NCBI GenBank assembly: GCA_019358835.1
Contig: JAHHIH010000002.1
Location: forward strand, 248,001 to 312,000
Reading direction: 5' to 3'
Origin: Tildeniella torsiva UHER 1998/13D
Lineage (GTDB): Bacteria; Cyanobacteriota; Cyanobacteriia; Phormidesmidales; Phormidesmidaceae
DNA: 64,000 bases
The translations under genes and the position numbers were made by a program. Under the pieces are notes generated by a model that ran no database searches, had not been told where the DNA came from, and worked only from the letters and a program-made list of their open reading frames with translations. Below, one piece after another: positions 1-64,000 of the stretch. Positions within the stretch are counted from its first letter, which is position 1. Every line of letters begins with the position of its first letter.

Positions 1-28
1 AAGATTGTTTCGTTTATGGCGGTTTGGG

Positions 29-1348
29 TTAGAGGCGAGAGGCGGTGGCCTTGGGCACTTCAGCGGGCGGGGGTATGGCTGCTGGAGCCTGAAGGCAGGC
101 TTTTACAACTTCAAAATAGCGGTGGGTGCCCTGTTCGGGGGTAAATTTTTGCTGCATGTAGCGGCGACCTCGATTGCCCATCTGATGAACGAGGGCTGGG
201 TCGGCTACCAAGGTGCGAATAAAATTGGCTAACCCCGCGCCGTCGCCGTTGCTAAAGGCGCGGCCAAATCCACCTTCGGCCAGCAGCGATCGCAGGTAGG
301 AATGGGGCTCGCAGATAGCCGCCACCGGACGGCCCGCCGCTAGGCTACCGTACAGTTTGCTGGGGGCTACCAGCCCCTCCACACCTTCTACCAGGCTCAC
401 TAAGCTGAGGTCGCAGGCGGTGAGAGAAAAGGGCAGGGTGTCTTTTGGCTGGTAGGGCAAAAATAGGCAGTTAGTGAGCGCTGCGCGGGCGGTGTGGTCG
501 ATACAAAATTGGCGTTTAGCCCCGGCCCCAATGAACACAAACTGTACGGGCTCGTGGCGCAGCGCTGTGGCTGCCGCCAAAATGGTGTCCATGTCGTGGC
601 AGCGCCCCATGTTGCCGGAATAGAGCACCGTAAAGACTTGATCGAGGTGATGGTGTAGCGCGAACCAGTTGTCGGTTTTAGGTCGGGGAACAATCAGGCT
701 TGGGTCGGCCCAGTTGTGGATTACTGATATTTTGTCGGCGGCTTCGGGGCAGTGGTCAACAATGCGCTGCTTCATGGTTTGGCTCAGCACCACAATGGCA
801 TCGGCCTGGCACCAGGTGCGGCAGTTAAGCCAGCGCCAGAGGCGCACGAGCCAGTGATGCTTTGAGACGACCCCCAGGGCGACGGCCACTTCGGGGTACA
901 GGTCGTACACCACGCACAGGTAGGACTGGCCAAAGAGACAGTGCATGAGGTAGGCCAGCACCGGCAGGTAGGGAGGCTCGGTGGTGACGAGCAAAAGCTG
1001 GCCGCGACGGGCCGGGTGCAACAGCTTAATGAGCGATCGCAAGCAGTAGAGCAACCCCCCTATCGCTCGACCCCGAATTCTCTGGGGCCACAGGCGCGAG
1101 GTGCGTGTGCGGCGGATTGTGACCCCCCGCACCTTCTCCTGCTTGGCGGCTAGCCTGCGATCGTAGGCGTAGCCGGGCTGCCCCGCAAACACCTGTACAC
1201 CAACTCCCCGCTGACTAAAGCTCTGGGCTAGTTCTTCCACTAGCTGCCCCGTCGCCGCATAGTCAGGGGGAAAAAACTGAGTCAGAATCGAGACCTGCAA
1301 CGGGAGGCTAGGCGGGCCATGGTTTGCTCTCATTAGGGATCTACTCAT
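29..1348 (-). CDS. WbuB-like family 4 glycosyltransferase
   Basis: Probable cytoplasmic GT-B glycosyltransferase that adds a sugar to a lipid-linked exopolysaccharide or lipopolysaccharide intermediate. The N-terminal domain begins with the typical ILTQFFPPDYAATG segment. The mid-region has VVYDLYPEVAVALGV, characteristic of WbuB-type GT4 enzymes, and the C-terminal donor-binding half has YSGNMGR, VFIGAGA and the EGVEGLVAPSKLYGSLAAGRP stretch around the nucleotide-sugar site. The reading frame extends upstream to a TTG at 1384, but ATG codons at 1348 and 1333 are better candidates. The last 20 or so residues are Pro/Ala-rich and probably disordered. It lies downstream of the wza/wzc-like genes on the same strand but is separated from them by an AT-rich gap, so it may have its own promoter. 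The exact sugar cannot be read from sequence. Confidence 0.85.
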   Translation of the reverse strand: MSRSLMRANHGPPSLPLQVSILTQFFPPDYAATGQLVEELAQSFSQRGVGVQVFAGQPGYAYDRRLAAKQEKVRGVTIRRTRTSRLWPQRIRGRAIGGLLYCLRSLIKLLHPARRGQLLLVTTEPPYLPVLAYLMHCLFGQSYLCVVYDLYPEVAVALGVVSKHHWLVRLWRWLNCRTWCQADAIVVLSQTMKQRIVDHCPEAADKISVIHNWADPSLIVPRPKTDNWFALHHHLDQVFTVLYSGNMGRCHDMDTILAAATALRHEPVQFVFIGAGAKRQFCIDHTARAALTNCLFLPYQPKDTLPFSLTACDLSLVSLVEGVEGLVAPSKLYGSLAAGRPVAAICEPHSYLRSLLAEGGFGRAFSNGDGAGLANFIRTLVADPALVHQMGNRGRRYMQQKFTPEQGTHRYFEVVKACLQAPAAIPPPAEVPKATASRL

Positions 1349-2255
1349 GGGGAGATGCAGCACGGATAACAGCTCAATACTCAAATTCTGAGCCTCAGGA
1401 GCTTTGGGGATTAGGCGATGCAGAGTCTATAGGTTGAAAAACTCTATCGATTAGACGTGATATTGCCCCTAACTAGAGATTTAAGTATGTATTGAGAGCA
1501 ACATTTTTTAGCTGTTGCTAAAGTTAAAAATCTATTCTTTGCGTTCAGAGTATTCCCTAGATTTTAATAGGAGGGGCTGCAAAGATATTATTTTTTAACA
1601 GTTTATTCTATAGCTGCGCGTTTGGACTTTCTAGCTGCAAAATTGGCTTTGCACCTTTAGGGAAAATCTAGGGCAAATCAGCACTGTGTTTGTGGGCTCA
1701 GCCCCCAGCCCTATTGCACCAAGTCGCTATAGAAACCGTTTCTTAAGATGGTGCAAATACGGTTGAAGTGTTGCCAAGGGAAAGGCGTGAACCTTTTCGG
1801 AAACTATGTAAGCTGGAATCAAAGCTTCCTGAATCTATCTCAGGGATGATTTTCTTAATACCTTTTGAGATATGTCGCCCCCCTGGATTGATCGACTCAC
1901 TTGCAGGATGCTACATGTTGTTAGGCAGATTGCTGATACTCAGGTCTTCAAGATATCGGCAGACTTTGAACACAGGCTGCTGCCAATAGCTGCCAATAAA
2001 GTACGACAGATAAAGGCAGTCACCTTAGCAAAGAAAGATGTCAGTTAGACAGCACAAGTCAGGATATTAATCTGCTTTTTATTCTCTCAAACCCATTCAC
2101 TAATGCGATTCGAATTAATCGCATTAGTGAATGGGTACAGCTCTGTTTTGATGAAGTTTGGTTCGCTTAAATATTCCTTTCTAACTGAGCTTTACTCTTC
2201 TCAATTTTGGAGCGCGGTAGTAAACATTTTACTGGCGATTGATGAGTCTGAGACA
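1349..2255. other. AT-rich gap without a supported gene
   Basis: About 900 bases, clearly lower in GC than the neighbouring genes. Two short open frames on the plus strand (from 1768 and 2103) match no family I recognise and have no convincing ribosome binding site. The gap contains an inverted pair TTGCACCA/TGGTGCAA (about 1714-1785) and a perfect 20-bp inverted repeat at 2091-2136. It may be the remains of a mobile element or a regulatory region, but no transposase fragment could be read. Confidence 0.5.
2091..2136. repeat. Perfect 20-bp inverted repeat with 6-nt loop
   Basis: The left arm 2091-2110 (ACCCATTCACTAATGCGATT) is the exact reverse complement of the right arm 2117-2136, with CGAATT between them. 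The stem is only about 40 percent GC and no T-run follows on either strand, so it does not look like a standard intrinsic terminator. It lies in a gene-free AT-rich gap 120 bases beyond the stop codon of the secreted protein at 2256-3212. Confidence 0.9.
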
Positions 2256-3212
2256 CTAACTAACCACCTCAATGGCAGCCCGCAGCTGTTGCAGCGATCG
2301 CCCCAGGGCAACAAAATCTGAGTTTTCGCTCAGGGCCGCCAGTACTTCTGGGGTGCTGTTATCGACAATGCGGTTGTAGGCCTGGATGGCTTCCTCTAGC
2401 TGGGTGGGGTCGATGGCCAAGGCCGTAGCGCGAGGCGTGGGCTGGGGGGGGATCAGCCCGCTCACGGCGTTAAAGAGTGGCACTAGATCTTGGTAGGCAG
2501 CGCCAGCCAGAGCCATTTCGGTGAAGGGAGCCACCTGGCTGGGGGTGAGGCCAGTGGCAAAGGCGGCGGCTAAAAAGCCGACAGCATTGGCAATTTGAGC
2601 CAGGCTGCCCTGCAGCGGGGCCACCATCGGGGTGCCACCTGGGAGCGTAAACACCGCCGAGGTGACTAGGATAGAATCACTGCCGCTGGCTTGGGCAACG
2701 GTTGGGGCGGCAATGCCGAGGGTTCCCTGACTGCTGGTCAGCGAGACGCTTTCACCATTGGCGATCGCCGCCGCCGCCGCTGCCGCAATCTCATCCACTG
2801 TCTCGTCATCATCTTCGTCCTCGCTGACGCCGCTGGCACCTACGGGACTGGGGCTATTTAAGCTAATCTCCCCTGGGGTGGTCAACGCAGTGGCTAGGAC
2901 GGGGTTGGTGCCCTGGAGTCCCTGGACAACCTGGTTAGCCGAGGTGTTGAGCGCCTGCTGGGCGGCGGTAGTTAGGGTGATGTCGCCAGTGATGGGGTCT
3001 ACGGTGGCGTTGGCCGAGGCTGACTCCAGCAGCTCCTCGCTCCCTAGGGTTGAAGCCCCAATGGGCAATAGGTTTGACCCACCGACGTTAACGCCGCTGG
3101 TCAGCCCCGTGGGGACTGAACCACTGTGTCCAGGTAGGGCGATCGCCAAGCTCCCACCTACCAGAATTAGCATGAGCCATATTTGCCGCTGCGGGCGCGC
3201 CAGTTTGTCCAC
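2256..3212 (-). CDS. Secreted hypothetical protein
   Basis: Not a family I recognise. The protein of about 318 residues starts with a short basic segment and a hydrophobic stretch (IWLMLILVGGSLAIALPG), which looks like a signal peptide, so it is probably exported. The next 90 residues are Ser/Gly/Thr-rich, followed by an acidic run EDEDDDETVDE and an alanine stretch. The C-terminal 60 residues look helical. I chose the GTG start at 3212 because AGGAG lies seven bases upstream of it; the open frame extends to a TTG at 3230 that overlaps this ribosome binding site. It follows the beta-barrel protein gene by about 70 bases and is probably in the same operon as the Wzc/Wza-like genes, which suggests a role at the cell surface. 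Confidence 0.7.
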   Translation of the reverse strand: MDKLARPQRQIWLMLILVGGSLAIALPGHSGSVPTGLTSGVNVGGSNLLPIGASTLGSEELLESASANATVDPITGDITLTTAAQQALNTSANQVVQGLQGTNPVLATALTTPGEISLNSPSPVGASGVSEDEDDDETVDEIAAAAAAAIANGESVSLTSSQGTLGIAAPTVAQASGSDSILVTSAVFTLPGGTPMVAPLQGSLAQIANAVGFLAAAFATGLTPSQVAPFTEMALAGAAYQDLVPLFNAVSGLIPPQPTPRATALAIDPTQLEEAIQAYNRIVDNSTPEVLAALSENSDFVALGRSLQQLRAAIEVVS

Positions 3213-3219
3213 GGGTATT

Positions 3220-3224
3220 CTCCT
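3220..3224 (-). promoter_or_regulatory. Ribosome binding site deciding the GTG start at 3212
   Basis: Minus-strand AGGAG seven bases before GTG at 3212. This good Shine-Dalgarno match lies inside the longer open frame and argues against the TTG start at 3230. Confidence 0.65.
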
Positions 3225-3283
3225 AAACAAGATGATTGGGGTGCAGGTAACGTTGACAGGAGCGAGAAGAGGAAAAAAGAAGT

Positions 3284-5377
3284 TTAAAACCGAGGGCCGA
3301 AGTTGAATCCATAGCCAATGCTTAACACTGCGACGGAACCTGTCCGCGTATTGTTGCCGATGTCGCCGTAGAGCAAGTTGAGGGTAAGGGGCAGCGTGGA
3401 CACTGGCACAATGGAAGCCCCTACATTTAGACCCACTCCGCTCCAGGCGGTGTTGACAGAAAACTGTGGGTGCACCTGGAGCCCAACTCCGGCAATCACC
3501 CCCACATCGCTGCTCTCACCACTGAAGGAGCCGCCGCCCAAACCCAGCGATGCAGTAATCGGCAACCGGTTGCTGGGGTGGTCTGGCTGAAGCAGATGAG
3601 CCGCCGTGACCACGCCGTAGAGGCTAGACTCGCTGCCACCAGCGTTGGTGCCGTAGGACGCAAAATTATTCAGCCCCACGGCTGCGGCCACCTGGGTTTC
3701 GTCGCTGCTGTAGACCTGGCGATGGATCTTGGCATCGAAGCCGCCGTTTTCGCCAAACTGGCGCACGCTCTGGAGGTTGTAGGCTAGCTCAACCCCCACG
3801 GCCCGGCGCGAGTCGCCTAAACCAAAGCCCATCGAGAGACTGCCATCGGCCTCAGGGCGAATGCGATCGGCTCCAGCTAGCGAGGCGCTGAAAAACACAT
3901 CTCCCCAGTTGGCCCCAAAGGCCGAGGGAATGCCGGCATTGGGCGAGGGGGGAAAGGAGCGTGTAGCCTCAGCGACAGTCGTGAGCGGTGCGACGCGCAG
4001 ATCGTCGCGCAGCTGGGTTGCATCGGGGGACGATGGCGTGGCTCGAGCGGTGTTGACAGCGGGAACTGTATTTGCCGAGAGCGGGGCTGCGGACAGCTCT
4101 ACCGGCGGTAAGCTTAGGGCAACTTGACCCGTCGATAGGGTGGGCTGAGGCGTCGGCAAGGCTAGAGCGATGTTGGGGCTATGTTCGGCGAACGAGGGTA
4201 ATTGGGGGTTCCGCTCGGTCTGTCGAGCTACAGACGGGGAGGGCGGTGGGGCCGTTACGGGAATCGAGCTAGCGTTGGCGATGGTTTCAGCCGCGGCGAT
4301 GGAACGGTCAGCGGGACGGGCCTGGGTCGAGCGCGAGGGCAGCGGCGGTAGCTGTGGCCCCCGGCTTACGGTTTCAGGCTGAGAGACCTGTCGAGCAGGG
4401 TCGCTCGGGATCTCTAGGCCGTAGGTGGTGCGCAGGTCGCGCAGCAACGCTTGCACCGTCGTTGCCCGCGATCGCAGGGTGGCCATATCAACGGCGGCCT
4501 GGCGCGGGGCTGCTCCCGATGCCGCGACTCTGGCCGCTGGGGCAGGGCGATCAAGGGTGGCTGCTGGGGCAGGGAGGGGGGCGATCGCCAACGTTGAGGT
4601 GGCGGCTAGATCCTCTGATGCGGTGGGCTCTACCGCTGTGGAGATCGCGGAGCGAGGCTCTACCTCGGGTAGCTGAAGAGCCTGGGCTGGCTTGCTAGCT
4701 GCGGGTTTGGCGCTAACTTCACCAAAGGTCTCAGCTGGAGTAACGGTTGACGCTGTCTCAGTGCTGTTAACAATGTTCTCAGCAACTGTCGGAGGAGCAG
4801 TTATGCCGGAGGGCGGGCTGGCGATCGCAGCCTGGTCACTGGCTATTTCAGCTTGAGCGATCTCGGGCGTTGGCGTGGGGGCTACTGGCAGGTCAGCCAG
4901 GGTGTTGGCTGAGGTCTCTGGACTCACCAACGCGGGGCTTGGTGCGGCATCAGGGGCGATCGCGGTGGCCTCTGGCACTGCTACCGGTGCAGTTATGACG
5001 GCGGGTTCTACGATCTCTGGAACCCTGCTTTCTGCGGTAGCAGTGGCCGGAGCCGATAGCTCTGGCTGAGGAGTGACGACTGCTGCCGGTGCTGGCGGCT
5101 GGGCAGAGGCAGCAGCTGAGGCGACAAGGGGGCGATCGCCCTCGGGAGTCCAGGCGGGCTGGGGGCTTCCCTGTTCGTCGATCTGGGGTTCAGTGGTCTG
5201 AGCCGACGGCTCAGGCGCCACCACCGGGTGCGGATCTACAGCCAGAGCCGTGCCTAGACTGGGATCATGGGCTACAGCCAAATTGTCAGGGCTGGCCTCG
5301 GCCTGCGATGGCAGCAACCCGAGACCGGCTAGCCCCAACAGTCCGCCCGTAATCAGTGGTCTTGATTTGCGCTTCAT
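3284..5377 (-). CDS. Pro/Ala-rich secreted protein with C-terminal beta-barrel-like domain
   Basis: Not a named family that I recognise. The 697-residue protein has a signal peptide (MKRKSRPLITGGLLGLAGLGLLPSQAEA). A very long low-complexity region rich in Ala, Pro, Ser, Thr and Val (roughly residues 30-480) follows. The final 210 residues consist of alternating strand-like segments with glycines and aromatics (DVFFSASLAGADR, AVGVELAYNLQSV, TLNLLYGDIG) and end in GYGFNFGPRF. A terminal phenylalanine after such strands is typical of outer-membrane beta-barrel proteins. The start has a good GAGGAG site. It begins about 60 bases after the Wzc-like gene, so it probably belongs to the exopolysaccharide operon. 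I infer an outer-membrane protein with a long periplasmic linker; a role in polymer export or anchoring is possible but unproven. Confidence 0.75.
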   Translation of the reverse strand: MKRKSRPLITGGLLGLAGLGLLPSQAEASPDNLAVAHDPSLGTALAVDPHPVVAPEPSAQTTEPQIDEQGSPQPAWTPEGDRPLVASAAASAQPPAPAAVVTPQPELSAPATATAESRVPEIVEPAVITAPVAVPEATAIAPDAAPSPALVSPETSANTLADLPVAPTPTPEIAQAEIASDQAAIASPPSGITAPPTVAENIVNSTETASTVTPAETFGEVSAKPAASKPAQALQLPEVEPRSAISTAVEPTASEDLAATSTLAIAPLPAPAATLDRPAPAARVAASGAAPRQAAVDMATLRSRATTVQALLRDLRTTYGLEIPSDPARQVSQPETVSRGPQLPPLPSRSTQARPADRSIAAAETIANASSIPVTAPPPSPSVARQTERNPQLPSFAEHSPNIALALPTPQPTLSTGQVALSLPPVELSAAPLSANTVPAVNTARATPSSPDATQLRDDLRVAPLTTVAEATRSFPPSPNAGIPSAFGANWGDVFFSASLAGADRIRPEADGSLSMGFGLGDSRRAVGVELAYNLQSVRQFGENGGFDAKIHRQVYSSDETQVAAAVGLNNFASYGTNAGGSESSLYGVVTAAHLLQPDHPSNRLPITASLGLGGGSFSGESSDVGVIAGVGLQVHPQFSVNTAWSGVGLNVGASIVPVSTLPLTLNLLYGDIGNNTRTGSVAVLSIGYGFNFGPRF

Positions 5378-5440
5378 TCCCTATTGCTCCTCACATCGCG
5401 TTGTCATCACCACCCCTGCGGCTAACCGGGCAACCCCCGG

Positions 5441-7738
5441 CTAACCGTCATTTATCCCTGCGACCACTCTGGGGCGACCGTAGTAGCCGTAGTAATAGTC
5501 GTAGCCACTCTGGCGGCTGTGGGGCACGCCGTTGACCACTAGACCCAGCAGCGGGGCCTGGGCTGTGGTGCCCAGGTCGGCCAGCACCCGCTGAATTTCT
5601 GAGCGCTCCGACCGATTTAGCCGCACCACTAGCAGCAGCCCATCGGCGTGGGCCGCAGTCAGCTTCGCGTCAACCATACCCCCCGCCAGGGGTGGGGTAT
5701 CAAAAATAATCAGGTCAAAATGACGGCGGTACTGCTCAGTAATTTGCTGCATTTTGCGCGATGACAGCAGCCGACCCGGAGCCGGGGGCCGCGCCCCTGC
5801 CGTCAGCAAGTGCAAGTTGGGATTGCCCGGTATCACCTGCACCAGATCCATCGGGTCATCGAGCGGTTGAGTGATCAGATCGCTCAACCCCTGGTGGTTA
5901 GGGTGGCCAAAAATCAGGTGCTGGCTGGGCTTGCGCAGATCGCCATCCACCAGCAGCACCCGGCGGCCCATGTTGGCGGCGGCAATGGCCAGATGGGCGC
6001 ACATGGTCGATTTCCCCTCGCCAGGCTCTGAGGAGGTCAGCGCTACCACCTGGATAGGGATATCAGAGCTGAGCATGCGCAGGTTGGCTTCCAGTGAGTA
6101 AAATGCCTCAGCGAAGCTGAAGGAGGTATAGAGCTTGTGGGGACTCTGGTTTTGGGTGAGCACATCGGCCATGGTGGCCGATAGGTTAGGCACCATCAGC
6201 AGGGGCTGCTTTTGCAGCGCCGGGGCATTGGGTACCCCAGCCAGGTTGGGCAACTGAGTTGCTTTGACCAGTTCGTCGGCGGTGTGGAAGGCTTGATCGA
6301 GGCGATCGCGCAGCAATGCCGCCACCCCTCCCAGCAGCAGGCTGATCACTGTGCTGAGCAGCAGCTTGCGGGGCAAATTGCTGGTTTGGGTAATACTCGA
6401 TTCATTCAAAGGCGAAATTAGCTCCCAGGGAGACGCCTGCCGCGCCATCTGAAACCTGAGGTCTTGGCGGCTAGTCAAGAGCTGATCGAGACTGCTCTCC
6501 GCTACGGTCAGCTCACGGCTAATCTGCTGAAACGATCGGGAGAGATCCGCCAGCCGCTGAATTTCGGCCCGCAGCTGCTGCACGGCCTGGCCAATCGCCT
6601 GATCCTGGGTTTGCAGCACCTGCATCTGGTTCGCGGTATCGACCAGCTGCTGCATCAGGTCGCGGCTTACCGATCCTTGATAGCCCAGGGTTTCGGCTTC
6701 TACCGCTGACCCCACCAGGCGCTGGGCTTCGGCCTCTAGCAGCGGCAACAACTGCTGACGCTGATCGCTCAGCGCCTCTATCATGGGGGTGTCGGCCTGA
6801 AACCGCGCTGACTCGGCGGCAATGGTCTGTTCGACCTCGCGTAAATCGCCCAGCAGCGCCTGGTAGGTTGGTGACTCATTCAGGTTCGCGACTCGAATGG
6901 CGGTATTGGGGTCAAAGCCCACCTGGGCCGTTAGATTTTCGTAGAGAGGATTTAGGGCCGTTAGCTGCACCCGCAGCTGTTCTTGGTCAGCCAGCATCTG
7001 GTTGAGTCGTTGGGTAACGCTTTCACTGGTCGCGTTGACATCGACCAGGTCATAGCGCTTCTGAAACTCGCTGAGGTCATCCTCAATGGCCGCAACTTCC
7101 TGCCATTTTTCCTGGAGCTGTTCATCTAAAAACGTCAGACCCCGCCGCAGATCCCCTTGACGATCTTGCACGCTGTAGTTGACAAACCCTTCAACCACCT
7201 GGGTGAGTACGAACGCCGCTACCGCTGGGTCGGTATTACTGTAGCTAATGCGCAGCACCTTAGATTCGCCTTCCTGGCTGATGGTCAGGCCGCTGAGCAG
7301 AGAGTTATAGGTAATGTTGGGGTAGCGCTGCTGAATATTGGCCAAAATTGGGTTGATCACCGCTGGGCCGCGCAGCACCCGAATTTGGCTGGTGTAATCG
7401 AGCCTGGAAACCGATGGGCTGGGCACCCCAGTGACTGCCTCCAGCCCCAGGGTGTTTACGGCGGTAACGGGCTCCACCAAAAGGCTGGCGCTGCCACTAT
7501 AGGCTGGCGGACGGCTCAGATACCAGAGGGTCAACCCTCCCAAAGAGAGGGCCGTCACCCCCAAAAAGACGCCCGCCCGCCGCTTAAAAACTCCTAGGAT
7601 CTGCCTGAAGTCAATCTCATCTTTCTGCTCCACCAGGGACGGCGGAGCCATGGCAGGGACAGAACTAGGTTTAGCAGGGCCATGACCGTTGCCGCTGCCA
7701 TTGGGCTCGTGAGAGGTGGAGGAGTGGGGGAAAGGCAT
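5441..7738 (-). CDS. Wzc-type polysaccharide co-polymerase with tyrosine kinase domain
   Basis: Inner-membrane protein that controls polymerisation and export of capsule or exopolysaccharide. The N-terminal Wzz-like part has a membrane segment near residue 60 (FLGVTALSLGGLTLWYL), followed by a large periplasmic region with coiled-coil stretches. A second membrane helix occurs near residue 465 (LLLSTVISLLLGGVAALL). The C-terminal BY-kinase domain has Walker A SSEPGEGKST (about 569-578), Walker A' LLVDGDLRK (about 596-604) and Walker B IIFDTPP (about 678-684). It ends with a tyrosine cluster YDYYYGYYG (about 748-756), the usual autophosphorylation tail. At 765 residues it is normal for fused Wzc proteins. 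The Wza-like gene lies just upstream on the same strand, as expected for a Wzx/Wzy-type export system, although no flippase or polymerase is in the window. Confidence 0.93.
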   Translation of the reverse strand: MPFPHSSTSHEPNGSGNGHGPAKPSSVPAMAPPSLVEQKDEIDFRQILGVFKRRAGVFLGVTALSLGGLTLWYLSRPPAYSGSASLLVEPVTAVNTLGLEAVTGVPSPSVSRLDYTSQIRVLRGPAVINPILANIQQRYPNITYNSLLSGLTISQEGESKVLRISYSNTDPAVAAFVLTQVVEGFVNYSVQDRQGDLRRGLTFLDEQLQEKWQEVAAIEDDLSEFQKRYDLVDVNATSESVTQRLNQMLADQEQLRVQLTALNPLYENLTAQVGFDPNTAIRVANLNESPTYQALLGDLREVEQTIAAESARFQADTPMIEALSDQRQQLLPLLEAEAQRLVGSAVEAETLGYQGSVSRDLMQQLVDTANQMQVLQTQDQAIGQAVQQLRAEIQRLADLSRSFQQISRELTVAESSLDQLLTSRQDLRFQMARQASPWELISPLNESSITQTSNLPRKLLLSTVISLLLGGVAALLRDRLDQAFHTADELVKATQLPNLAGVPNAPALQKQPLLMVPNLSATMADVLTQNQSPHKLYTSFSFAEAFYSLEANLRMLSSDIPIQVVALTSSEPGEGKSTMCAHLAIAAANMGRRVLLVDGDLRKPSQHLIFGHPNHQGLSDLITQPLDDPMDLVQVIPGNPNLHLLTAGARPPAPGRLLSSRKMQQITEQYRRHFDLIIFDTPPLAGGMVDAKLTAAHADGLLLVVRLNRSERSEIQRVLADLGTTAQAPLLGLVVNGVPHSRQSGYDYYYGYYGRPRVVAGINDG

Positions 7739-7753
7739 AGGATGGTCTGGGGA

Positions 7754-7764
7754 AATATTCCCTA
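7754..7764. promoter_or_regulatory. Shared 11-base motif upstream of the Wzc-like gene
   Basis: AATATTCCCTA lies 16-26 bases upstream of the wzc-like start codon. The same 11-mer occurs in inverted orientation at 9140-9150 upstream of the wza-like gene, and a 9-base core TATTCCCTA is at 1551-1559 upstream of the glycosyltransferase. A shared regulator site is possible but is inferred only from recurrence. Confidence 0.35.
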
Positions 7765-7878
7765 GAGTTCGTTAACTTATAGCTCAAAACTCAAAATCGA
7801 ACTTAGTTTCGGGCTAATTCGCACCGGAGCTCGATTTATTTTGAGTATTTGGAGAGAACGTTCACTCGGGTCACAGGG

Positions 7879-9018
7879 CTAAAAACCCAGCAGCCTTAAA
7901 ACAGTAGTCAACGACGTAAACGGACGTAGAAAGAGTCCTATGGTGTCACCGGCAGCGGCGGCAACATTGCGATCGACAATCACCACATCGTTAGGCCGCA
8001 AAATTGGGTTCGTAGTGTCGTTAGCGGCAGCGGCCAGATCGACATTCACCGTGCGTTGGTCAACGCTGCCGTCTGGGTTAAGTCTCACTAGCTCCACCGT
8101 AGAGCGTTGGGCCCGGCTGCTCTCAAACCCGCCAGCGGCCAAAATCGCCTGGTTTAGGGTGGCGTTGGCGGGCAGGGTGACGCCACCGGGGCTAGCTACC
8201 TCGCCCACTACCTGCACCGGCATTTCCTCGGGAGAAAAATTGGCGCTAGAAATGGCCACGGCCTCCTCGGGCAAAACTGCTATGGCCTGGGGAATCACAA
8301 TGGTATCGCCGTCCCGCAGACGCACATCTTGGCTGATGTCGCCCGTGCGAATTAAGTCCCACAGGCTGGTGGTGAGAATGGCCTCACCCTGGCGCTGGGG
8401 CCGCCGCACCTGAATCTCCTTGATATTGGCCTGCTGGGTAATGCCCCCGGCCGCCTGAATCACTTGAGTCAGGGTGGGCCACTGGCGGCCAACTCCGGCG
8501 CTGCTCCCGCTGGCCTCGGCTTCTAACTCAATGGTGTAGGTACCGGGGCGATTGACTTCGCCAGCCACCACCACCCGCACTGGGCGAGCCGATAGCAGCG
8601 TGACAGTGAGCTGGGGCGGGCGGGTCAGCAACGGAGCATAGCTAGCGACTAGAGCCGCCTGGGTTTCGGCTAAGGTCAGCCCCTGCACGGCTACTACCCC
8701 GGCCATAGGCAGAGACAAGGTGCCATCGACCAGCACCTCGTGAATGCCGTTTTCGGGGCCGCTGAACTCTGGAATGTTGAAAATGTCGATGCGGATGCGA
8801 TCGCCTGGCCCCAGTACGTAGGCTTCGGGGAAGCCTGCCTCAGCGCTGCCGACATCAGACCCTCGTGGGCCTAAAATTCTTGGGATTGGGGCTGCGTCGG
8901 CCTCTGCTGGGTTGTTGAGGGGCAAGGCTTCTGCCCTGGTTGCCCCAGGTATACCGCTCAGGGTAGCGGCGGCTATTAGCACCCCTAATCCCCAGTCCAT
9001 CGGTCGAAAGCGGGTCAT
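7879..9018 (-). CDS. Wza-like polysaccharide export protein
   Basis: Predicted periplasmic/outer-membrane component that carries exopolysaccharide out of the cell. After a signal peptide (LGVLIAAATLSGIPGATRAEA) there is a poly-export domain beginning YVLGPGDRIRIDIFNIPEFSG (about residues 67-87). Two SLBB-type segments follow, the first around VVVAGEVNRPGTYTIE and the second around VQVVGEVASPGGVTLPA. At 379 residues it matches the length of cyanobacterial Wza homologues. No lipobox cysteine is visible at the signal cleavage site, unlike E. coli Wza, which is common in cyanobacteria. The ATG at 9018 is preceded by GAGGAGG. It is followed after 140 bases by the Wzc-like gene, and the two likely form one transcription unit. 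Confidence 0.92.
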   Translation of the reverse strand: MTRFRPMDWGLGVLIAAATLSGIPGATRAEALPLNNPAEADAAPIPRILGPRGSDVGSAEAGFPEAYVLGPGDRIRIDIFNIPEFSGPENGIHEVLVDGTLSLPMAGVVAVQGLTLAETQAALVASYAPLLTRPPQLTVTLLSARPVRVVVAGEVNRPGTYTIELEAEASGSSAGVGRQWPTLTQVIQAAGGITQQANIKEIQVRRPQRQGEAILTTSLWDLIRTGDISQDVRLRDGDTIVIPQAIAVLPEEAVAISSANFSPEEMPVQVVGEVASPGGVTLPANATLNQAILAAGGFESSRAQRSTVELVRLNPDGSVDQRTVNVDLAAAANDTTNPILRPNDVVIVDRNVAAAAGDTIGLFLRPFTSLTTVLRLLGF

Positions 9019-9139
9019 GACTGACCTCCTCAGGCTGTCCGGACAGTTTAATCAAATGTTACAGGTGCACCACGGTCATGTCATGATGGGCGATCTGTTT
9101 TGATTTGACCTCCGTAATTCGCAAAGGTTTACCTTTTTT

Positions 9140-9150
9140 TAGGGAATATT
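9140..9150. promoter_or_regulatory. Inverted copy of the 11-base motif upstream of the Wza-like gene
   Basis: TAGGGAATATT here is the exact reverse complement of the 11-mer at 7754-7764. It lies about 120 bases upstream of the wza-like ATG, in the gap before the isomerase gene ends. Confidence 0.35.
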
Positions 9151-9179
9151 TTTCGGAGGAAATATCGACTGGGCTGAAG

Positions 9180-9962
9180 CTACTGATTGCCTGGGATCGA
9201 ACTGGCCCCGGAGATGGCATTGGCCTGAAGCTCCCGCTGCACCTGCTCGGTCAGCCAGGTGTTAAACAGCTCGTCAACCAAACGCTGGCGCGTGGCGTCA
9301 TCCAGGCGGGCCGGCAAAAACTTCTCCAGGCGCACCACCACGAACCATTCACCGACGCGAGTTGGGGGCCAGAGCTGTTCAGGTTGGCTCATGGAGAGAA
9401 TCCGGGCCAGGGCCGGGTGGGGTACCGATAGCTCTACGGGGCCGATCAGGCCGCCGGTTTGGGCCTCTTGCCCTTCGGAATACTGGCGGGCTAGGTCGGC
9501 CAAGGGTTGACCGTCGTCTTTGATGCGAAAGTAAAGCTCCTGGGCTAGGCCCGCATCGCGGGTGCGAATCAGGGAGTACAGCACCCGATCGAGGTGGGCC
9601 TTGCGCTGCAAAAAGTGAGATTCGACCTGGTGGCCCCAGGTGTCGAGTTTATACTGCTGAAGCTTTTGAGCCCGCTGGGCCAAGACCGGAAGATCGCCTG
9701 CGCTCAGCCCCCGCTGGGCTAAAAACCCCTGCTGCTGCTCGGGAGATGCTATCTGGTTGGCCTGCAAAAACTGCTCTAGGGCCAAGGCGTTCTGCTCTGG
9801 GGTGAGGGTAACGGCGGCGATCGCGCGATCGATCACCAATTCTTTGAGCAGGGCGGGCAGCATGCCGTAGCGCTGTAGCAAAGGCACAACGTCGGTGGCC
9901 GCCAGAAATTGGTCGCCGATGTGCAGCACTGGACTGGGCTCTGGATTAGACGGACTGTTCAC
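9180..9962 (-). CDS. Parvulin/SurA-like peptidylprolyl isomerase
   Basis: Probable peptidyl-prolyl cis-trans isomerase that helps fold exported proteins. The N-terminal half is helical and SurA-like (ALLKELVIDRAIAAVTLT, with alternating Glu/Gln-rich helices). The C-terminal rotamase-like part includes LADLARQYSEGQEAQTGGL and later VGEWFVVVRLEKFLPARLD, the classic parvulin core pattern. At about 260 residues it matches the cyanobacterial family often found beside type I secretion genes. No signal peptide is evident, so it could act in the cytoplasm or at the membrane. The open frame reaches a TTG at 9968, but a GTG at 9962 is the more likely start. It precedes the exopolysaccharide genes on the same strand with a 160-base gap, so cotranscription is possible. 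Confidence 0.82.
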   Translation of the reverse strand: MNSPSNPEPSPVLHIGDQFLAATDVVPLLQRYGMLPALLKELVIDRAIAAVTLTPEQNALALEQFLQANQIASPEQQQGFLAQRGLSAGDLPVLAQRAQKLQQYKLDTWGHQVESHFLQRKAHLDRVLYSLIRTRDAGLAQELYFRIKDDGQPLADLARQYSEGQEAQTGGLIGPVELSVPHPALARILSMSQPEQLWPPTRVGEWFVVVRLEKFLPARLDDATRQRLVDELFNTWLTEQVQRELQANAISGASSIPGNQ

Positions 9963-10179
9963 AGACAAAAGCGCTGGCCAACCACTTAGCCCAACCTTAT
10001 CGCATTATGTCGGGTCATTCTCGGTAGATAATCCGCTTGATGGTCAGGTTTAGCCAAATTTGGGACGGCTCGCTGCCGCTGTTACTTAAGCGCAGGAACG
10101 ACGCGGCGAGCCGGGCCTTGGCAGTTGACTGGGCTGCTACAATCCAGCCAACCTGTTTTATTGTCCCAAGGATCACCCC

Positions 10180-11109
10180 ATGACCCGGCCGCCCATTCCT
10201 GTGGTGTCTTACGCAGATTTAATTGGCCCTACGGCGGTGCGGCAGCGGGCGATCGCGACGTTGGGCCAGGCCCTCGAAGACATCGGATTTTTTATTCTTG
10301 AGCCTCACCCGGTTTCGCCGGAGGTGGTGCGGCGCGCCTACCAGGTGGCGGCGGAGTTTTTTGCCCTCTCTGACGCGGCTAAAGCCCAGTACTCGCTATC
10401 CCAGCAGCAAGGGGGGTTTTCAAGCTTTGGCAGTGAGCAGGCGAAGGGCCACACTATTCCCGATCTGAAGGAGTTCTGGCACGTCAACCGTCACAGCCTG
10501 CGTGACGATTCAGGTGCTCCCTGGCCTCAGGAAGTGCCGTCCTTTCGCCCGGTGATGACGCGCCTCTACCAACAGCTGATGGCCTGTGCGGAGGTGCTGC
10601 TGAACGCCTGTAGCGATTATTTAGGTCAGCCCAGCAACTGGCTGATGGCCATGGCTACTGAGGGAGACACGGTGCTGCGCCTGGCCCACTACCCGCCGAT
10701 CGGTCAGACTGCCCCCGGTAGTCTGAGGGCCGCTCCCCACGAGGATATCAATCTGATCACTTTACTTTGCGAAGCTACCGCTCCAGGGCTCGAAATTCTC
10801 ACCCAGGATGGGCAGTGGCTGCCGGTTAAAACCACCCCTGGTCAGATCGTGGTCGATACCGGCGACATGCTGCAAAACTTGACCAATGGTCTATTCAAGA
10901 GCACCACTCACCGGGTGGTTAACCCCCAATCCACCAACCAAGCGCGGCTGTCGATGCCGTTTTTTGTGCACCCCCGTCCTGAGATTGATCTCACCCCGGT
11001 CGATAGCCTGGTCGATCGCACCGGAGGGGTGCTTCAGTTTCCGCCGATCACGGCAGCGGCCTATCTGGCCCAGCGACTGGGGGAGATTCAGGTGGAGCCG
11101 GTGGGGTAG
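10180..11109 (+). CDS. 2-oxoglutarate/Fe(II)-dependent oxygenase, isopenicillin-N-synthase-like
   Basis: Predicted soluble non-heme iron oxygenase of the IPNS/flavanone hydroxylase type. The N-terminal DIOX_N region is IPVVSYADL through IGFFILEPH. The C-terminal jelly-roll has the iron ligands in APHEDINLITLL (His and Asp) and STTHRVVNP (His), with the downstream arginine and RLSMPFF for 2-oxoglutarate binding. The 309-residue length fits the family. Substrates vary widely in this superfamily and cannot be assigned here. It starts with ATG, is divergent from the isomerase gene and converges with the site-2 protease gene; a GTGGGTGAGT inverted repeat separates the convergent ends. Confidence 0.88.
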   Translation: MTRPPIPVVSYADLIGPTAVRQRAIATLGQALEDIGFFILEPHPVSPEVVRRAYQVAAEFFALSDAAKAQYSLSQQQGGFSSFGSEQAKGHTIPDLKEFWHVNRHSLRDDSGAPWPQEVPSFRPVMTRLYQQLMACAEVLLNACSDYLGQPSNWLMAMATEGDTVLRLAHYPPIGQTAPGSLRAAPHEDINLITLLCEATAPGLEILTQDGQWLPVKTTPGQIVVDTGDMLQNLTNGLFKSTTHRVVNPQSTNQARLSMPFFVHPRPEIDLTPVDSLVDRTGGVLQFPPITAAAYLAQRLGEIQVEPVG

Positions 11110-11124
11110 GGGGTGGTCAGTGAT

Positions 11125-11167
11125 GTGGGTGAGTGAGGGCAGAACACCTACCCACTTACTCACCCAC
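11125..11167. terminator. Inverted repeat between convergent genes
   Basis: GTGGGTGAGT at 11125-11134 pairs with ACTCACCCAC at 11158-11167. It lies between the 3' ends of two convergent genes, where it may act as a bidirectional terminator or mRNA end. No clear T-run follows. Similar GTGATGGAGT/ACTCCATCAC arms occur at 36832-36944. Confidence 0.4.
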
Positions 11168-11171
11168 TCCA

Positions 11172-12647
11172 CTACGCTCCAATCCCCAGCCGCCCGGCCA
11201 GGCTTGGAGTCAGCGGGAGCAGTACCGTCAGGGCTAAAAACAGAGCCAGCAGCCCCAGGGCGGCTCGGGCGTCGTTGGGTTCAGAAATATCGTTGAGACA
11301 GGGGCGCTCTAGGGTGCGCTGCAAGATCACAATCACCCCGGCCCAGTAGAGGGCGAGGGGGTTGGCCAGCGCTACCAGAGCTAGCACCACGAGGGTAAAG
11401 ACCGTCGTGCGGTTGGCGGTTTTGCGACCGTAGATGGCCTGCACCATGCGGCCACCGTCGAGCTGACCAGCGGGCATTAGGTTAAGGGCGGTAATCACCA
11501 GGCCCAGCCAGCCCATGATGGTGAGCGGGTGAATATCGACCAGGGGTTCTTGCAGGGCCGAGCCCAGCACTACCTTAGCAAGAGCCCCGATTAGCACCGA
11601 CCCCTGAAAGAACCCGGAGGGAATTTGAAAGGCGCTGCCGGGATGCGACAGCAGCAGCCCGCCCACCAGCATTGCTAAGGAAATGATGCCGCCAGCGGCA
11701 GGCCCGGCCAGGGAAATGTCAAACAACACGCTGCGGTTGGCCAGCAGTGACTCAAACCGGGTAAGGCTACCAAAAGCCCCAATCTGCCAGGCGGGAATGA
11801 AGAAGGGCGGGCTGAGGCGCACCCCATAGCGGCGGGCGGCAATCCAGTGGCCCGCTTCGTGGCTGAGCAGGATGACTAGCAGTGCCACCAAAAAGGGCAG
11901 GGCCGCCTGCCAGCGTGAAAAGTCTTGCAGCAGGTCAAAGCCCTGCAAAATCGCCCCGGCTTCTAGGCCGGTGAAAATAGTGGCGATCGCCAGCACCCCG
12001 GCTAGTGCCCACTGGGCTGGGGTGGTCTTGACCGGGTCATTGCTGGCGGGCAGCACCACCACCGTGGGCTTTTGCTCTAGATTTTCGACGAGAAACAGGC
12101 GGTAGCGATCGCCTAGCCGCTCCCGTAAGGATTCTGCCAGCTTAGTTTGAGTAGCCGCCGGTTCGCCCCGCAGGTTGCCGCGAAAAATCGCCCCCTGGTC
12201 GTAGGGAATGGTCTCGGTGCGAAAGTAGGTGTCGAGGCCAAAAATACCTTCGATCTGCGCCAGATCTTCAGCGGGAAGGGCGATCGCCTCTGGGGCGGTC
12301 GGAGCAGCGCTGGGTTGATCGAGGGGCTCCAGGCGATCAGTGGCCTCGGGGGGAGAGTCCATCGCTGGCGCTGGCCGCTGGGTCGAGAGCATGTCCTGGC
12401 CTAGGGCACGCAGCCGCCGTCCCAAATAGATATAGATGCCCGTAGACCCCAGCAACAGCAGCAGCACCCCCGCCAGGTTGACATAAATACCCAGGGCAAA
12501 CAGACCAAAAAACAGCAGCCACGGGGCCATCAGCACCAGCGATTGCAGCCAGGCCAAAATTCCCACGGTGCCGTAGGGCTGTGCTCGGCGGTAGCCCCAG
12601 CCTAAAATCGCGATCGCAGCCAGCAAAATCAACCCAGTAATCACCAT
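11172..12647 (-). CDS. EGY-like site-2 protease family membrane metalloprotease
   Basis: Integral membrane zinc protease that cleaves substrates within the bilayer. The zinc-binding motif is HEAGH in LLSHEAGHWIAARR. The second conserved motif is NLMPAGQLDGG. A GNLR motif (FRGNLRGEPA) upstream of the catalytic core is a hallmark of the EGY branch shared by plastids and cyanobacteria. Multiple membrane helices flank the motifs. The frame extends to 12749, but ATG at 12647 opens directly into a hydrophobic helix (MVITGLILLAAIAILGWGY), as expected for the family, giving about 491 residues. In plants EGY1 affects thylakoid development; a thylakoid or regulatory substrate here is inference. Confidence 0.88.
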   Translation of the reverse strand: MVITGLILLAAIAILGWGYRRAQPYGTVGILAWLQSLVLMAPWLLFFGLFALGIYVNLAGVLLLLLGSTGIYIYLGRRLRALGQDMLSTQRPAPAMDSPPEATDRLEPLDQPSAAPTAPEAIALPAEDLAQIEGIFGLDTYFRTETIPYDQGAIFRGNLRGEPAATQTKLAESLRERLGDRYRLFLVENLEQKPTVVVLPASNDPVKTTPAQWALAGVLAIATIFTGLEAGAILQGFDLLQDFSRWQAALPFLVALLVILLSHEAGHWIAARRYGVRLSPPFFIPAWQIGAFGSLTRFESLLANRSVLFDISLAGPAAGGIISLAMLVGGLLLSHPGSAFQIPSGFFQGSVLIGALAKVVLGSALQEPLVDIHPLTIMGWLGLVITALNLMPAGQLDGGRMVQAIYGRKTANRTTVFTLVVLALVALANPLALYWAGVIVILQRTLERPCLNDISEPNDARAALGLLALFLALTVLLPLTPSLAGRLGIGA

Positions 12648-12893
12648 AGTGCCGCTGCCCCCACCCTCCTCAACATGTGCTGAAACGCCCGTTCTAGCGG
12701 GCAAAACCCCCATCAGTCTACCGTCGATGGGCCGGAGCCGACTAGTCAAGGCCAGCCGCCCCGCCCGATTAGCGAGGGCAAACCCGCCCCAATGGCTGTA
12801 GTTCCAAGATTAAGGTGCTTAAATATAGCCAGACAATTGCCCATTGCCGCCGTATCTCAGGGGCCTGTCGATCTTGCTCACCGTTGCGCACCC

Positions 12894-14186
12894 ATGACTC
12901 CCCCGACCCCCGACCCTGCCCAGCCACCGCTACCCACCGCTGCCCCAGACAACGGTGTTGGCGCTACCCCCGACCAGCTGATCCGGCCATACCCTGGTGA
13001 AACCACCCTAGGGACTGTTCCGGGTGCTACTCGGCTCGATGTCGATCCCTCTGACCCCATGAATGTCGAGCCGTTGCTGGTTGACCCCACGGTCACCTCG
13101 GCCAGCGCAATTACCATCGTGGCGGTGGCGGTGATTGCGCTGGGGCTGATCGTGGGCAGTTTTTGGCTCACCCTAGCCGGGTCGCTGGTGGCCACCCTGG
13201 TATCGATTCGGCTGATGTGGCCCTTCTTTCAAGACGTGCTGGGGGAGCTGTCGGCCCGGCAGCAGTCGCTGCTGATTGCGATTCCTGGGGTGCTGATTGG
13301 GCTGGCGGGGCTGATGAATATCACCGGCATTAACCGCGCCATTTTGACCTGGGGTTTAACCCTGCGGTGGGATATTTTGGGGGCCTTGGGAGACTTTTTG
13401 GGGGCGATCGGGCAAATTTTTATCGCCTTTTTGGCTCTGTTTGTGGCCTGGCGACAGTACGTTATTTCCCGCGACCTGACCAAGCAGCAAAACCTGATTA
13501 CCCAGCAGCAAACCATCGACGCCTACTTTCAGGGCATTTCAGAACTGGTGCTCGATGACGAAGGCCTGCTCGAAGACTGGCCCCAGGAGCGCATCATTGC
13601 CGAAGCCCGCACCGCCGCCATTCTCAGCAGCGTTGATGCGGGCGGCAAGGCCAAGGTGGTGCGCTTTCTCTCCCGCTCTAAACTGCTCACCCCCCTGCGC
13701 CGCGACAATCGCCTGGGCCGCCCCATCCTCGATGGTCGGGGGGGCTACGAAGAAGATCGGCTGAGTGGCACCCGCGTTATCGACCTGGGAGCCATGCTGG
13801 CCGCCGCCGACCTGTCGGGCACCGACCTGCGCTGGGCCGACCTCAGCGAAACCAACCTGATTCGCGCTGACCTACGCCGCGCCGACCTGGTGAGAACCAA
13901 TTTCGCCCGCTCCATTTTGTACCAGGCCAATCTGTCTGGGGCCGACCTGATGGAGGCGCGACTGTTTTATGGAGATGCGGCCACGGCCACCCCTCGCACC
14001 CGCACCGGCGCACCCGACTACACCACCGGAGCCAACACCGGGGCCGTAGTCGAAGGGGCCAACTTTAGCGGCGTGTACCGCCTATCTGAAGAACAGCGCC
14101 GCTACATCGGAGCCTGGGGCGGTGAGGCGACCCGCGCCACGGTTCCCGGCGGTTGTGCAGATATTCCCAATTTGCTGGGACGGTAG
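12894..14186 (+). CDS. Membrane protein with pentapeptide repeats
   Basis: Role unknown. The N-terminal 60 residues are Pro/Thr-rich. Four or so membrane helices follow (ITIVAVAVIALGLIVGSF, LTLAGSLVATLVSI, SLLIAIPGVLIGLAGLM, IGQIFIAFLALFVAW). After a charged central region comes a run of pentapeptide repeats with the A(D/N)LXX pattern (DLSGTDLRWADLSETNLIRA and on to YQANLSGADLMEA), which folds as a right-handed quadrilateral beta helix. The last section contains another ANFSGVY unit. The start is ATG at 12894; the open frame extends 34 codons upstream through sequence that does not look coding. Cyanobacteria have many such proteins and few have known functions. Confidence 0.8.
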   Translation: MTPPTPDPAQPPLPTAAPDNGVGATPDQLIRPYPGETTLGTVPGATRLDVDPSDPMNVEPLLVDPTVTSASAITIVAVAVIALGLIVGSFWLTLAGSLVATLVSIRLMWPFFQDVLGELSARQQSLLIAIPGVLIGLAGLMNITGINRAILTWGLTLRWDILGALGDFLGAIGQIFIAFLALFVAWRQYVISRDLTKQQNLITQQQTIDAYFQGISELVLDDEGLLEDWPQERIIAEARTAAILSSVDAGGKAKVVRFLSRSKLLTPLRRDNRLGRPILDGRGGYEEDRLSGTRVIDLGAMLAAADLSGTDLRWADLSETNLIRADLRRADLVRTNFARSILYQANLSGADLMEARLFYGDAATATPRTRTGAPDYTTGANTGAVVEGANFSGVYRLSEEQRRYIGAWGGEATRATVPGGCADIPNLLGR

Positions 14187-14204
14187 GAGGAGATGAATGA
14201 AATT

Positions 14205-14293
14205 TAGTTTTGAAGGTTGAATTTTGAGTTTTGAATTAAAACCCGACTGCAAGAACTCAAAACTAAGAACTCAAAACTCAAAACTCAAAACTC
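14205..14293. repeat. Short tandem AAAACTC-type repeats forming an imperfect inverted repeat
   Basis: Between convergent genes, 14205-14237 carries TTTTGAG/TTTTGAA units. 14254-14293 carries four copies of the complementary AACTCAAAACT pattern, three of them in register as AAAACTC heptamers. The two halves can pair imperfectly. Heptanucleotide repeats of this kind are a known cyanobacterial feature (STRR class). A related CTCAAAACTCAAAA occurs near 7783-7797. Confidence 0.75.
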
Positions 14294-14295
14294 TC

Positions 14296-15195
14296 TCACT
14301 TAAACTCCGGCGTTGCCCCCAGTTTACGCACCGCCACCGAAACCTCCATGCCCAGGTAATCGCCCGCGTCGCCAAACCATGAGCCAGTGAGGGGAATGGC
14401 CTGGCCGGGGTGACGGGCGATCGCCACTGCAATCAAATCAAACCCTTCAGTCAGGCGATTGGTGGGGTCGTACACCAGCCATCCCGCCCCCGGTAGATAC
14501 ACCTGAAGCCAGGCGTGGGTGGCCCCTGAGCCGGTCATGCCCACATCGCCGCCATCCAGGGCCGAGTCGTACAGGTAGCCCGACACAAACCGACAGGCTA
14601 TCCCCAGCCGCCGCAGGGTTTCCATCATTAGCCAGGCGTAGTCGCGGCAGGTGCCCGACTTCAGCCGCAGGGTTTCACCCGGTGGCTGGGTGCCCTCCTC
14701 CTCCCGCGATCGGTAGGTGATGGTGTCGCGAATTGTGTTCATGATGCGACTCAGCACGTCGCTGGTGCGATCGCGATCGCCCGCCACAAAGCTCTTAGCC
14801 CAGGCCGCCACCGAGCCATTGGGGTCTTCGGCGTGGGGTCGCAGATAGACCGCTAAATCTGTCCACTCGTCGGGGGTGTACTGCACCGGCACTTCCTCCG
14901 CCCTGGGGTCGAGGGGAAAATTATCAATCCCCTTCGTGCCAAAGTGTTCACCCCGAAACCGACAGGTAAACGTCAGTTCTTGGGTGGGTGCGCCGATGTC
15001 AATCACCGCCACATTGTTCGAAAGGGTATCGCTGACCCAGTGCACCTTAGCTGGCACATTCACATTAATGGCATACTCCAACAACCGCCCGCTGTAGTTG
15101 CCCCGAGGCAGAAACATCGCCTTGTGGGGGCCAAAGGTGACTGGCTTGGCGTAACGGTAGGTGGTGACATGCTCAACTTCGTAAATCACCGACAT
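14296..15195 (-). CDS. Transglutaminase-like family protein
   Basis: Predicted cysteine transglutaminase or peptidase-like enzyme. The N-terminal bacterial transglutaminase region starts YEVEHVTTYRYAKPVTFGPH. The catalytic triad is visible as Cys in LKSGTCRDYAWLMM, His in GATHAWLQVYLPG and Asp in GWLVYDPTN. The 299-residue length is normal for this soluble family, widespread in bacteria, whose natural substrates are mostly unknown. The gene is divergent from the DUF29 gene with an 80-base gap. The ATG at 15195 is well supported by the family start SVIYEVEHVTTY. Confidence 0.9.
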   Translation of the reverse strand: MSVIYEVEHVTTYRYAKPVTFGPHKAMFLPRGNYSGRLLEYAINVNVPAKVHWVSDTLSNNVAVIDIGAPTQELTFTCRFRGEHFGTKGIDNFPLDPRAEEVPVQYTPDEWTDLAVYLRPHAEDPNGSVAAWAKSFVAGDRDRTSDVLSRIMNTIRDTITYRSREEEGTQPPGETLRLKSGTCRDYAWLMMETLRRLGIACRFVSGYLYDSALDGGDVGMTGSGATHAWLQVYLPGAGWLVYDPTNRLTEGFDLIAVAIARHPGQAIPLTGSWFGDAGDYLGMEVSVAVRKLGATPEFK

Positions 15196-15276
15196 GGTGC
15201 AGTCCTAGAGTGGGGCTTCGTTCTTTGTACTACGGCTGGCCAGTCTAGAATAGGCCCATTGCGGTTCTTTACCTCT

Positions 15277-15774
15277 ATGTCACCCCCCGAAACCAGCCCA
15301 AACGTGGAGAATTCTACCGTCACCGATCTCTATGAGTCAGATTTCTATGCCTGGGTACAACAGCAGGCTGGGTTACTCCGCGCCCGACAGTGGCACGATA
15401 TCGATCTGCCCAACCTAATTGAGGAGATAGAATCGTTGGGCAAACAGCAGCGCCAGGAGCTTCGCAGTCGGCTCAGCGTTTTGCTCGGGCACCTGCTGAA
15501 ATGGCACTTCCAGCCTCAACAGCGCAGCCGCAGCTGGCTTGCCACGCTACGAGTTCAGCGCCGCGACATTCTACGATTGCTCGATGAAAACCCCAGCCTC
15601 AAACCCTATTTAGAAGAGGCATTAGCCGATGCCTACGCCAACGCTAGGGATTTGGCGATGGGTGAAACTAACCTGCCAAAGGCAACTTTCCCGCTAGGTT
15701 TCCCCTACAGCTTGGCCGAGATCTTTGCAGAGGATTTTTATCCTGGCGAACCCAGTGATTTGCTGAATGGCTAA
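15277..15774 (+). CDS. DUF29 family protein
   Basis: Member of the DUF29 family, abundant in cyanobacteria and of unknown function. Typical features are LYESDFYAWVQQQAGLLRA near the N-terminus, DLPNLIEEIESLGKQQRQEL, LLGHLLKWHFQP, and the C-terminal FPYSLAEIFAEDFYP. The open frame is much longer upstream, but that part overlaps the divergent transglutaminase gene. ATG at 15277 gives a 165-residue protein of the usual size. It sits between two minus-strand genes and appears to be a single-gene unit. Confidence 0.85.
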   Translation: MSPPETSPNVENSTVTDLYESDFYAWVQQQAGLLRARQWHDIDLPNLIEEIESLGKQQRQELRSRLSVLLGHLLKWHFQPQQRSRSWLATLRVQRRDILRLLDENPSLKPYLEEALADAYANARDLAMGETNLPKATFPLGFPYSLAEIFAEDFYPGEPSDLLNG

Positions 15775-15797
15775 GGGGTTTACGCCCAAGACTTTGA

Positions 15798-17087
15798 TCA
15801 TTCTTGGCTCAGAATCGCATAAATCGCTTGGGTAATCTGCCGCAGTTGCTCTGGCTCGATGATGTAGGGCGGCATTGTGTAGACCAGGCGGCCAAAGGGG
15901 CGGAGCCAGACCCCGTGCTGCAAAAACTGGGGCTGCACCACCGCCATATTCACCGGCCCATGTAGTTCAACCACGCCGATCGCCCCCAAGACCCGCACAT
16001 CCTTCACCGCTGGTAGGTCGCGGCAGGGAGCTAGCTCCTGCTTGAGCTGGATTTCTATGGCTTGTATCCTCGCGGCCCAGTCGTAGCTTTCCAACAGGTT
16101 CAAGTTTTCCAAAGCCACTGCGCAGGCGAGGGGGTTGCCCATAAAGGTGGGGCCGTGCATAAATACCCCGGCCTCGCCCTGAGCAAAGGTTTCGCTGATG
16201 TGGTCAGTGGCCAGCGTCGCCGCCAGCGACATAAATCCCCCCGTCAGCGCCTTGCCGACGCAGAGAATATCCGGCGCAACGCCCGCATATTCACAGGCGA
16301 ACAGCTTGCCCGTGCGGCCAAAGCCCGTGGCGATTTCGTCAAGAATCAGCAGCACCCCGTACTCGTCGCACAATTCCCTAGCCCGCCGCACGTACTGCGG
16401 GCTATAAAACCGCATGCCCCCGGCCCCCTGCACCACCGGCTCAAAAATCGCGGCGGCAATCTCGCCGTGGTGGCGCTGCAAAATCGCCTCAAAGCTGACT
16501 ATATCGGTCGCATCCCACACCCCCTCAAAGGGAATCTGGGGCGCATCGGCAAAATACTGCTCCACCAGACTGTTGCGAAACAAATGGTGCATGCCGTTCA
16601 CCGGGTCGCACACCGCCATAGCTGCAAAGGTGTCGCCGTGGTAGCCGTTTCGAATGGTCAGAAAATGTTGTTTTTGTGGCTTTCCCCGGTTGTGCCAGTA
16701 CTGAATCGCTAGCTTCATGGCTACTTCGACCGCCACCGAGCCAGAATCGCAGAAAAACACCTGCTGTAAGGGTTCTGGCGTTATCTGCACCAGCTTCTGA
16801 GCCAGCTGCACGGCGGGCTGGTGAGTCAGCCCGCCAAACATGACGTGGCTCATACGCCCCATCTGCTCCTGAGCCGCTCGGTTCAGCCGGGGGTGGTTGT
16901 AGCCGTGAATGCAGGTCCACCACGACGACATGCCATCCACTAGGCGTTCCCCAGTTTCTAGCTCTAGATAAACTCCCTGGGCCGATCGCACCGCAAACAC
17001 CGGCCCAGTATTGGGCATCGCGGCGTAGGGATGCCACACATGGCGGCGATCGAGCGCCATCAGTTGATCCGTGGGAAGCCTATCCAT
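15798..17087 (-). CDS. bioA: Adenosylmethionine-8-amino-7-oxononanoate aminotransferase
   Basis: PLP-dependent class III aminotransferase of biotin synthesis, converting 7-keto-8-aminopelargonate to 7,8-diaminopelargonate with S-adenosylmethionine as amino donor. Signature stretches include DRRHVWHPYAAM at the N-terminus, GMSSWWTCIHGYNHP, LTIRNGYHGDTFAAMAVCDP, ILDEIATGFGRTG and the PLP lysine in CVGKALTGG. The 429-residue length matches BioA. The gene starts only seven bases after the MNT nucleotidyltransferase stop codon, implying cotranscription. No other biotin genes are in the window. Confidence 0.93.
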   Translation of the reverse strand: MDRLPTDQLMALDRRHVWHPYAAMPNTGPVFAVRSAQGVYLELETGERLVDGMSSWWTCIHGYNHPRLNRAAQEQMGRMSHVMFGGLTHQPAVQLAQKLVQITPEPLQQVFFCDSGSVAVEVAMKLAIQYWHNRGKPQKQHFLTIRNGYHGDTFAAMAVCDPVNGMHHLFRNSLVEQYFADAPQIPFEGVWDATDIVSFEAILQRHHGEIAAAIFEPVVQGAGGMRFYSPQYVRRARELCDEYGVLLILDEIATGFGRTGKLFACEYAGVAPDILCVGKALTGGFMSLAATLATDHISETFAQGEAGVFMHGPTFMGNPLACAVALENLNLLESYDWAARIQAIEIQLKQELAPCRDLPAVKDVRVLGAIGVVELHGPVNMAVVQPQFLQHGVWLRPFGRLVYTMPPYIIEPEQLRQITQAIYAILSQE

Positions 17088-17093
17088 TGCTGA

Positions 17094-17432
17094 TCACGCA
17101 CCATACATGACCTGTGCAGATGCCAAGATTGCTTGACGACGGATGGCATTGTGGCTTTGCTCAATAGACTTTTTGCTGACCAGATCCACCTTTCGGTTGA
17201 GGATAGCTTCTAACTTGCACTGCATTTTGGCCAGGGTGAGCAATCCCTTACGCGCATCTGGCGCAAAGGTAATCAGCATATCCACATCGCTATCATCCCG
17301 AAAGTCGTCGCGTAGCACTGAGCCAAACAGGGCAAGTTCGGCGATGTCCCAGCGCTGGGAAAATTCCACCAGTTGGGTGGGGAAAATGCCGAGGCGCTCA
17401 TAAATTTGAGGGACTGAGCTAGCTAGGGCCAT
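17094..17432 (-). CDS. MNT-type nucleotidyltransferase domain protein
   Basis: Small protein of 112 residues in the minimal nucleotidyltransferase (MNT) family, usually the antitoxin half of HEPN-MNT pairs that AMPylates its HEPN partner. The core GSVLRDDFRDDSDVDMLITF contains the GSX10DXD-type catalytic pattern, followed by a third acidic position in RKVDLVSK. The C-terminus ILASAQVMYGA resembles the point where a HEPN gene normally begins. Here bioA follows instead and no HEPN/DUF86 frame is visible on either side. The ATG at 17432 is clear. It may be a solitary antitoxin or have a new partner. Confidence 0.85.
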   Translation of the reverse strand: MALASSVPQIYERLGIFPTQLVEFSQRWDIAELALFGSVLRDDFRDDSDVDMLITFAPDARKGLLTLAKMQCKLEAILNRKVDLVSKKSIEQSHNAIRRQAILASAQVMYGA

Positions 17433-17507
17433 GGAAGCGATCGCAATCTTTCTATCTAAACGTTCTCTTTAAATTTGGATCAATCACAGGTGCATGATGC
17501 CGATAGC

Positions 17508-18362
17508 CTACGCCAGAAAGGCATTGACGTAATTCAAATAGGTCTCTGAGTCTTCCAGCATAGGGAAATGCCCGGTGTTCTTGACCAGAGCGTACTCAAT
17601 CTTGGGATTCAAAGCCGCCGCCGTCCGCCCTAGCTCTGCCGGGGTGATCTTGTCAAATTCGCCCGAAACCAACAAGGTCGGCACGCTAATTTTGGCAAAC
17701 TCCACCGGCATGACTTCGGTGGCTTTTTTGCTCACCGAGGTAAAGATGGTGCCCAGCGCCGTGGCGTAGTCGGCGGTTAAGAAATCGTCCAAAAACGCGA
17801 TTTTTTCCGCAGCGGGGATGGGACGGCTGAGGAACCGGGCCATAAAGAAGCGTGGGGCCAGGGGAATTTTCCCCAGCCACTTGGGCCGAAAAGCCACCAC
17901 GTAGCCGCCAAATTTGTAGAATGCCTCGAAGGCCGCTTTGTCGTACTCAAAAATGCCGTTGCAAGCCAGAATGGCGCGATCGCACAGCTCCGGATACTGG
18001 TTCAAAAAGTACACTGCCACCGACGCCCCCATAGAGTGGGCATTGATCGACACCTTGGGCAGGTTCAGCACCTTTAACAGCTCGGCCAGATCGTCGGCGT
18101 AGGTCTCTAGCTCGTAGCCTCGCGCCGTCGCCGCCTCTTGTTGATCGGGGGCGAGGCGCGATCGCCCGAACCCGCGCATGTCGTAGAGCAGACAGTCATA
18201 GCGATCGCTCAACGCCGCTGCCGTACTTTGCCAATAGCGGGCCGACCCAGCCCAGCCGTGGATGAAGACCATCACCGGCTTCGAAGAGCTTGGATCGCGT
18301 GGCGTATCGGTGCCGACCCACTCGTAGTAGTGGTTAACCTGGTTGACGTCAATGTAGGGCAT
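17508..18362 (-). CDS. Alpha/beta hydrolase
   Basis: Soluble alpha/beta-hydrolase fold enzyme of unknown substrate. The oxyanion-hole motif is VFIHGWAGSARYW, the nucleophile elbow AHSMGAS (Ser), the acid is probably Asp in SGEFDKITP and the catalytic His is in NTGHFPM. At 284 residues it has normal length with a small cap. It begins two bases after the clpX stop codon, so it is very likely cotranscribed with clpX. Cyanobacteria often carry a hydrolase here, but the functional link to the protease is unknown. Confidence 0.88.
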   Translation of the reverse strand: MPYIDVNQVNHYYEWVGTDTPRDPSSSKPVMVFIHGWAGSARYWQSTAAALSDRYDCLLYDMRGFGRSRLAPDQQEAATARGYELETYADDLAELLKVLNLPKVSINAHSMGASVAVYFLNQYPELCDRAILACNGIFEYDKAAFEAFYKFGGYVVAFRPKWLGKIPLAPRFFMARFLSRPIPAAEKIAFLDDFLTADYATALGTIFTSVSKKATEVMPVEFAKISVPTLLVSGEFDKITPAELGRTAAALNPKIEYALVKNTGHFPMLEDSETYLNYVNAFLA

Positions 18363-18364
18363 GG

Positions 18365-19705
<1,341 letters not shown>

Positions 19706-19717
19706 AGAATAATGACC

Positions 19718-20407
19718 CTAATTTAGTGCAGTCATAGTGGGGGCGGCGGGAAGATATTGCTGCTCAACAACATCGTCAATCAATCCGTAGGCCTTAGCTT
19801 CGGCAGCAGACATGTAAAAGTCGCGCTCGGTGTCAGTCTCGATGCGCTCCATCGGCTGCCCGGTGTGGTGAGCGATCAGCTCATTCAGCCGATTCTTGTG
19901 GTAAAGAATCTCCCGCGCCTGAATCTCGATATCCACGGCCTGACCCTGGGCACCGCCCAGCGGCTGGTGAATCATAATCCGCGAGCTAGGCAGGGAGAGG
20001 CGCTTGCCCTTTGCGCCGGCACAGAGCAAAAATGCGCCCATGCTGGCCGCAAGACCAAAGCAAATCGTCACCACGTCGGGGCGAATTTGCTGCATGGTGT
20101 CGTAGATCGCCATGCCCGCCGTCACAGACCCCCCTGGAGAGTTGATGTAGAGCTGCACGTCCTTCTCAGGATCCTCAGCATCTAGATACAGCAGCTGAGC
20201 AACGATAGAGTCGGCCACCTCATCCATTACCGGAGTGCCCAAGAACACAATGCGCTCTCGCAGCAGGCGGGAGTAGATGTCAAACGCCCGCTCCCCTCGC
20301 CCCGATTGCTCTACGACAACGGGCAGCATACTGCGAACCTGGTTAGCGCTCAGGGCGGACTGGCTCAAGCTCAAAATAGGGCTACTCAATGGGTTCGATG
20401 CAATCAT
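19718..20407 (-). CDS. clpP: ClpP, proteolytic subunit of Clp protease
   Basis: Serine peptidase forming the tetradecameric chamber that degrades substrates delivered by ClpX. The triad is visible: Ser in [11 protein letters not shown], His in IMIHQPLGG and Asp in TERDFYMS. The N-terminal extension of about 30 residues (through [11 protein letters not shown]) is probably a short propeptide or leader. Cyanobacteria have several ClpP/ClpR paralogues; the intact triad and clpX linkage indicate an active subunit, probably the ClpP2 type. The region upstream contains a long hairpin before the tig gene end. Confidence 0.95.
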
Positions 20408-20501
20408 AATGGGTTTGCGCGAGATTTCAAGGGCTTAGGAATATTGCGTTACGGTCAGGGCGCTAGGGGCACAGCAGGCTGAGCTAAGTGCTTAGACCAA
20501 C

Positions 20502-20573
20502 AAGCCATCGGTTAGCCTACCCGACATTATGCCCCAAAAAATTAGGTTCACGGGGTGGGCTAACCGATGGTTT
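20502..20573. terminator. Long hairpin between tig and clpP
   Basis: 20505-20522 pairs with 20553-20570 over 18 positions with a single G-U type mismatch (CCATCGGTTAGCC against GGCTAACCGATGG plus inner CCC/GGG). The stem extends about three more weak pairs outward. The inner loop of 30 bases contains CCCC and a run of six A. It may be an intercistronic terminator, attenuator or mRNA processing element. No T-run follows on the minus strand. Confidence 0.6.
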
Positions 20574-20646
20574 ACCGAAATCTATAGGCAAGTACAAACG
20601 GCTCTAGCTGTCCTTGGCCGATTTTTTAGGTTCGCTGGCCTTGGCC

Positions 20647-22101
20647 CTATTCCTCTTCAGTCGAATCGGCTGTCGCTGCAACCTCAGTGGCCTCCACCTC
20701 AATGGCGTCGCTGTTTGAGGCTGTGGTCTCAACGGCTGCGGCTTCAATGGCATCGGCCTCATCGGCGATCGCCGCTTTTTGCAGCGTGCCTTCGGGCACC
20801 AGCTCAACGGTGTTAGCTTCCTCTAGCCAGGCCAGAATTTTTTCCTGAAGCAGCTCTTCGGTTAGCACCTGCTTGAGGCGATCGGGATCGACCTGGCTGG
20901 GGTCTTCCACCTCGGCCATCGCTTCCTTAATCTTTTCTTGCAGGGCCTCTTCTTCAATCTTGATGCCTTCCTGCTTAGCCACTTCGCCTAGGGCCAGGGT
21001 GCGGCGGAGGCGATCGATCGCCTCGGGGCGGGTGCGCTGTCGCATACTGTCCACCAGCTCGCGGGTCAGCATTTTGTTGACGTCAATGCCCTGACGGCTG
21101 AGCTGCATAATGGTTTGGGTGAGCAAAAAGTCCACCTCTTTTTGCACCAGCGTATTAGGGATTTCGGCTTCCAAATGCTCGACCAGAGCTTCGATTAGGG
21201 CCGCATCTTTGTTGGCCTTTGTCTTCTCGTCGGCCTCTTCCTGGTAGCGCTCGGTTAGCGAGGTGCGCAGCGCCTCAATGGTTTCGAATTCGCTAATTTC
21301 TTGGGCAAAGTCGTCGTCTAGCTCAGGCAGTTCCTTCTCTTTAATTTCTTTCAGGGTGATGGAGAAGACCGCTGGTTTGCCCGCCAGTTCGGCTTGAGAA
21401 TAGTCATCGGGGAACGGAATCTTGACATCTTTGGCCTCTTCTAGGGCCATGCCGATGATGCCTTCTACAAAGCCAGGAATGAACCGCCCCTCCTCTAGCT
21501 CCACCTGGAAGTCAGTGCCGGAACCACCCTGGAACTCTTCAAAGTCGTCGCCTTCGGTCTGCACTTTGCCCACAAAGTCAATCACCGCTACATCGCCAGC
21601 CTGGGCCGTGCGATCTTCGATCGGCACCAGGGTGGCCAGGTTGTTTTGGTATTGGGTCAGGGTGGCATCGACCCGCTCGGGGTCAGGGAGAATTTCCTCG
21701 GCCTGGACGGACAACCCTTTGTAGGTTTTGAGGGTGACTCGGGGCGGCACGTCTACCGAGGCCTGAATGGTGATGGGCTGGCCAGGTTCGTACTGGCCGA
21801 TCAGGTCTTCAAAGCCGCTTTTGAGCTGGTAGTTGCCGATCGCATCGATCTCTTCTTGCTTGATGGCTTTTTCGACAGCGTTTTGTACCAGTTCTTCGAT
21901 GACGGCTGCTTTAAACTGAGACACCCCAACGCGCTGCATAAAGACCTGGCGAGGCACCTTGCCCTTGCGAAACCCCGGTACATTGACCGTCCGCATCATC
22001 TTATTTAGCACCTGATCGTAGGTCTTTTGAGACAGGTCGGCGGGAATCTCAATCTCTAGTCCCACCTGGCTGTCGGGCAGTACTTCCTGGGTAACTTTCA
22101 T
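20647..22101 (-). CDS. tig: Trigger factor
   Basis: Ribosome-associated chaperone and prolyl isomerase that meets nascent chains at the exit tunnel. The N-terminal ribosome-binding signature is GFRKGKVPRQVF (about residues 43-54). The FKBP-like domain spans DVAVIDFVGKV through FPDDYSQAELAGKPAVF. The C-terminal chaperone arms follow. The last 50 residues (EANTVELVPEGTLQ and onward) form an acidic Ala/Glu/Thr-rich tail longer than in E. coli, probably disordered. The gene leads the tig-clpP-clpX set and is divergent from asd. Confidence 0.95.
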   Translation of the reverse strand: MKVTQEVLPDSQVGLEIEIPADLSQKTYDQVLNKMMRTVNVPGFRKGKVPRQVFMQRVGVSQFKAAVIEELVQNAVEKAIKQEEIDAIGNYQLKSGFEDLIGQYEPGQPITIQASVDVPPRVTLKTYKGLSVQAEEILPDPERVDATLTQYQNNLATLVPIEDRTAQAGDVAVIDFVGKVQTEGDDFEEFQGGSGTDFQVELEEGRFIPGFVEGIIGMALEEAKDVKIPFPDDYSQAELAGKPAVFSITLKEIKEKELPELDDDFAQEISEFETIEALRTSLTERYQEEADEKTKANKDAALIEALVEHLEAEIPNTLVQKEVDFLLTQTIMQLSRQGIDVNKMLTRELVDSMRQRTRPEAIDRLRRTLALGEVAKQEGIKIEEEALQEKIKEAMAEVEDPSQVDPDRLKQVLTEELLQEKILAWLEEANTVELVPEGTLQKAAIADEADAIEAAAVETTASNSDAIEVEATEVAATADSTEEE

Positions 22102-22407
22102 GGGGTCTTTTTGCTAACTAGACGGCGACTGCGCGCGCTCCATACCGGGGGAGAAACTTTTGGCGCAATTAATAAGCATACTCTATCGTCACAGCCTGGC
22201 GGCTATTCCTTGGTTTTAGTCCACAATCCTGGCCCTCAGGTTCTGGCCGTAGGGCCATTGGTTGGCAAATTGGCCTGTTCGGGGTGGTTCTGGATTGCCT
22301 GAATTTCCCCTAATCCCTGCTCCTCAGGGCGGGGCTGTTGGCAGCCAGGGGCGAAATGTTAGTATCGGCTGATGCAATAGGTTCTGCGAGTAGGTTGAGG
22401 TAGCGCT
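22102..22407. other. Divergent intergenic region tig/asd
   Basis: 306 bases between the divergent tig and asd starts. No credible gene is present; the 63-codon plus-strand frame from 22111 has no family resemblance. The region must hold promoters for both transcription units, but I could not assign -10 and -35 boxes. GAGG nine bases before the GTG of asd serves as its ribosome binding site. Confidence 0.5.
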
Positions 22408-23436
22408 GTGTCGAACGGGCTGAGAGTTGCGATTATGGGGGCCACCGGGGCCGTGGGGGCAGAGCTGCTGGCGCTGCTGGATGAGCGATCGTTTCCCCTC
22501 AAAGACTTAACCCTGCTGGCGTCTCCCCGGTCGGCGGGCACCACATTGACATTTAAAGGCGAGGCGATTCCGGTTCAGGCCCTGGGCGAAGATTCATTTA
22601 AAGGTATTGACCTCGTGCTGGCTTCGGCGGGCGGGTCGGTGTCCCAGGAGTGGCTGCCCAAGGCTGTAGCGGCGGGGGCCGTGTGCATCGACAACTCCAG
22701 CGCCTATCGGATGGATCCTACCGTGCCTTTGATTGTGCCCGAGGTTAACCCCGAGGCGGCCCAGACCCATCAGGGCATTATCGCCAATCCCAACTGCACG
22801 ACCATTCTCATGGCGCTGGCGGTGTGGCCGCTGCACCAGGTGCAGCCAATCCAGCGGTTAGTGGTGGCTACCTACCAGTCGGCCAGCGGTGCCGGGGCGC
22901 GGGCGATGGAAGAGGTGAAGCAGCAGGCCCGCGCCATTTTGGCTGGGGAAGAGCCGGTGACTGAGGCGTTTCCCTACCCCCTGGCGTTTAACCTGTTTCC
23001 CCACAACTCGCCCCTTAACGAGCAGGGCTACTGTCAAGAAGAAATGAAGATGGTGAACGAGACCCGCAAGATTTTTGGGGCTGACAGCCTGAGGATCTCG
23101 GCTACCTGTGTGAGGGTTCCCGTACTGCGAGCCCACTCCGAAGCGGTTAACATTGAATTTGCGGCACCGTTCTCACCCAAAGCGGCTAAAGCGTTACTGG
23201 CCAAAGCTCCAGGGGTAAGAGTGGTTGAAGATTGGGCGCGGAACTACTTCCCCATGCCCATCGAGGCCAGCGGTCAAGATGATGTGCTGGTGGGCCGCAT
23301 TCGCCAGGATATTTCAAACCCCAACGCCCTAGAGCTGTGGCTCAGCGGCGATCAAATTCGCAAGGGGGCAGCCCTCAATGCGGTTCAAATTGCTGAGCTG
23401 CTGCAAGTTCCCCAGGCGGTAGGCGCTGTTCACTAA
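22408..23436 (+). CDS. asd: Aspartate-semialdehyde dehydrogenase
   Basis: Reduces aspartyl phosphate to aspartate semialdehyde with NADPH, the branch point to lysine/diaminopimelate and threonine/methionine. The N-terminal nucleotide-binding motif is VAIMGATGAVGAELL. The active-site cysteine is in NPNCTTILMA, and the conserved substrate-binding stretch is NETRKIFG through VRVPVLRAHSEAVN. The 342-residue length fits. The start is GTG with a GAGG site. The gene is followed by dapA and rnj on the same strand, a conserved cyanobacterial arrangement and logical for lysine synthesis. Confidence 0.96.
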   Translation: MSNGLRVAIMGATGAVGAELLALLDERSFPLKDLTLLASPRSAGTTLTFKGEAIPVQALGEDSFKGIDLVLASAGGSVSQEWLPKAVAAGAVCIDNSSAYRMDPTVPLIVPEVNPEAAQTHQGIIANPNCTTILMALAVWPLHQVQPIQRLVVATYQSASGAGARAMEEVKQQARAILAGEEPVTEAFPYPLAFNLFPHNSPLNEQGYCQEEMKMVNETRKIFGADSLRISATCVRVPVLRAHSEAVNIEFAAPFSPKAAKALLAKAPGVRVVEDWARNYFPMPIEASGQDDVLVGRIRQDISNPNALELWLSGDQIRKGAALNAVQIAELLQVPQAVGAVH

Positions 23437-23604
23437 AGCGTAGGTTGGGCACTGCCCACCATTTAACTGAGGTATGAAAGGGGCTTCGGCTAGACACCCC
23501 CAAGTAGCTTTCTTCCCCACAATCTTTCCCAGGGCCGACCCGCTAGGGGTGAACTTGGTATAATCTCAGGGTCATTGAACTTCGTAGGATGTAAGGCATT
23601 TCGG

Positions 23605-24510
23605 GTGACGTATTTTGGCAGAGTGCTAACGGCAATGGTGACGCCATTTTCTGAAGATGGCTCCGTTGACTATGCTGTGGCCGAGCGCTTAGCTGACTAT
23701 TTGGTCAACAATGGCAGTGATGGGCTGGTGGTGTGCGGCACTACGGGCGAGTCACCCACCCTGAGCTGGCAGGAAGAGTATCAGCTATACAAGACGGTGC
23801 GCGAAGCCGTGGCTGGCCGTGCTAAGGTGGTCGCGGGCACGGGGTCTAACTCAACCTCTGAGGCCATTGAGGCTACCCGCCATGCCTGTGACCTGGGGCT
23901 AGATGGGTCTCTACAGGTGGTGCCCTACTACAACAAGCCCTCTCAAGAGGGGCTTTATCAGCACTTTAGTCAGATTGCGGCAGCGGTGCCCGGCCTGCCC
24001 ATCATGCTGTACAACATTCCGGGACGTACGGGCTGTGCGCTGGCGACTGAGACCACCGCCCGCCTGGCAGAAATATCGAATATAGTAGCTATTAAGGAGG
24101 CTAGTGGAAGTTTAGACCAGGCCAGTCAAATTCGATATCATACCCCTGCTGAGTTTGGCATCTACTCTGGGGACGACTCGCTAACCCTGCCAGTGCTCTC
24201 GGTCGGCGGCTGTGGAGTGGTGAGTGTAGCCAGTCACCTAGTTGGCCCTCAAATTCAGGCTATGGTGCAGGCCTACGAAGCCGGAAAGACCCGGTTGGCC
24301 ACTGAAGTTCATTTGCAGTTGCTGCCTTTGTTTAAGGTTTTGTTTGTCACTACAAACCCGGTGCCGCTGAAGGTGGCTCTAGCGCAGCAGGGATGGCCGG
24401 TGGGGGCAGTGCGATCGCCTCTGTGCATGCCCGATGAGTCTGTGGGTATTGCGATCGCAGAGGTGCTCCAGCAGCTCTCTGACCAGGGTATTCTAGCTAC
24501 CAAAGCATAG
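23605..24510 (+). CDS. dapA: 4-hydroxy-tetrahydrodipicolinate synthase
   Basis: Condenses aspartate semialdehyde with pyruvate in the first committed step to lysine and diaminopimelate. The TIM-barrel enzyme shows [11 protein letters not shown] at the N-terminus, [26 protein letters not shown] with the catalytic tyrosine, YNIPGRTG and the Schiff-base lysine in VAIKEASGS. The frame is open from 23575, but GTG at 23605 gives the usual family start and a 301-residue protein. It lies 170 bases after asd and probably uses the same supply of aspartate semialdehyde. Confidence 0.95.
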
Positions 24511-24930
24511 GCTAACGGCTCTGACGTTAGGCTGTGAGCGATCGCATTTAGTCGCTATCGACCATCTCCAAACCGGTTCCGGCTCGCCTCTTTGGCAGGG
24601 GCTGTCTGCCACTCTAGTTTTCTAACAACTGAATAGTCTGTTTATCCTTTATCTCTGTGTGAACCGTATTTATGGCTCTATCTGTACTGTCTATGGCCCT
24701 GGCTGCTCTACCTCTCGATGTTGCGACATCGACCTGGGCCTCAACTGCCTCTACAGTGGCTACTCTCGACAGCTAGCGCTCTGATCGTGCTGCATCTTGG
24801 CAAGCAACAGCTGTACCCATTGGGGTGTGACACAGGTTGTAAATGCTGACGCAGTTAGGCTTTAGCTGCCACCCATTCTTTTTTAACTGTTCAATTTTTC
24901 CATCACAATTGTTTACTGACGAGATTGTTT
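24511..24930. other. Intergenic region and probable leader of rnj
   Basis: 420 bases between dapA and rnj. A weak hairpin (CTAACG/CGTTAG, 24512-24530) lies directly after dapA and could be its mRNA end. A 34-codon open frame from ATG 24672 to TAG 24776 encodes a hydrophobic Ala/Leu/Thr-rich peptide but has no clear ribosome binding site; it could be a leader peptide or chance. No other feature is supported. Confidence 0.4.
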
Positions 24931-26826
24931 ATGACTTCAAAATCTGCCAATAATGCCCTGAAAATCATCCCGCTGGGGGGACTGCACGAGATCGGCAAGA
25001 ATACCTGCGTCTTTGAGATCAACGACGAAATCATGCTGCTCGACGCTGGCCTAGCCTTCCCCACCGACGGTATGCACGGGGTCAACATTGTGCTGCCCGA
25101 TGTCACCTACCTGCGGGAAAATCGCCACAAAATCAAGGGCATGATTGTCACCCACGGTCACGAAGACCACATCGGCGGCATTGCCTTTCACCTCAAGCAG
25201 TTTGACATTCCGGTAATCTACGGCCCTCGCCTAGCGATGGCTCTGCTAGAGGGCAAGCTGGAAGAGGCCGGGATGAGCGATCGCACCGAGCTGCGACCCG
25301 TGCGCCCCCGCGAAACCGTACGCGTCGGCAATTCTTTTCTAGTGGAGTACATCCGCAATACCCACTCCATCGCCGATAGCTGCTCGGTGATTATCCACAC
25401 CCCCGTGGGCATCGTCATCCACACGGGCGACTTTAAATTCGACCACACCCCCGTCGATGGCGAGACCTTCGACATTCAAAAGCTGGCGGAGGCCGGGGAA
25501 AAGGGCGTACTGTGCCTGGTCAGCGACTCCACCAACTCTGAGGTGCCGGGGCACACCCCTTCGGAGCGATCGGTCTTTCCCAACCTCGATCGCGAATTTT
25601 CTAAAGCCGACGGGCGGCTGATCGTCACTACCTTTTCGTCGTCGGTGCATCGGGTCAACATGATTCTGGAGCTGGCCCAAAAGCACAACCGCAAGGTGTT
25701 TGTGGTGGGGCGCTCTATGCTCAACGTCATCGCCCACGCCCGCGACCTGGGCTATATCAAATGCCCCGAGAGCCTGTTTGTGCCCCTCAAGTCCCTTGGG
25801 CACACCGCCGATGAGAACGTGCTGATTCTCACCACCGGCTCCCAAGGTGAGCCTCTGGCGGCCCTGACCCGCATTGCCGAAGACTCTCACCGACAGATCA
25901 AGGTCAAGCAGGGGGATACGGTGGTGTTCTCCGCTAACCCCATCCCCGGCAACACCATCTCTGTGGTCAACACCATCGACAAGTTAATGATGCGCGGGGC
26001 CAAGGTGGTCTACGGCAAAGATAAGGGCATTCACGTCTCGGGCCATGGTGCCCAGGAAGACCAAAAGCTGATGCTGGCCCTCACCCGGCCCAAGTATTTT
26101 CTGCCCGTCCACGGTGAGCACCGCATGCTGGTGAAGCACTCTGAGACGGCCCAAAGCATGGGCGTACCCGCCGAGAACATGGTGATTATCAATAACGGCG
26201 ACATCGTCGAAGTCAATCCGGCGGGCATTCGCATTGCTGGTCAGGTGCCCTCGGGCATTGAGCTAGTCGATGCCTCCCGCGTTGGGGTGGTAGGCCGCGA
26301 TGTGCTCAAAGAGCGGCAGCAGCTGGCCGAGGATGGCGTGGTAACGATCGCCGCCACCGTAGGCAGCAACGGCAAACTGCTGGCCGACCCCACTGTGCAA
26401 ATTCGCGGGGTGGCCCAGTCGATCTCCCAGGAGCGCTTTCAGAGCCAGGTGAAGCAGGTGATTACCCAGGTGCTCGCCAACCGGGGAGCGGAGCTGGTGG
26501 TGTCTAACGGCAATGGCAAGGCGGCCCTCGATCTAGATGCCCTCAAAGCTGCCCTCGATCAAGACCTACGTCGCCTAGTGCGGCGGGAACTCGACAAGCG
26601 CGACCCCATGCTGATTTTGCTGATTCAGGGAGCTGGTGTAGACGGCACAGTGCAATCGCAGCCCCAGGCTGAACGCAAGGCTCACGCTGAACCTAGGCCC
26701 AAAGCTGAGCCCAAGGTGCAGAAAAAAACGCCGCCTCAGGTTGAGGTTGAACCCCAGCCCGAGCCTGCGGTGGCGGTGGCCGAGCGCCGCACCCGGACTC
26801 GAGCGACGGCGGCATCGGCCTCCTGA
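24931..26826 (+). CDS. rnj: Ribonuclease J
   Basis: Metallo-beta-lactamase/beta-CASP nuclease acting in RNA decay and maturation, with endonuclease and often 5'-exonuclease activity. The zinc motif is THGHEDHIGG (about residues 72-81), followed by HTGDFKFD, the beta-CASP region (LIVTTFSSSVHRV, TTGSQGEP) and the late histidine in VSGHGAQEDQ plus LPVHGEHRM. The C-terminal RNase J domain is followed by about 60 residues rich in Lys, Glu, Pro and Gln, a cyanobacterial extension that is probably disordered. ATG at 24931 is preferred over the TTG six bases earlier. A strong terminator follows. Confidence 0.94.
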   Translation: MTSKSANNALKIIPLGGLHEIGKNTCVFEINDEIMLLDAGLAFPTDGMHGVNIVLPDVTYLRENRHKIKGMIVTHGHEDHIGGIAFHLKQFDIPVIYGPRLAMALLEGKLEEAGMSDRTELRPVRPRETVRVGNSFLVEYIRNTHSIADSCSVIIHTPVGIVIHTGDFKFDHTPVDGETFDIQKLAEAGEKGVLCLVSDSTNSEVPGHTPSERSVFPNLDREFSKADGRLIVTTFSSSVHRVNMILELAQKHNRKVFVVGRSMLNVIAHARDLGYIKCPESLFVPLKSLGHTADENVLILTTGSQGEPLAALTRIAEDSHRQIKVKQGDTVVFSANPIPGNTISVVNTIDKLMMRGAKVVYGKDKGIHVSGHGAQEDQKLMLALTRPKYFLPVHGEHRMLVKHSETAQSMGVPAENMVIINNGDIVEVNPAGIRIAGQVPSGIELVDASRVGVVGRDVLKERQQLAEDGVVTIAATVGSNGKLLADPTVQIRGVAQSISQERFQSQVKQVITQVLANRGAELVVSNGNGKAALDLDALKAALDQDLRRLVRRELDKRDPMLILLIQGAGVDGTVQSQPQAERKAHAEPRPKAEPKVQKKTPPQVEVEPQPEPAVAVAERRTRTRATAASAS

Positions 26827-26842
26827 ACTGATAGTCTGATGT

Positions 26843-26879
26843 AAACAGGAGGGGGCGATCGCCCCCTCCTGTTTTTTTT
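26843..26879 (+). terminator. Intrinsic terminator after rnj
   Basis: A 14-bp perfect stem (26843-26856 with 26861-26874) has GATC as loop, so that a HIP1 octamer GCGATCGC forms its tip, and is followed by seven T. This is the clearest rho-independent terminator in the window. Confidence 0.92.
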
Positions 26880-27369
26880 ACCCAGTGCGATGATTCAGGT
26901 CGATCAGCTCAACATTACAGGTGCGAATTTTCCCCACCTGTGGTAGAAAGAATACGCAACATCGTGTTGCTGCTTCTGCTTGGCGCTATAATGCACACAG
27001 CAGGAGCTGATGTACCTGAGCAAAGGTGCATAGCAAGTGTCTTAAGCTGCTACACATCCCTAGCGTTAAGCGCTTCTGTCAGAATTTTTGTTCAGCTTGT
27101 GCGGTTTATCCCAAGCAGATCTAGCGCAAACGAGATCCACTACGAACAAGAATTCCCAGAGCGCCTGGCGAGTTAGGGGATCTGTGCATGCCCTTAGGAA
27201 GCAGGGTTCATTGCAGTTTTGTAATGAACTTTATTGCCCAACTTTTGCAAACAAGTTTTCCGATCGCTCGGTGGCGGTGTTGACGTGGCTGGTGAATGGC
27301 CAAATCACCCACTCAGGGCGGGAAAAGTAGACTTTATTCGCCCTGGTGAGCGTCGTATGAGGAATTTGG
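26880..27369 (+). promoter_or_regulatory. Upstream region and probable long leader of rne
   Basis: 490 bases between the rnj terminator and rne. Two short open frames (from 26940 and 27088) look non-coding. A TATAAT -10 box at 26987-26992 with only a weak -35 match suggests a start near 27000 and thus a leader of about 370 bases. Long leaders of rne mRNA serve RNase E autoregulation in several bacteria. The leader has several T-rich, probably single-stranded stretches (for example around 27075-27100 and 27210-27260). The assignment is inference. Confidence 0.45.
26987..26992 (+). promoter_or_regulatory. Candidate -10 box TATAAT for rne
   Basis: Exact TATAAT match on the coding strand upstream of rne. 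Only a TTG-containing weak -35 element lies at a suitable distance, so confidence is low. Confidence 0.35.
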
Positions 27370-29505
27370 ATGCCGAAGCAGATTGTTATTGCTGAGCAAA
27401 ACCGGATCGCTGCGGTTTTTTCTGAAGATCAGATTCAAGAGCTAATTGTGGCCACCGGTAGCCATCAGGTTAGCGATATTTATTTAGGCACAGTAGAAAA
27501 CGTGCTGCCCGGCATCGACGCTGCCTTCGTCAACATTGGCGACAGCGAGCGTAACGGCTTCATGCACGTGACCGACTTAGGCCCCCTAAAGCTTAAGCGC
27601 AGCGCTGGCTCTATTACCGAGCTAGTCGTGCCCCAGCAAAAGGTGCTGGTGCAGATCATGAAAGAGCCCACAGGCAATAAGGGGCCGCGTCTAACCGGCA
27701 ATATCAGTCTGCCTGGGCGCTACCTGGTGTTGATGCCCTCAGGGCGCGGCGTTAACCTATCACGGCGCATTCGTAGCGAGAGCGAGCGCAACCGCCTGAG
27801 AGCCCTGGCAATTTTGATCAAGCCAGCGGGCATGGGTCTGTTGGTGCGCACCGAGGCTGAAGGCATTAGCGAAAATGCCATCATTGAAGATTTAGAAACC
27901 CTGCAAAAGCAGTGGGAAAGCATTCAGCAGCAGGCCTTAACCACGCGCCCTCCGGCCCTGCTCAACCGCGACGATGACTTCATTCAGCGGGTACTGCGCG
28001 ACGCCTACAACGCCGAAGTCAACCGCATTGTGACCGACTCCAGCACCGGCATGAAGCGGGTGAAGCAGCACTTGGCCAACTGGAGCGATGGTCAGGTGCC
28101 CGCCGGAGTGCTGATCGACCACCACCGCGAACGCACTCCCATTCTGGAGTATTTCCGCGTCAACGCCGCCATTCGTGAAGCCCTCAAACCTCGGGTAGAT
28201 CTGCCCTCCGGCGGGTACATTATTATCGAGCGCACCGAAGCGCTGACGGTGATTGACGTTAACTCTGGTTCCTTTACCCGCTCTGCAACGGCACGCGAAA
28301 CCGTGCTGTGGACCAACTGTGAGGCCGCTGCTGAGATTGCCCGCCAGCTGCGCCTGCGCAATATTGCTGGGGTGATTGTCGTTGACTTTATCGATATGGA
28401 CGCGCGGCGTGACAAGCTGCAAGTGCTCGAACATTTCACTAAAGCGCTGCGTTCTGACAAAGCCCGACCCCAGATTTCTCAGCTGTCTGAACTGGGTCTT
28501 GTGGAGCTAACCCGCAAGCGGCAAGGGCAAAATATCTACGAGTTGTTTGGCCGTCCCTGCCCCACCTGCGGTGGTTTGGGGCACCTAGTGCACCTGCCCG
28601 GTGAAGTTCCGTTAGATAGCAGCAATGAGGTCGCCCCCAATGCGTTCGTGTCTGGGGTAATCCCGGCTCCTCAACCAGCACCGCTTCCTCTGGGTGAGCT
28701 GGGCGACTTTGATGGCCGTCCCGATCTGCAAGAGCTAGATTTGGGCAATCACCCCAGCTATCAAGATAAATCGGGCCGCGGCAACAACCGTCGCCGTCGC
28801 CGTCGCGACCCCTTGCCAACCCGAGGCAATGGTAAAGAAGCGCCCGTGGTTAAAGAGAATGGGGCCGCCCTAGTCGAGTTTAAAGAGCCCACGGAGCTAG
28901 CAACGCCGATCGTAGCCCCCAGGGTTGAAGAGGAAAAGGCCGCTCCTCGGGGGCGCGGACGGGTGGGAGGGCGAGTCGATTCGCAGAGTGATTCGGCCCG
29001 AAATCGCAAGCCTGCTGCTCCACCCCAGGTCGTGACTGTAGAAATGACCTCCGACGAGCAGCGTATCTACGCGATGATGGGGATTTCGCCCATGGTGCTG
29101 TCGACTCAAGAGGTGACTGACCCCCGCAATGTGATGGTGTCGGTGGTGCTGCCTGGTCAGGCTCCGCCGGAAATTGTGTCGCTCACCCCTATGGAGGCTT
29201 CAGTCGAGGCTCCAGCGGAGGTTGCGGTGGTGGATATAGCAGAGCCAGAACCCTCATCGCCAAAGCCGTCTCCTAGTCGCACCGTGCGCACGCGTTCTGC
29301 CCGCGCCCAGGCCCAGGAGGCTGATGTAATGGCTCCTGAGGCCGCATCAACTCCTGAGCCGGTGATCGAGCCGGTCTCTATGGTTGAACCGAGTCCTGCA
29401 GAGGTCACCCCCGAAGCGGAGCCGGAATCATCTAGCAGTGTGCGTCGTCGCCGTCGTCGTCGCTCCTCCACGACGGGCGACGGTGGTGATGGTGGCGACG
29501 AGTAG
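27370..29505 (+). CDS. rne: Ribonuclease E/G
   Basis: Central endonuclease of mRNA decay and rRNA processing. The first 400 residues contain an S1 RNA-binding segment (VSDIYLGTVENVLPGIDAAF), the sensor/RNase H-like parts and the DNase I-like catalytic core with VIDVNSGSF and VVDFIDMD carrying the metal-binding aspartates. The zinc-link cysteines are in CPTCGG. The remaining 300 residues are low-complexity, with Arg-rich (NNRRRRRRD) and Pro/Glu-rich sections. Near the end RRRRRRRSS matches the arginine-rich C-terminal element that in cyanobacteria binds polynucleotide phosphorylase; here it is followed by an unusual Asp/Gly tail. ATG at 27370 follows GAGGAA. rnhB follows after 11 bases. Confidence 0.95.
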   Translation: MPKQIVIAEQNRIAAVFSEDQIQELIVATGSHQVSDIYLGTVENVLPGIDAAFVNIGDSERNGFMHVTDLGPLKLKRSAGSITELVVPQQKVLVQIMKEPTGNKGPRLTGNISLPGRYLVLMPSGRGVNLSRRIRSESERNRLRALAILIKPAGMGLLVRTEAEGISENAIIEDLETLQKQWESIQQQALTTRPPALLNRDDDFIQRVLRDAYNAEVNRIVTDSSTGMKRVKQHLANWSDGQVPAGVLIDHHRERTPILEYFRVNAAIREALKPRVDLPSGGYIIIERTEALTVIDVNSGSFTRSATARETVLWTNCEAAAEIARQLRLRNIAGVIVVDFIDMDARRDKLQVLEHFTKALRSDKARPQISQLSELGLVELTRKRQGQNIYELFGRPCPTCGGLGHLVHLPGEVPLDSSNEVAPNAFVSGVIPAPQPAPLPLGELGDFDGRPDLQELDLGNHPSYQDKSGRGNNRRRRRRDPLPTRGNGKEAPVVKENGAALVEFKEPTELATPIVAPRVEEEKAAPRGRGRVGGRVDSQSDSARNRKPAAPPQVVTVEMTSDEQRIYAMMGISPMVLSTQEVTDPRNVMVSVVLPGQAPPEIVSLTPMEASVEAPAEVAVVDIAEPEPSSPKPSPSRTVRTRSARAQAQEADVMAPEAASTPEPVIEPVSMVEPSPAEVTPEAEPESSSSVRRRRRRRSSTTGDGGDGGDE

Positions 29506-29516
29506 GCCCTGTCTCT

Positions 29517-30110
29517 GTGAATGGTGAGCATTCCCCGGAAACCAAAATCGCCGGGGTCGATGAGGTGGGACGCGGGTGTCTGTTTGGCCCGGTGGTCGCT
29601 GCGGCAGTGGTTCTGTCACCCCAATCTGGGGAGCAGCTTTTGATGCTGGGGGTGACCGACAGCAAATGTCTGAGTGTCGCCCGCCGCGAAAGTCTGGTAG
29701 AACCCATTCAGCGACTGGCCACAGACTATGCCCTGGGGTTAGCTACTATCCACGACATTGAGCGGCTGAATATTCTGCACGCCAGTCTTTTGGCTATGAC
29801 TAGGGCGCTGTGCCGCCTCTCCACGCCGCCAGACCTCTGTTTGATTGACGGCAACCAGCCTATTCGAAATTTAGGTTTGCCTCAGCAGACAGTGGTGCAG
29901 GGCGATCGCACCCATACCGAGATCGCTGCCGCCAGTATTTTGGCCAAAGTATGGCGCGATCGCCTGATTGTGCGCCTCGATCGCCGCTACCCCGGCTACC
30001 ACTTGGCCCGCAATAAGGGCTATGGCAGTGCTGCCCACCGCCTGGCCTTGCAAACTCTAGGGCCAACGCCTCAGCATCGCCGCTCCTTTAAAGGGTGCGG
30101 CCTTTTTTGA
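29517..30110 (+). CDS. rnhB: Ribonuclease HII
   Basis: Removes RNA from RNA-DNA hybrids and single ribonucleotides from DNA. The catalytic acids are in GVDEVGRGCLFGPV (Asp, Glu) and LCLIDGN (Asp), with a further Asp in AKVWRDRLIVRLD. The conserved TDSK motif and GYHLARNKGYGS are also present. The 197-residue length is standard. The GTG start at 29517 is 11 bases after rne, and rne-rnhB linkage is common in cyanobacteria. Confidence 0.95.
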   Translation: MNGEHSPETKIAGVDEVGRGCLFGPVVAAAVVLSPQSGEQLLMLGVTDSKCLSVARRESLVEPIQRLATDYALGLATIHDIERLNILHASLLAMTRALCRLSTPPDLCLIDGNQPIRNLGLPQQTVVQGDRTHTEIAAASILAKVWRDRLIVRLDRRYPGYHLARNKGYGSAAHRLALQTLGPTPQHRRSFKGCGLF

Positions 30111-30244
30111 TCTGACCAAAGCGATTGCCCAGCAAACTCATCTGCCTTAAGGTGCGATTTTGGGCCAAACTAGACAAAATTGCTGGCCTAGACCATCAAA
30201 GCCGATAGACTACAGTTGCCCTAATTCGTCTCAAAGGAACCCCC

Positions 30245-31375
30245 ATGAAACGTCTTGTGGTCTGCTGCGACGGCACTTGGCAAAACGCTAGCCAGAAAAC
30301 TCCCACCAATGTGGTCAAGCTAGCTCAAATTATTCAAACCAACGATCGCGATCTACAACAGCCCCAGCTTGTGGAATATAGCCCTGGCATTGGCTCCGGC
30401 GGGGAGTTGCTCAATCGCCTGGCGGGTGGAGCCTTCGGCTGGGGCATTGATGAAAATATTCAGGCCGCCTACCGCTTTCTCTGCCTCAACTACGACGAAG
30501 GGGACGAAATCTACCTGTTTGGCTTCAGCCGTGGAGCCTATACTGTTCGCAGCCTAGCCGGGCTGATGCGCATCGCCGGGGGGTTGTTACCCAGTGCCGA
30601 AGTGCTCAAGGCGTCATCTGTTTACGACATCTATCGCAGCCAGGGCCGTTACAGTGACGAACGCCAGATTGGCAAAGACGAATTTAACCGCCGCGAGCTA
30701 GATCGCAAACAGAGAGCCATGCAATCCCTGAGCACCCGCGTACGCCCCGCCAGAATCACGGTACTCGGCTGTTGGGATACCATGGGGGCGCTTGGCGTGC
30801 CCCGCACTATTCCGCTGTTGAGCCAGCTACTCAACAAAAAGTACGAGTTCCACGACTACCAGCTCAGCAATATTATCGATCATGCCCTCCATGCCGTTGC
30901 CATCGATGAGATGCGCAAAGCGCTTGATGTTACCCCTATGCAGCAAAGCCAAAAGAATATTGAGGCGGGGCAAACGCTTCATCAAGTTTGGTTTCCGGGC
31001 GACCATGGGGCTGTTGGCGGCGGCGACTTGGGATCATTGCCTCTAGCTGATGGGGCGCTGCTTTGGATGGTTGACACCGTGCAATCTACCCTTGGCCTTG
31101 GCCTAAAATTCGACCTCAGCCAGCTGCAGCGTGATCCAACGTCTTCAACCCCGCTTCAGACCCCCAGCATTCGCCCAAACCCTGCGGCTCCAGTTCCTTC
31201 AAAACCTATTTCCTGGCTATTTCGACTGACCGGCCTTCAGCCCCGTACTATCCCTACCGATGCAGTTTTGCACCACAGCGTATTTCAGCGCTGGCGATCG
31301 CTAGGTACTGGCTACCGCCCCAGCAATCTGCCCCCAGCATTAGTGGCCCAGCTCAACGCCTTTATCCCCGCCTGA
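30245..31375 (+). CDS. DUF2235 alpha/beta hydrolase
   Basis: Member of the DUF2235 family, alpha/beta hydrolases related to the catalytic part of Tle1 phospholipases. The N-terminal signature is RLVVCCDGTWQNA, the nucleophile elbow GFSRGAYTVRSLAGL, and a later conserved stretch HQVWFPGDHGAVGGG carries Asp and His of the likely triad. The final 100 residues include a Pro-rich linker and a short conserved end. No secretion signal or type VI genes are nearby, so a toxin-effector role is not supported. The substrate is unknown. It is a single gene ahead of tRNA-Leu. Confidence 0.88.
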   Translation: MKRLVVCCDGTWQNASQKTPTNVVKLAQIIQTNDRDLQQPQLVEYSPGIGSGGELLNRLAGGAFGWGIDENIQAAYRFLCLNYDEGDEIYLFGFSRGAYTVRSLAGLMRIAGGLLPSAEVLKASSVYDIYRSQGRYSDERQIGKDEFNRRELDRKQRAMQSLSTRVRPARITVLGCWDTMGALGVPRTIPLLSQLLNKKYEFHDYQLSNIIDHALHAVAIDEMRKALDVTPMQQSQKNIEAGQTLHQVWFPGDHGAVGGGDLGSLPLADGALLWMVDTVQSTLGLGLKFDLSQLQRDPTSSTPLQTPSIRPNPAAPVPSKPISWLFRLTGLQPRTIPTDAVLHHSVFQRWRSLGTGYRPSNLPPALVAQLNAFIPA

Positions 31376-31450
31376 GCCAAGGATATTTCAAAAGAACAGG
31401 TCAAAAGGTTCCCACAGCCCGCCGTTGTTTGCTATGCTTAATCACCGAAC

Positions 31451-31532
31451 GCGGATGTGGCGGAATTGGTAGACGCGCTAGATTTAGGTTCTAGTGTCTT
31501 CGGACGTGAAGGTTCAAGTCCTTTCATCCGCA
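31451..31532 (+). tRNA. tRNA-Leu(UAG)
   Basis: Complete class II tRNA. The acceptor stem is GCGGATG (31451-31457) with CATCCGC (31525-31531), and the discriminator is A. The D-arm has GGAATTGGTAGAC, and the anticodon stem CTAGA/TCTAG holds loop TTTAGGT with anticodon TAG at 31485-31487. A variable arm (GTGTCTTCGGACGT) and T-arm GGTTCAAGTCC follow. CCA is not encoded. The elongated variable arm and A73 agree with leucine. Confidence 0.96.
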
Positions 31533-31900
31533 TTATTACTCGCCTGAAGGCTCCGGTAGCAGTTCAATGCTACCGGCCTAGAGTTTCCTTCGGGTCATTC
31601 TTTTGGTTGCGGGGATTAACTGGGAAAAAGCCAAGATAGGGTTGGTCGGCTTGCTGCAGATGGCTGCGCCCATGCGTTTCAAAAGCTAGACGACGGCTAG
31701 TGAGGTTTTAGGTGTAGCACTAAGACCTTATTTTCCTAATCGTTAGTAATGCTCGTATAGACTTGCTGCTAGCGATCTAATTGACTAATAGATTTTTAAG
31801 GGTAGTTAGTTTCGGATCACTTGCCCAACTTACAGCCGTTCAAAAAACCGCCCTAGGCAAATGCTTGGGGCGGTTTTTTGGCTAAAACAGTTCTAAAACC
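31533..31900. other. Gap after tRNA-Leu with two hairpins
   Basis: About 370 bases without a gene. A perfect 9-bp stem CCGGTAGCA/TGCTACCGG (31553-31561 with 31568-31576) lies 20 bases after the tRNA and may mark its transcript end, although no T-run follows. The bidirectional terminator at 31841-31880 is listed separately. The open frame that begins inside the tRNA is an artefact of the tRNA sequence. Confidence 0.6.
31841..31880. terminator. Bidirectional intrinsic terminator
   Basis: CAAAAAACCGCCC (31841-31853) pairs exactly with 31868-31880, giving a GC stem flanked by A-run and T-run, so it can terminate on either strand. It ends 20 bases beyond the stop codon of the minus-strand membrane protein and would also stop readthrough from tRNA-Leu. 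Confidence 0.9.
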
Positions 31901-32620
31901 TTAGAAATTGTACTCAACCTGGCTTGGTTTCAACTCGAAGGAGTTGTTTAGTGCGAACGAAATCCAGGCAAAAGAAAGGAGAAATTCACCGATTTCATCC
32001 AGCATGAAAAGCTCTAGCATTCCCAGGTTCAGGGCTCTTGGAACAATCATAAATACAATTGAAAGGGCCACCAGCCAGACTGTGCTAAGCGGAAAAATTG
32101 GTACGCCTAACTGAGTGTAGATCTGGCTCATTCTCTGGTTTAGTCGATTGCTAATCGGAATTAGAAAACAAAAAAGGCCTACAAAAGCAACACCTATGGT
32201 TCGAACATACTGGTGAATACCATCAATATTGTGAATGTTAAACTCATTTTGTACATTCACAGCATTGAGGGATTCAGGAGTCGCAATGCCAAAAATTCGC
32301 TGTCCCCAGCTAATTTCCTCTCCGCCAACTAGAAATAGTAAAACCGCAAAAAATAGACACCAAAACCGGAGAGGTGCTGATTTATTCTTAAAGCCAATCG
32401 CAAAGATGGCTGCTGCACAAAAATAGAAAACTGCGCTCAGATTTTCTAGCGGGCCGTCTTCCATGAAGAGGAAATTTAGATCGGTGCTTCTATGACCAGC
32501 TAGAAAGATGCTAAATAAATTCGTGGCAAGCAGTACCACGAGAAAGTTCAGCCAAATATCGTGCTTTCTCAAGTCAATTTTTTTTTGGATCTTAGGTTGA
32601 GAGGCATTTTGGACGGTCAT
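31901..32620 (-). CDS. Multi-pass membrane protein of unknown function
   Basis: 239 residues with about six membrane helices (for example WLNFLVVLLATNLFSIFLA, LENLSAVFYFCAAAIFAIGF, FWCLFFAVLLFLVGG, VAFVGLFCFLIPIS, TVWLVALSIVFMIVP). Conserved-looking polar motifs between helices are MEDGPLENLSAVFY, GGEEISWGQRIFG and NEFNIHNIDG; the pattern EEISWGQR...N.HN is shared by a widespread uncharacterised membrane family. Acidic and His residues near the membrane could bind metal or substrate. The gene is noticeably AT-richer than its neighbours, which may indicate transfer. The ATG at 32620 is preceded by AGGAGGAGC. The bidirectional terminator at 31841 follows the gene. Confidence 0.75.
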   Translation of the reverse strand: MTVQNASQPKIQKKIDLRKHDIWLNFLVVLLATNLFSIFLAGHRSTDLNFLFMEDGPLENLSAVFYFCAAAIFAIGFKNKSAPLRFWCLFFAVLLFLVGGEEISWGQRIFGIATPESLNAVNVQNEFNIHNIDGIHQYVRTIGVAFVGLFCFLIPISNRLNQRMSQIYTQLGVPIFPLSTVWLVALSIVFMIVPRALNLGMLELFMLDEIGEFLLSFAWISFALNNSFELKPSQVEYNF

Positions 32621-33428
32621 GGCTCCTCCTTGGTGAAGACTGGAAAAGTATTCATAAAGCTCTCAGTGAATGGCACGCTTTTGAAGGCTGTACTCTCTAA
32701 GGAAAGTTGCCGCTGCGCTGGAAATGCACCGTCTAACTGCCCAGCTATTTGAAGCGTCTGTAGACCTACGGAAAGTTGTCTCTGTAGCCATAAACTGGCC
32801 TAATGAGGAAAGTCTGCCATGCAGGATTAAGGGCTAGACAACTCTCCATAACCTAAATATCAGCTTTATTTCACCTTCGGTTAACCTAAATTTAATCATG
32901 CAGCCTCGGCTGCTGTGTGAGGTTCCTGTAAATATGAGGCAAGGAAATATCTAGAGCATGTGAAAATACGTAGATGAATAAGTATTCATCTACGTGATGC
33001 TACTGAGTTGATGAAGCTGCTGTGTTTTAGACACTGCGAATCAGGCGAGAACCTGCCTGCCTGACACAAACAAGTCCCGAAGGCTTGAGCAATAGGTTGC
33101 CTTGAGGCTGAAGCCTGGCGCTAATTAGCTGAGGCTAAAAGGCCTGGTCTAATGGGCTTTCGGACAGTATCTCTGACAAGAGAGCAGGAGTTTCCAGAGA
33201 TGTGTCATACCAAATCCGAACCGCATAACCCCGATTTCCAAAAGGTCAAATCGTGGGGGCGAATGTAATTTGCCCTGGTGAATTGGAGGGTACCAAAGCC
33301 GGATTTAGTATCAGGAAGGCAAGGCGAGAAGATGGAATTCGCGTCTGCGCTGGTTCTACAGGGCCAGTGTGACAAGCTGCTGGATTGACCTTTTTAGTTC
33401 AGCTTTGTAACTGGTAAAGAGCCTGGCC
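32621..33428. other. Gene-poor 800-base region with a hairpin
   Basis: No supported gene on either strand. A perfect palindromic stem at 32968-32995 (ACGTAGATGAATA against TATTCATCTACGT, 2-nt loop) stands alone without a T-run. The part from 33040 to 33170 contains several short complementary GGCT/AGCC and CAGG/CCTG segments that could fold, raising the possibility of a non-coding RNA, but no known RNA family is recognised. Confidence 0.4.
32968..32995. repeat. 13-bp perfect inverted repeat
   Basis: 32968-32980 is the reverse complement of 32983-32995, with AG between. It lies in the middle of the gene-poor gap. Function unknown. Confidence 0.85.
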
Positions 33429-33704
33429 CTAAGGCCCAGAAAAAATGGCTTCTTCTAAATCTTGTCGGCTTAAGGAATATTTGAAGACTCGCTGGATGTC
33501 TTTTTCGTCGGGCCCGGCGCTAATGTAGCGCACCACGATACAGTCTGTCTCGAGCAAAATTTTGGCTTCCCAGCGAGGGCGTATGATATGCCAACAGTGG
33601 AGAGCGTCGCTGCTGTCTTGGGTGCAGCCATGCTGTCTCAGCCAAGCTTCGATGTCGGTCAGCGGGTAGTTGTAAAGCGGGGTAGTCGCAGAGGGAAGTG
33701 CCAT
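33429..33704 (-). CDS. DUF3143 family protein
   Basis: 91-residue cyanobacterial/plastid family protein of unknown function. Typical motifs are PLYNYPLTDIEAWLRQHGC near the start, a Trp-containing middle (PRWEAKILLETDCIVVRYI) and the ending FKYSLSRQDLEEAIFSGP. ATG at 33704 matches the family start; the frame is open to 33755 but that part overlaps the upstream gene end. In many cyanobacteria DUF3143 follows a J-domain gene, as here (41-base gap), suggesting a joint chaperone-related function. Confidence 0.85.
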   Translation of the reverse strand: MALPSATTPLYNYPLTDIEAWLRQHGCTQDSSDALHCWHIIRPRWEAKILLETDCIVVRYISAGPDEKDIQRVFKYSLSRQDLEEAIFSGP

Positions 33705-33745
33705 AGCGTAGATGAAGGAACAATGAGTAGGTCGTAATACCTTGC

Positions 33746-34354
33746 CTAGAGCCAAGTGGGTGGCGCAGAGCTTAAGGATCGTGGCACAGGCGGTATGTCT
33801 GGCGGAGAGGGGAGGCTGGGGGCGGCATTCCCTGGCGGTGGGCTTCCCCTTAACTCTTGATCTGGAGTTGCTTCGATCGCAGGCATAGATTTTTCAAGGG
33901 GAAGGCCTAGATCGGCGGTGTAGTCTCCTCGGGTTAGGCTAACCGTAACCACTAAGGCTAGGCAGGCTACAAAGGTAAGCCCTAAAATAAATAGGGCAAA
34001 AATTTCTCCGGCAGAGAGGGGGCGATCGGTAGGATCGAGGTACATGTTGGCAGGCTCTCGCCGCTGGGGTGTTGCTGGACGGCTGAGCGGTTCTAAGGGT
34101 TGCATGACCGATATGCGAGAATACCCAACCTGCTGATCGTAGGCCCAGCGGCGATCGGGGCTGCTGAGAATGGCATAGGCTTCGTTGAGCTGCTGAAATT
34201 TTTCAGTGGCTTCGGTGGTAGGCAATTCGGTGGTATCAGGGTGGTAGAGCTTGCTGAGGTCGCGAAAGGCACGCCGAATCTGTTGAGGGCTAGCGGTAGG
34301 CTTGACCCCCAACTGATCGTAGTGGGTTTTGGGTCTTTGGTTTGCGTCAGGCAT
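33746..34354 (-). CDS. J-domain protein with a membrane helix
   Basis: DnaJ-like co-chaperone that should recruit an Hsp70. The N-terminal J-domain spans HYDQLGVKPTASPQQIRRAF to AYDQQVG, with the essential HPD motif in LSKLYHPDTTEL. A single membrane helix follows (GEIFALFILGLTFVACLALVVTV, about residues 118-140). The C-terminal 60 residues are Pro-rich. There is no Gly/Phe or zinc region, so it is a type III J-protein anchored in the membrane. ATG at 34354 is preferred; the frame also has one at 34375. It lies between the YaaW-like and DUF3143 genes. Confidence 0.88.
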   Translation of the reverse strand: MPDANQRPKTHYDQLGVKPTASPQQIRRAFRDLSKLYHPDTTELPTTEATEKFQQLNEAYAILSSPDRRWAYDQQVGYSRISVMQPLEPLSRPATPQRREPANMYLDPTDRPLSAGEIFALFILGLTFVACLALVVTVSLTRGDYTADLGLPLEKSMPAIEATPDQELRGSPPPGNAAPSLPSPPDIPPVPRSLSSAPPTWL

Positions 34355-34402
34355 GGCATCCCACTGGCAGGGCAATTAGCAACGGGCATAGGCTAGTCAC
34401 TC

Positions 34403-35254
34403 CTATCCCGGAGCTAGATCCCAATCATCGAAGGAGCGGGTTAGACGAATCTGAGCCAGGGTAAAGACGACGGGGATAACCCGGCCATAGTTGGTGGCGA
34501 TCGCTCGCCAACCCAAATCAGCTAAAAACCAGCCCCATAGGGCAGGCCCCAGCACTGAAAATACGGCTCGAGTCGCTCCGTAGCGGGCGGCACTGGTGGC
34601 AACCCCTTGGGAGGCCATACGTAGGGCAAATCGCTGATGGACTTGGGCCAGCACGGTGCCACCTCCCTTGACCATGGCCTGCCGGGTCACTTCGTAGCGG
34701 GCCATGTGGAAGGCCATTTGCCGAGCGATGTGCTGAAGTAGCCAGGGCTGTAGGACGGCGCTAATTGCTAGGGCACTACTGCCTTTGGCCAATAGTCTGA
34801 GGGGGTTAGCCTGAAGGTCAAGGGGCAAGGCTTGAAACTGAGCTGACTTCTGTAGAGAGATTTGAACGGACTGCTGAAGGCGATCGCGCTCTGTTTTCGA
34901 CAACTTCTTAAGATTGCTGCGAAGCAGGTGCAAAAACACTTCTGCCTCTAAATCATCGGTTGACCAAGCGGTGGCGTAGGGCACCTTGAGATAGTGACAA
35001 ACCTGAATCAGCGCCTGGCGATAGCTGACGCGCTGGCTCTGGCCATTGATCACCGTCAGCCCATCTGCGGCCAAAAACCGAAAGCGCTGCTCTAATCGGT
35101 CGAGCCACTGCTGCCGTGTGCCGCTCTGTACCGTCAGTGGGTCAGCCTTTTGCAGATAATCTAGCGGGTTGAATCGGGGCCGAAACAGCATGTCTGTCAG
35201 GGCCTCAAGTTCTTCGTCTGTTGCTAGCTCCAGGGCAGACCGCAGCTCATCCAC
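34403..35254 (-). CDS. YaaW family protein
   Basis: 283-residue soluble or peripheral protein of the YaaW/DUF3944-related family, function unknown. The N-terminus DELRSALELATDEELEALTDMLFRPRFNPLDYL is a helical segment seen in this family. The C-terminal half has Ala/Gly-rich helices (ALAISAVLQPWLLQHIARQM, VFSVLGPALWGWFLADLGWR). The start is GTG at 35254. It heads a three-gene set with the J-domain and DUF3143 genes (spacings 48 and 41 bases). The link to chaperone function is inference. Confidence 0.75.
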   Translation of the reverse strand: MDELRSALELATDEELEALTDMLFRPRFNPLDYLQKADPLTVQSGTRQQWLDRLEQRFRFLAADGLTVINGQSQRVSYRQALIQVCHYLKVPYATAWSTDDLEAEVFLHLLRSNLKKLSKTERDRLQQSVQISLQKSAQFQALPLDLQANPLRLLAKGSSALAISAVLQPWLLQHIARQMAFHMARYEVTRQAMVKGGGTVLAQVHQRFALRMASQGVATSAARYGATRAVFSVLGPALWGWFLADLGWRAIATNYGRVIPVVFTLAQIRLTRSFDDWDLAPG

Positions 35255-35355
35255 TGGGCATCACCATATTTAAAAACTGTCTTACATTTTTACACAATTC
35301 CCCAAGATAGGATGTTGGGCAGCAGCTACACACCAAAATTTGGCAAGAAATCGAT

Positions 35356-36411
35356 ATGGAAGATGTGGTGGTCATCGGGGCGGGGATCAGCGGATTGACG
35401 GCGGCCCATCAGCTTCAGCAAGCTGGCTACCGGGTGCTCGTGGTCGATAAGTCTCGCGGACTCGGGGGGCGATTGGCCACTCGCCGGGTTGGTTCCACTG
35501 CCATAGACCACGGCTGTCGGTATTTAAAGCCTTTTGCCGACTCTGCGCTCAGTCCAATATCGGCACTGTTGCAGTCTGGTGTACTCGAGCCCTGGCAGCC
35601 CGAAGCCTTTGCCCTAGAGGCGGATGGTTCCTTAAATCCAATGTCAGCGGAGACTTTGTATGCTGCACCTCAGGGTATGAGCGCGATCGCTAAAACTTTA
35701 GCCACAGGGCTCTCTATTCGCCGACAATGGCGCGCTACGGCGCTGACTCTGCTTCCACAGGGTTGGCGCATTGAAGGTGAAGCTTTAAGCGCAAATGGCC
35801 AAAATCAACCCAACTCGATTGACGCGAGGGCTGTGGTGGTCGCTCTCCCTGCCCCGCAAGCCGCCGCCCTGTGGGATGAAGCCGAGCGACAAAATGGAGA
35901 CATTGACCGACTATGGCAACAGCTTCAAACCGTAGCGTTTGAGGCCGTCATTACCGTGATGGCTGGGTACAGTCTTAACGAACCTGCCAATCTTTCTATC
36001 CAGAAAACTTTTGACGGCTGGATGGTTGCCAGCAGCACTCATCCAGCGCTGCGCTGGGCCGCCTTGGACAGCAGCAAGCGCACCGACCCGCTAGAGTCGG
36101 TGGTAGTTCTACACAGCAGCCCAACGTTTGCCGCCAACAACATCGATCGCTCCGATCTGGAGTCCGTTGGTCAAGAATTGCTGGCTGCTACGGCGGAGAG
36201 TTTGGCGGCATGGATCGGTTTCCCTAGCTGGATGCAGGTGCACTGCTGGCGCTACGGCTTTGTGCGCCAGCCCTTGGGTGCCTCTGTGCTCAGTTCACCA
36301 GCCCTGCCAAACTTCGTGGGCTGTGGCGACTGGTGTCTGGGGAAAAATGTAGAAGGCGCGATCGCCTCAGGCCACCGCGCCGCTGAATTAATCGCCGCTG
36401 CTCTGAAATAG
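35356..36411 (+). CDS. FAD-dependent oxidoreductase, renalase-like
   Basis: Flavoprotein with an N-terminal Rossmann motif VVIGAGISGLTAAHQLQQAG and the following VVDKSRGLGGRLATRR, typical of renalase/amine-oxidase-like NAD(P)/FAD proteins. The C-terminal FAD-contact motif is FVGCGDWCLGKNVEGAIASG. At 351 residues it has normal length for the cyanobacterial family. The substrate is unknown. It starts with ATG at 35356, divergent from the YaaW gene, and its stop lies seven bases from the stop of the convergent small gene. Confidence 0.85.
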   Translation: MEDVVVIGAGISGLTAAHQLQQAGYRVLVVDKSRGLGGRLATRRVGSTAIDHGCRYLKPFADSALSPISALLQSGVLEPWQPEAFALEADGSLNPMSAETLYAAPQGMSAIAKTLATGLSIRRQWRATALTLLPQGWRIEGEALSANGQNQPNSIDARAVVVALPAPQAAALWDEAERQNGDIDRLWQQLQTVAFEAVITVMAGYSLNEPANLSIQKTFDGWMVASSTHPALRWAALDSSKRTDPLESVVVLHSSPTFAANNIDRSDLESVGQELLAATAESLAAWIGFPSWMQVHCWRYGFVRQPLGASVLSSPALPNFVGCGDWCLGKNVEGAIASGHRAAELIAAALK

Positions 36412-36418
36412 CGCTGAT

Positions 36419-36598
36419 CTAAGCGTTGTTGTTGGAGTAGTCGCTATTCTCTTTATCTTCGCTGTTGTCCTCATCCGTTGCGCCGGTGTTGTTGCGGCGG
36501 AAGAAGCGCTGGTTGCCTGTCCGCTTCTTGCGGAACTTGCGGGCGTAGGCCTGGTTGCGGAGAGCTTTTTCTTTTTTGGGATTGCGACGCTTAGACAT
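36419..36598 (-). CDS. Small basic protein, 59 residues
   Basis: A compact open frame with ATG at 36598 and TAG at 36419-36421. The first 36 residues are very rich in Lys and Arg (MSKRRNPKKEKALRNQAYAR, then KFRKKRTGNQRFFRR). The last 23 are acidic and Asn/Ser-rich (ATDEDNSEDKENSDYSNNN). This charge split and the codon use argue for a real protein that binds nucleic acid, perhaps ribosome-associated, but I cannot name the family. It converges on the FAD oxidoreductase gene with a gap of seven bases. Confidence 0.75.
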   Translation of the reverse strand: MSKRRNPKKEKALRNQAYARKFRKKRTGNQRFFRRNNTGATDEDNSEDKENSDYSNNNA

Positions 36599-36957
36599 TC
36601 AATAACCTCAGACAACAGGGCAGACGAGATCAGTAAACAAGGACACGGCACCTACAGCAGGGATATAACCCCGATCTCAGGCTTAAGAAGACCCTCAAGG
36701 CCAATAAAATCTCAAGCCGGACGATCTGCCCGCACCGGCATTCGTTAACCCACGACATGCCAAAACTAGAGATCCACATTAGCACAAAGGGGTGTTGCTA
36801 TAGGAGCCGAGTTTTTATGGTAGGCCAGGGGGTGATGGAGTAGGGGCGTGAGGGTGTGGAGAACAGGGCGATCGCTGCTCCCCTATAAGTTGGGGACGGC
36901 TGCGCCGAATCTAGCAGAGCCATACTCTTCATCCACTCCATCACTCCATACTCTTTC
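36599..36957. other. Intergenic region upstream of the small basic gene
   Basis: 360 bases between the small-gene start and the end of the glutamate synthase gene. It contains the inverted pair GTGATGGAGT (36832-36841)/ACTCCATCAC (36935-36944) and one HIP1 site. The style of the arms resembles the repeat at 11125-11167. A promoter for the small gene must be here but was not identified. Confidence 0.45.
36832..36944. repeat. Inverted repeat GTGATGGAGT / ACTCCATCAC
   Basis: Ten-base exact arms 93 bases apart, flanked by further GGGTGTGGAG and CTTCATCCACTCC sequence in the same style. Probably a genome-wide intergenic repeat, as a similar element is at 11125-11167. Confidence 0.55.
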
Positions 36958-39900
36958 CTAGGACTGGCTAGAACTCAGCACCTTCTCAGCGCCAGTGCCC
37001 TCAGGATTGGCTTCTGGTGTATCGGCCTCCGAGGGCGGCACCACCTGCCAGAATTTGGGCAGATAGTCTTGCCAGTGGTCGAGAACCGTCTTGGCCTTAG
37101 GGCTGCCGGTGTAGGCCAGGTGGGCCTCAATTAGCGCCTTGAGCTGGGCTTCCCCAGCGGGGGTGATGACCCGCTGAACCTTGACAATTTCGGGGTTGAC
37201 TCTCACCGGAAAGCCGCCGGTTTCATCCAGGAAGTAGCCCAGTCCGCCGGTCATACCAGCGCCTACGTTGCGACCGACTGGCCCCAGCACCACGACTACG
37301 CCCCCGGTCATATATTCACAGCAGTGATCCCCAGCGCCCTCGATCACCGCTTGTCCCTTGGAGTTGCGCACGGCAAAGCGCTCTCCGGCGGTGCCCAGCG
37401 CGTAGAGGGTGCCGCCCGTAGCGCCGTACAGACAGGTGTTGCCAATAATCACGTTGGTGGAGGGATCGTAGGTGATGCCGACCGGGGGCTTAACCACGAT
37501 TTCGCCGCCGTGCATGCCTTTGCCAACGTAGTCGTTAGCTTCGCCCACCAGGGTTAGGGTCATACCGGGTAGGTTAAAGGCTCCGAAACTCTGGCCAGCA
37601 CTGCCCTCAAAGGTCAGATTTAGCTGACCTTCAAAGCCCGCATTGCCATACTTTTCAGCGATCGCCCCGGCAACCCGAGCGCCCACGGTGCGATCGGTGT
37701 TGACCAAAGCGTAGGTCTTAGTCGCCGTGCCCTGGGTTTGAATCGCCCGCTGAATATCAGCATCGGCCAACATATCGTCGTCGAGCACGGGGCCGTTGCT
37801 GTGGACGGCTTCGTGCTGGAGCCAGGTACGATCGCCCCGTCCGTCGGGTAGATCCATCAGGGTGGTTAGATCGAGGTGACTGGTTTTAGCCAGGGTAACC
37901 TCGGCCCGAGCCTTCAGTAGGTCGGCTCGGCCTACAATATCGATCAGAGAGGTGTAGCCCAGGCGAGCCAGCAGCGATCGCACCTCTTCGGCAATGTAGA
38001 AGAAGAAGTTCACCACGTGCTCGGGTACCCCGGTAAACCGCTGGCGCAGCTCTTCTTTTTGGGTGGCGACTCCCACTGGGCAGTTGTTGGTGTGGCAGAC
38101 TCGCGCCATAATGCAGCCCTCGGCAATCATGGCGATAGAGCCAAAGCCAAATTCTTCCGCCCCCATTAGGGCGCCCATCACCACGTCCCAGCCGGTTTTG
38201 AGGCCGCCATCGACGCGCAGGGTGACGCGATCGCGCAGCTCGTTGTCCATCAGAACCTTGTGCACCTCGGTGAGGCCCAGCTCCCAGGGCACCCCGGCGT
38301 GCTTGATGGAGCTGAGGGGCGAGGCTCCGGTGCCGCCATCGTGGCCCGACACCTGAATCACGTCGGCGTTGGCCTTGGCCACCCCGGCGGCGATGGTGCC
38401 AATGCCCACCTCAGACACCAGCTTCACCGATACCCCGGCCTTGGGGTTGATCTGGTGTAGGTCAAAAATGAGCTGAGCCAGGTCTTCAATAGAGTAGATG
38501 TCGTGGTGGGGCGGCGGTGAAATTAGCGCCACACCAGGCTTGGAGCGGCGCAGCATGGCGATGTAGGGGCTGACCTTTTTGCCGGGCAATTGGCCCCCCT
38601 CGCCGGGCTTGGCCCCCTGAGCCAGCTTGATCTCAATTTGGTCGGCGTGCATCAGGTACTCGGGGGTGACCCCAAACCTGCCAGAGGCCACCTGCTTAAT
38701 AGCGGAACTGGCGGTGTCGCCGTTCTTCAACCCTCGCAGGTGGGGGAATGTGGGGGAATTGCCCTCGCCATCCACATCGGAGAGTACCTTGAAGCGCACA
38801 GGGTCTTCGCCCCCTTCGCCGGAGTTAGACTTGCCGCCGATGCGATTCATGGCCACCGCCAGCACCTCGTGGGCTTCGCGCGACAGCGCCCCTAGCGACA
38901 TACCCCCAGTGCAGAAGCGCCGCATAATCGCCTCCGCCGACTCAACTTGGTCGATGGCAACGGGCTGGCGATCGCTCTCAAAATCCAGCAAATCTCGCAG
39001 GGCACTGAGCGGGCGATTTTCGAGCTGGGCGCGGTACAGCTCGTAGTGGTCGTACTGGCGATCGGCCACTGCCTTGTGCAGCAGCTTCGACATGGCTGGG
39101 TTGTTCATGTGGTATTCGCCGCTGGGCCGCGACTGCACGAAGCCCATGTTTTGCAGGCGCTTGGCCGACAGTTCGGGGAATGCTCGCTGGTGGAATTGAA
39201 TCGTCTCTTGGGCCAAATCTACGACGGAAAGGCCACCCAACCGTGAGGTGGTACCCCGAAAGGCTAAATCCAGCAGGTCAGGGCCGATGCCGATGGCTTC
39301 AAAAATCTGCGCGCCTCGGTAGCTGGTAATCAGCGAGATGCCCATCTTCGAGAGAATTTTCAGCAGCCCCGCATCCACGGCCTTGCGATAGTTGTCCTGG
39401 GCACCGTTGAGGGTAGTTACCGGCAGTTTGCCGGTTTCCATCAGCTTTTGGGTGCGGCCATCGGCCCACCAGTGGCGCACCGACTCCAGCGCCAGGTATG
39501 GGCACACGGCGCTAGCCCCGTAGCCAATCAGGCAGGCAAAGTGGTGGGTGCTCCAGCACTGGGCCGTATCGACCACCAGAGAGGCCCGCATGCGCAACCC
39601 GTTGCGAATCAGATGGTGGTGCACCGCACCCACCGCCAGCAGGGGGGGAATGTAGCTCACCTCGGCACTGAGGGGGGCCGTATTGCCCTGGGCGTCAACG
39701 CGATCGCTCAGCACCAGAATGGTCTTACCGGCTTTGACGGCTTCGTCGGCGCGATCGCACAACTCGGCCACCGCCTTCGCCAGCCCCGCTGGGCCAGCCG
39801 CGATGTCATATAGCGTGGATAGGGTAGCCGTGGCAAAGCCCGATCCGTGGATTTGCTCTAGCTCTACCTCATTAATCACCGGGCTCTCTAGCTTGAGCAG

Positions 39901-41655
39901 GTGGGCGTACTCAGGGCGCTCATCCAGCAGGTTGCCCTGGGCCCCCAGCTGGGTGGACAGGGACATGACCAGCCGCTCGCGCAGTGGGTCAATGGCCGGG
40001 TTGGTGACCTGGGCAAACCGCTGCTTAAGGTAGTCGTAGAGTAGGTGGGGCTTCTCTGAAAGCACCGCGTGGGGCGTGTCGTCGCCCATACAGAATGTGG
40101 GCTCTTTACCCTGGGCCGCCATGTCTTGGATGATCATGTCCACATCTTCGACGGTGTAGCCAAAGGCGCTCTGCTGGCGCAGCAGGGCCTCGGCAGGGTA
40201 GAGGGTCGCCTCCGTAAACAGCTGGGGCTGCACCTCAGCCCGGTTGTCCTTGAGCCACTGGCCGTAGGGTTGCCGTGTGGCGACCCGCTGCTTGATCGCC
40301 CAATTTTTGAGAATTTCCTGGCGGTGCAGATCGACCGCAATCATCTGGCCGGGCCCCAGGCGACCTTTCTCTAAAATGTCGCCTGGGGCCACATCGAGCA
40401 CCCCTGCCTCCGACGACACCATTAGCAGATCGTCCTTGGTGACCACGTAGCGAGCCGGGCGCAGGCCGTTGCGATCCAGGGTGGCTCCGACCTGGGTGCC
40501 GTCGCTAAAGACAATCAGGGCCGGGCCATCCCAGGGCTCTTGCAGGCCGCTGTAATAGTTATAGAAGTCGGTGATTTCGGGATAGGCGTCCAGCTCAGGC
40601 TGGTTGTTGTAGGCCTCGGGCACCATCATCATCAGGGCTTCTTGGGGAGAACGGCCCGATCGCACCAGCAGCTCCATGACGTTGTCGAGGTTAGCGGAGT
40701 CGCTGTTTTCGGCGTTGACAATGGGCTTAAGCAGCTCAAAGCGATCGTCCCATACCGGATGGTACAGATCGGCCTGGCGCGCCACCATCCAGTTGATGTT
40801 GCCCACTAGGGTGTTGATTTCGCCGTTGTGCCCCAGCAGCCGCATGGGGTGGGCTAGGGGCCACTTGGGCATGGTGTTGGTGCTAAACCGGCGGTGATAC
40901 ACCGCAAACGAACTGACGTAGTCAGGGTCGCGCAAATCCTCATAGAAAGTCGCCAGCACCGCCGATCGCACCATACCCTTGTACACAATCGTGCGGCAGG
41001 AGCAGGAGCACACGTAAAACTCTTTCAGCTCAGCCACCACGGCCGCCGCCAGCTCATCGGGATGGGTGGCCGCATTGGCCACTAGATGCAGCACCTGGCG
41101 ACGCACCAGATAAAGCCGACGCTCTAGATCCTCATCGGTTTCCCCTGCCGAGGCGATGACAAGCTGCTCAATGCGAGGCTGGTACTGCTTTGCCAAGGCT
41201 CCCAACACGTCAGGCCGCACAGGCACAGTGCGCCACCCCACCACGCTCAACCCTTCGTCCTTGACCACCTGGTTAAAGGTGTCGCGCACAAAGGCAGCGG
41301 CCTCGTCATGGTTAGGTAAAAAAATCATGGCTACGCCAGCGCGATCGCTCGCCAGCGCCTCGTACCCCTGCTCTGCCGCCCAGCGATTCAGCACCGCCCA
41401 CGGAATCGCCGTCATCACCCCGGCTCCGTCGCCAGAGTCCTGGTCGGCGCAGCAGCCTCCCCGGTGCTCCATGCAGTCGAGGGCAGCGAGAGCCTTGGCT
41501 ACCAAATCGTGGCTAGCGCGGTTCTGGCGATCGGCCAAAAAGCCTACGCCGCAGGCATCGCGTTCTTCAACTAGCGACTTTGGCCCCCAGTTTGGCCATT
41601 CAGAACGGGTATGCTGCCGAGGTTGGTAGGGGTGATTCACAGGTGTACGTCCCAT
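36958..41655 (-). CDS. gltB: Glutamate synthase large subunit (probably ferredoxin-dependent)
   Basis: Converts glutamine and 2-oxoglutarate to two glutamates, the second step of the GS-GOGAT ammonium assimilation route. The N-terminal class II amidotransferase has its nucleophile Cys in [14 protein letters not shown], exposed after removal of a short propeptide. The central and FMN-binding synthase domains include [13 protein letters not shown] and [20 protein letters not shown]. The 3Fe-4S cysteines are in [19 protein letters not shown]. The C-terminal GXGXG beta-helix domain carries GGEIVVKPP and [14 protein letters not shown]. About 1565 residues and no gltD nearby favour the ferredoxin-dependent type (glsF), though the NADH type is not excluded. 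ATG at 41655 is preferred over the TTG at 41670. Confidence 0.93.
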
Positions 41656-42120
41656 GGAAGAGGAGAACAACGAAGGGGTGGTAAAAGCAGAGCAACAAAT
41701 TTAGCTGGGAGGACTAGCCTAGCAGCACGCATCACAGAGCAAAATGGCAGAGACTCTAACTCGTCTAATAGGGCCTCAAAATTGGGCCAGAAAGCGGATC
41801 TGACCCAGTTCGATTCTAGGAACCCAGGGCAGGCGCAGGGGCAGCGCCCTCGTCTTGGTCAATTCACACGTCTTGCCTAGGGAACCAGGGGCAGTGGCCC
41901 CAGTCATAAATCATTGGCGCACTCAGCGCTGTATCAGTAATTTACAGACTTTATCAGTAGTTTACAAACCTTAGGCCCACCATGTAGTCACAGCTTCTTA
42001 GAATTAAGCGGCGGTAACGGTAGCGATTGTTTCAAAAACCTGCCTAAACTGCGCTTGAGTGCCCGGCAATTTGCTGCGTTGGCCCTACATATTTCAGACC
42101 CATTCATCCCCTTAATTCCT
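41656..42120. other. Divergent gap with a 20-base tandem repeat
   Basis: 465 bases between the divergent glutamate synthase and phosphodiester glycosidase genes. A two-copy 20-base tandem repeat lies at 41932-41971. No canonical NtcA site (GTA-N8-TAC) was found; GTATCAGTAATTTAC has a spacing of nine and does not qualify. Plus-strand open frames here are short and unsupported. Confidence 0.45.
41932..41971. repeat. Two-copy 20-base direct repeat
   Basis: TATCAGTAATTTACAGACTT (41932-41951) is followed immediately by TATCAGTAGTTTACAAACCT (41952-41971), 17 of 20 positions identical. It lies about 280 bases upstream of gltB and 150 upstream of the glycosidase gene. It could be a pair of regulator sites two helical turns apart. 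Confidence 0.75.
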
Positions 42121-43938
42121 ATGGTTAGATGGCCAGCCTCAGCCCCGTTGTCCGCTCGCTCTTGCCCAGGGCATCGTTGGATCGCAAGGGGCTGGATTGG
42201 CATCAGCCTGCTCGGCGCGATCGCCCCCTGCCCCGTTCTTGCCATACCCCCTGCCGCGCCCGCCGCCGAGATCGGCCTTGCCAATGCTGCCGTCACTACC
42301 CCAGCCCAGGGTCAAACTCTGACGCTCAATGGCCGTCAGCTCTCCATTCCCTGGGTGGTGGCCAATGGCCGAATTGGCCTAGCCGACTACGGCGTGACTG
42401 AGTACCTGGGGGCCACGCTGCTCAACACGGGAGACCCCAGTCGGCAGCCTGTGCAGTGGTTTACCGATCCGGGGAACCCGGTGGAGCTGTCTGCCTGGGT
42501 GCAGGACGGCTATCGGTTCCTCGATATTGGGCCTCTGGCCGAACGCCACGGCTGGCAGGTGCAGCCTGGGGGCGGTAACCTACAGCTCTCCACTCCCCCG
42601 GCTCAGGTCGTCGCTCTGCGCCGAGTCCCTCAGTCCGGCGGCGAACGGTTAATTGTGGAGCTATCCGGCCCGGTGCCCGCGTCACTGGCCGACAGTGCCG
42701 ATGCCCTCTCCCTCACCCTGGGGGCCACCGCCGATGCTCGGGTTATTAGGGATGCAATCGCATCCCCCGCCGGAGCCTACCTGGGGTCGCTGGCCGTTAC
42801 TCCGACTACTGGGGGACTTCGCCTCCAGGCCAGCGCCAGCCACCCGCTGCGCCTAGTCACCCAGGCCAATCCCAATCAAATTGTCATTGATGTGCAGGCC
42901 GATAGCCTTCAGCCTCACAGCATCGCCTGGGCTCCGGGCGTGCGCTGGCAGCAGCGGTATATCTCCGTAGCTGGGCAGCCGTTTCCCGCTTACTACCTGC
43001 AAATCGACCCCACCCAGGCCAGCCTGCGCCCCATCTGGACTGACCCCACTACGGCGGTGGGCACCGCTCCCCTCACCACCATTGCCCAACGCTGGCAGGC
43101 TAGCGCCGCTATCAACGCTGGGTTCTTCAATCGCAACAATCAATATCCCCTCGGGGCCGTGCGCGCCAACAACACCTGGATTTCAGGCCCCATCCTCAGC
43201 CGTGGCGTTGTTGGGTGGAACGACCAGGGCCAGGTGCGCATGGAGCGCCTCGCCCTACAGCAGACCCTCACCACCGCCAGCGGTCAGCGCTTTGCGGTGC
43301 TGGCGATTAACAGTGGCTATGTGCAGGCGGGTATTGGTCTCTATACCCCCGCCTGGGGAGCAACCTACCGCCCGGTGATTGAGAGTGAAACCGTGGTCAC
43401 GGTGGTGGATGGCGTCGTCACGGCCCAACAACCCGCCAGCACGATTGGCCCTGGGGGACTACCGATCCCCCCCAACGGCTATCTGCTGGCGCTGCGATCC
43501 TACGCTACCGCTGCCCAGGCCCTGCCACCGGGGCAGCAGGTTTCCATCGCCTCTAACCTGCTACCGGCGACGATGGCTCCCTTTCCTAACCTGGTTGGCG
43601 GTGGCCCGCTGCTGATTCGCGATCGCACCCTTGTTCTCAACGCCCAGCTAGAGCAATTCAGCGCCGCCTTTGGCACCCAGGCGGCCCCCCGCAGCGCCAT
43701 CGGTCTCACCGCCACTGGTGAAATTTTGCTGGTGGCCGTCCATAACAGCCCCCTTGGCCCCGGCCCCACCCTCGACCAGATGGCTCAAATTATGCTCCAG
43801 CTCGGCAGTACCGACGCCCTCAACCTAGACGGCGGCAGCTCCGCCAGCCTATACCTGGGTGGGCGACTGATCAATCGCTCTCCCCGCACCGCTGCCCGGG
43901 TAAATAATGGTATTGGGCTGTTTTTCCCCCAGCCTTAG
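42121..43938 (+). CDS. Exported phosphodiester glycosidase family protein
   Basis: Predicted periplasmic or cell-surface protein with a C-terminal phosphodiester glycosidase (NAGPA/DUF2233) domain, a family that removes sugar caps from phosphodiesters. A basic start and hydrophobic stretch (RGWIGISLLGAIAPCPVLA) form a signal peptide. The middle part (LRRVPQSGGERLIVELSGPV) looks like an AMIN-type beta domain. The catalytic domain shows AAINAGFFNRNNQYPLG and, near the end, LNLDGGSSASLYLGG, both signature motifs. ATG at 42121 gives about 605 residues; the frame extends to a TTG at 42055. A second, fused copy of this domain occurs at 52086. The natural substrate is unknown but probably envelope polysaccharide. 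Confidence 0.85.
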   Translation: MVRWPASAPLSARSCPGHRWIARGWIGISLLGAIAPCPVLAIPPAAPAAEIGLANAAVTTPAQGQTLTLNGRQLSIPWVVANGRIGLADYGVTEYLGATLLNTGDPSRQPVQWFTDPGNPVELSAWVQDGYRFLDIGPLAERHGWQVQPGGGNLQLSTPPAQVVALRRVPQSGGERLIVELSGPVPASLADSADALSLTLGATADARVIRDAIASPAGAYLGSLAVTPTTGGLRLQASASHPLRLVTQANPNQIVIDVQADSLQPHSIAWAPGVRWQQRYISVAGQPFPAYYLQIDPTQASLRPIWTDPTTAVGTAPLTTIAQRWQASAAINAGFFNRNNQYPLGAVRANNTWISGPILSRGVVGWNDQGQVRMERLALQQTLTTASGQRFAVLAINSGYVQAGIGLYTPAWGATYRPVIESETVVTVVDGVVTAQQPASTIGPGGLPIPPNGYLLALRSYATAAQALPPGQQVSIASNLLPATMAPFPNLVGGGPLLIRDRTLVLNAQLEQFSAAFGTQAAPRSAIGLTATGEILLVAVHNSPLGPGPTLDQMAQIMLQLGSTDALNLDGGSSASLYLGGRLINRSPRTAARVNNGIGLFFPQP

Positions 43939-44217
43939 CACCAGATTGCCCCAGCTTTTTGTCTCCCAATTCTTTAACAACCTCAAACCGGTATAAAGAA
44001 TCTATGTTTTTGCCTCCCATCCTGCCCAAATCCTCCAATCTGCCCGTGGGCAATTGTTAGACTATTGCCTGAAAACTTCGCCCGAGCCCGGTGCATCGTG
44101 AAACTCTTGGGCCAAAGCAAAAGTCTGATAGCAATGGGCACCATAGGACAATGCGGTTCCCCGAGTCGCCGATCCTGCCGCAGTCTTATACGTTCAGGTT
44201 CTAGGAGAATTATCGTT

Positions 44218-44637
44218 ATGACAAAATTACAAGAGTCAATTCAGCCCACCGCGCTGGCCCTCGCCACCAGCAATGGCAAAGAAATTGCTGAAACCGGTCT
44301 GCGCCCCTGGGGATCCTACACGGTGCTCGAAGAGGGTCGGGGTTACAAAATCAAGCGAATTGAGGTCAAGCCGGGTCATCGCCTCAGCCTGCAGATGCAC
44401 CACCACCGCAGCGAGCACTGGATTGTCGTCTCTGGCACCGCCAAGGTAGTCTGCGGTGAAGCCGAAATTCTGCTGTCCACCAATCAGTCGACCTACGTAC
44501 CTCCCTGCACCCAGCACCGTTTAGAAAACGTGGGCGTTATTCCCCTCGTGCTCATTGAGGTGCAAAACGGCGAATATCTTGGCGAAGATGACATTGTCCG
44601 CTTCCAGGACGACTACTCTCGGGCCGAAACCCTCTAG
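44218..44637 (+). CDS. Cupin, phosphomannose isomerase type II-like
   Basis: Stand-alone cupin domain like the C-terminal part of bifunctional mannose-6-phosphate isomerase/mannose-1-phosphate guanylyltransferases. Motifs: RPWGSYTVLEEGRGYKIKRI, then cupin metal ligands in HRLSLQMHHHRSEHWIVVSG, and CTQHRLENVG for the second cupin motif. It may supply mannose or GDP-mannose precursors for surface polysaccharide. ATG at 44218 with AGGAG 11-15 bases upstream fixes the start; the frame is open to 44065 but non-coding there. 139 residues. A strong terminator follows. Confidence 0.88.
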   Translation: MTKLQESIQPTALALATSNGKEIAETGLRPWGSYTVLEEGRGYKIKRIEVKPGHRLSLQMHHHRSEHWIVVSGTAKVVCGEAEILLSTNQSTYVPPCTQHRLENVGVIPLVLIEVQNGEYLGEDDIVRFQDDYSRAETL

Positions 44638-44670
44638 GCTTTAGTCTTGCTCATTCATCATCAATGGGGG

Positions 44671-44709
44671 ACGGCGGTAGTGCTAAGCTCAGCACTACCG
44701 CCGTTTTTT
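44671..44709 (+). terminator. Intrinsic terminator after the cupin gene
   Basis: A perfect 14-bp stem (44671-44684 with 44691-44704) closes a six-base loop AAGCTC and is followed by a T-run. It separates the cupin gene from the Fe-S carrier/str operon. Confidence 0.92.
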
Positions 44710-44731
44710 CGTTCTTTGCTGCGCAGTTCCT

Positions 44732-45121
44732 ATGGTTGAAATTCGCCCCGCTGCCGCTCAAGAATTCAAGCGACTGCTGCGTCGGCATACTGCTCAAGGC
44801 ACAGAGCATGCGCCCCAGCTTTGCCTCGCTCTAGAGCCGGGCGGCTGTGCCGACTGGACCTACCGCCTCACTGCAGAAGCCACAACTCAAGGGCCGTTGG
44901 CCACCATAGCCTGCGGCGACATTAGCCTAGCGGTACCTATCGATCAAATGGACTTGGTCAGAGACCTCACTATTGATTACGCCGAAGATCTTATGGGGGG
45001 CGGGTTTCGATTTATTAACCCCTTGGCCCAGCGAACCTGCGGCTGCGGCAATGCCTTTGTCCTGACGGCCGATGCGCCGGTTACCCAAGACTGCACTGCG
45101 GCTCATTTGCCGGCGCCCTAG
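44732..45121 (+). CDS. A-type iron-sulfur carrier (IscA/HesB family)
   Basis: Small protein delivering or scaffolding Fe-S clusters. The three conserved cysteines are seen in LEPGGCADWTY and RTCGCGNAF. The IscA/SufA-type fold is clear, with MVEIRPAAAQEFKRLL at the N-terminus. At 129 residues it is slightly long. It lies 130 bases upstream of rpsL; a HesB/IscA-type gene next to rpsL is typical in cyanobacteria. It could be cotranscribed with the str operon or have its own promoter after the terminator at 44671. Confidence 0.88.
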   Translation: MVEIRPAAAQEFKRLLRRHTAQGTEHAPQLCLALEPGGCADWTYRLTAEATTQGPLATIACGDISLAVPIDQMDLVRDLTIDYAEDLMGGGFRFINPLAQRTCGCGNAFVLTADAPVTQDCTAAHLPAP

Positions 45122-45253
45122 GCAACCTAGACGCTTAAATAAAGCGATGCTCTTACCGTAATTGGCGGTGTTTGACCAAAGCTTCTTCTGAGTGCTAGCA
45201 TTAGACCTTGTGAAAACTCGAGATTTTATCAGCCGTAGCAGCAGAAGCATCCT

Positions 45254-45628
45254 ATGCCCACGATTCAGCAACTCATTCGGAGTGAGCGCCAGAAAGCCGA
45301 CAAAAAGACCAAATCCCCGGCCCTAAAGAGCTGTCCGCAGCGACGGGGGGTTTGTACCCGCGTGTATACCACCACGCCCAAAAAGCCCAACTCGGCTCTG
45401 CGGAAAGTGGCTAGGGTGCGTCTGACCTCTGGATTTGAGGTCACGGCCTACATCCCTGGCATTGGCCACAACCTGCAAGAGCACTCCGTGGTCATGATTC
45501 GTGGCGGGCGGGTCAAAGACCTTCCCGGTGTTCGCTACCACATCATCCGTGGCACCCTTGACACCGCTGGCGTAAAAGATCGCCGTCAGGGCCGCTCTAA
45601 GTACGGGGCTAAGCGTCCCAAATCCTAG
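45254..45628 (+). CDS. rpsL: 30S ribosomal protein S12
   Basis: Ribosomal decoding-centre protein. [20 protein letters not shown] start, [20 protein letters not shown] and the conserved [14 protein letters not shown] with the lysine linked to streptomycin response are all standard. 124 residues. First gene of the str operon (rpsL-rpsG-fusA-tuf-rpsJ). Confidence 0.98.
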
Positions 45629-45813
45629 GACGACCAAAGGGGCTAGGTCAGTTACAGCTTGTTATGGTTGGATGCATTGGTTTTCACTTTGGGCCTTTCA
45701 TTCACCCCGTTTCAAGCTGCTGGCGATGTTGGCTTAGCCTCCATCGGCTCTCTTAGCTAAGCATTGAGTTCGTTTGTCCACGCAGCTAGCCTTCAATCAC
45801 TGGAATTTGAATC

Positions 45814-46284
45814 ATGTCTCGCCGTACCGTTATTCAAAAGCGCCCAATTCCGCCAGACTCTGTTTACAACAGCCGTCTTATCACCATGATGAGCCGCCGC
45901 TTAATGACTAGCGGCAAAAAGTCTCTGGCCGACAAGATTATCTACAACTCTTTCACAATTATTAAAGAGCGCAGCGGTGGCGATCCCCTGGATGTCTTTG
46001 AACGGGCGGTGCGCAATGCTTCTCCTTTGGTTGAGGTAAAGGCCCGGCGAGTGGGTGGTGCAACCTACCAGGTGCCTATGGAAGTGCGCTCTGAACGCAG
46101 TGTTGCCCTAGCGCTTCGCTGGCTGACCCAGTTTGCGCGTCAGCGCCCCGGCAAGTCGATGGCCATCAAGCTGGCTAACGAGCTTATGGATGCCGCCAAT
46201 GAGACCGGTGGAGCCGTTCGTAAGCGTGAAGAAACTCACCGGATGGCAGAAGCGAACAAGGCCTTTGCCCACTACCGGTACTAA
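45814..46284 (+). CDS. rpsG: 30S ribosomal protein S7
   Basis: Primary 16S rRNA binder in the 30S head. Starts [20 protein letters not shown] and contains [20 protein letters not shown], both typical. 156 residues. It follows rpsL after 185 bases, a wider gap than usual, in which no gene is seen. Confidence 0.98.
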
Positions 46285-46408
46285 CTTGAGACGGTGATTG
46301 TGGCTCTGGCGCTTCCGCTTGCTTGGCGATCGCTGTTTCTGCTTCCTAAAATAAAAATCTGTTTGGGTTTGCCGAAGCGGCTAGCCGTAGTGTAGTAAGG
46401 AGGGAGCT

Positions 46409-48484
46409 GTGGTACGAACAACGCCCCTAGAACGGGTCAGGAATATCGGTATTGCCGCGCATATTGATGCGGGCAAAACCACCACCACGGAGCGCATCCT
46501 GTTCTATTCAGGCATTGTGCATAAAATTGGTGAGGTGCATGAAGGCACCGCCGTTACTGACTGGATGGAGCAGGAGCGGGAGCGGGGGATCACGATTACA
46601 GCGGCGGCTATCACCACCAACTGGCGTGATAACCAAATCAATATTATTGACACCCCCGGCCACGTTGACTTCACCATTGAGGTCGAGCGGTCTATGCGCG
46701 TCTTAGACGGGGTGATAGCCGTATTTGACTCGGTGGGGGGGGTGCAGCCTCAGTCAGAAACGGTATGGCGCCAAGCCAATCGCTATAGCGTTCCCCGCAT
46801 TGCCTTTGTCAATAAGATGGATCGCACGGGGGCCGATTTCTTGAAAGTGTGCGGTCAGTTGCGCGATCGCCTGGGTGCAAATGCCGTACCTATTCAGATT
46901 CCCGTTGGAGCTGAGGGTGGCTTCCAGGGCGTTGTCGATCTAGTCGCTATGCGCGCCCGTATCTATCACGACGATCTAGGTCAGAACTTCGACGATACAG
47001 AGATACCGGCCGATGTTCGAGACGTGGCAGAGGAGTATCGAGCCAAGCTAGTTGAAGCGGTGGCTGAGACCGACGATGCCCTGATGGAAAAATATTTTGA
47101 AGGGCAGCCGCTATCCTCAGAGGAAATCGCAAATGCCCTCCGCCAAGGCACAATCCATGGCACTATTGTTCCGGTTCTGTGCGGCTCTGCTTTCAAAAAT
47201 AAGGGAGTACAGCTACTCCTAGACGCGGTTGTGGACTATCTACCCTCTCCGCTTGAAGTGCCACCCATTCAGGGGCATTTACCCAACGGTGAACTGGCTG
47301 AGCGCCTAGCGAATGACGATGCGCCTCTGGCCGCCTTGGCGTTTAAGATTATGGCCGATCCCTACGGACGACTCACCTTTGTGCGAGTCTACTCTGGGGT
47401 GCTTAAGAAGGGCAGCTACATTTACAACGCTACTAAAGACAAGAAAGAGCGGATTTCTCGACTGATCGTGCTGAAGGCCGACGACCGTATTGAAGTGGAT
47501 GAGCTGCGGGCGGGGGACTTGGGTGCCGCTATTGGCCTCAAAGACACCTTTACCGGCGACACCATTTGCGATCCCGCCGACCCCATCGTCCTGGAATCTC
47601 TCTTTGTGCCCGAGCCAGTGATTTCCGTAGCGGTAGAGCCTAAGACCAAACAGGATATGGACAAGCTGGCCAAGGCGCTACAATCCCTCTCCGAGGAAGA
47701 TCCCACCTTCCGGGTGAGCACTAATCCTGAGACTAACCAGACCGTGATCGCGGGCATGGGTGAGTTGCACCTCGATATTCTCGTCGATCGCATGCTGCGC
47801 GAGTTTAAGGTAGAAGCCAACATTGGCGCGCCCCAGGTGGCCTACCGAGAAACCATCCGCAAAGCCACCAAGGCCGAGGGCAAATTTATTCGCCAAAGCG
47901 GCGGCAAGGGCCAGTATGGCCATGTGGTAGTCGAGGTTGAGCCCGCTGAGGAAGGCAGCGGCTTTGAGTTTGTGTCCAAAATTGTCGGGGGCACGATTCC
48001 GAAGGAATATATTGCTCCCGCAGAACAGGGCATGAAAGAGGCCTGCGAATCTGGTATCCTAGCTGGGTACTCAGTAATTGATTTAAAGGTTACTCTGGTA
48101 GATGGGTCTTACCACGATGTAGACTCATCAGAGATGGCTTTTAAAATTGCCGGGTCAATGGCGATGAAGGAAGCCGTCTTAAAGGCGTCCCCCGTCCTTC
48201 TAGAGCCGATCATGAAGGTCGAGGTTGAAGTTCCAGAAGATTTTCTGGGCGACGTCATGGGAGACTTGAACTCCCGCCGGGGCCAGATCGAGGGTATGGG
48301 AACAGAAGTTGGCGTTGCAAAGGTTACAGCCCATGTTCCCCTAGCTGAGATGTTTGGTTATGCTACCGACATCCGCTCAAAAACGCAGGGTCGGGGCATT
48401 TTTTCGATGGAATTCAGCAACTACGGCGAGGTTCCTCGAAACGTGGCTGAGGCCATTATCTCTAAAAACACTGGGAACGCTTAG
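46409..48484 (+). CDS. fusA: Elongation factor G
   Basis: GTPase that moves tRNAs and mRNA through the ribosome. G1 [16 protein letters not shown]3 DTPGHVDF and G4 NKMD are intact. The domain IV-V part has [12 protein letters not shown] and [20 protein letters not shown]. 691 residues, normal length. GTG start, with a strong AAGGAGGGA site just upstream. Confidence 0.98.
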
Positions 48485-48507
48485 AAAGGAAAGGACAAGT
48501 AACGTAA

Positions 48508-49737
48508 ATGGCACGCGAAAAGTTTCAACGTAATAAACCCCACGTCAACATCGGCACTATCGGTCACGTTGACCATGGCAAAACCACTCTGACGGCCGCC
48601 ATTACCATGACCTTGGCGGCGGCTGGTGGCGCAAAGGCTCGTAAGTACGACGAGATCGATGCGGCACCCGAAGAAAAGGCTCGTGGTATCACCATCAACA
48701 CGGCCCACGTGGAGTACGAGACTGAGACTCGCCACTATGCCCACGTTGACTGCCCCGGACACGCCGACTACGTCAAGAACATGATCACTGGCGCGGCTCA
48801 AATGGATGGCGCCATTCTGGTTTGTTCTGCGGCGGATGGCCCTATGCCCCAAACCCGTGAGCACATTCTGCTGGCTAAGCAGGTGGGCGTGCCCAGCATT
48901 GTGGTGTTCTTGAACAAGCAAGATCAAGTTGATGATGAAGAACTGCTGGAACTGGTTGAGCTAGAGGTGCGTGAGCTACTCGACTCCTACGAGTTCCCCG
49001 GCGATGAGATTCCCATCACCTCTGGTTCTGCCCTGCTGGCTGTGGAAGCACTGACGGCTACCCCCAAAATCTCCCGCGGCGAGAACGAGTGGGTCGATAA
49101 GATCTTGGCGCTGATGGACAGCGTTGACGATTATATCCCCACCCCTGAGCGCGATATCGATAAGCCTTTCCTGATGGCTGTTGAGGACGTGTTCTCGATT
49201 ACAGGTCGGGGTACCGTAGCCACCGGTCGAATTGAGCGTGGCAAGGTCAAGGTTGGCGAAACCGTTGAGTTGGTCGGCATTCGCGACACCCGTAGCACCA
49301 CTGTTACTGGGGTTGAGATGTTCAAGAAGAGTCTTGAAGAAGGCATGGCCGGCGACAATGCTGGTTTGCTATTAAGGGGTCTTCAAAAAGAGGACATCGA
49401 GCGCGGCATGGTGCTGGCTAAGCCCGGCAGCATCACCCCTCACACGCAGTTCGAGTCTGAGGTCTACATCCTTAAGAAGGAAGAGGGTGGTCGTCACACT
49501 CCTTTCTTCCCTGGTTACAAGCCTCAGTTCTACGTTCGTACCACCGACGTGACCGGTAGCATCATCGCTTTCACCTCTGACGATGGCAGCGATGCTGAAA
49601 TGGTTATGCCCGGCGATCGCATCAAGATGACGGTTGAACTCATTAACCCCATCGCGATCGAGCAGGGAATGCGCTTCGCAATCCGTGAAGGTGGCCGCAC
49701 CGTGGGAGCCGGTGTGGTTTCTAAGATTCTGAAGTAG
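48508..49737 (+). CDS. tuf: Elongation factor Tu
   Basis: GTPase delivering aminoacyl-tRNA to the ribosome. G1 [15 protein letters not shown]3 [12 protein letters not shown] and G4 NKQD are present. 409 residues, with the short loop insertion typical of cyanobacteria. It follows fusA by 23 bases, with AGAAAGGAAAGG as binding site. A hairpin-terminator lies between tuf and rpsJ. Confidence 0.98.
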
Positions 49738-49754
49738 CCTAAGGCTGTCTTCTC

Positions 49755-49795
49755 AAAGACAGGAGTAAGCCTCCAGGGGTTTGCTCCTGTCTTTT
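49755..49795 (+). terminator. Terminator or attenuator between tuf and rpsJ
   Basis: AAAGACAGGAG (49755-49765) pairs exactly with 49784-49794 and the stem extends inward by about five more pairs with two G-U; a short T-run is built into the 3' arm end. Because rpsJ follows on the same strand 50 bases later, this may reduce rather than abolish transcription into rpsJ, or rpsJ may have its own promoter. Confidence 0.75.
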
Positions 49796-49846
49796 GTCTC
49801 TAGAATTTTCGCCCTTGTACCTTGACAATTCATTCTTGTAAGACCT

Positions 49847-50164
49847 ATGGCTACTATTCAGCAACAAAAGATTCGCATTCGCCTCAAAGCCTTTGATCGA
49901 AGACTGCTCGACACCTCCTGCGAGAAAATTGTAGATACTGCCAACCGCACCAACGCCACAGCGATTGGCCCGATCCCTTTGCCGACTAAGCGCCGCATCT
50001 ATTGCGTGCTCCGTTCACCCCACGTGGACAAAGACTCTCGGGAGCATTTCGAGAGCCGTACCCACCGCCGAATTATCGATATTTACCAGCCTTCGTCTAA
50101 GACTATTGATGCTCTAATGAAGCTGGACCTGCCCGCTGGGGTCGATATCGAAGTTAAGCTCTAG
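49847..50164 (+). CDS. rpsJ: 30S ribosomal protein S10
   Basis: Ribosomal protein and Nus transcription antitermination factor. Motifs [15 protein letters not shown] and [20 protein letters not shown] are characteristic. 105 residues. It is the last gene of the cyanobacterial str operon, where rpsJ sits after tuf rather than heading the S10 operon. A weaker hairpin follows at 50177-50209. Confidence 0.98.
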
Positions 50165-50176
50165 ATTCTGTCTATT

Positions 50177-50215
50177 GAACCCGCTGGATATTTGATATTC
50201 GGTGGGTTCTTTGTT
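50177..50215 (+). terminator. Probable terminator after rpsJ
   Basis: GAACCCGC (from 50177) pairs with GTGGGTTC ending at 50209 with one G-U, then TTTGTTTT. Position 12 bases after the rpsJ stop is right for the end of the str operon. Confidence 0.65.
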
Positions 50216-50357
50216 TTGGCTAGACTCAGTTAGAAGGGGACTATCGCCCTGATCCACGGCATTTCGCGGGGGAGTTGGGTTAGAATAACCTTATGTAAAC
50301 AAGTGTTACAGCCTGCCGTGCCAGGGTACGGTGCGCTTGAATCCGCAAGAGGCGATA

Positions 50358-50999
50358 ATGGCATTCTCCGAGTCCATATCTGTGCGAGAACTACCGCTTT
50401 TTCCGCTGCCTGAACTGGTTTTATTTCCGGGGAGACACCTGCCGCTTCACGTGTTTGAGCCCCGCTACCGAATCATGATGAACACCATTCTTCAGAGCGA
50501 TCGCCGCTTTGGTGTGCTCATGCTAGACCCCGCTACCGGGCAGCCGGCCAATGTAGGATGCTGTGCTGAGATTCTTCACTACCAACGGCTGCCCGACGAT
50601 CGCCTCAAAATTCTCACCCTCGGTCAGCAGCGGTTTCGACTGCTGAGCTACGTGCGCGAAAAGCCCTACCGGGTCGGACTAGTAGAATGGATTGAAGATA
50701 AGCCCACCAGCCAGGATCTGAGTCCGCTGGCCTCCGATGTGGATCGTCTGCTGCGGGACGTGGTGCATCTGTCGGCCAAGCTGACCAATCAGGACATTGA
50801 TCTGCCCGACAATATTCCCGATATTCCTATCGAGCTGTCGTACTGGGTGGCCAGCAACCTGCATGGGGTTGCTCTAGAACAGCAGGCGCTGCTCGAGATG
50901 GATGACACCAGCGTGCGCCTAGAGCGCGAGGCCGAGATCTTAACGTCTACCCGAAACCATTTGGCGGCCCGCACGGCTCTTAAGGAAGTACTTGAGTAG
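50358..50999 (+). CDS. LON N-terminal domain protein
   Basis: Stand-alone substrate-binding domain like that of Lon protease, without ATPase or peptidase parts. The N-terminal motif VRELPLFPLPELVLFPGRHL and HVFEPRYRIMM are diagnostic. A second conserved stretch is GCCAEILHYQRLPDDRLKIL. About 213 residues from ATG 50358; the frame is open from 50331 to give nine extra residues that the family lacks. Role unknown, possibly an adaptor. Its last 20 bases overlap the 3' end of pheA on the other strand. Confidence 0.88.
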   Translation: MAFSESISVRELPLFPLPELVLFPGRHLPLHVFEPRYRIMMNTILQSDRRFGVLMLDPATGQPANVGCCAEILHYQRLPDDRLKILTLGQQRFRLLSYVREKPYRVGLVEWIEDKPTSQDLSPLASDVDRLLRDVVHLSAKLTNQDIDLPDNIPDIPIELSYWVASNLHGVALEQQALLEMDDTSVRLEREAEILTSTRNHLAARTALKEVLE

Positions 51000-51885
51000 A
51001 CTGGGTTTTGGCCTTGGCGGCGGCTAGGCTAGGGTCTGCGGTGATCAGGTCATAGGTGCCAAAATTCACTAGGGATTCGGTACAGCCTAGAAGTTCGTCA
51101 AGGGCTTGCTGCCCTATGGGGCTATAGGCGTTGGTTTCGAGATCGACGAAGAATAGGTACTCTCCCAGCGATCGCTTGGTGGGGCGAGACTCGATACGGC
51201 TGAGGTTAATGCCAAAGCGGGCCAGAACCTCCAGGGGTTTGAGCAAAGCGCCAGGGCCGTTGACTGGCAGACTAAAGGCTAGGGAAGTGTACTGCCCATC
51301 TAGGGGGGGGGACTGGGAATCGCTGTCCTTAAGCACCCAAAACTTGGTGCAGTTATCTGACTGGTCGTTGACGTTGTGGGCCAAAATCGGCAGATTGTAG
51401 AGCTTGGCTGCCCATTCTGAGGAAATGGCGGCCACCGTGCTGTTGTCGGCCAGGTGTTCGAGGGCTTCTGTGGTAGAACGGGTGGCAATCAGCTGGGCGT
51501 GGGGCAGGTTGTGCTCTAGCCACCGCTGACACTGGGAGAGAGCCTGGGGATGGGAGTAAACCGCCTTTATGGTGCTCAAATGAGTCGCTTGGGACAGTAA
51601 GCCATGGCGAATGGGCATGACCACCGCGTGGTGAATTTTGAGCTGCTGGAGCTGCCACAGCGTATCTAGGGTGGTGGTGACTCCCCCCTCGGTAGAGTTT
51701 TCTACCGGCACAATAGTTAAGGTTGTGACAGCCTCAGCGGTGGCTTGCATCGCTCTGGGAATGCTGGGGAAGGCTAACAGGTTAACCGGCGGGCTGCTGC
51801 GCTGCTCTAGGTCAAGACTGTAGGCCAGGGCAGCGAGCTGGGTATAGGTGCCCTCAGGCCCCAGGTAGGCAATGGTGACGGTCAT
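50980..51885 (-). CDS. pheA: Prephenate dehydratase
   Basis: Converts prephenate to phenylpyruvate in phenylalanine synthesis. The N-terminus TIAYLGPEGTYTQLAA, the middle PVENSTEGGVTTTLD and the active-site region NCTKFWVL define the catalytic domain. The C-terminal ACT domain PGALLKPLEVLARFGINLSRIESRP provides Phe feedback regulation. 301 residues, without a chorismate mutase domain, as usual in cyanobacteria. The 3' end overlaps the convergent LON-domain gene by 20 bases. Confidence 0.94.
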   Translation of the reverse strand: MTVTIAYLGPEGTYTQLAALAYSLDLEQRSSPPVNLLAFPSIPRAMQATAEAVTTLTIVPVENSTEGGVTTTLDTLWQLQQLKIHHAVVMPIRHGLLSQATHLSTIKAVYSHPQALSQCQRWLEHNLPHAQLIATRSTTEALEHLADNSTVAAISSEWAAKLYNLPILAHNVNDQSDNCTKFWVLKDSDSQSPPLDGQYTSLAFSLPVNGPGALLKPLEVLARFGINLSRIESRPTKRSLGEYLFFVDLETNAYSPIGQQALDELLGCTESLVNFGTYDLITADPSLAAAKAKTQSTQVLP

Positions 51886-52085
51886 GGAGAGGTGCGGTGG
51901 TGGGCTTTTTCCATAGTAAGCCGAGGGTGGGGCGATCGCGCCCTCGGTCTAGGGATCTCTAGCCGTTTCAGATTAATCGCCTCTTAACCGAAATGCGGCA
52001 TACTCTGGGCGAACAAAGTTGACATTGCCCAGTAATATGTAATGGGCTTTAGGCGGGGCCTGACGTTTGGTGGGGAGTGGCGGTC

Positions 52086-53999
52086 ATGGTCAAGGGCGAA
52101 AAGAAGATATCTGGCACTAAGCCATCTAAAGCACGAACGCTGGTTACGCTGGGGTCGGGAGCTTTTTTGCTGGGGGCCGCCGTTCCCCTGGCTGGGGCTT
52201 TGAGCACCGGCCTGATCAGCCTAGGCGGCGTGGGGCTTGCTGCCCCTGCGGCCCTCGACCAGCCCCAGGCCCTCAATGCAGGGCTACTGGCCCTGGTTGA
52301 TGCCCCCGGAGTGGATGCGTTTCCTACGGTGGTCAGCAGCGAAAGGCTGTGCCGCCGCCCTATGGATCTGAATCAGGCTGGGGCTAGCAACGCCCCGGCG
52401 GGCGGCAACCTCTTTCGCGGTTCTAGCCTAGCCAGTGCTGCTGTGACCCAGGCGGCTGGGGCGATCGCCCAGCTAGGGGCCGAACCCTGGCCCAATATTC
52501 ACCCCCTAGCCGCCGAAGCTCGGGTGCCGGTGCTGATGTATCACGACGTCTTGGAGCCGCCGGAGGTCTTTTTTGACCTCACCCCCGCCGATTTTGAGGC
52601 TCACCTAAAGACCATGCTGGACAGCGGGCTGACGCCGATCAGCCCTGACCAGTTAGTACAGCACTTGCGTACCGGTGTGGCGCTGCCTGAAAAACCAGTG
52701 CTAATCACCTTTGACGACGGCTACCTGGGGCATTATGAGCACGTTTACCCGCTGCTGCAAAAGTATCAGGTACCGGCTACCTTCTTTGTCTTTCCCGGCA
52801 AGGTAGATGGCACCGTCGCTGGGCGCTCAACCCTCACGTGGGATCAGCTCAAAACCATGGCGGCTGACCCGCTGATAACCATTGCGTCCCACAGTGTCAC
52901 CCATCCCCCCGACCTGCGATCGCTCAGCGATGAAGATCTGGCCTACGAAGTGGTTGAGTCGAAGCGCCAGCTCGAAGCTCAATTGGGTATTCCCATTCGG
53001 TATTTTGGCTATCCCACTGGGCACTACGACGAGCGAGTTGCCCAGGCGGTAGCCGATGCCGGTTACCTGGCGGGGTTTACCATGCGTGAGAATGACGAAA
53101 AATTTGCCGGTGCGTCAGAGTCCCTGCTGGCCATCGAACGCTTTGGTCAGTCTAATCTTCAGGCGCTGCTGGATGTGGCCTGGGGAGGGGCTACGGCTGA
53201 AACTGAGGTGATGCCCGCTGCGATCGCTGATTCAGCCTTTAATTTTGCCACTCCTGTGGCTGTGCAAAAGATAGACAAAGAGGATCAGTCGTTTTCGCTA
53301 ATTAGCGGTGGACATCCGGTTACTATCCATGCCAATAGCCGCTACCAGCTGCCAGAGATTCTAGTCGGCAGCAACGTTGCCGGGGCCGTTGATGGGGGCT
53401 TTTTCTCCCTTAAATACCTAGACTCCAACGTGATGATTGGTCCAGTTTTGAGCCAAAGCACGCGGCAGTTTGTGCCGGGCTATCCAGGCGAAACGCCTAA
53501 GCTCAATGGCCGCCCTCTGGTGCTGATTGCCCCCAACGAAGTTAAATTTGTACCCTTTGACGCCGCTCGCCACAACACGCTAGCTGGTTTGGCCCAAGAG
53601 CTCCCTGGGGTAACCGATGCCTTTGTGGCGGCTGGCTGGCTGGTCAAAGACGGTCTACCCCAGCCTGCCAATACCTTTGGCACTCTATTTGACTACGATG
53701 CCAGTCGCCATCGAGCCTTTTGGGGTATTAATACTGCTGGGCAACCGGTGGTTGGGGTGACCCACACCATGGTGGACTCGGTGCAACTGGGCGAACTGCT
53801 TCACCAGGCCGGTTTACGCGACGCTGTCATGCTTGACTCTGGAGCCAGCACTTCGCTGGCCTATCAGGGCGATTCCCTAGTGGGCTATATTCCGCGCCCG
53901 GTGCCCCACCTGCTAGGACTGGTGCCCCCTGAGGCCAATGATGGTAGCCCCTGTCCTTTGGTAATCAACCAAGAGAACCCAACCACTACCAAGCGATAA
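52086..53999 (+). CDS. NodB polysaccharide deacetylase fused to phosphodiester glycosidase domain
   Basis: Two-domain exported protein of about 637 residues. After a basic start, a hydrophobic segment (TLVTLGSGAFLLGAAVPLAGA) acts as signal peptide or anchor. The NodB domain spans VPVLMYHDV (about 153-161), with motif 1 TFDDGYLGHYE, motif 2 SHSVTHP and motif 3 YFGYPTGHYDE; these hold the metal-binding Asp and two His. The C-terminal half has phosphodiester glycosidase motifs AVDGGFFSL, VVGVTHTMVDSVQLGELL and VMLDSGASTSLAY, in which DSG replaces the usual DGG. ATG at 52086 has GGGGAG ten bases upstream; the GTG at 52077 is too close to it. The combination suggests remodelling of envelope glycan. 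Divergent from pheA. Confidence 0.88.
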   Translation: MVKGEKKISGTKPSKARTLVTLGSGAFLLGAAVPLAGALSTGLISLGGVGLAAPAALDQPQALNAGLLALVDAPGVDAFPTVVSSERLCRRPMDLNQAGASNAPAGGNLFRGSSLASAAVTQAAGAIAQLGAEPWPNIHPLAAEARVPVLMYHDVLEPPEVFFDLTPADFEAHLKTMLDSGLTPISPDQLVQHLRTGVALPEKPVLITFDDGYLGHYEHVYPLLQKYQVPATFFVFPGKVDGTVAGRSTLTWDQLKTMAADPLITIASHSVTHPPDLRSLSDEDLAYEVVESKRQLEAQLGIPIRYFGYPTGHYDERVAQAVADAGYLAGFTMRENDEKFAGASESLLAIERFGQSNLQALLDVAWGGATAETEVMPAAIADSAFNFATPVAVQKIDKEDQSFSLISGGHPVTIHANSRYQLPEILVGSNVAGAVDGGFFSLKYLDSNVMIGPVLSQSTRQFVPGYPGETPKLNGRPLVLIAPNEVKFVPFDAARHNTLAGLAQELPGVTDAFVAAGWLVKDGLPQPANTFGTLFDYDASRHRAFWGINTAGQPVVGVTHTMVDSVQLGELLHQAGLRDAVMLDSGASTSLAYQGDSLVGYIPRPVPHLLGLVPPEANDGSPCPLVINQENPTTTKR

Positions 54000-54300
54000 A
54001 GCGCTTTGGGATAGGGGACTTGGATCGTGTCCAAAGCCCCTATCCCAAAAGCGAAGCAAAAGTCAGCTTTGCCGATGAATGTCAGTTGAGGTTGAAGTAT
54101 CCGATCTTAGGTTGACTGGTGCGGACATCAATGGCCTAGCTGGAAGACCTAAGCGGCAATTCAGATCCCTTACCTGCCCGGCACTCCCCTCAGCTCACGA
54201 TAGTCAGAAGGCATAATGTTGCGCTGAGACTGACCTGATTTGATGGTTCAAATGTGCCGATGCAAAACCAAACCCTGAGCAGACTGTAGTGACCCTCAGC
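54000..54300. other. Intergenic region after the NodB fusion gene
   Basis: 300 bases between convergent genes. A long hairpin at 54005-54049 (TTTGGGATAGGGG/CCCCTATCCCAAA with inner TTGGA/TCCAA) follows the stop codon and probably marks the transcript end. Nothing else is supported. Confidence 0.5.
54005..54049 (+). terminator. Long hairpin after the NodB fusion gene
   Basis: A 13-bp perfect stem (54005-54017 with 54037-54049) plus an inner 5-bp stem starts five bases beyond the stop codon. There is no T-run downstream on the plus strand, so it may be an mRNA 3' stabilising structure rather than a classic terminator. Confidence 0.6.
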
Positions 54301-55038
54301 TTAGTTGCCGAAGCCAGCGTACCAAAAGTAGGTGGCCATCGGAATGACGGTGGCCAGCACCAGTAAAACAACGAGAATGACGGTGCTGTTGCCGCGATTT
54401 TCGGCGGTCTCTTCGGCGGAGGCGAAGGTACTTTCGCTGTCGAAGGAGTCGTCAAAGTTGGGCGGGCCGGGGTCTTCTTTGCCGCCTAGCACGGCCCCTA
54501 GGCGATCGCTGGCAGCCAAAAACGACTGGTTGTACTTGTCGCCCTCCAGTAGGGGAAACAGTACGGTCTCTTGGGCGACGCTATTGGCAATGTCGTCGGT
54601 GAGCAAGGCTGCAGAGCGATCGCCAACGCGAATGCCCACGGTTTTAGTGACTTCATCTAGGACGAGTAGAGTTTGGTTAACCTGCTCGTCTGGGGTGGTA
54701 TACCAGCGCTCAAACAGCTTGTCGGTAAAGGTTTGGATGGTATCGCCGTAGTCAAAGTGGTGGATGGTTACGAGGCGCACCTCGTTGCCGGTAGCGGCAG
54801 CTAGCTCGCTGAAACGGCTAGAAATTTTGTTTTCGTTGATGCGGCTGATGATATTGGCTTCATCGACGACCCAGGTAGATTCACCTGCCGCTACAGTCGG
54901 AATTTGAAATACAGCTACGGCCTCGGCTGGGGCGGCTAACCCCAGCACTAGAAACAGGGGCAAAACTAGGCCCACGAGAGCGCTCCAGCAAACCTGAATC
55001 GAGGGGGTATGCATTCGTTGGGCGGGGTAACTATTCAT
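54301..55038 (-). CDS. psb32: Psb32-like TPM domain protein
   Basis: Homologue of Psb32/TLP18.3, which supports repair of photosystem II after light damage. A signal peptide (LVGLVLPLFLVLGLAAPAEAVA) is followed by the TPM domain: STWVVDEANIISRINENKI, LAAATGNEVRLVTIHHFDYG and FERWYTTPDEQVNQTLLVLD. A flexible acidic linker leads to a C-terminal membrane helix (STVILVVLLVLATVIPMATYFWY), as in Psb32, so the domain faces the lumen. 245 residues, ATG at 55038. Single-gene unit. Confidence 0.88.
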   Translation of the reverse strand: MNSYPAQRMHTPSIQVCWSALVGLVLPLFLVLGLAAPAEAVAVFQIPTVAAGESTWVVDEANIISRINENKISSRFSELAAATGNEVRLVTIHHFDYGDTIQTFTDKLFERWYTTPDEQVNQTLLVLDEVTKTVGIRVGDRSAALLTDDIANSVAQETVLFPLLEGDKYNQSFLAASDRLGAVLGGKEDPGPPNFDDSFDSESTFASAEETAENRGNSTVILVVLLVLATVIPMATYFWYAGFGN

Positions 55039-55188
55039 GGGCCTAAGCTACAACAACGACTGGGCCGAGGGAAACGGATCGGATGCTGCCCTGGCTCTAT
55101 TAATCAATATACGGGGCGGAGAGCCCTGAGGGAACTAGGCCGTTTTGTTTGCCTTTGCAGCCTAGCCAGACTAGATAGGCTACTGACC

Positions 55189-55461
55189 TCAGGCTGAGGG
55201 TAAATTGCGTAGTCGAATCAGCTGGCGCCGCATGAGGGGGGAAGCCTCAACTTCGGCGACCTCGGCAATCTCTACCTGAGCGTCTAGCTGCTCAACAAAC
55301 TCATCGCTACCGTAGGAAAAGGCATCGATCAGTTGTTCAAGCAGGTGCTCACGATCGGCCATGACGTGGTTTTCTTCTAAAATACGAAACTTGAGAGTGA
55401 TGGCGCACTCATAGACGCCAACCTGAGGCTCAACCGACGGACGGGGTGCAGACGTAGCCAT
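55189..55461 (-). CDS. Small conserved cyanobacterial protein, Npun_R1517-like
   Basis: About 90 residues. The pattern VGVYECAITLKFRILEENHV, DREHLLEQLIDAFSYGSDEFVEQL and SPLMRRQLIRLRN resembles the small cyanobacterial family annotated as Npun_R1517, a protein linked to heterocyst differentiation in Nostoc. That match is from memory and not tested. The present organism shows no heterocyst genes in this window, so the family may have a wider role. ATG at 55461 is preferred over the TTG at 55467. Confidence 0.6.
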   Translation of the reverse strand: MATSAPRPSVEPQVGVYECAITLKFRILEENHVMADREHLLEQLIDAFSYGSDEFVEQLDAQVEIAEVAEVEASPLMRRQLIRLRNLPSA

Positions 55462-56142
55462 AGTCAAATGTGTACTCCCTAACTGAGCATAAAAGGAGTC
55501 ATCAAAGGAGACTTGGGGGCTAGGGTGTTTGTCCTGCTGAGGGCTGGCAGGGGCATCGAAACGTTATAGGCTGTGGAGAACGCTTCACAGTCGTTAGTGG
55601 TGATGCAACCCCTATTGATGACGATGAGGTGGCCCTTGGGCCAGAGCGCTACGCGGCCTGTGTCCAGGCCAGCAATAGTGCAGATTGAACCACCTGATGC
55701 CATCAAACCAAAAAAACTAGCTATTGCTGTATTTTGCAGCCTGTTTTCACAGGATTGATACAATTTTGTGAGGCCAAGATTAATAGGTGTAAGCCCTATC
55801 CGTACATTTTCAGGAGGAGGTCATTTTTTTATACTTTGAGCCTGGTTTTAGGCTATAGCTGGGCATATTTTAATAGTCTCTTTGGCACTGGTCTGCCATC
55901 TCAAGGCCTGCCCCTTAAGCACTTCACCTTTTTTTAAGGTAGGTAAGAAACTAGCGTTTAACGAACTGATTGTGGGTTTAAAAATCACCTGTATGGTACA
56001 GGGATGGCGCTAAATTTATATCTGCTGCTGGAATTGCAATGGTCAAAGACTGATCCTGAGGGCAATCGCACCAAATGACCGCCAACGCGACCAAAACTCC
56101 GTAGACTACTGAGTGGGGTAAGTGCCATAGCGAACTACCAAA
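55462..56142. other. AT-rich gap without a clear gene
   Basis: About 680 bases between divergent genes. A 94-codon minus-strand frame (55479-55763) is open, but an opposing plus-strand frame is also open and neither resembles a known family. A small hairpin CCTGTA/TACAGG lies at 55988-56002. The segment 55770-55980 is AT-rich and featureless apart from short A/T runs. Confidence 0.4.
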
Positions 56143-57174
56143 ATGCGTGATTCTCTGATTCAAGCCTATCTGCCTTTAGTAATTTGGGTCGGATTAGGCG
56201 CTGGGCTGGGCCGATTTTTGCCAGCGGCATTACCGCGACTGCTGGGGCGGGGGCTGTACTGGGTCGGTATTCCCCTCGAAATTTTTGCTTTGGCTCGGCA
56301 GACCCACTTTGCTCAGGATACGGGCTTAGCTCCGTTGTACACCGTTGTTGCCCTGGGACTCGGGCTGGCGCTGGCGCTGGCGGGGCTAGCTGTGGTGCGA
56401 TCGCGGCCTTCTGTTACTCCAGCAGAGCCCATGATTGGGGATGTTCCTGGGGCAGCGTCGATGGCCTCAGATCAGTCAGCCAACTTACCGCTCCAGGCAA
56501 CCCCCTCAGCGATGACCTGGGCCGATAAACCCCGCCAGGGTAGCTTTGTGCTGGCCGCCATGCTGGGCAATACCGGGTTTGTTGGGCTAGCCATTGTGCC
56601 CACCCTCGTCAGTGGCCCCTACCTAGGCTGGGCCGTGTTCTATAGCGTGACCCAAAATGTGGTGGGCACCTATGGATTGGGCGTGTACCTGGCGAGCTGG
56701 TTTGGGCGCGGTGCCCACGCCCAATCGCGCTGGCAGCAGCTGCGGGATGTGGTGACCGTGCCCTCGCTGTGGGCCTTTGGGTTAGGCTCGGCCTCCCAGG
56801 CCTGGGCTTGGCCACCCCTGGTTGAAGATGGCTTACACCAGTCGGTGTGGCTAGTGATTCCAGTGGCTTTGGTGTTGATGGGGCTGCGACTGAGTCAGCT
56901 GCAGGGGTGGAGCAGTCTAAAGCCAGCTCTGCTGCCAGCGACCCTCAAGGTGCTGGTGCTGCCCACTCTGGTCGGGGCTGTAGCCTGGGGTTCAGGCCTC
57001 CCTAGGAATGCGGTGCTAGTGCTGGTGCTGATGTCGGGGATGCCCAGCGCGTTCGCCGGGCTGATCTTGGCCGAAGAGTACGACCTCGATCGAGAACTGG
57101 TGGCCGCTAGCATTGCCCTGTCTACGGGGCTGCTGCTGCTGACCATTCCGCTATGGCTGCTTATTCTTAGCTAA
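56143..57174 (+). CDS. AEC family transporter
   Basis: Secondary transporter of the auxin efflux carrier family with about ten membrane helices. The N-terminal bundle starts LIQAYLPLVIWVGLGAGLGR. The central loop has a polar stretch (residues 90-120), and the C-terminal bundle contains FVLAAMLGNTGFVGLAIVPTL, with the broken-helix pattern, and VLVLVLMSGMPSAFAGLILA. 343 residues. Substrates in bacteria are typically carboxylates or other small anions; none can be assigned. ATG at 56143. Confidence 0.85.
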   Translation: MRDSLIQAYLPLVIWVGLGAGLGRFLPAALPRLLGRGLYWVGIPLEIFALARQTHFAQDTGLAPLYTVVALGLGLALALAGLAVVRSRPSVTPAEPMIGDVPGAASMASDQSANLPLQATPSAMTWADKPRQGSFVLAAMLGNTGFVGLAIVPTLVSGPYLGWAVFYSVTQNVVGTYGLGVYLASWFGRGAHAQSRWQQLRDVVTVPSLWAFGLGSASQAWAWPPLVEDGLHQSVWLVIPVALVLMGLRLSQLQGWSSLKPALLPATLKVLVLPTLVGAVAWGSGLPRNAVLVLVLMSGMPSAFAGLILAEEYDLDRELVAASIALSTGLLLLTIPLWLLILS

Positions 57175-57360
57175 CAGGGCCGGGCTGCCTAACCCCAATT
57201 CATCCCCAACTGTGTGGTGGTTGAGGACTGAGTAACGATAGGGCGAGGTGTCGGCGATCTAGGTGAGCAGACCCGAGCTTTTTGGGGGTCTCTCCTATCC
57301 TTTACCAAGTTCTTAAGGTTTACCCCTATTCTGATGGGAAATCATTTCCCAGGGGTCGCT

Positions 57361-59016
57361 ATGTCTAATCCCTTTCAGCAGCTCAAGAATACGTTTAAGT
57401 CAATTGGCTCTAGCCTCACCACAGAATCAGCGGCAACCGCTAAGGCTTCTCTGAGGGAATGGCTAGAGGCCAACGCCGATACTCTTCGGCGTCGGCACAG
57501 GCAGGGGGAGTTTAACGGCACGATGATGCAGTACTTCCATTGGTATAGCCCGGCTGACGGTGGCCACTGGAATCACATCAAGGAAGAAGCTCAGGCGCTG
57601 GCCGATGCCGGAATTACCGCTCTGTGGCTACCCCCGGCCTATAAAGGCATTGGCGGGGGCTACGACGTAGGCTACGGAGTTTACGACTTGTTTGACCTGG
57701 GAGAATTTGACCAAAAGGGGACGGTGCGCACTAAATACGGCACCAAAGATGAATTTGTGGCGGCGGTAAAAACCTGTCGAGATTTAGGCATTAACATCTA
57801 CGCCGATGTGGTGTTTAACCACAAGATGGCCGCTGACTGCGAGGAGGAGTTCAAGGCGACTCCTATGGATCCTGGCGATCGCAATCGACCCCTGGGCGAT
57901 ATGCGCCCAATTAAGTCGTGGACGGGCTTTAACTTTCCAGGACGGGGCGACAAATACTCAAGCATGAAATGGCATTGGCACCACTTTGACGCCGTTGACT
58001 ACAACAGCTATGAGCCCGACTACAAGGCCGTGTGGCTGATTGAGGGCAAAACCTTTGAAGACAAGGTGAGTTGGGAACTGGGCAGCTTCGACTACCTAAT
58101 GGGCTGTGACCTCGACATTGACCACCCTGAGGTGAGCGGCGAGCTAAAGTACTGGGGCGAGTGGATGCTCGACCACATTGGGGTAGACGGGTTTCGCCTG
58201 GATGCCATCAAGCACATCTGCGGTGACTTCTTTGTAGACTGGCTGGCCCATTTAGAAAACTACGCCCAGCGCGATTTGTTTTGCGTGGGCGAATACTGGA
58301 CCTACGACCTGGGAGCGCTGAGCTGGTACGCGGGTAACTCTGGGGGGCAATTGGATTTATTCGACGCGCCCCTGCACAACAATTTTCACCAGGCTAGCAA
58401 AGCGGGCAGCAGCTACGACCTGCGCACCATTTTTGACAACACCGTTGTTAAAGAAATGCCGCTGCTGGCGGTCACCCTGGTCGAAAACCACGACACCCAG
58501 CCCCTGCAATCCCTGGAGTCGGTGGTGGAGGCCTGGTTTAAGCCCCTGGCCTATGCCCTGATTCTGCTGCGGGACGAGGGCTACCCCTGTATTTTCTACT
58601 GCGACTACTATGGGGCCCACTACGTGGATAAGGGCCGCGATGGTAATGAGTATGAAATCTGGATGGACTCGCACCGGGAAATTTTGGATCGACTGCTGAT
58701 TGGGCGCAAGCATTTTGCCTATGGCCCCCAGTATGACTACTTTGACCACCCCAACGTGGTGGGCTGGACGCGCCTCGGCACCGACGGCCATCCGCGAGCC
58801 ATGGCGGTGCTGCTCAGTAATGGGTCAGAGGGTACCAAGTGGATGGAAGTCGGTAAGCCCAACACCACCTTCTACGACTTGACGGGGCATATCTCCCAAA
58901 CGATTACCACCAATGACGACGGCTGGGCCGAGTTTCGCTGCAACGGCGGCTCGGTATCGGTGTGGGTAGAAGAGCACCCGATTTTGGGACCGCTGCTAGG
59001 GCGGCTCCCAGGGTAA
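57361..59016 (+). CDS. Cytoplasmic alpha-amylase (GH13)
   Basis: Hydrolyses alpha-1,4 glucan; without a signal peptide it likely acts on glycogen or maltodextrin inside the cell. The GH13 catalytic residues are in GFRLDAIKHI (Asp nucleophile), FCVGEYW (Glu acid/base) and VENHDTQP (Asp). Region I is ADVVFNHK. An N-terminal extension of about 55 residues (SNPFQQLKNTFKSIGSSL) precedes the barrel start GTMMQYFHWYSP. The total length of about 551 residues is close to GH13_5 enzymes, which bind calcium. ATG at 57361 is preferred to ATG at 57334. Confidence 0.9.
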   Translation: MSNPFQQLKNTFKSIGSSLTTESAATAKASLREWLEANADTLRRRHRQGEFNGTMMQYFHWYSPADGGHWNHIKEEAQALADAGITALWLPPAYKGIGGGYDVGYGVYDLFDLGEFDQKGTVRTKYGTKDEFVAAVKTCRDLGINIYADVVFNHKMAADCEEEFKATPMDPGDRNRPLGDMRPIKSWTGFNFPGRGDKYSSMKWHWHHFDAVDYNSYEPDYKAVWLIEGKTFEDKVSWELGSFDYLMGCDLDIDHPEVSGELKYWGEWMLDHIGVDGFRLDAIKHICGDFFVDWLAHLENYAQRDLFCVGEYWTYDLGALSWYAGNSGGQLDLFDAPLHNNFHQASKAGSSYDLRTIFDNTVVKEMPLLAVTLVENHDTQPLQSLESVVEAWFKPLAYALILLRDEGYPCIFYCDYYGAHYVDKGRDGNEYEIWMDSHREILDRLLIGRKHFAYGPQYDYFDHPNVVGWTRLGTDGHPRAMAVLLSNGSEGTKWMEVGKPNTTFYDLTGHISQTITTNDDGWAEFRCNGGSVSVWVEEHPILGPLLGRLPG

Positions 59017-59126
59017 GCCGCCCGCTGCCTCATCTCTTCTCACAACTCTTCCAACGGATCGAGGTGCACCCCCGGCCTCCCTGTGGGATAGAATTTTATG
59101 CCGCGAAAAGTTAAGCTGTGTAACGC

Positions 59127-59157
59127 CCGCCGCTGATTTTCTCAGGCAGCGGGCATT
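59127..59157 (+). promoter_or_regulatory. Hairpin in the region upstream of desB
   Basis: GCCCGCCGCTG pairs with CAGCGGGC, with a small bulge, ending 30 bases before the desB start. It may terminate the amylase transcript or be part of a structured desB leader. Cold-controlled desaturase mRNAs have structured leaders in some species, so a regulatory role is possible. Confidence 0.4.
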
Positions 59158-59184
59158 CGTCTCTATGGTTAAATTGGTACTTTC

Positions 59185-60267
59185 GTGCAAGTAGATCGCG
59201 TTCCTACCGGAGCTACAGACGCAGAATTTTCGGCCTACGTTCGCTCAGCCCAGGAGCTAGACTTTACCCTTCAAGATCTCAAGGCGGCTATTCCAGCTAA
59301 GTGCTTTCAGCCTTCGACCATTAGGTCTTTAGCCTATTTCTTTTTAGACCTTGGGATCATTGCGGCGCTCTACGCTGTGGCCCATGCGGTCAATTCCTGG
59401 CTGTTTTTCCCGATATTTTGGCTGGCCCAGGGCACGATGTTTTGGGCTCTTTTTGTGGTGGGCCATGACTGTGGCCACGGCTCGTTTTCTCGCTACAAAT
59501 GGCTGAATAATCTAGTGGGGCACCTAGCCCACACGCCTATTTTGGTGCCCTACCACGGCTGGCGGATTAGCCACCGCACCCACCACGCCAACACGGGCAA
59601 CATCGATACCGATGAAAGCTGGTATCCGGTGGATGAGTCCACCTATCAAGCGATGCCGTGGCCGCAAAAGATGGTGCGATTCTACGGAGCGCTGTTTGCC
59701 TATCCGTTCTATCTGTTCTTTAGGTCGTCGGGCCGCAGCGGGTCTCACTTTATGCCCAGTAGCGCTTTGTTTCGCCCTTCGGAGCGGCGCGATGTGCTGG
59801 TGAGCACCCTCTGCTGGTCGGCGATGGTTGTGTTTTTAGCCTGGGTGGGGCTAACCCAGGGGCTGCTGTTTTTGGCAACCTACTACGTGGCCCCTTACCT
59901 GGTGTTTGTGGCGTGGCTGGATCTGGTGACATTTTTGCACCACAGTGAGCCCGATATTCCTTGGTATCGGGGGGATGAGTGGTACTTTCTCAAAGGGGCA
60001 CTATCGACTATTGACCGTGACTACGGGCTGATCAACCCAATTCACCACAACATTGGTACCCATGTGGCCCACCACATTTTCTCGACCATGCCCCACTACC
60101 ATCTAAAGACGGCAACGGAGGCCATCAAGCCGATTTTGGGCGACTACTATCGCATTTCTACAGAGCCGGTGTGGAGAAGCTTTGCCCGATCGTTCTGGGC
60201 CTGCCACTATGTCGCTGATCAGGGGTCGCCAGTGTACTATCAACCCCACCCGAGCCATCGGCGGTAG
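59185..60267 (+). CDS. desB: Omega-3 (delta-15) fatty acid desaturase
   Basis: Membrane di-iron desaturase that introduces the omega-3 double bond in membrane lipid acyl chains, important for low-temperature growth. The three histidine boxes are HDCGHGS, HRTHH (in ISHRTHHANTGNIDTDESWYP) and HVAHH (in NIGTHVAHHIFSTMPHYH). The sequence around box II is the DesB type, unlike DesA. Four membrane helices are visible, such as IIAALYAVAHAVNSWLFFPI. 360 residues with GTG start at 59185. Expression in cold is known for desB; here it is inferred. Confidence 0.93.
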   Translation: MQVDRVPTGATDAEFSAYVRSAQELDFTLQDLKAAIPAKCFQPSTIRSLAYFFLDLGIIAALYAVAHAVNSWLFFPIFWLAQGTMFWALFVVGHDCGHGSFSRYKWLNNLVGHLAHTPILVPYHGWRISHRTHHANTGNIDTDESWYPVDESTYQAMPWPQKMVRFYGALFAYPFYLFFRSSGRSGSHFMPSSALFRPSERRDVLVSTLCWSAMVVFLAWVGLTQGLLFLATYYVAPYLVFVAWLDLVTFLHHSEPDIPWYRGDEWYFLKGALSTIDRDYGLINPIHHNIGTHVAHHIFSTMPHYHLKTATEAIKPILGDYYRISTEPVWRSFARSFWACHYVADQGSPVYYQPHPSHRR

Positions 60268-60433
60268 CCTGGCGGTGGCGTCTGGAGTTGGTGTTCAGGG
60301 CATCACAGACGCGGGGCTTCGGTAGTCTATAGACTGAAATGGGCAGTTTAGAATCAGTGCGGTTCTAGGCTGCCCATTGTGGTGTTTGGCCGGGCGACAG
60401 GTTTGGTTTTACAGCCCTACGGCAATCGTGTGG

Positions 60434-61375
60434 ATGATGACTCAGCCCTTAATTTCGGCAATTATTTGTACCCACAACCGGGCTAGCTATCTGGGGGCGG
60501 CGATCGCCAGTCTGCTGGCGCAAACCTATTCCGCCTACGAAATTATTGTCGTGGATAACGCTTCGATGGATAACACCAGGGCGGTGGTCGAAACCTACCT
60601 GCCCCATCCGCAGCTGACCTATGTTTATGAGAGCACCCTGGGCCTGTCGGCGGCCCGCAACCGAGGAGCAGCGATCGCCCACGGCAGCCTTCTTGCTTAC
60701 CTCGACGACGATGCCGAAGCCGCTCCTCACTGGCTGGAGGCGTTGGCGGCGGCCTTTGAGCAGCACCCCAAGGCGGCGATCGCAGGCGGCTACGTCAGCT
60801 TGATCTGGCCGCCGGATATGACCCCGCCCCCCTGGCTGTCATCTACCCTGTCTGAAAGCCTGGGCGCTTACGATCTGGGGGCCACGACACGGTTGATTAC
60901 CCATCCGGGCCAAACCCCCAGAGGGCTCAACTATGCCGTCAAAAAAAGCTTTTTAGACTTGGTGGGTGGTTTTGACCCGCAGCTGGGTCGGGTGGGTAAA
61001 AACCTGCTCTCGAACGAAGAACTGCACTTGACCCAGCTGGCCCTGGCCGCTGGTCATGAGGTTTTGTTTGTGCCCCAGGCTCAGGTGGCCCACAACGTTG
61101 CCCCCGAGCGGCTGCGTCGGCTGTGGTTTTTGCGCCGCAGCTGGTGGCAGGGCATCAGCGAATGCTACCGCGAGCAGTTGAGCCACACCCTGACTTTAGA
61201 ACGGGTGCGGGTGCGGAGTCTGTGTCTGGTGCGGGGGCTGGTCAAGGCTCTGCGCCACTGGTCTGACCCGGCTCTGCGGTTTGAGAATGTGGTCTATGCC
61301 TACGGGCAGCTGGGCTACGTCATGAGTGGGCTGCGCCACCTGCTGGCACGCCCTGGCGCAAAGGTCTACCCCTAA
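60434..61375 (+). CDS. Family 2 glycosyltransferase
   Basis: GT-A fold glycosyltransferase. SAIICTHNRASYLGAAIASLLAQ and IIVVDNASMDNT start the nucleotide-sugar binding domain; the DXD-type motif is AYLDDDAEAAP. A later acidic base region is LLSNEELHLTQ. The C-terminal 70 residues are helical and Arg-rich. About 313 residues. ATGs at 60434 and 60437 are both possible; the open frame reaches 60377. It precedes another GT2 and an acetyltransferase gene, a small polysaccharide module. Confidence 0.88.
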   Translation: MMTQPLISAIICTHNRASYLGAAIASLLAQTYSAYEIIVVDNASMDNTRAVVETYLPHPQLTYVYESTLGLSAARNRGAAIAHGSLLAYLDDDAEAAPHWLEALAAAFEQHPKAAIAGGYVSLIWPPDMTPPPWLSSTLSESLGAYDLGATTRLITHPGQTPRGLNYAVKKSFLDLVGGFDPQLGRVGKNLLSNEELHLTQLALAAGHEVLFVPQAQVAHNVAPERLRRLWFLRRSWWQGISECYREQLSHTLTLERVRVRSLCLVRGLVKALRHWSDPALRFENVVYAYGQLGYVMSGLRHLLARPGAKVYP

Positions 61376-61428
61376 AGACCCACTGGCGTTTGTTTGTTAC
61401 CCCCTGTGTAATGGAAATGGAATCCACC

Positions 61429-62391
61429 ATGGCTAAGCCGACCCCTAAAGTCCCAATTTCTGTGCTGATTCCGGCTAAGGATGAGGAGCAAAACCTGCCC
61501 GCCTGTCTCGCCAGTCTGGAGCGAGCGGCGGAGATTTTTGTGGTGGATTCAAACAGCAGCGATCGCACCCTCGACATCGCCACCGCCGCCGGGGCCAAGG
61601 TGGTGCAGTTCGACTTCAACGGCCACTGGCCCAAAAAGAAAAACTGGGCCTTAGACAACCTTCCCTTTAGCCACGACTGGGTGCTGATCGTCGATTGCGA
61701 TGAGCGCATTACCCCCGAACTGTGGGATGAAATTACGATCGCCATTCAGCGGGCCGACTTCGATGGCTATTACTTGAACCGCCGGGTATTTTTCTTAGGC
61801 ACCTGGATTCGCCACGGCGGCAAATACCCCGACTGGAACCTGCGCCTGTTTCGCCACCGAGCAGGCCGCTACGAAAACCTGCAAACCGCCGATATCCCCA
61901 ACACGGGCGACAACGAAGTGCACGAGCACGTGATGATCGAGGGCGCAGTGGGCTACCTAAAGCACGACATGCTCCACGAAGACTTTCGCGACTTATACCA
62001 CTGGCTGGCCCGCCACAACCGCTACTCGAACTGGGAGGCCCAGGTCTACTACAACCTGCTCACCGGCATGGGCGACGGCGGCACCATCGGCGCAAATCTG
62101 TTTGGCGATGCGGTGCAGCGCAAGCGGTTTCTGAAGAAAATTTGGGTGCGGCTGCCCTTTAAGCCGCTGCTGCGGTTTGTGCTGTTTTACGTGCTGCGGC
62201 TGGGCTTTTTAGACGGGCGGGCGGGCTACATCTACGGGCGGCTACTGAGCCAGTACGAGTATCAGATTGGGGTAAAACTGTTTGAACTGCGTCAGTTTGG
62301 CGGGCAGCTCAATGTCACCCCCCAAAAAACTGCTGCGCTGCCTCAGCCGACGGTTCAGCCTTCAATTATTTCGGTAGAATCGGCCCCGTAG
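61429..62391 (+). CDS. Family 2 glycosyltransferase, WaaE/KdtX-like
   Basis: GT-A enzyme resembling lipopolysaccharide core beta-1,4-glucosyltransferases. Starts with ISVLIPAKDEEQNLPACLAS, has VVDSNSSDRTLDIA and the DXD-type IVDCDERITPELWDE. The mid-region FFLGTWIRHGGKYPDWNLRLFR is typical of the family, followed by NEVHEHVMIEG. A C-terminal membrane-associated helix (PLLRFVLFYVLRLGFLDG) is usual. ATG at 61429 is preferred; the frame is open to 61390. About 320 residues. Confidence 0.9.
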   Translation: MAKPTPKVPISVLIPAKDEEQNLPACLASLERAAEIFVVDSNSSDRTLDIATAAGAKVVQFDFNGHWPKKKNWALDNLPFSHDWVLIVDCDERITPELWDEITIAIQRADFDGYYLNRRVFFLGTWIRHGGKYPDWNLRLFRHRAGRYENLQTADIPNTGDNEVHEHVMIEGAVGYLKHDMLHEDFRDLYHWLARHNRYSNWEAQVYYNLLTGMGDGGTIGANLFGDAVQRKRFLKKIWVRLPFKPLLRFVLFYVLRLGFLDGRAGYIYGRLLSQYEYQIGVKLFELRQFGGQLNVTPQKTAALPQPTVQPSIISVESAP

Positions 62392-62440
62392 GCAAAGGGG
62401 CTGCCCATGCCCAGCCACGGGTGCTCTATGGGGATTGGTA

Positions 62441-63046
62441 ATGACGGTTGATTCTTCCTCTAACGGTATTCACAACCCTGGAGACGATACTGCCTGGGTA
62501 CAGCTCGATACCTATGACCAGTCGTGGTACAAACCGGGGCGATCGAAGGGCGTCATTCTGCTGTGGTGGCTGCTGCAGGCGGTGGTGTTTCCCCTCACGC
62601 CCCACGCTTCTCATGGGCCGAGGCGCTGGCTGCTGCGGCGGTTTGGGGCCACGGTTGGCCAAGGCGTGGTGATTCGCCCTACGGCTCGGTTTACCTATCC
62701 GTGGAATGTGAGCGTTGGCGACCACAGCTGGATTGGGGACGACGTGGTGCTTTACAGTCTCGCGCCAATCACGATTGGGCAGCACTGCGTGATTTCGCAA
62801 AAGAGCTACCTGTGCACCGGCAGCCACGATGTTCACGATCCTCACTTTGGGTTGATCGTTTCGCCAGTGGTGATTGAAAACGGAGCGTGGGTGGCGACCG
62901 ACTGCTTTGTCTCCCCTGGGGTAACGGTGGGGGCCAATAGCGTGGTGGGGGCACGCAGCAGTGTGTTTAAGTCATTGCCGCCGGGGCAAATCTGCTTGGG
63001 CAATCCCTGTCGAGTCGTGGCCCCGCGCCAGATGGGGAACGGCTAG
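62441..63046 (+). CDS. WcaF-like hexapeptide acetyltransferase
   Basis: Left-handed beta-helix acyltransferase of the colanic acid WcaF type, adding acetyl groups to a polysaccharide unit. TYDQSWYKPGRSKGVILLWW is the usual N-terminal segment. The hexapeptide repeats run from GQGVVIRPTARFTYPWNVSV through DHSWIGDDVVLYSLAPITIG. The catalytic His is likely in LCTGSHDVHDP. 201 residues from ATG 62441. It is the third gene of the right-hand polysaccharide module. Confidence 0.9.
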   Translation: MTVDSSSNGIHNPGDDTAWVQLDTYDQSWYKPGRSKGVILLWWLLQAVVFPLTPHASHGPRRWLLRRFGATVGQGVVIRPTARFTYPWNVSVGDHSWIGDDVVLYSLAPITIGQHCVISQKSYLCTGSHDVHDPHFGLIVSPVVIENGAWVATDCFVSPGVTVGANSVVGARSSVFKSLPPGQICLGNPCRVVAPRQMGNG

Positions 63047-63194
63047 GGCCATGTCTTGGGGCAAGTTCACTACTGAATTCAGCAAACATTGTTATTGATG
63101 TGAATATTCATCCCCCAACGCTTGAATTATTCTTGTCTACATCTCGTTAGAACGGCCAGCAAGACTCCTTTTCTCGGCTGGAAAAAGCATTGTT

Positions 63195-63470
63195 TCAGTA
63201 GTCTTTCCCTTCCTCATCTGCAAAACACCACAGCCACTGTTCTCCTAGTTCGGCTGAGCTGATCACGGCGTGCCCGGTTGCCTCATAGTGGCGGCGGGCA
63301 TGTTGATTTTCAGAGGAATCGCAGCACAGCATTTGTCCACAGGTTTGGCAAATGCGCAGGTGTACCCAGCGGCTGTTGGTTTTAATGCACTCTTCACAGC
63401 GAAATACTGGGTAAGCCGCTTTAGAAATTACGGTTTCGGCGGTTAGATCGTTGAGATGTTGACAGCTCAT
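63195..63470 (-). CDS. UBP-type zinc finger protein
   Basis: 91-residue protein consisting mostly of a ZnF-UBP fold, first known as a ubiquitin-binding domain but present in bacteria with unknown ligand. Ligands: CQHL at the start, FRCEECIK, ICQTCGQMLCC, then ARRHYEATGHAV with three His. The tail contains WLWCFADEE. ATG at 63470 with GAGGAT upstream. Bacteria lack ubiquitin, so it may bind a C-terminal peptide of another protein. Confidence 0.85.
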   Translation of the reverse strand: MSCQHLNDLTAETVISKAAYPVFRCEECIKTNSRWVHLRICQTCGQMLCCDSSENQHARRHYEATGHAVISSAELGEQWLWCFADEEGKDY

Positions 63471-63683
63471 TGAAATCCTCTCATAATGCCTCAGCGCAAG
63501 GGAAGGGTTGAAGTTTTAGGATGGATAAGGGACTGGCAAGAAAGTAATGTACCAGTCACCACCTATCTATCGATGCATTGTTTCGCGTTGGCTAAACCTC
63601 ACCTTAGTGCTATGTATCCTACCCTGATCACCAAGTTCAATACGGTATTTCAATGCACACCCCTAATTTATCTAGCGTTCAAC

Positions 63684-63998
63684 CTAATCTGACGGTTTGA
63701 CTAGGCGTGGCCAGAGGGCGATCAGCCCGATGAATAGCAGGGTGCCAAAGACCGCAGACTCGGTATCTTCCTGGGCCATCAATACCTTGCCAATCAAAAG
63801 CACCAAGAGAATAGCGGTGGATGCAATGCCGGTGGTGACGGCATACTTGATCCACTGCTCCGGTAGGGTCAGAGATGGCAGTTTTGGGAGCGTTAGTTCT
63901 GTCCACTGCGATCGCGGCCAAGACAGCTTTGCCCCCTGCTCCCCTAGGTAAGTACTGGCCGTTGTGACCGCATGCGTCAGCGGTTTGAACAGGGTGGC
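63684..63998 (-). CDS. 3' part of a membrane protein (continues beyond the window)
   Basis: The last 104 codons of a minus-strand gene, stop TAG at 63684-63686. No in-frame stop occurs up to the window edge, so the start lies outside. Two membrane helices are visible (YAVTTGIASTAILLVLLIGKV and AVFGTLLFIGLIALWP). The upstream part is polar with several Pro (LTLPKLPSLTLPEQW). The family is not recognised. Confidence 0.7.
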   Translation of the reverse strand, partial: ATLFKPLTHAVTTASTYLGEQGAKLSWPRSQWTELTLPKLPSLTLPEQWIKYAVTTGIASTAILLVLLIGKVLMAQEDTESAVFGTLLFIGLIALWPRLVKPSD

Positions 63999-64000
63999 AG

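Follow-up and report, generated by a model that had tools for sequence, protein, structure and literature searches.

In the Fap system of Pseudomonas, FapF is a 12-stranded outer-membrane barrel that forms a trimer with a coiled-coil arm and carries an exported N-terminal extension with a disordered linker and a plug helix of 13 residues (PMC5557850); an exported protein is encoded nearby. The system is reported only in Proteobacteria, and FapF profiles match a larger family, according to PMC3792158. In group 4 capsule loci, barrels of the GfcD/YjbH type lie beside an OPX/PCP capsule-export system; PMC9603273 describes them as double barrels with a FapF-like N-terminal half and a PgaA-like half, and its authors suggest that an amyloid-type protein is exported beside the polysaccharide. 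The Myxococcus barrels described there, which accompany Class 3 OPX proteins, are PgaA-like with 18 strands, and PgaA-like porins with Class 3 OPX proteins have 16–18 strands. Cyanobacterial porins of the SLH/OprB (SomA) type and OmpM join SLH to a barrel, the SLH of the former being described as linking to cell-wall components (PMC9705863 and PMC10628300), and KdgM and NanC are 12-stranded sugar porins.

A barrel gene and its downstream neighbor in a polysaccharide operon

The locus compared here with these systems lies in the window (the whole stretch of 64,000 nucleotides of cyanobacterial DNA that was analyzed) and has the following features:

29..1384, minus strand: GT4 glycosyltransferase, the next gene after the pair
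2091..2136, no strand: perfect 20 bp inverted repeat with a 6-bp loop, downstream of the partner gene
2256..3212, minus strand: partner gene, GTG start, 318 aa exported protein with a confidently predicted alpha/beta fold
3284..5377, minus strand: barrel gene, 697 aa, with signal peptide, Ala/Pro-rich linker and predicted C-terminal 12-strand barrel
5294..5377, minus strand: signal peptide of the barrel protein, residues 1–28, cleavage after ...AEA by eye
3968..5293, minus strand: Ala/Pro-rich linker of the barrel protein, residues 29–470, mostly poorly conserved
4388..4492, minus strand: linker-internal segment MATLRSRATTVQALLRDLRTTYGLEI..., around residues 296–330, possibly helical
3287..3979, minus strand: modelled C-terminal domain, residues 467–697, a pre-barrel segment followed by 12 strands
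5441..7738, minus strand: Wzc-like polysaccharide co-polymerase, 765 aa, directly upstream of the barrel gene
7879..9018, minus strand: Wza/OPX protein with Poly_export and SLBB

The tandem arrangement of 5441–7738, 3284–5377 and 2256–3212 had been described correctly in the original prediction as to coordinates, strands and sizes, and the two intergenic gaps are 63 and 71 bases. The Wzc-like call rests on the ATPase domain, with Wzz falling below the cut-off. The signal region of Wza has no cysteine and Wza therefore lacks a lipobox, as had been proposed, and no Wza_C was found in it by Pfam at E values up to 10. The inverted repeat, of which the genome holds no second copy, is a candidate for the end of the transcription unit; past the window edge, after the GT4 gene, there are Wzm/Wzt-like genes. 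A scan of six window genes (GT4, partner, barrel, Wzc, Wza and PpiC) turned up no FapD-like protease, fapABCDE gene or Fap-type family.

The N-terminus of the barrel protein, MKRKSRPLITGGLLGLAGLGLLPSQAEA, reads as a signal peptide by eye. When the protein is aligned with 10 Nodosilinea-group relatives and scored in 15-residue blocks, conservation is 92% and 82% for residues 1–15 and 16–30, is at most 62% in 22 of the 29 blocks of the linker (residues 31–465), and is 75–94% from residue 466 onward. The 442-residue linker contains 91 Ala and 71 Pro (37% together) and is probably disordered, and within it block 301–315 is 80% conserved as against 55% for block 316–330. The C-terminal domain is strand-rich and its last residue is Phe, so that the composition read earlier from the sequence (signal peptide, Pro/Ala-rich linker, strand-rich domain ending in Phe) is borne out. 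The contrast between a conserved C-terminal domain and a variable linker, together with its presence in many genomes, indicates that the barrel protein is more than a chance reading frame.

Predicted folds of the barrel and its partner

AlphaFold2 models the C-terminal domain as a 12-stranded beta-barrel (pLDDT 90.4, pTM 0.86) where eight to ten strands had been expected, and this predicted fold is well supported. The strands follow a pre-barrel segment with the pattern PS..GIP.AFGA.WGDVF, of which model residues 11–30 are placed with high confidence and align to FapF from FapF residue 88 on; the model has no helix ahead of the barrel. The best VIA-align match is FapF (5o65; Z 18.0, rmsd 3.0, 202 residues aligned, model residues 6..227), followed by KdgM (Z 16.9), COG4313 (16.4) and NanC (15.3), and the autotransporter barrels AIDA-I, NalP and EstA score 14.8–15.8. 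The alignment to FapF begins at model residue 6, those to the autotransporters at 16–24 and that to KdgM at 26, and those of COG4313, FadL and Omp33 likewise take in part of the pre-barrel segment, beginning at residues 12, 11 and 5, respectively. With Foldseek a NanC chain ranks first, and 13 FapF chains are among the first 50 at a TM of about 0.5. KdgM, COG4313 and the autotransporters thus come almost as near as FapF, and sharing a 12-strand fold shows no function.

Sequence comparisons place the barrel in no curated family that covers it. Weak matches among 25 members are to OMP_b-brl (4/25, best E 2.6e-5) and YadA_anchor (2/25), with others in single members, and there is no Pfam match to Autotransporter, OprB, other porin families or KdgM/NanC. 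FapF is absent from the matches of the barrel profile to PDB sequences at E values up to 10. A beta-signal-like C-terminus, scored by a loose home-made script, is present in 70 of the 87 barrel-family copies (repeat loci dropped) and in 64 of 1088 other ORFs.

For the partner, 209 of the 318 residues are modelled at pLDDT of at least 90, in an alpha/beta fold; an alternative upstream TTG at 3230 would extend the protein to 324 aa. Searches of solved structures with this model gave a best Foldseek E of 0.21 and a best VIA Z of 5.2 over 56 residues, so that the predicted fold is without clear match among them, which does not in itself prove it novel. The partner family matches nothing in Pfam better than E 0.006 and nothing in NCBIfam better than 0.0025, these weak matches coming from single members except for TrbC in two, and the best match of its profile to PDB sequences (E 0.011) is a designed protein and is taken as chance. 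A crude home-made script finds a signal-like hydrophobic N-terminus in most partners (81 of 84) and most barrels (80 of 87), both with repeat loci dropped, compared with 365 of 1088 other ORFs. The earlier description of this gene product as exported thus agrees with its N-terminus, but its description as low-complexity does not agree with a mostly confident predicted fold. A low-complexity or repeat amyloid, also considered for the partner, is rejected on account of this predicted fold and the lack of a Fap-like family.

Pairing, distribution and gene neighborhood

Of 97 barrel copies, 93 are followed by a same-strand gene no more than 500 bases away; of the remainder, three lie at contig ends and one has its next gene on the opposite strand. 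A partner profile was grown only on barrel-adjoining genes; its 32 seeds, which are counted among the matches, include 29 barrel neighbors, and with 53 further neighbors it accounts for 82 of the 93. In its last round it matches 81 of the 93 neighbors as against six of 1088 other ORFs; three of these six are seeds, and five are the second or third gene downstream of a barrel. In random windows it matches one of 703 ORFs. Eleven of the 93 neighbors are beyond its reach, and some of these are different proteins, such as the RTX-repeat proteins at L042 and L083. Nine loci duplicate others (eight are the same place fetched twice, and L058 is from a near-identical genome); they were removed from the signal, SLH-motif and co-inheritance counts, and kept in the partner-profile count and among the other ORFs.

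The partners also track their barrels. Seven genomes have two modules, and each of their 14 partners is closer to the partner found with relatives of its own barrel than to the co-resident partner; in 75 of the 76 modules with matches (of 84) the best partner match lies within the top five barrel matches. The partner profile has matches in 24 of the 44 relatives that carry the barrel and in one of the 52 that do not (E 8.4e-4). That barrel and partner are a conserved pair, inherited as a unit in many cyanobacteria, is therefore well supported.

The barrel domain is present in 44 of 96 relatives and in 142 of 388 sampled genomes of the class, mostly in one or two copies and at most four; family f2 contributes 13 of the 142, 11 of them by weak matches (E 5e-21 or weaker). 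No copy was found in the plasmid collection searched. In a sister clade the N-terminal part often has SLH domains where the window protein has its linker, which fits anchoring. A Pfam scan of 46 full-length members at E values up to 0.01 found SLH in 17 (best E 3e-33) as the sole family match, with no OprB. By motif, SLH is present in 26 of the 41 rows of the sister clade and in none of the 46 rows of the window protein's clade. With the 12 modelled strands and the beta-signal-like ends, these SLH-bearing relatives lend weight to the proposal that the protein is an outer-membrane barrel preceded by a long arm that is itself exported.

The association with wza and wzc is narrower. Of 14 same-genus (Nodosilinea-group) loci fetched with flanks, 13 have wzc immediately ahead of the barrel. 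Nodosilinea nodulosa PCC 7104, a culturable laboratory strain, also has the locus (L076). In one further genome with a wzc at 79% identity the barrel is seemingly absent, but the contig breaks within the barrel gene, whose start is present, and this is an assembly edge; seven genomes without the barrel, several of them incomplete, have no close wzc either (nothing above 41% identity). Outside the genus, wza or wzc occurs in the fetched locus of four of 22 groups, each represented by its longest locus, and in none of 40 random windows; this view hid wza/wzc in three groups (members L060, L107 and L120), and when any group member is counted they occur in seven of 27 groups and neither occurs in 20, some of these loci being short. 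In the rest of the window protein's clade wzc is found at one of 32 loci (L107) and wza at none. As wzc upstream is typical of the Nodosilinea group and rare in the rest of the clade, the barrel is no general partner of Wza, and its reading as a general Wza/Wzc component is rejected; the predicted co-occurrence holds within the Nodosilinea group. The constant companion of the barrel is the partner gene. Polysaccharide markers of any kind are nevertheless present outside the genus in 11 of 22 barrel groups and in three of 40 random windows. In this and the preceding comparison with random windows, the marker profiles were trained on the test loci and so are biased in their favor, and the control windows come from 10 barrel-bearing genomes only. 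By eye, some barrel copies sit amid housekeeping-type genes (L042, L085 and L094).

Possible roles of the pair

The window barrel resembles FapF in its 12 strands, its exported N-terminal extension with a linker, the pre-barrel segment alignable from FapF residue 88 and an exported protein encoded nearby. It differs in that a profile search against PDB sequences detected no similarity to FapF, the model lacks a plug helix, the partner is predicted to be folded and has no Pfam match, and none of the six genes scanned is fapD-like. It lies, like GfcD/YjbH, beside an OPX/PCP system, but those proteins are reported to be double barrels with a PgaA-like half (PMC9603273). As with the Myxococcus barrels of that paper, it adjoins a Wza without detected Wza_C, but it has 12 strands rather than 18, or the 16–18 of PgaA-like porins, and outside one genus is mostly not beside wza. 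SLH joined to a barrel, in 17 of 46 members, resembles the SLH/OprB porins and OmpM (PMC9705863 and PMC10628300); in contrast to these, the family lacks an OprB domain and has 12 strands and a co-encoded exported partner, and the window protein and its clade lack SLH. KdgM and NanC agree in strand number and fold, but not in sequence family, the long N-terminal arm or the dedicated partner.

We tentatively read the computed features (the predicted barrel fold, the signal-bearing partner, the pairing, the co-inheritance and the operon context) as those of an outer-membrane channel that bears a plug and a periplasmic arm, serves to export or anchor its partner, and has been recruited into a polysaccharide operon. 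Barrel and partner would make up a self-contained module of the outer membrane that predates its arrival in this operon. The ordered segment ahead of the first strand is probably a plug or gate for the pore, and the long arm, Ala/Pro-rich here and often SLH-bearing in the sister clade, would precede the barrel on the periplasmic side. The dedicated partner would most likely be moved across the outer membrane, or held at the surface, as FapF does with Fap subunits, and may then join an extracellular sheath; in Nodosilinea, recruitment of the pair into a wza-wzc/ABC-type operon would let protein and polysaccharide be exported together. As the partner is predicted to be folded, export would need it unfolded, or else it stays periplasmic.

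A polysaccharide pore that replaces the missing membrane-spanning part of Wza, with the partner as a periplasmic accessory, seems doubtful. A Wza without Wza_C is Class 3-like, though the Pfam test is weaker than the HHpred test described in PMC9603273, and the Class 3 OPX proteins that pair with barrels there do so with 18-stranded ones. The position after wzc in the Nodosilinea group, the excess of polysaccharide markers and the close match to KdgM would suit such a pore, but it would have to accommodate the 20 of 27 outside groups with neither wza nor wzc, a genome with five Poly_export proteins and one barrel, and a constant companion that is the partner gene.

It is unlikely that the barrel is instead a cell-wall-anchored porin or tether of the SLH-porin or OmpM type, with the partner as periplasmic regulator or stabilizer. 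Such a role accords with SLH in the sister clade, with copies amid housekeeping-type genes and with a partner predicted to be folded; the window protein's own clade is without the SLH motif, no OprB or other porin family is matched, and a presence in 142 of 388 genomes, as a rule in one or two copies, is not what a general tether would show. SLH-porins, moreover, are not known to have a dedicated partner. Quite improbable is an autotransporter, in which the C-terminal barrel of 12 strands would bring the rest of the same protein to the surface of the cell: the layout from signal peptide through a long N-terminal part to a barrel ending in Phe, and the matches to AIDA-I, NalP and EstA, suit it, yet there is no Autotransporter family match and YadA_anchor is weak, the model lacks a helix before the barrel, the partner is left unexplained, and the N-terminal part of relatives has SLH, which in cyanobacterial porins is described as linking to cell-wall components (PMC9705863).

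Returning to the plugged channel, its fullest form is somewhat doubtful as a whole: a two-gene export system widespread among cyanobacteria, built on a 12-strand barrel that is gated, reaches the cell wall with its arm, and lets through or displays a single cognate protein whose fold is unmatched. Paralogous modules would keep their own pairing inside one cell, and the Nodosilinea module would be part of a polysaccharide exporter, with joint deposition of protein and polysaccharide. The literature searched contains no description of such a two-gene outer-membrane system, and a search on Nodosilinea led nowhere. To our knowledge, the passage of proteins across the cyanobacterial outer membrane and the deposition of sheath proteins with polysaccharide are largely open. 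With more than one in three sampled genomes of the class carrying the barrel, and usually a co-inherited exported partner at the loci examined, the pair is a small, concrete and testable candidate. If the barrel does not export its partner, it still represents an unnamed family, arm-bearing and often SLH-bearing, with a partner of unmatched fold. If it does, a two-gene system would join the few dedicated protein channels of the outer membrane, and would bear on the proposal in PMC9603273 that a matrix protein is added to polysaccharide export by FapF-like barrels.

Gene order and predicted folds at the locus

The window genome belongs to the Nodosilinea group, its nearest named record being Nodosilinea sp. 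FACHB-131, in which the barrel domain is 94% identical. The features of the locus, in minus-strand order, are as follows.

9180-9968, minus strand: PpiC-type protein, first in order
7879-9018, minus strand: Wza, second
5441-7738, minus strand: Wzc, third
3284-5377, minus strand: barrel gene, fourth
2256-3212, minus strand: partner gene, fifth
2091-2136: perfect inverted repeat of 20 bp around a 6-bp loop, following the partner gene
29-1384, minus strand: GT4 glycosyltransferase, sixth, next after the partner gene

The inverted repeat is not followed by a long T-run, and no second copy was found in the genome with up to one mismatch allowed. Outside the window, past the GT4 gene, a 141-aa protein is encoded. 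Inspection by eye then places equivalents of an ABC-2 transporter and of a Wzt-type ATPase, their families being taken from the homologous genes of locus L072, and further out sugar- and methyl-transferase-like genes.

Residues 467-697 of the barrel protein are predicted, from an alignment of 48 rows, to form 12 strands (mean pLDDT 90.4, pTM 0.86), with hydrophobic/polar alternation in most of them, the exception being strand 119-129. Of the barrel copies, 63/87 end in F, W or Y compared with 97/1088 other ORFs, and a beta-signal-like C-terminal end is present in 70/87 compared with 64/1088. Foldseek with the barrel model gave NanC as the first chain (E 1.4e-5), and FapF accounts for 13 of the first 50 chains with TM about 0.5. 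VIA-align placed FapF at the top (Z 18.0, rmsd 3.0, 202 aligned), followed by KdgM (16.9), COG4313 (16.4), AIDA-I (15.8), NalP (15.6) and NanC (15.3); this ranking is suggestive rather than decisive, because rows 1-5 lie within less than 2 in Z. Among Pfam-type sequence families the matches, to OMP_b-brl and YadA_anchor, are weak; no NCBIfam match was better than E 0.12, and no sequence relative was found among PDB sequences (the best, E 0.67, is an unrelated protein). By eye, a P...G.P.AFGA.WG-like segment precedes the barrel in most named loci, and a short LRxxLxIxP-like motif is common to most, being indistinct in the Chamaesiphon rows and others.

The partner model, built from an alignment of 42 rows, has mean pLDDT 82.2 and pTM 0.78, with 209 of 318 residues at pLDDT of at least 90 and residues 1-4, 17-50 and 52-56 below 50. 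No convincing PDB fold match to it was found.

Pairing, co-inheritance and distribution

Of 97 barrel copies (92 loci), 93 are followed within 500 bases by a gene of the same orientation; for the other four the following gene has the opposite orientation (1) or the contig ends (3). A partner profile was iterated from 32 seeds, the cluster of the window partner, 29 of which adjoin a barrel, and at the end covers 82 of the 93 adjoining genes. Its last round matched 81/93 barrel neighbours versus 6/1088 other ORFs, of which three are seeds and five occupy the second or third position after a barrel gene; in random windows 1/703 ORFs matched (E 1.2e-4). Some of the 11 neighbours beyond its reach resemble the partner kind by eye (e.g. 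L038_8, L051_6), and others are unlike it, being proteins of an exported or surface type. RTX calcium-binding repeat proteins directly follow the barrel at L083:11178-15047 (Anabaenopsis) and L042:8566-9432 (genome G062), in place of, or ahead of, the usual partner; at L042 the partner-like gene is second after the barrel. In the L049-L060 subclade a third same-strand gene of ~215 aa follows the partner (e.g. L057:10774-11418), with a sub-threshold DUF4114 match.

Among relatives, partner-profile matches occur in 24/44 barrel-bearing genomes versus 1/52 lacking the barrel. The 20 barrel-bearing relatives without a match are not absences, because alignment A4 omits several partner subfamilies.

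Seven genomes carry two modules each (those of loci L088, L101 and L106, genomes G071 and G049, the latter with a third barrel copy left out of the comparison, and two Chamaesiphon MAGs). At L101, L106 and L088 both modules lie close together on one contig with distinct partners, and L070 has the order barrel-partner-barrel up to the contig end. For 14/14 modules in these genomes the best partner match is the partner of the own barrel's close relative in another genome, the other partner in the same genome scoring far lower or not matching. The best partner match falls within the top five barrel matches for 75 of the 76 modules with matches (84 in all), some comparisons being between close species. 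Barrel and partner are therefore inherited and diverge as a unit, which implies joint function but not its mechanism.

The barrel domain is present in 44/96 relatives and in 142/388 genomes of the class; 13 of the 142 belong to family f2, and 11 of those 13 match no better than E 5e-21. A genome_contigs search gave 64 barrel loci, including three from Gemmatimonadota MAGs (L124, L126, L127), beyond the cyanobacteria, which could reflect transfer or mis-binning; a Gly-rich partner-like gene is present at L124. A quick, midpoint-rooted tree of 87 copies, with long branches flagged, splits into two sides (99% SH-aLRT), one with an SLH motif in 26 of 41 rows and the other, which includes the window protein, in 0 of 46. 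Pfam SLH matches 17/46 full-length barrel proteins (best E 3e-33) and was not found in that of the window.

Association with polysaccharide export and a proposed role

In the Nodosilinea group the barrel directly follows wzc in 13/14 loci fetched with flanks, the exception being L040, a divergent barrel copy in genome G019. Another contig of G019 carries a partner-like gene (L137:519-1298, profile E 1.9e-16). Outside the genus, of 22 barrel groups (65% identity, longest locus each, at least 15 kb), 4 carry wza or wzc, 6 at least one export marker and 11 at least one polysaccharide marker, compared with 0, 0 and 3 of 40 random 20-kb windows, with marker profiles that favour the test loci; the module is therefore enriched at polysaccharide loci, although in most lineages it stands without them. 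Counting any member, wza or wzc occurs in 7/27 groups outside the genus.

No description of the pair was found in the accessible portions of the open literature on FapF and cyanobacteria, Wza/Wzc barrels in cyanobacteria, SLH barrels, cyanobacterial amyloids, GfcD/YjbH and cyanobacteria, or cyanobacterial EPS export, including PMC4594306, the main text of which does not contain the word "barrel".

The predicted barrel, the signal-bearing partner and their pairing are established by computation. No Pfam Wza_C domain was found in the window Wza (7879-9018), which by this sequence test is Class 3-like, and the main competing explanation is that the barrel serves as the polysaccharide pore for such a Wza. 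We judge this less probable, given a barrel of 12 strands, not 18, a window genome that encodes 5 Poly_export proteins but one barrel, and the occurrence of the pair without wza elsewhere. We favor instead a barrel acting with its own partner, which may be its cargo or a surface ligand. By analogy with the SLH-bearing relatives, the arm would lie in the periplasm; the SLH of cyanobacterial porins is described, in PMC9705863, as a link to cell-wall components. An overlay on the plugged form of FapF (PMC5557850) suggests that the pre-barrel segment might gate the pore. For GfcD, PMC9603273 raises the possibility that FapF-like barrels place a protein of amyloid type beside polysaccharide export. 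In the window's own clade minus the Nodosilinea group, wzc is present in 1/32 loci (L107) and wza in 0/32, and the data suggest that the module was recruited to the polysaccharide operon in Nodosilinea.
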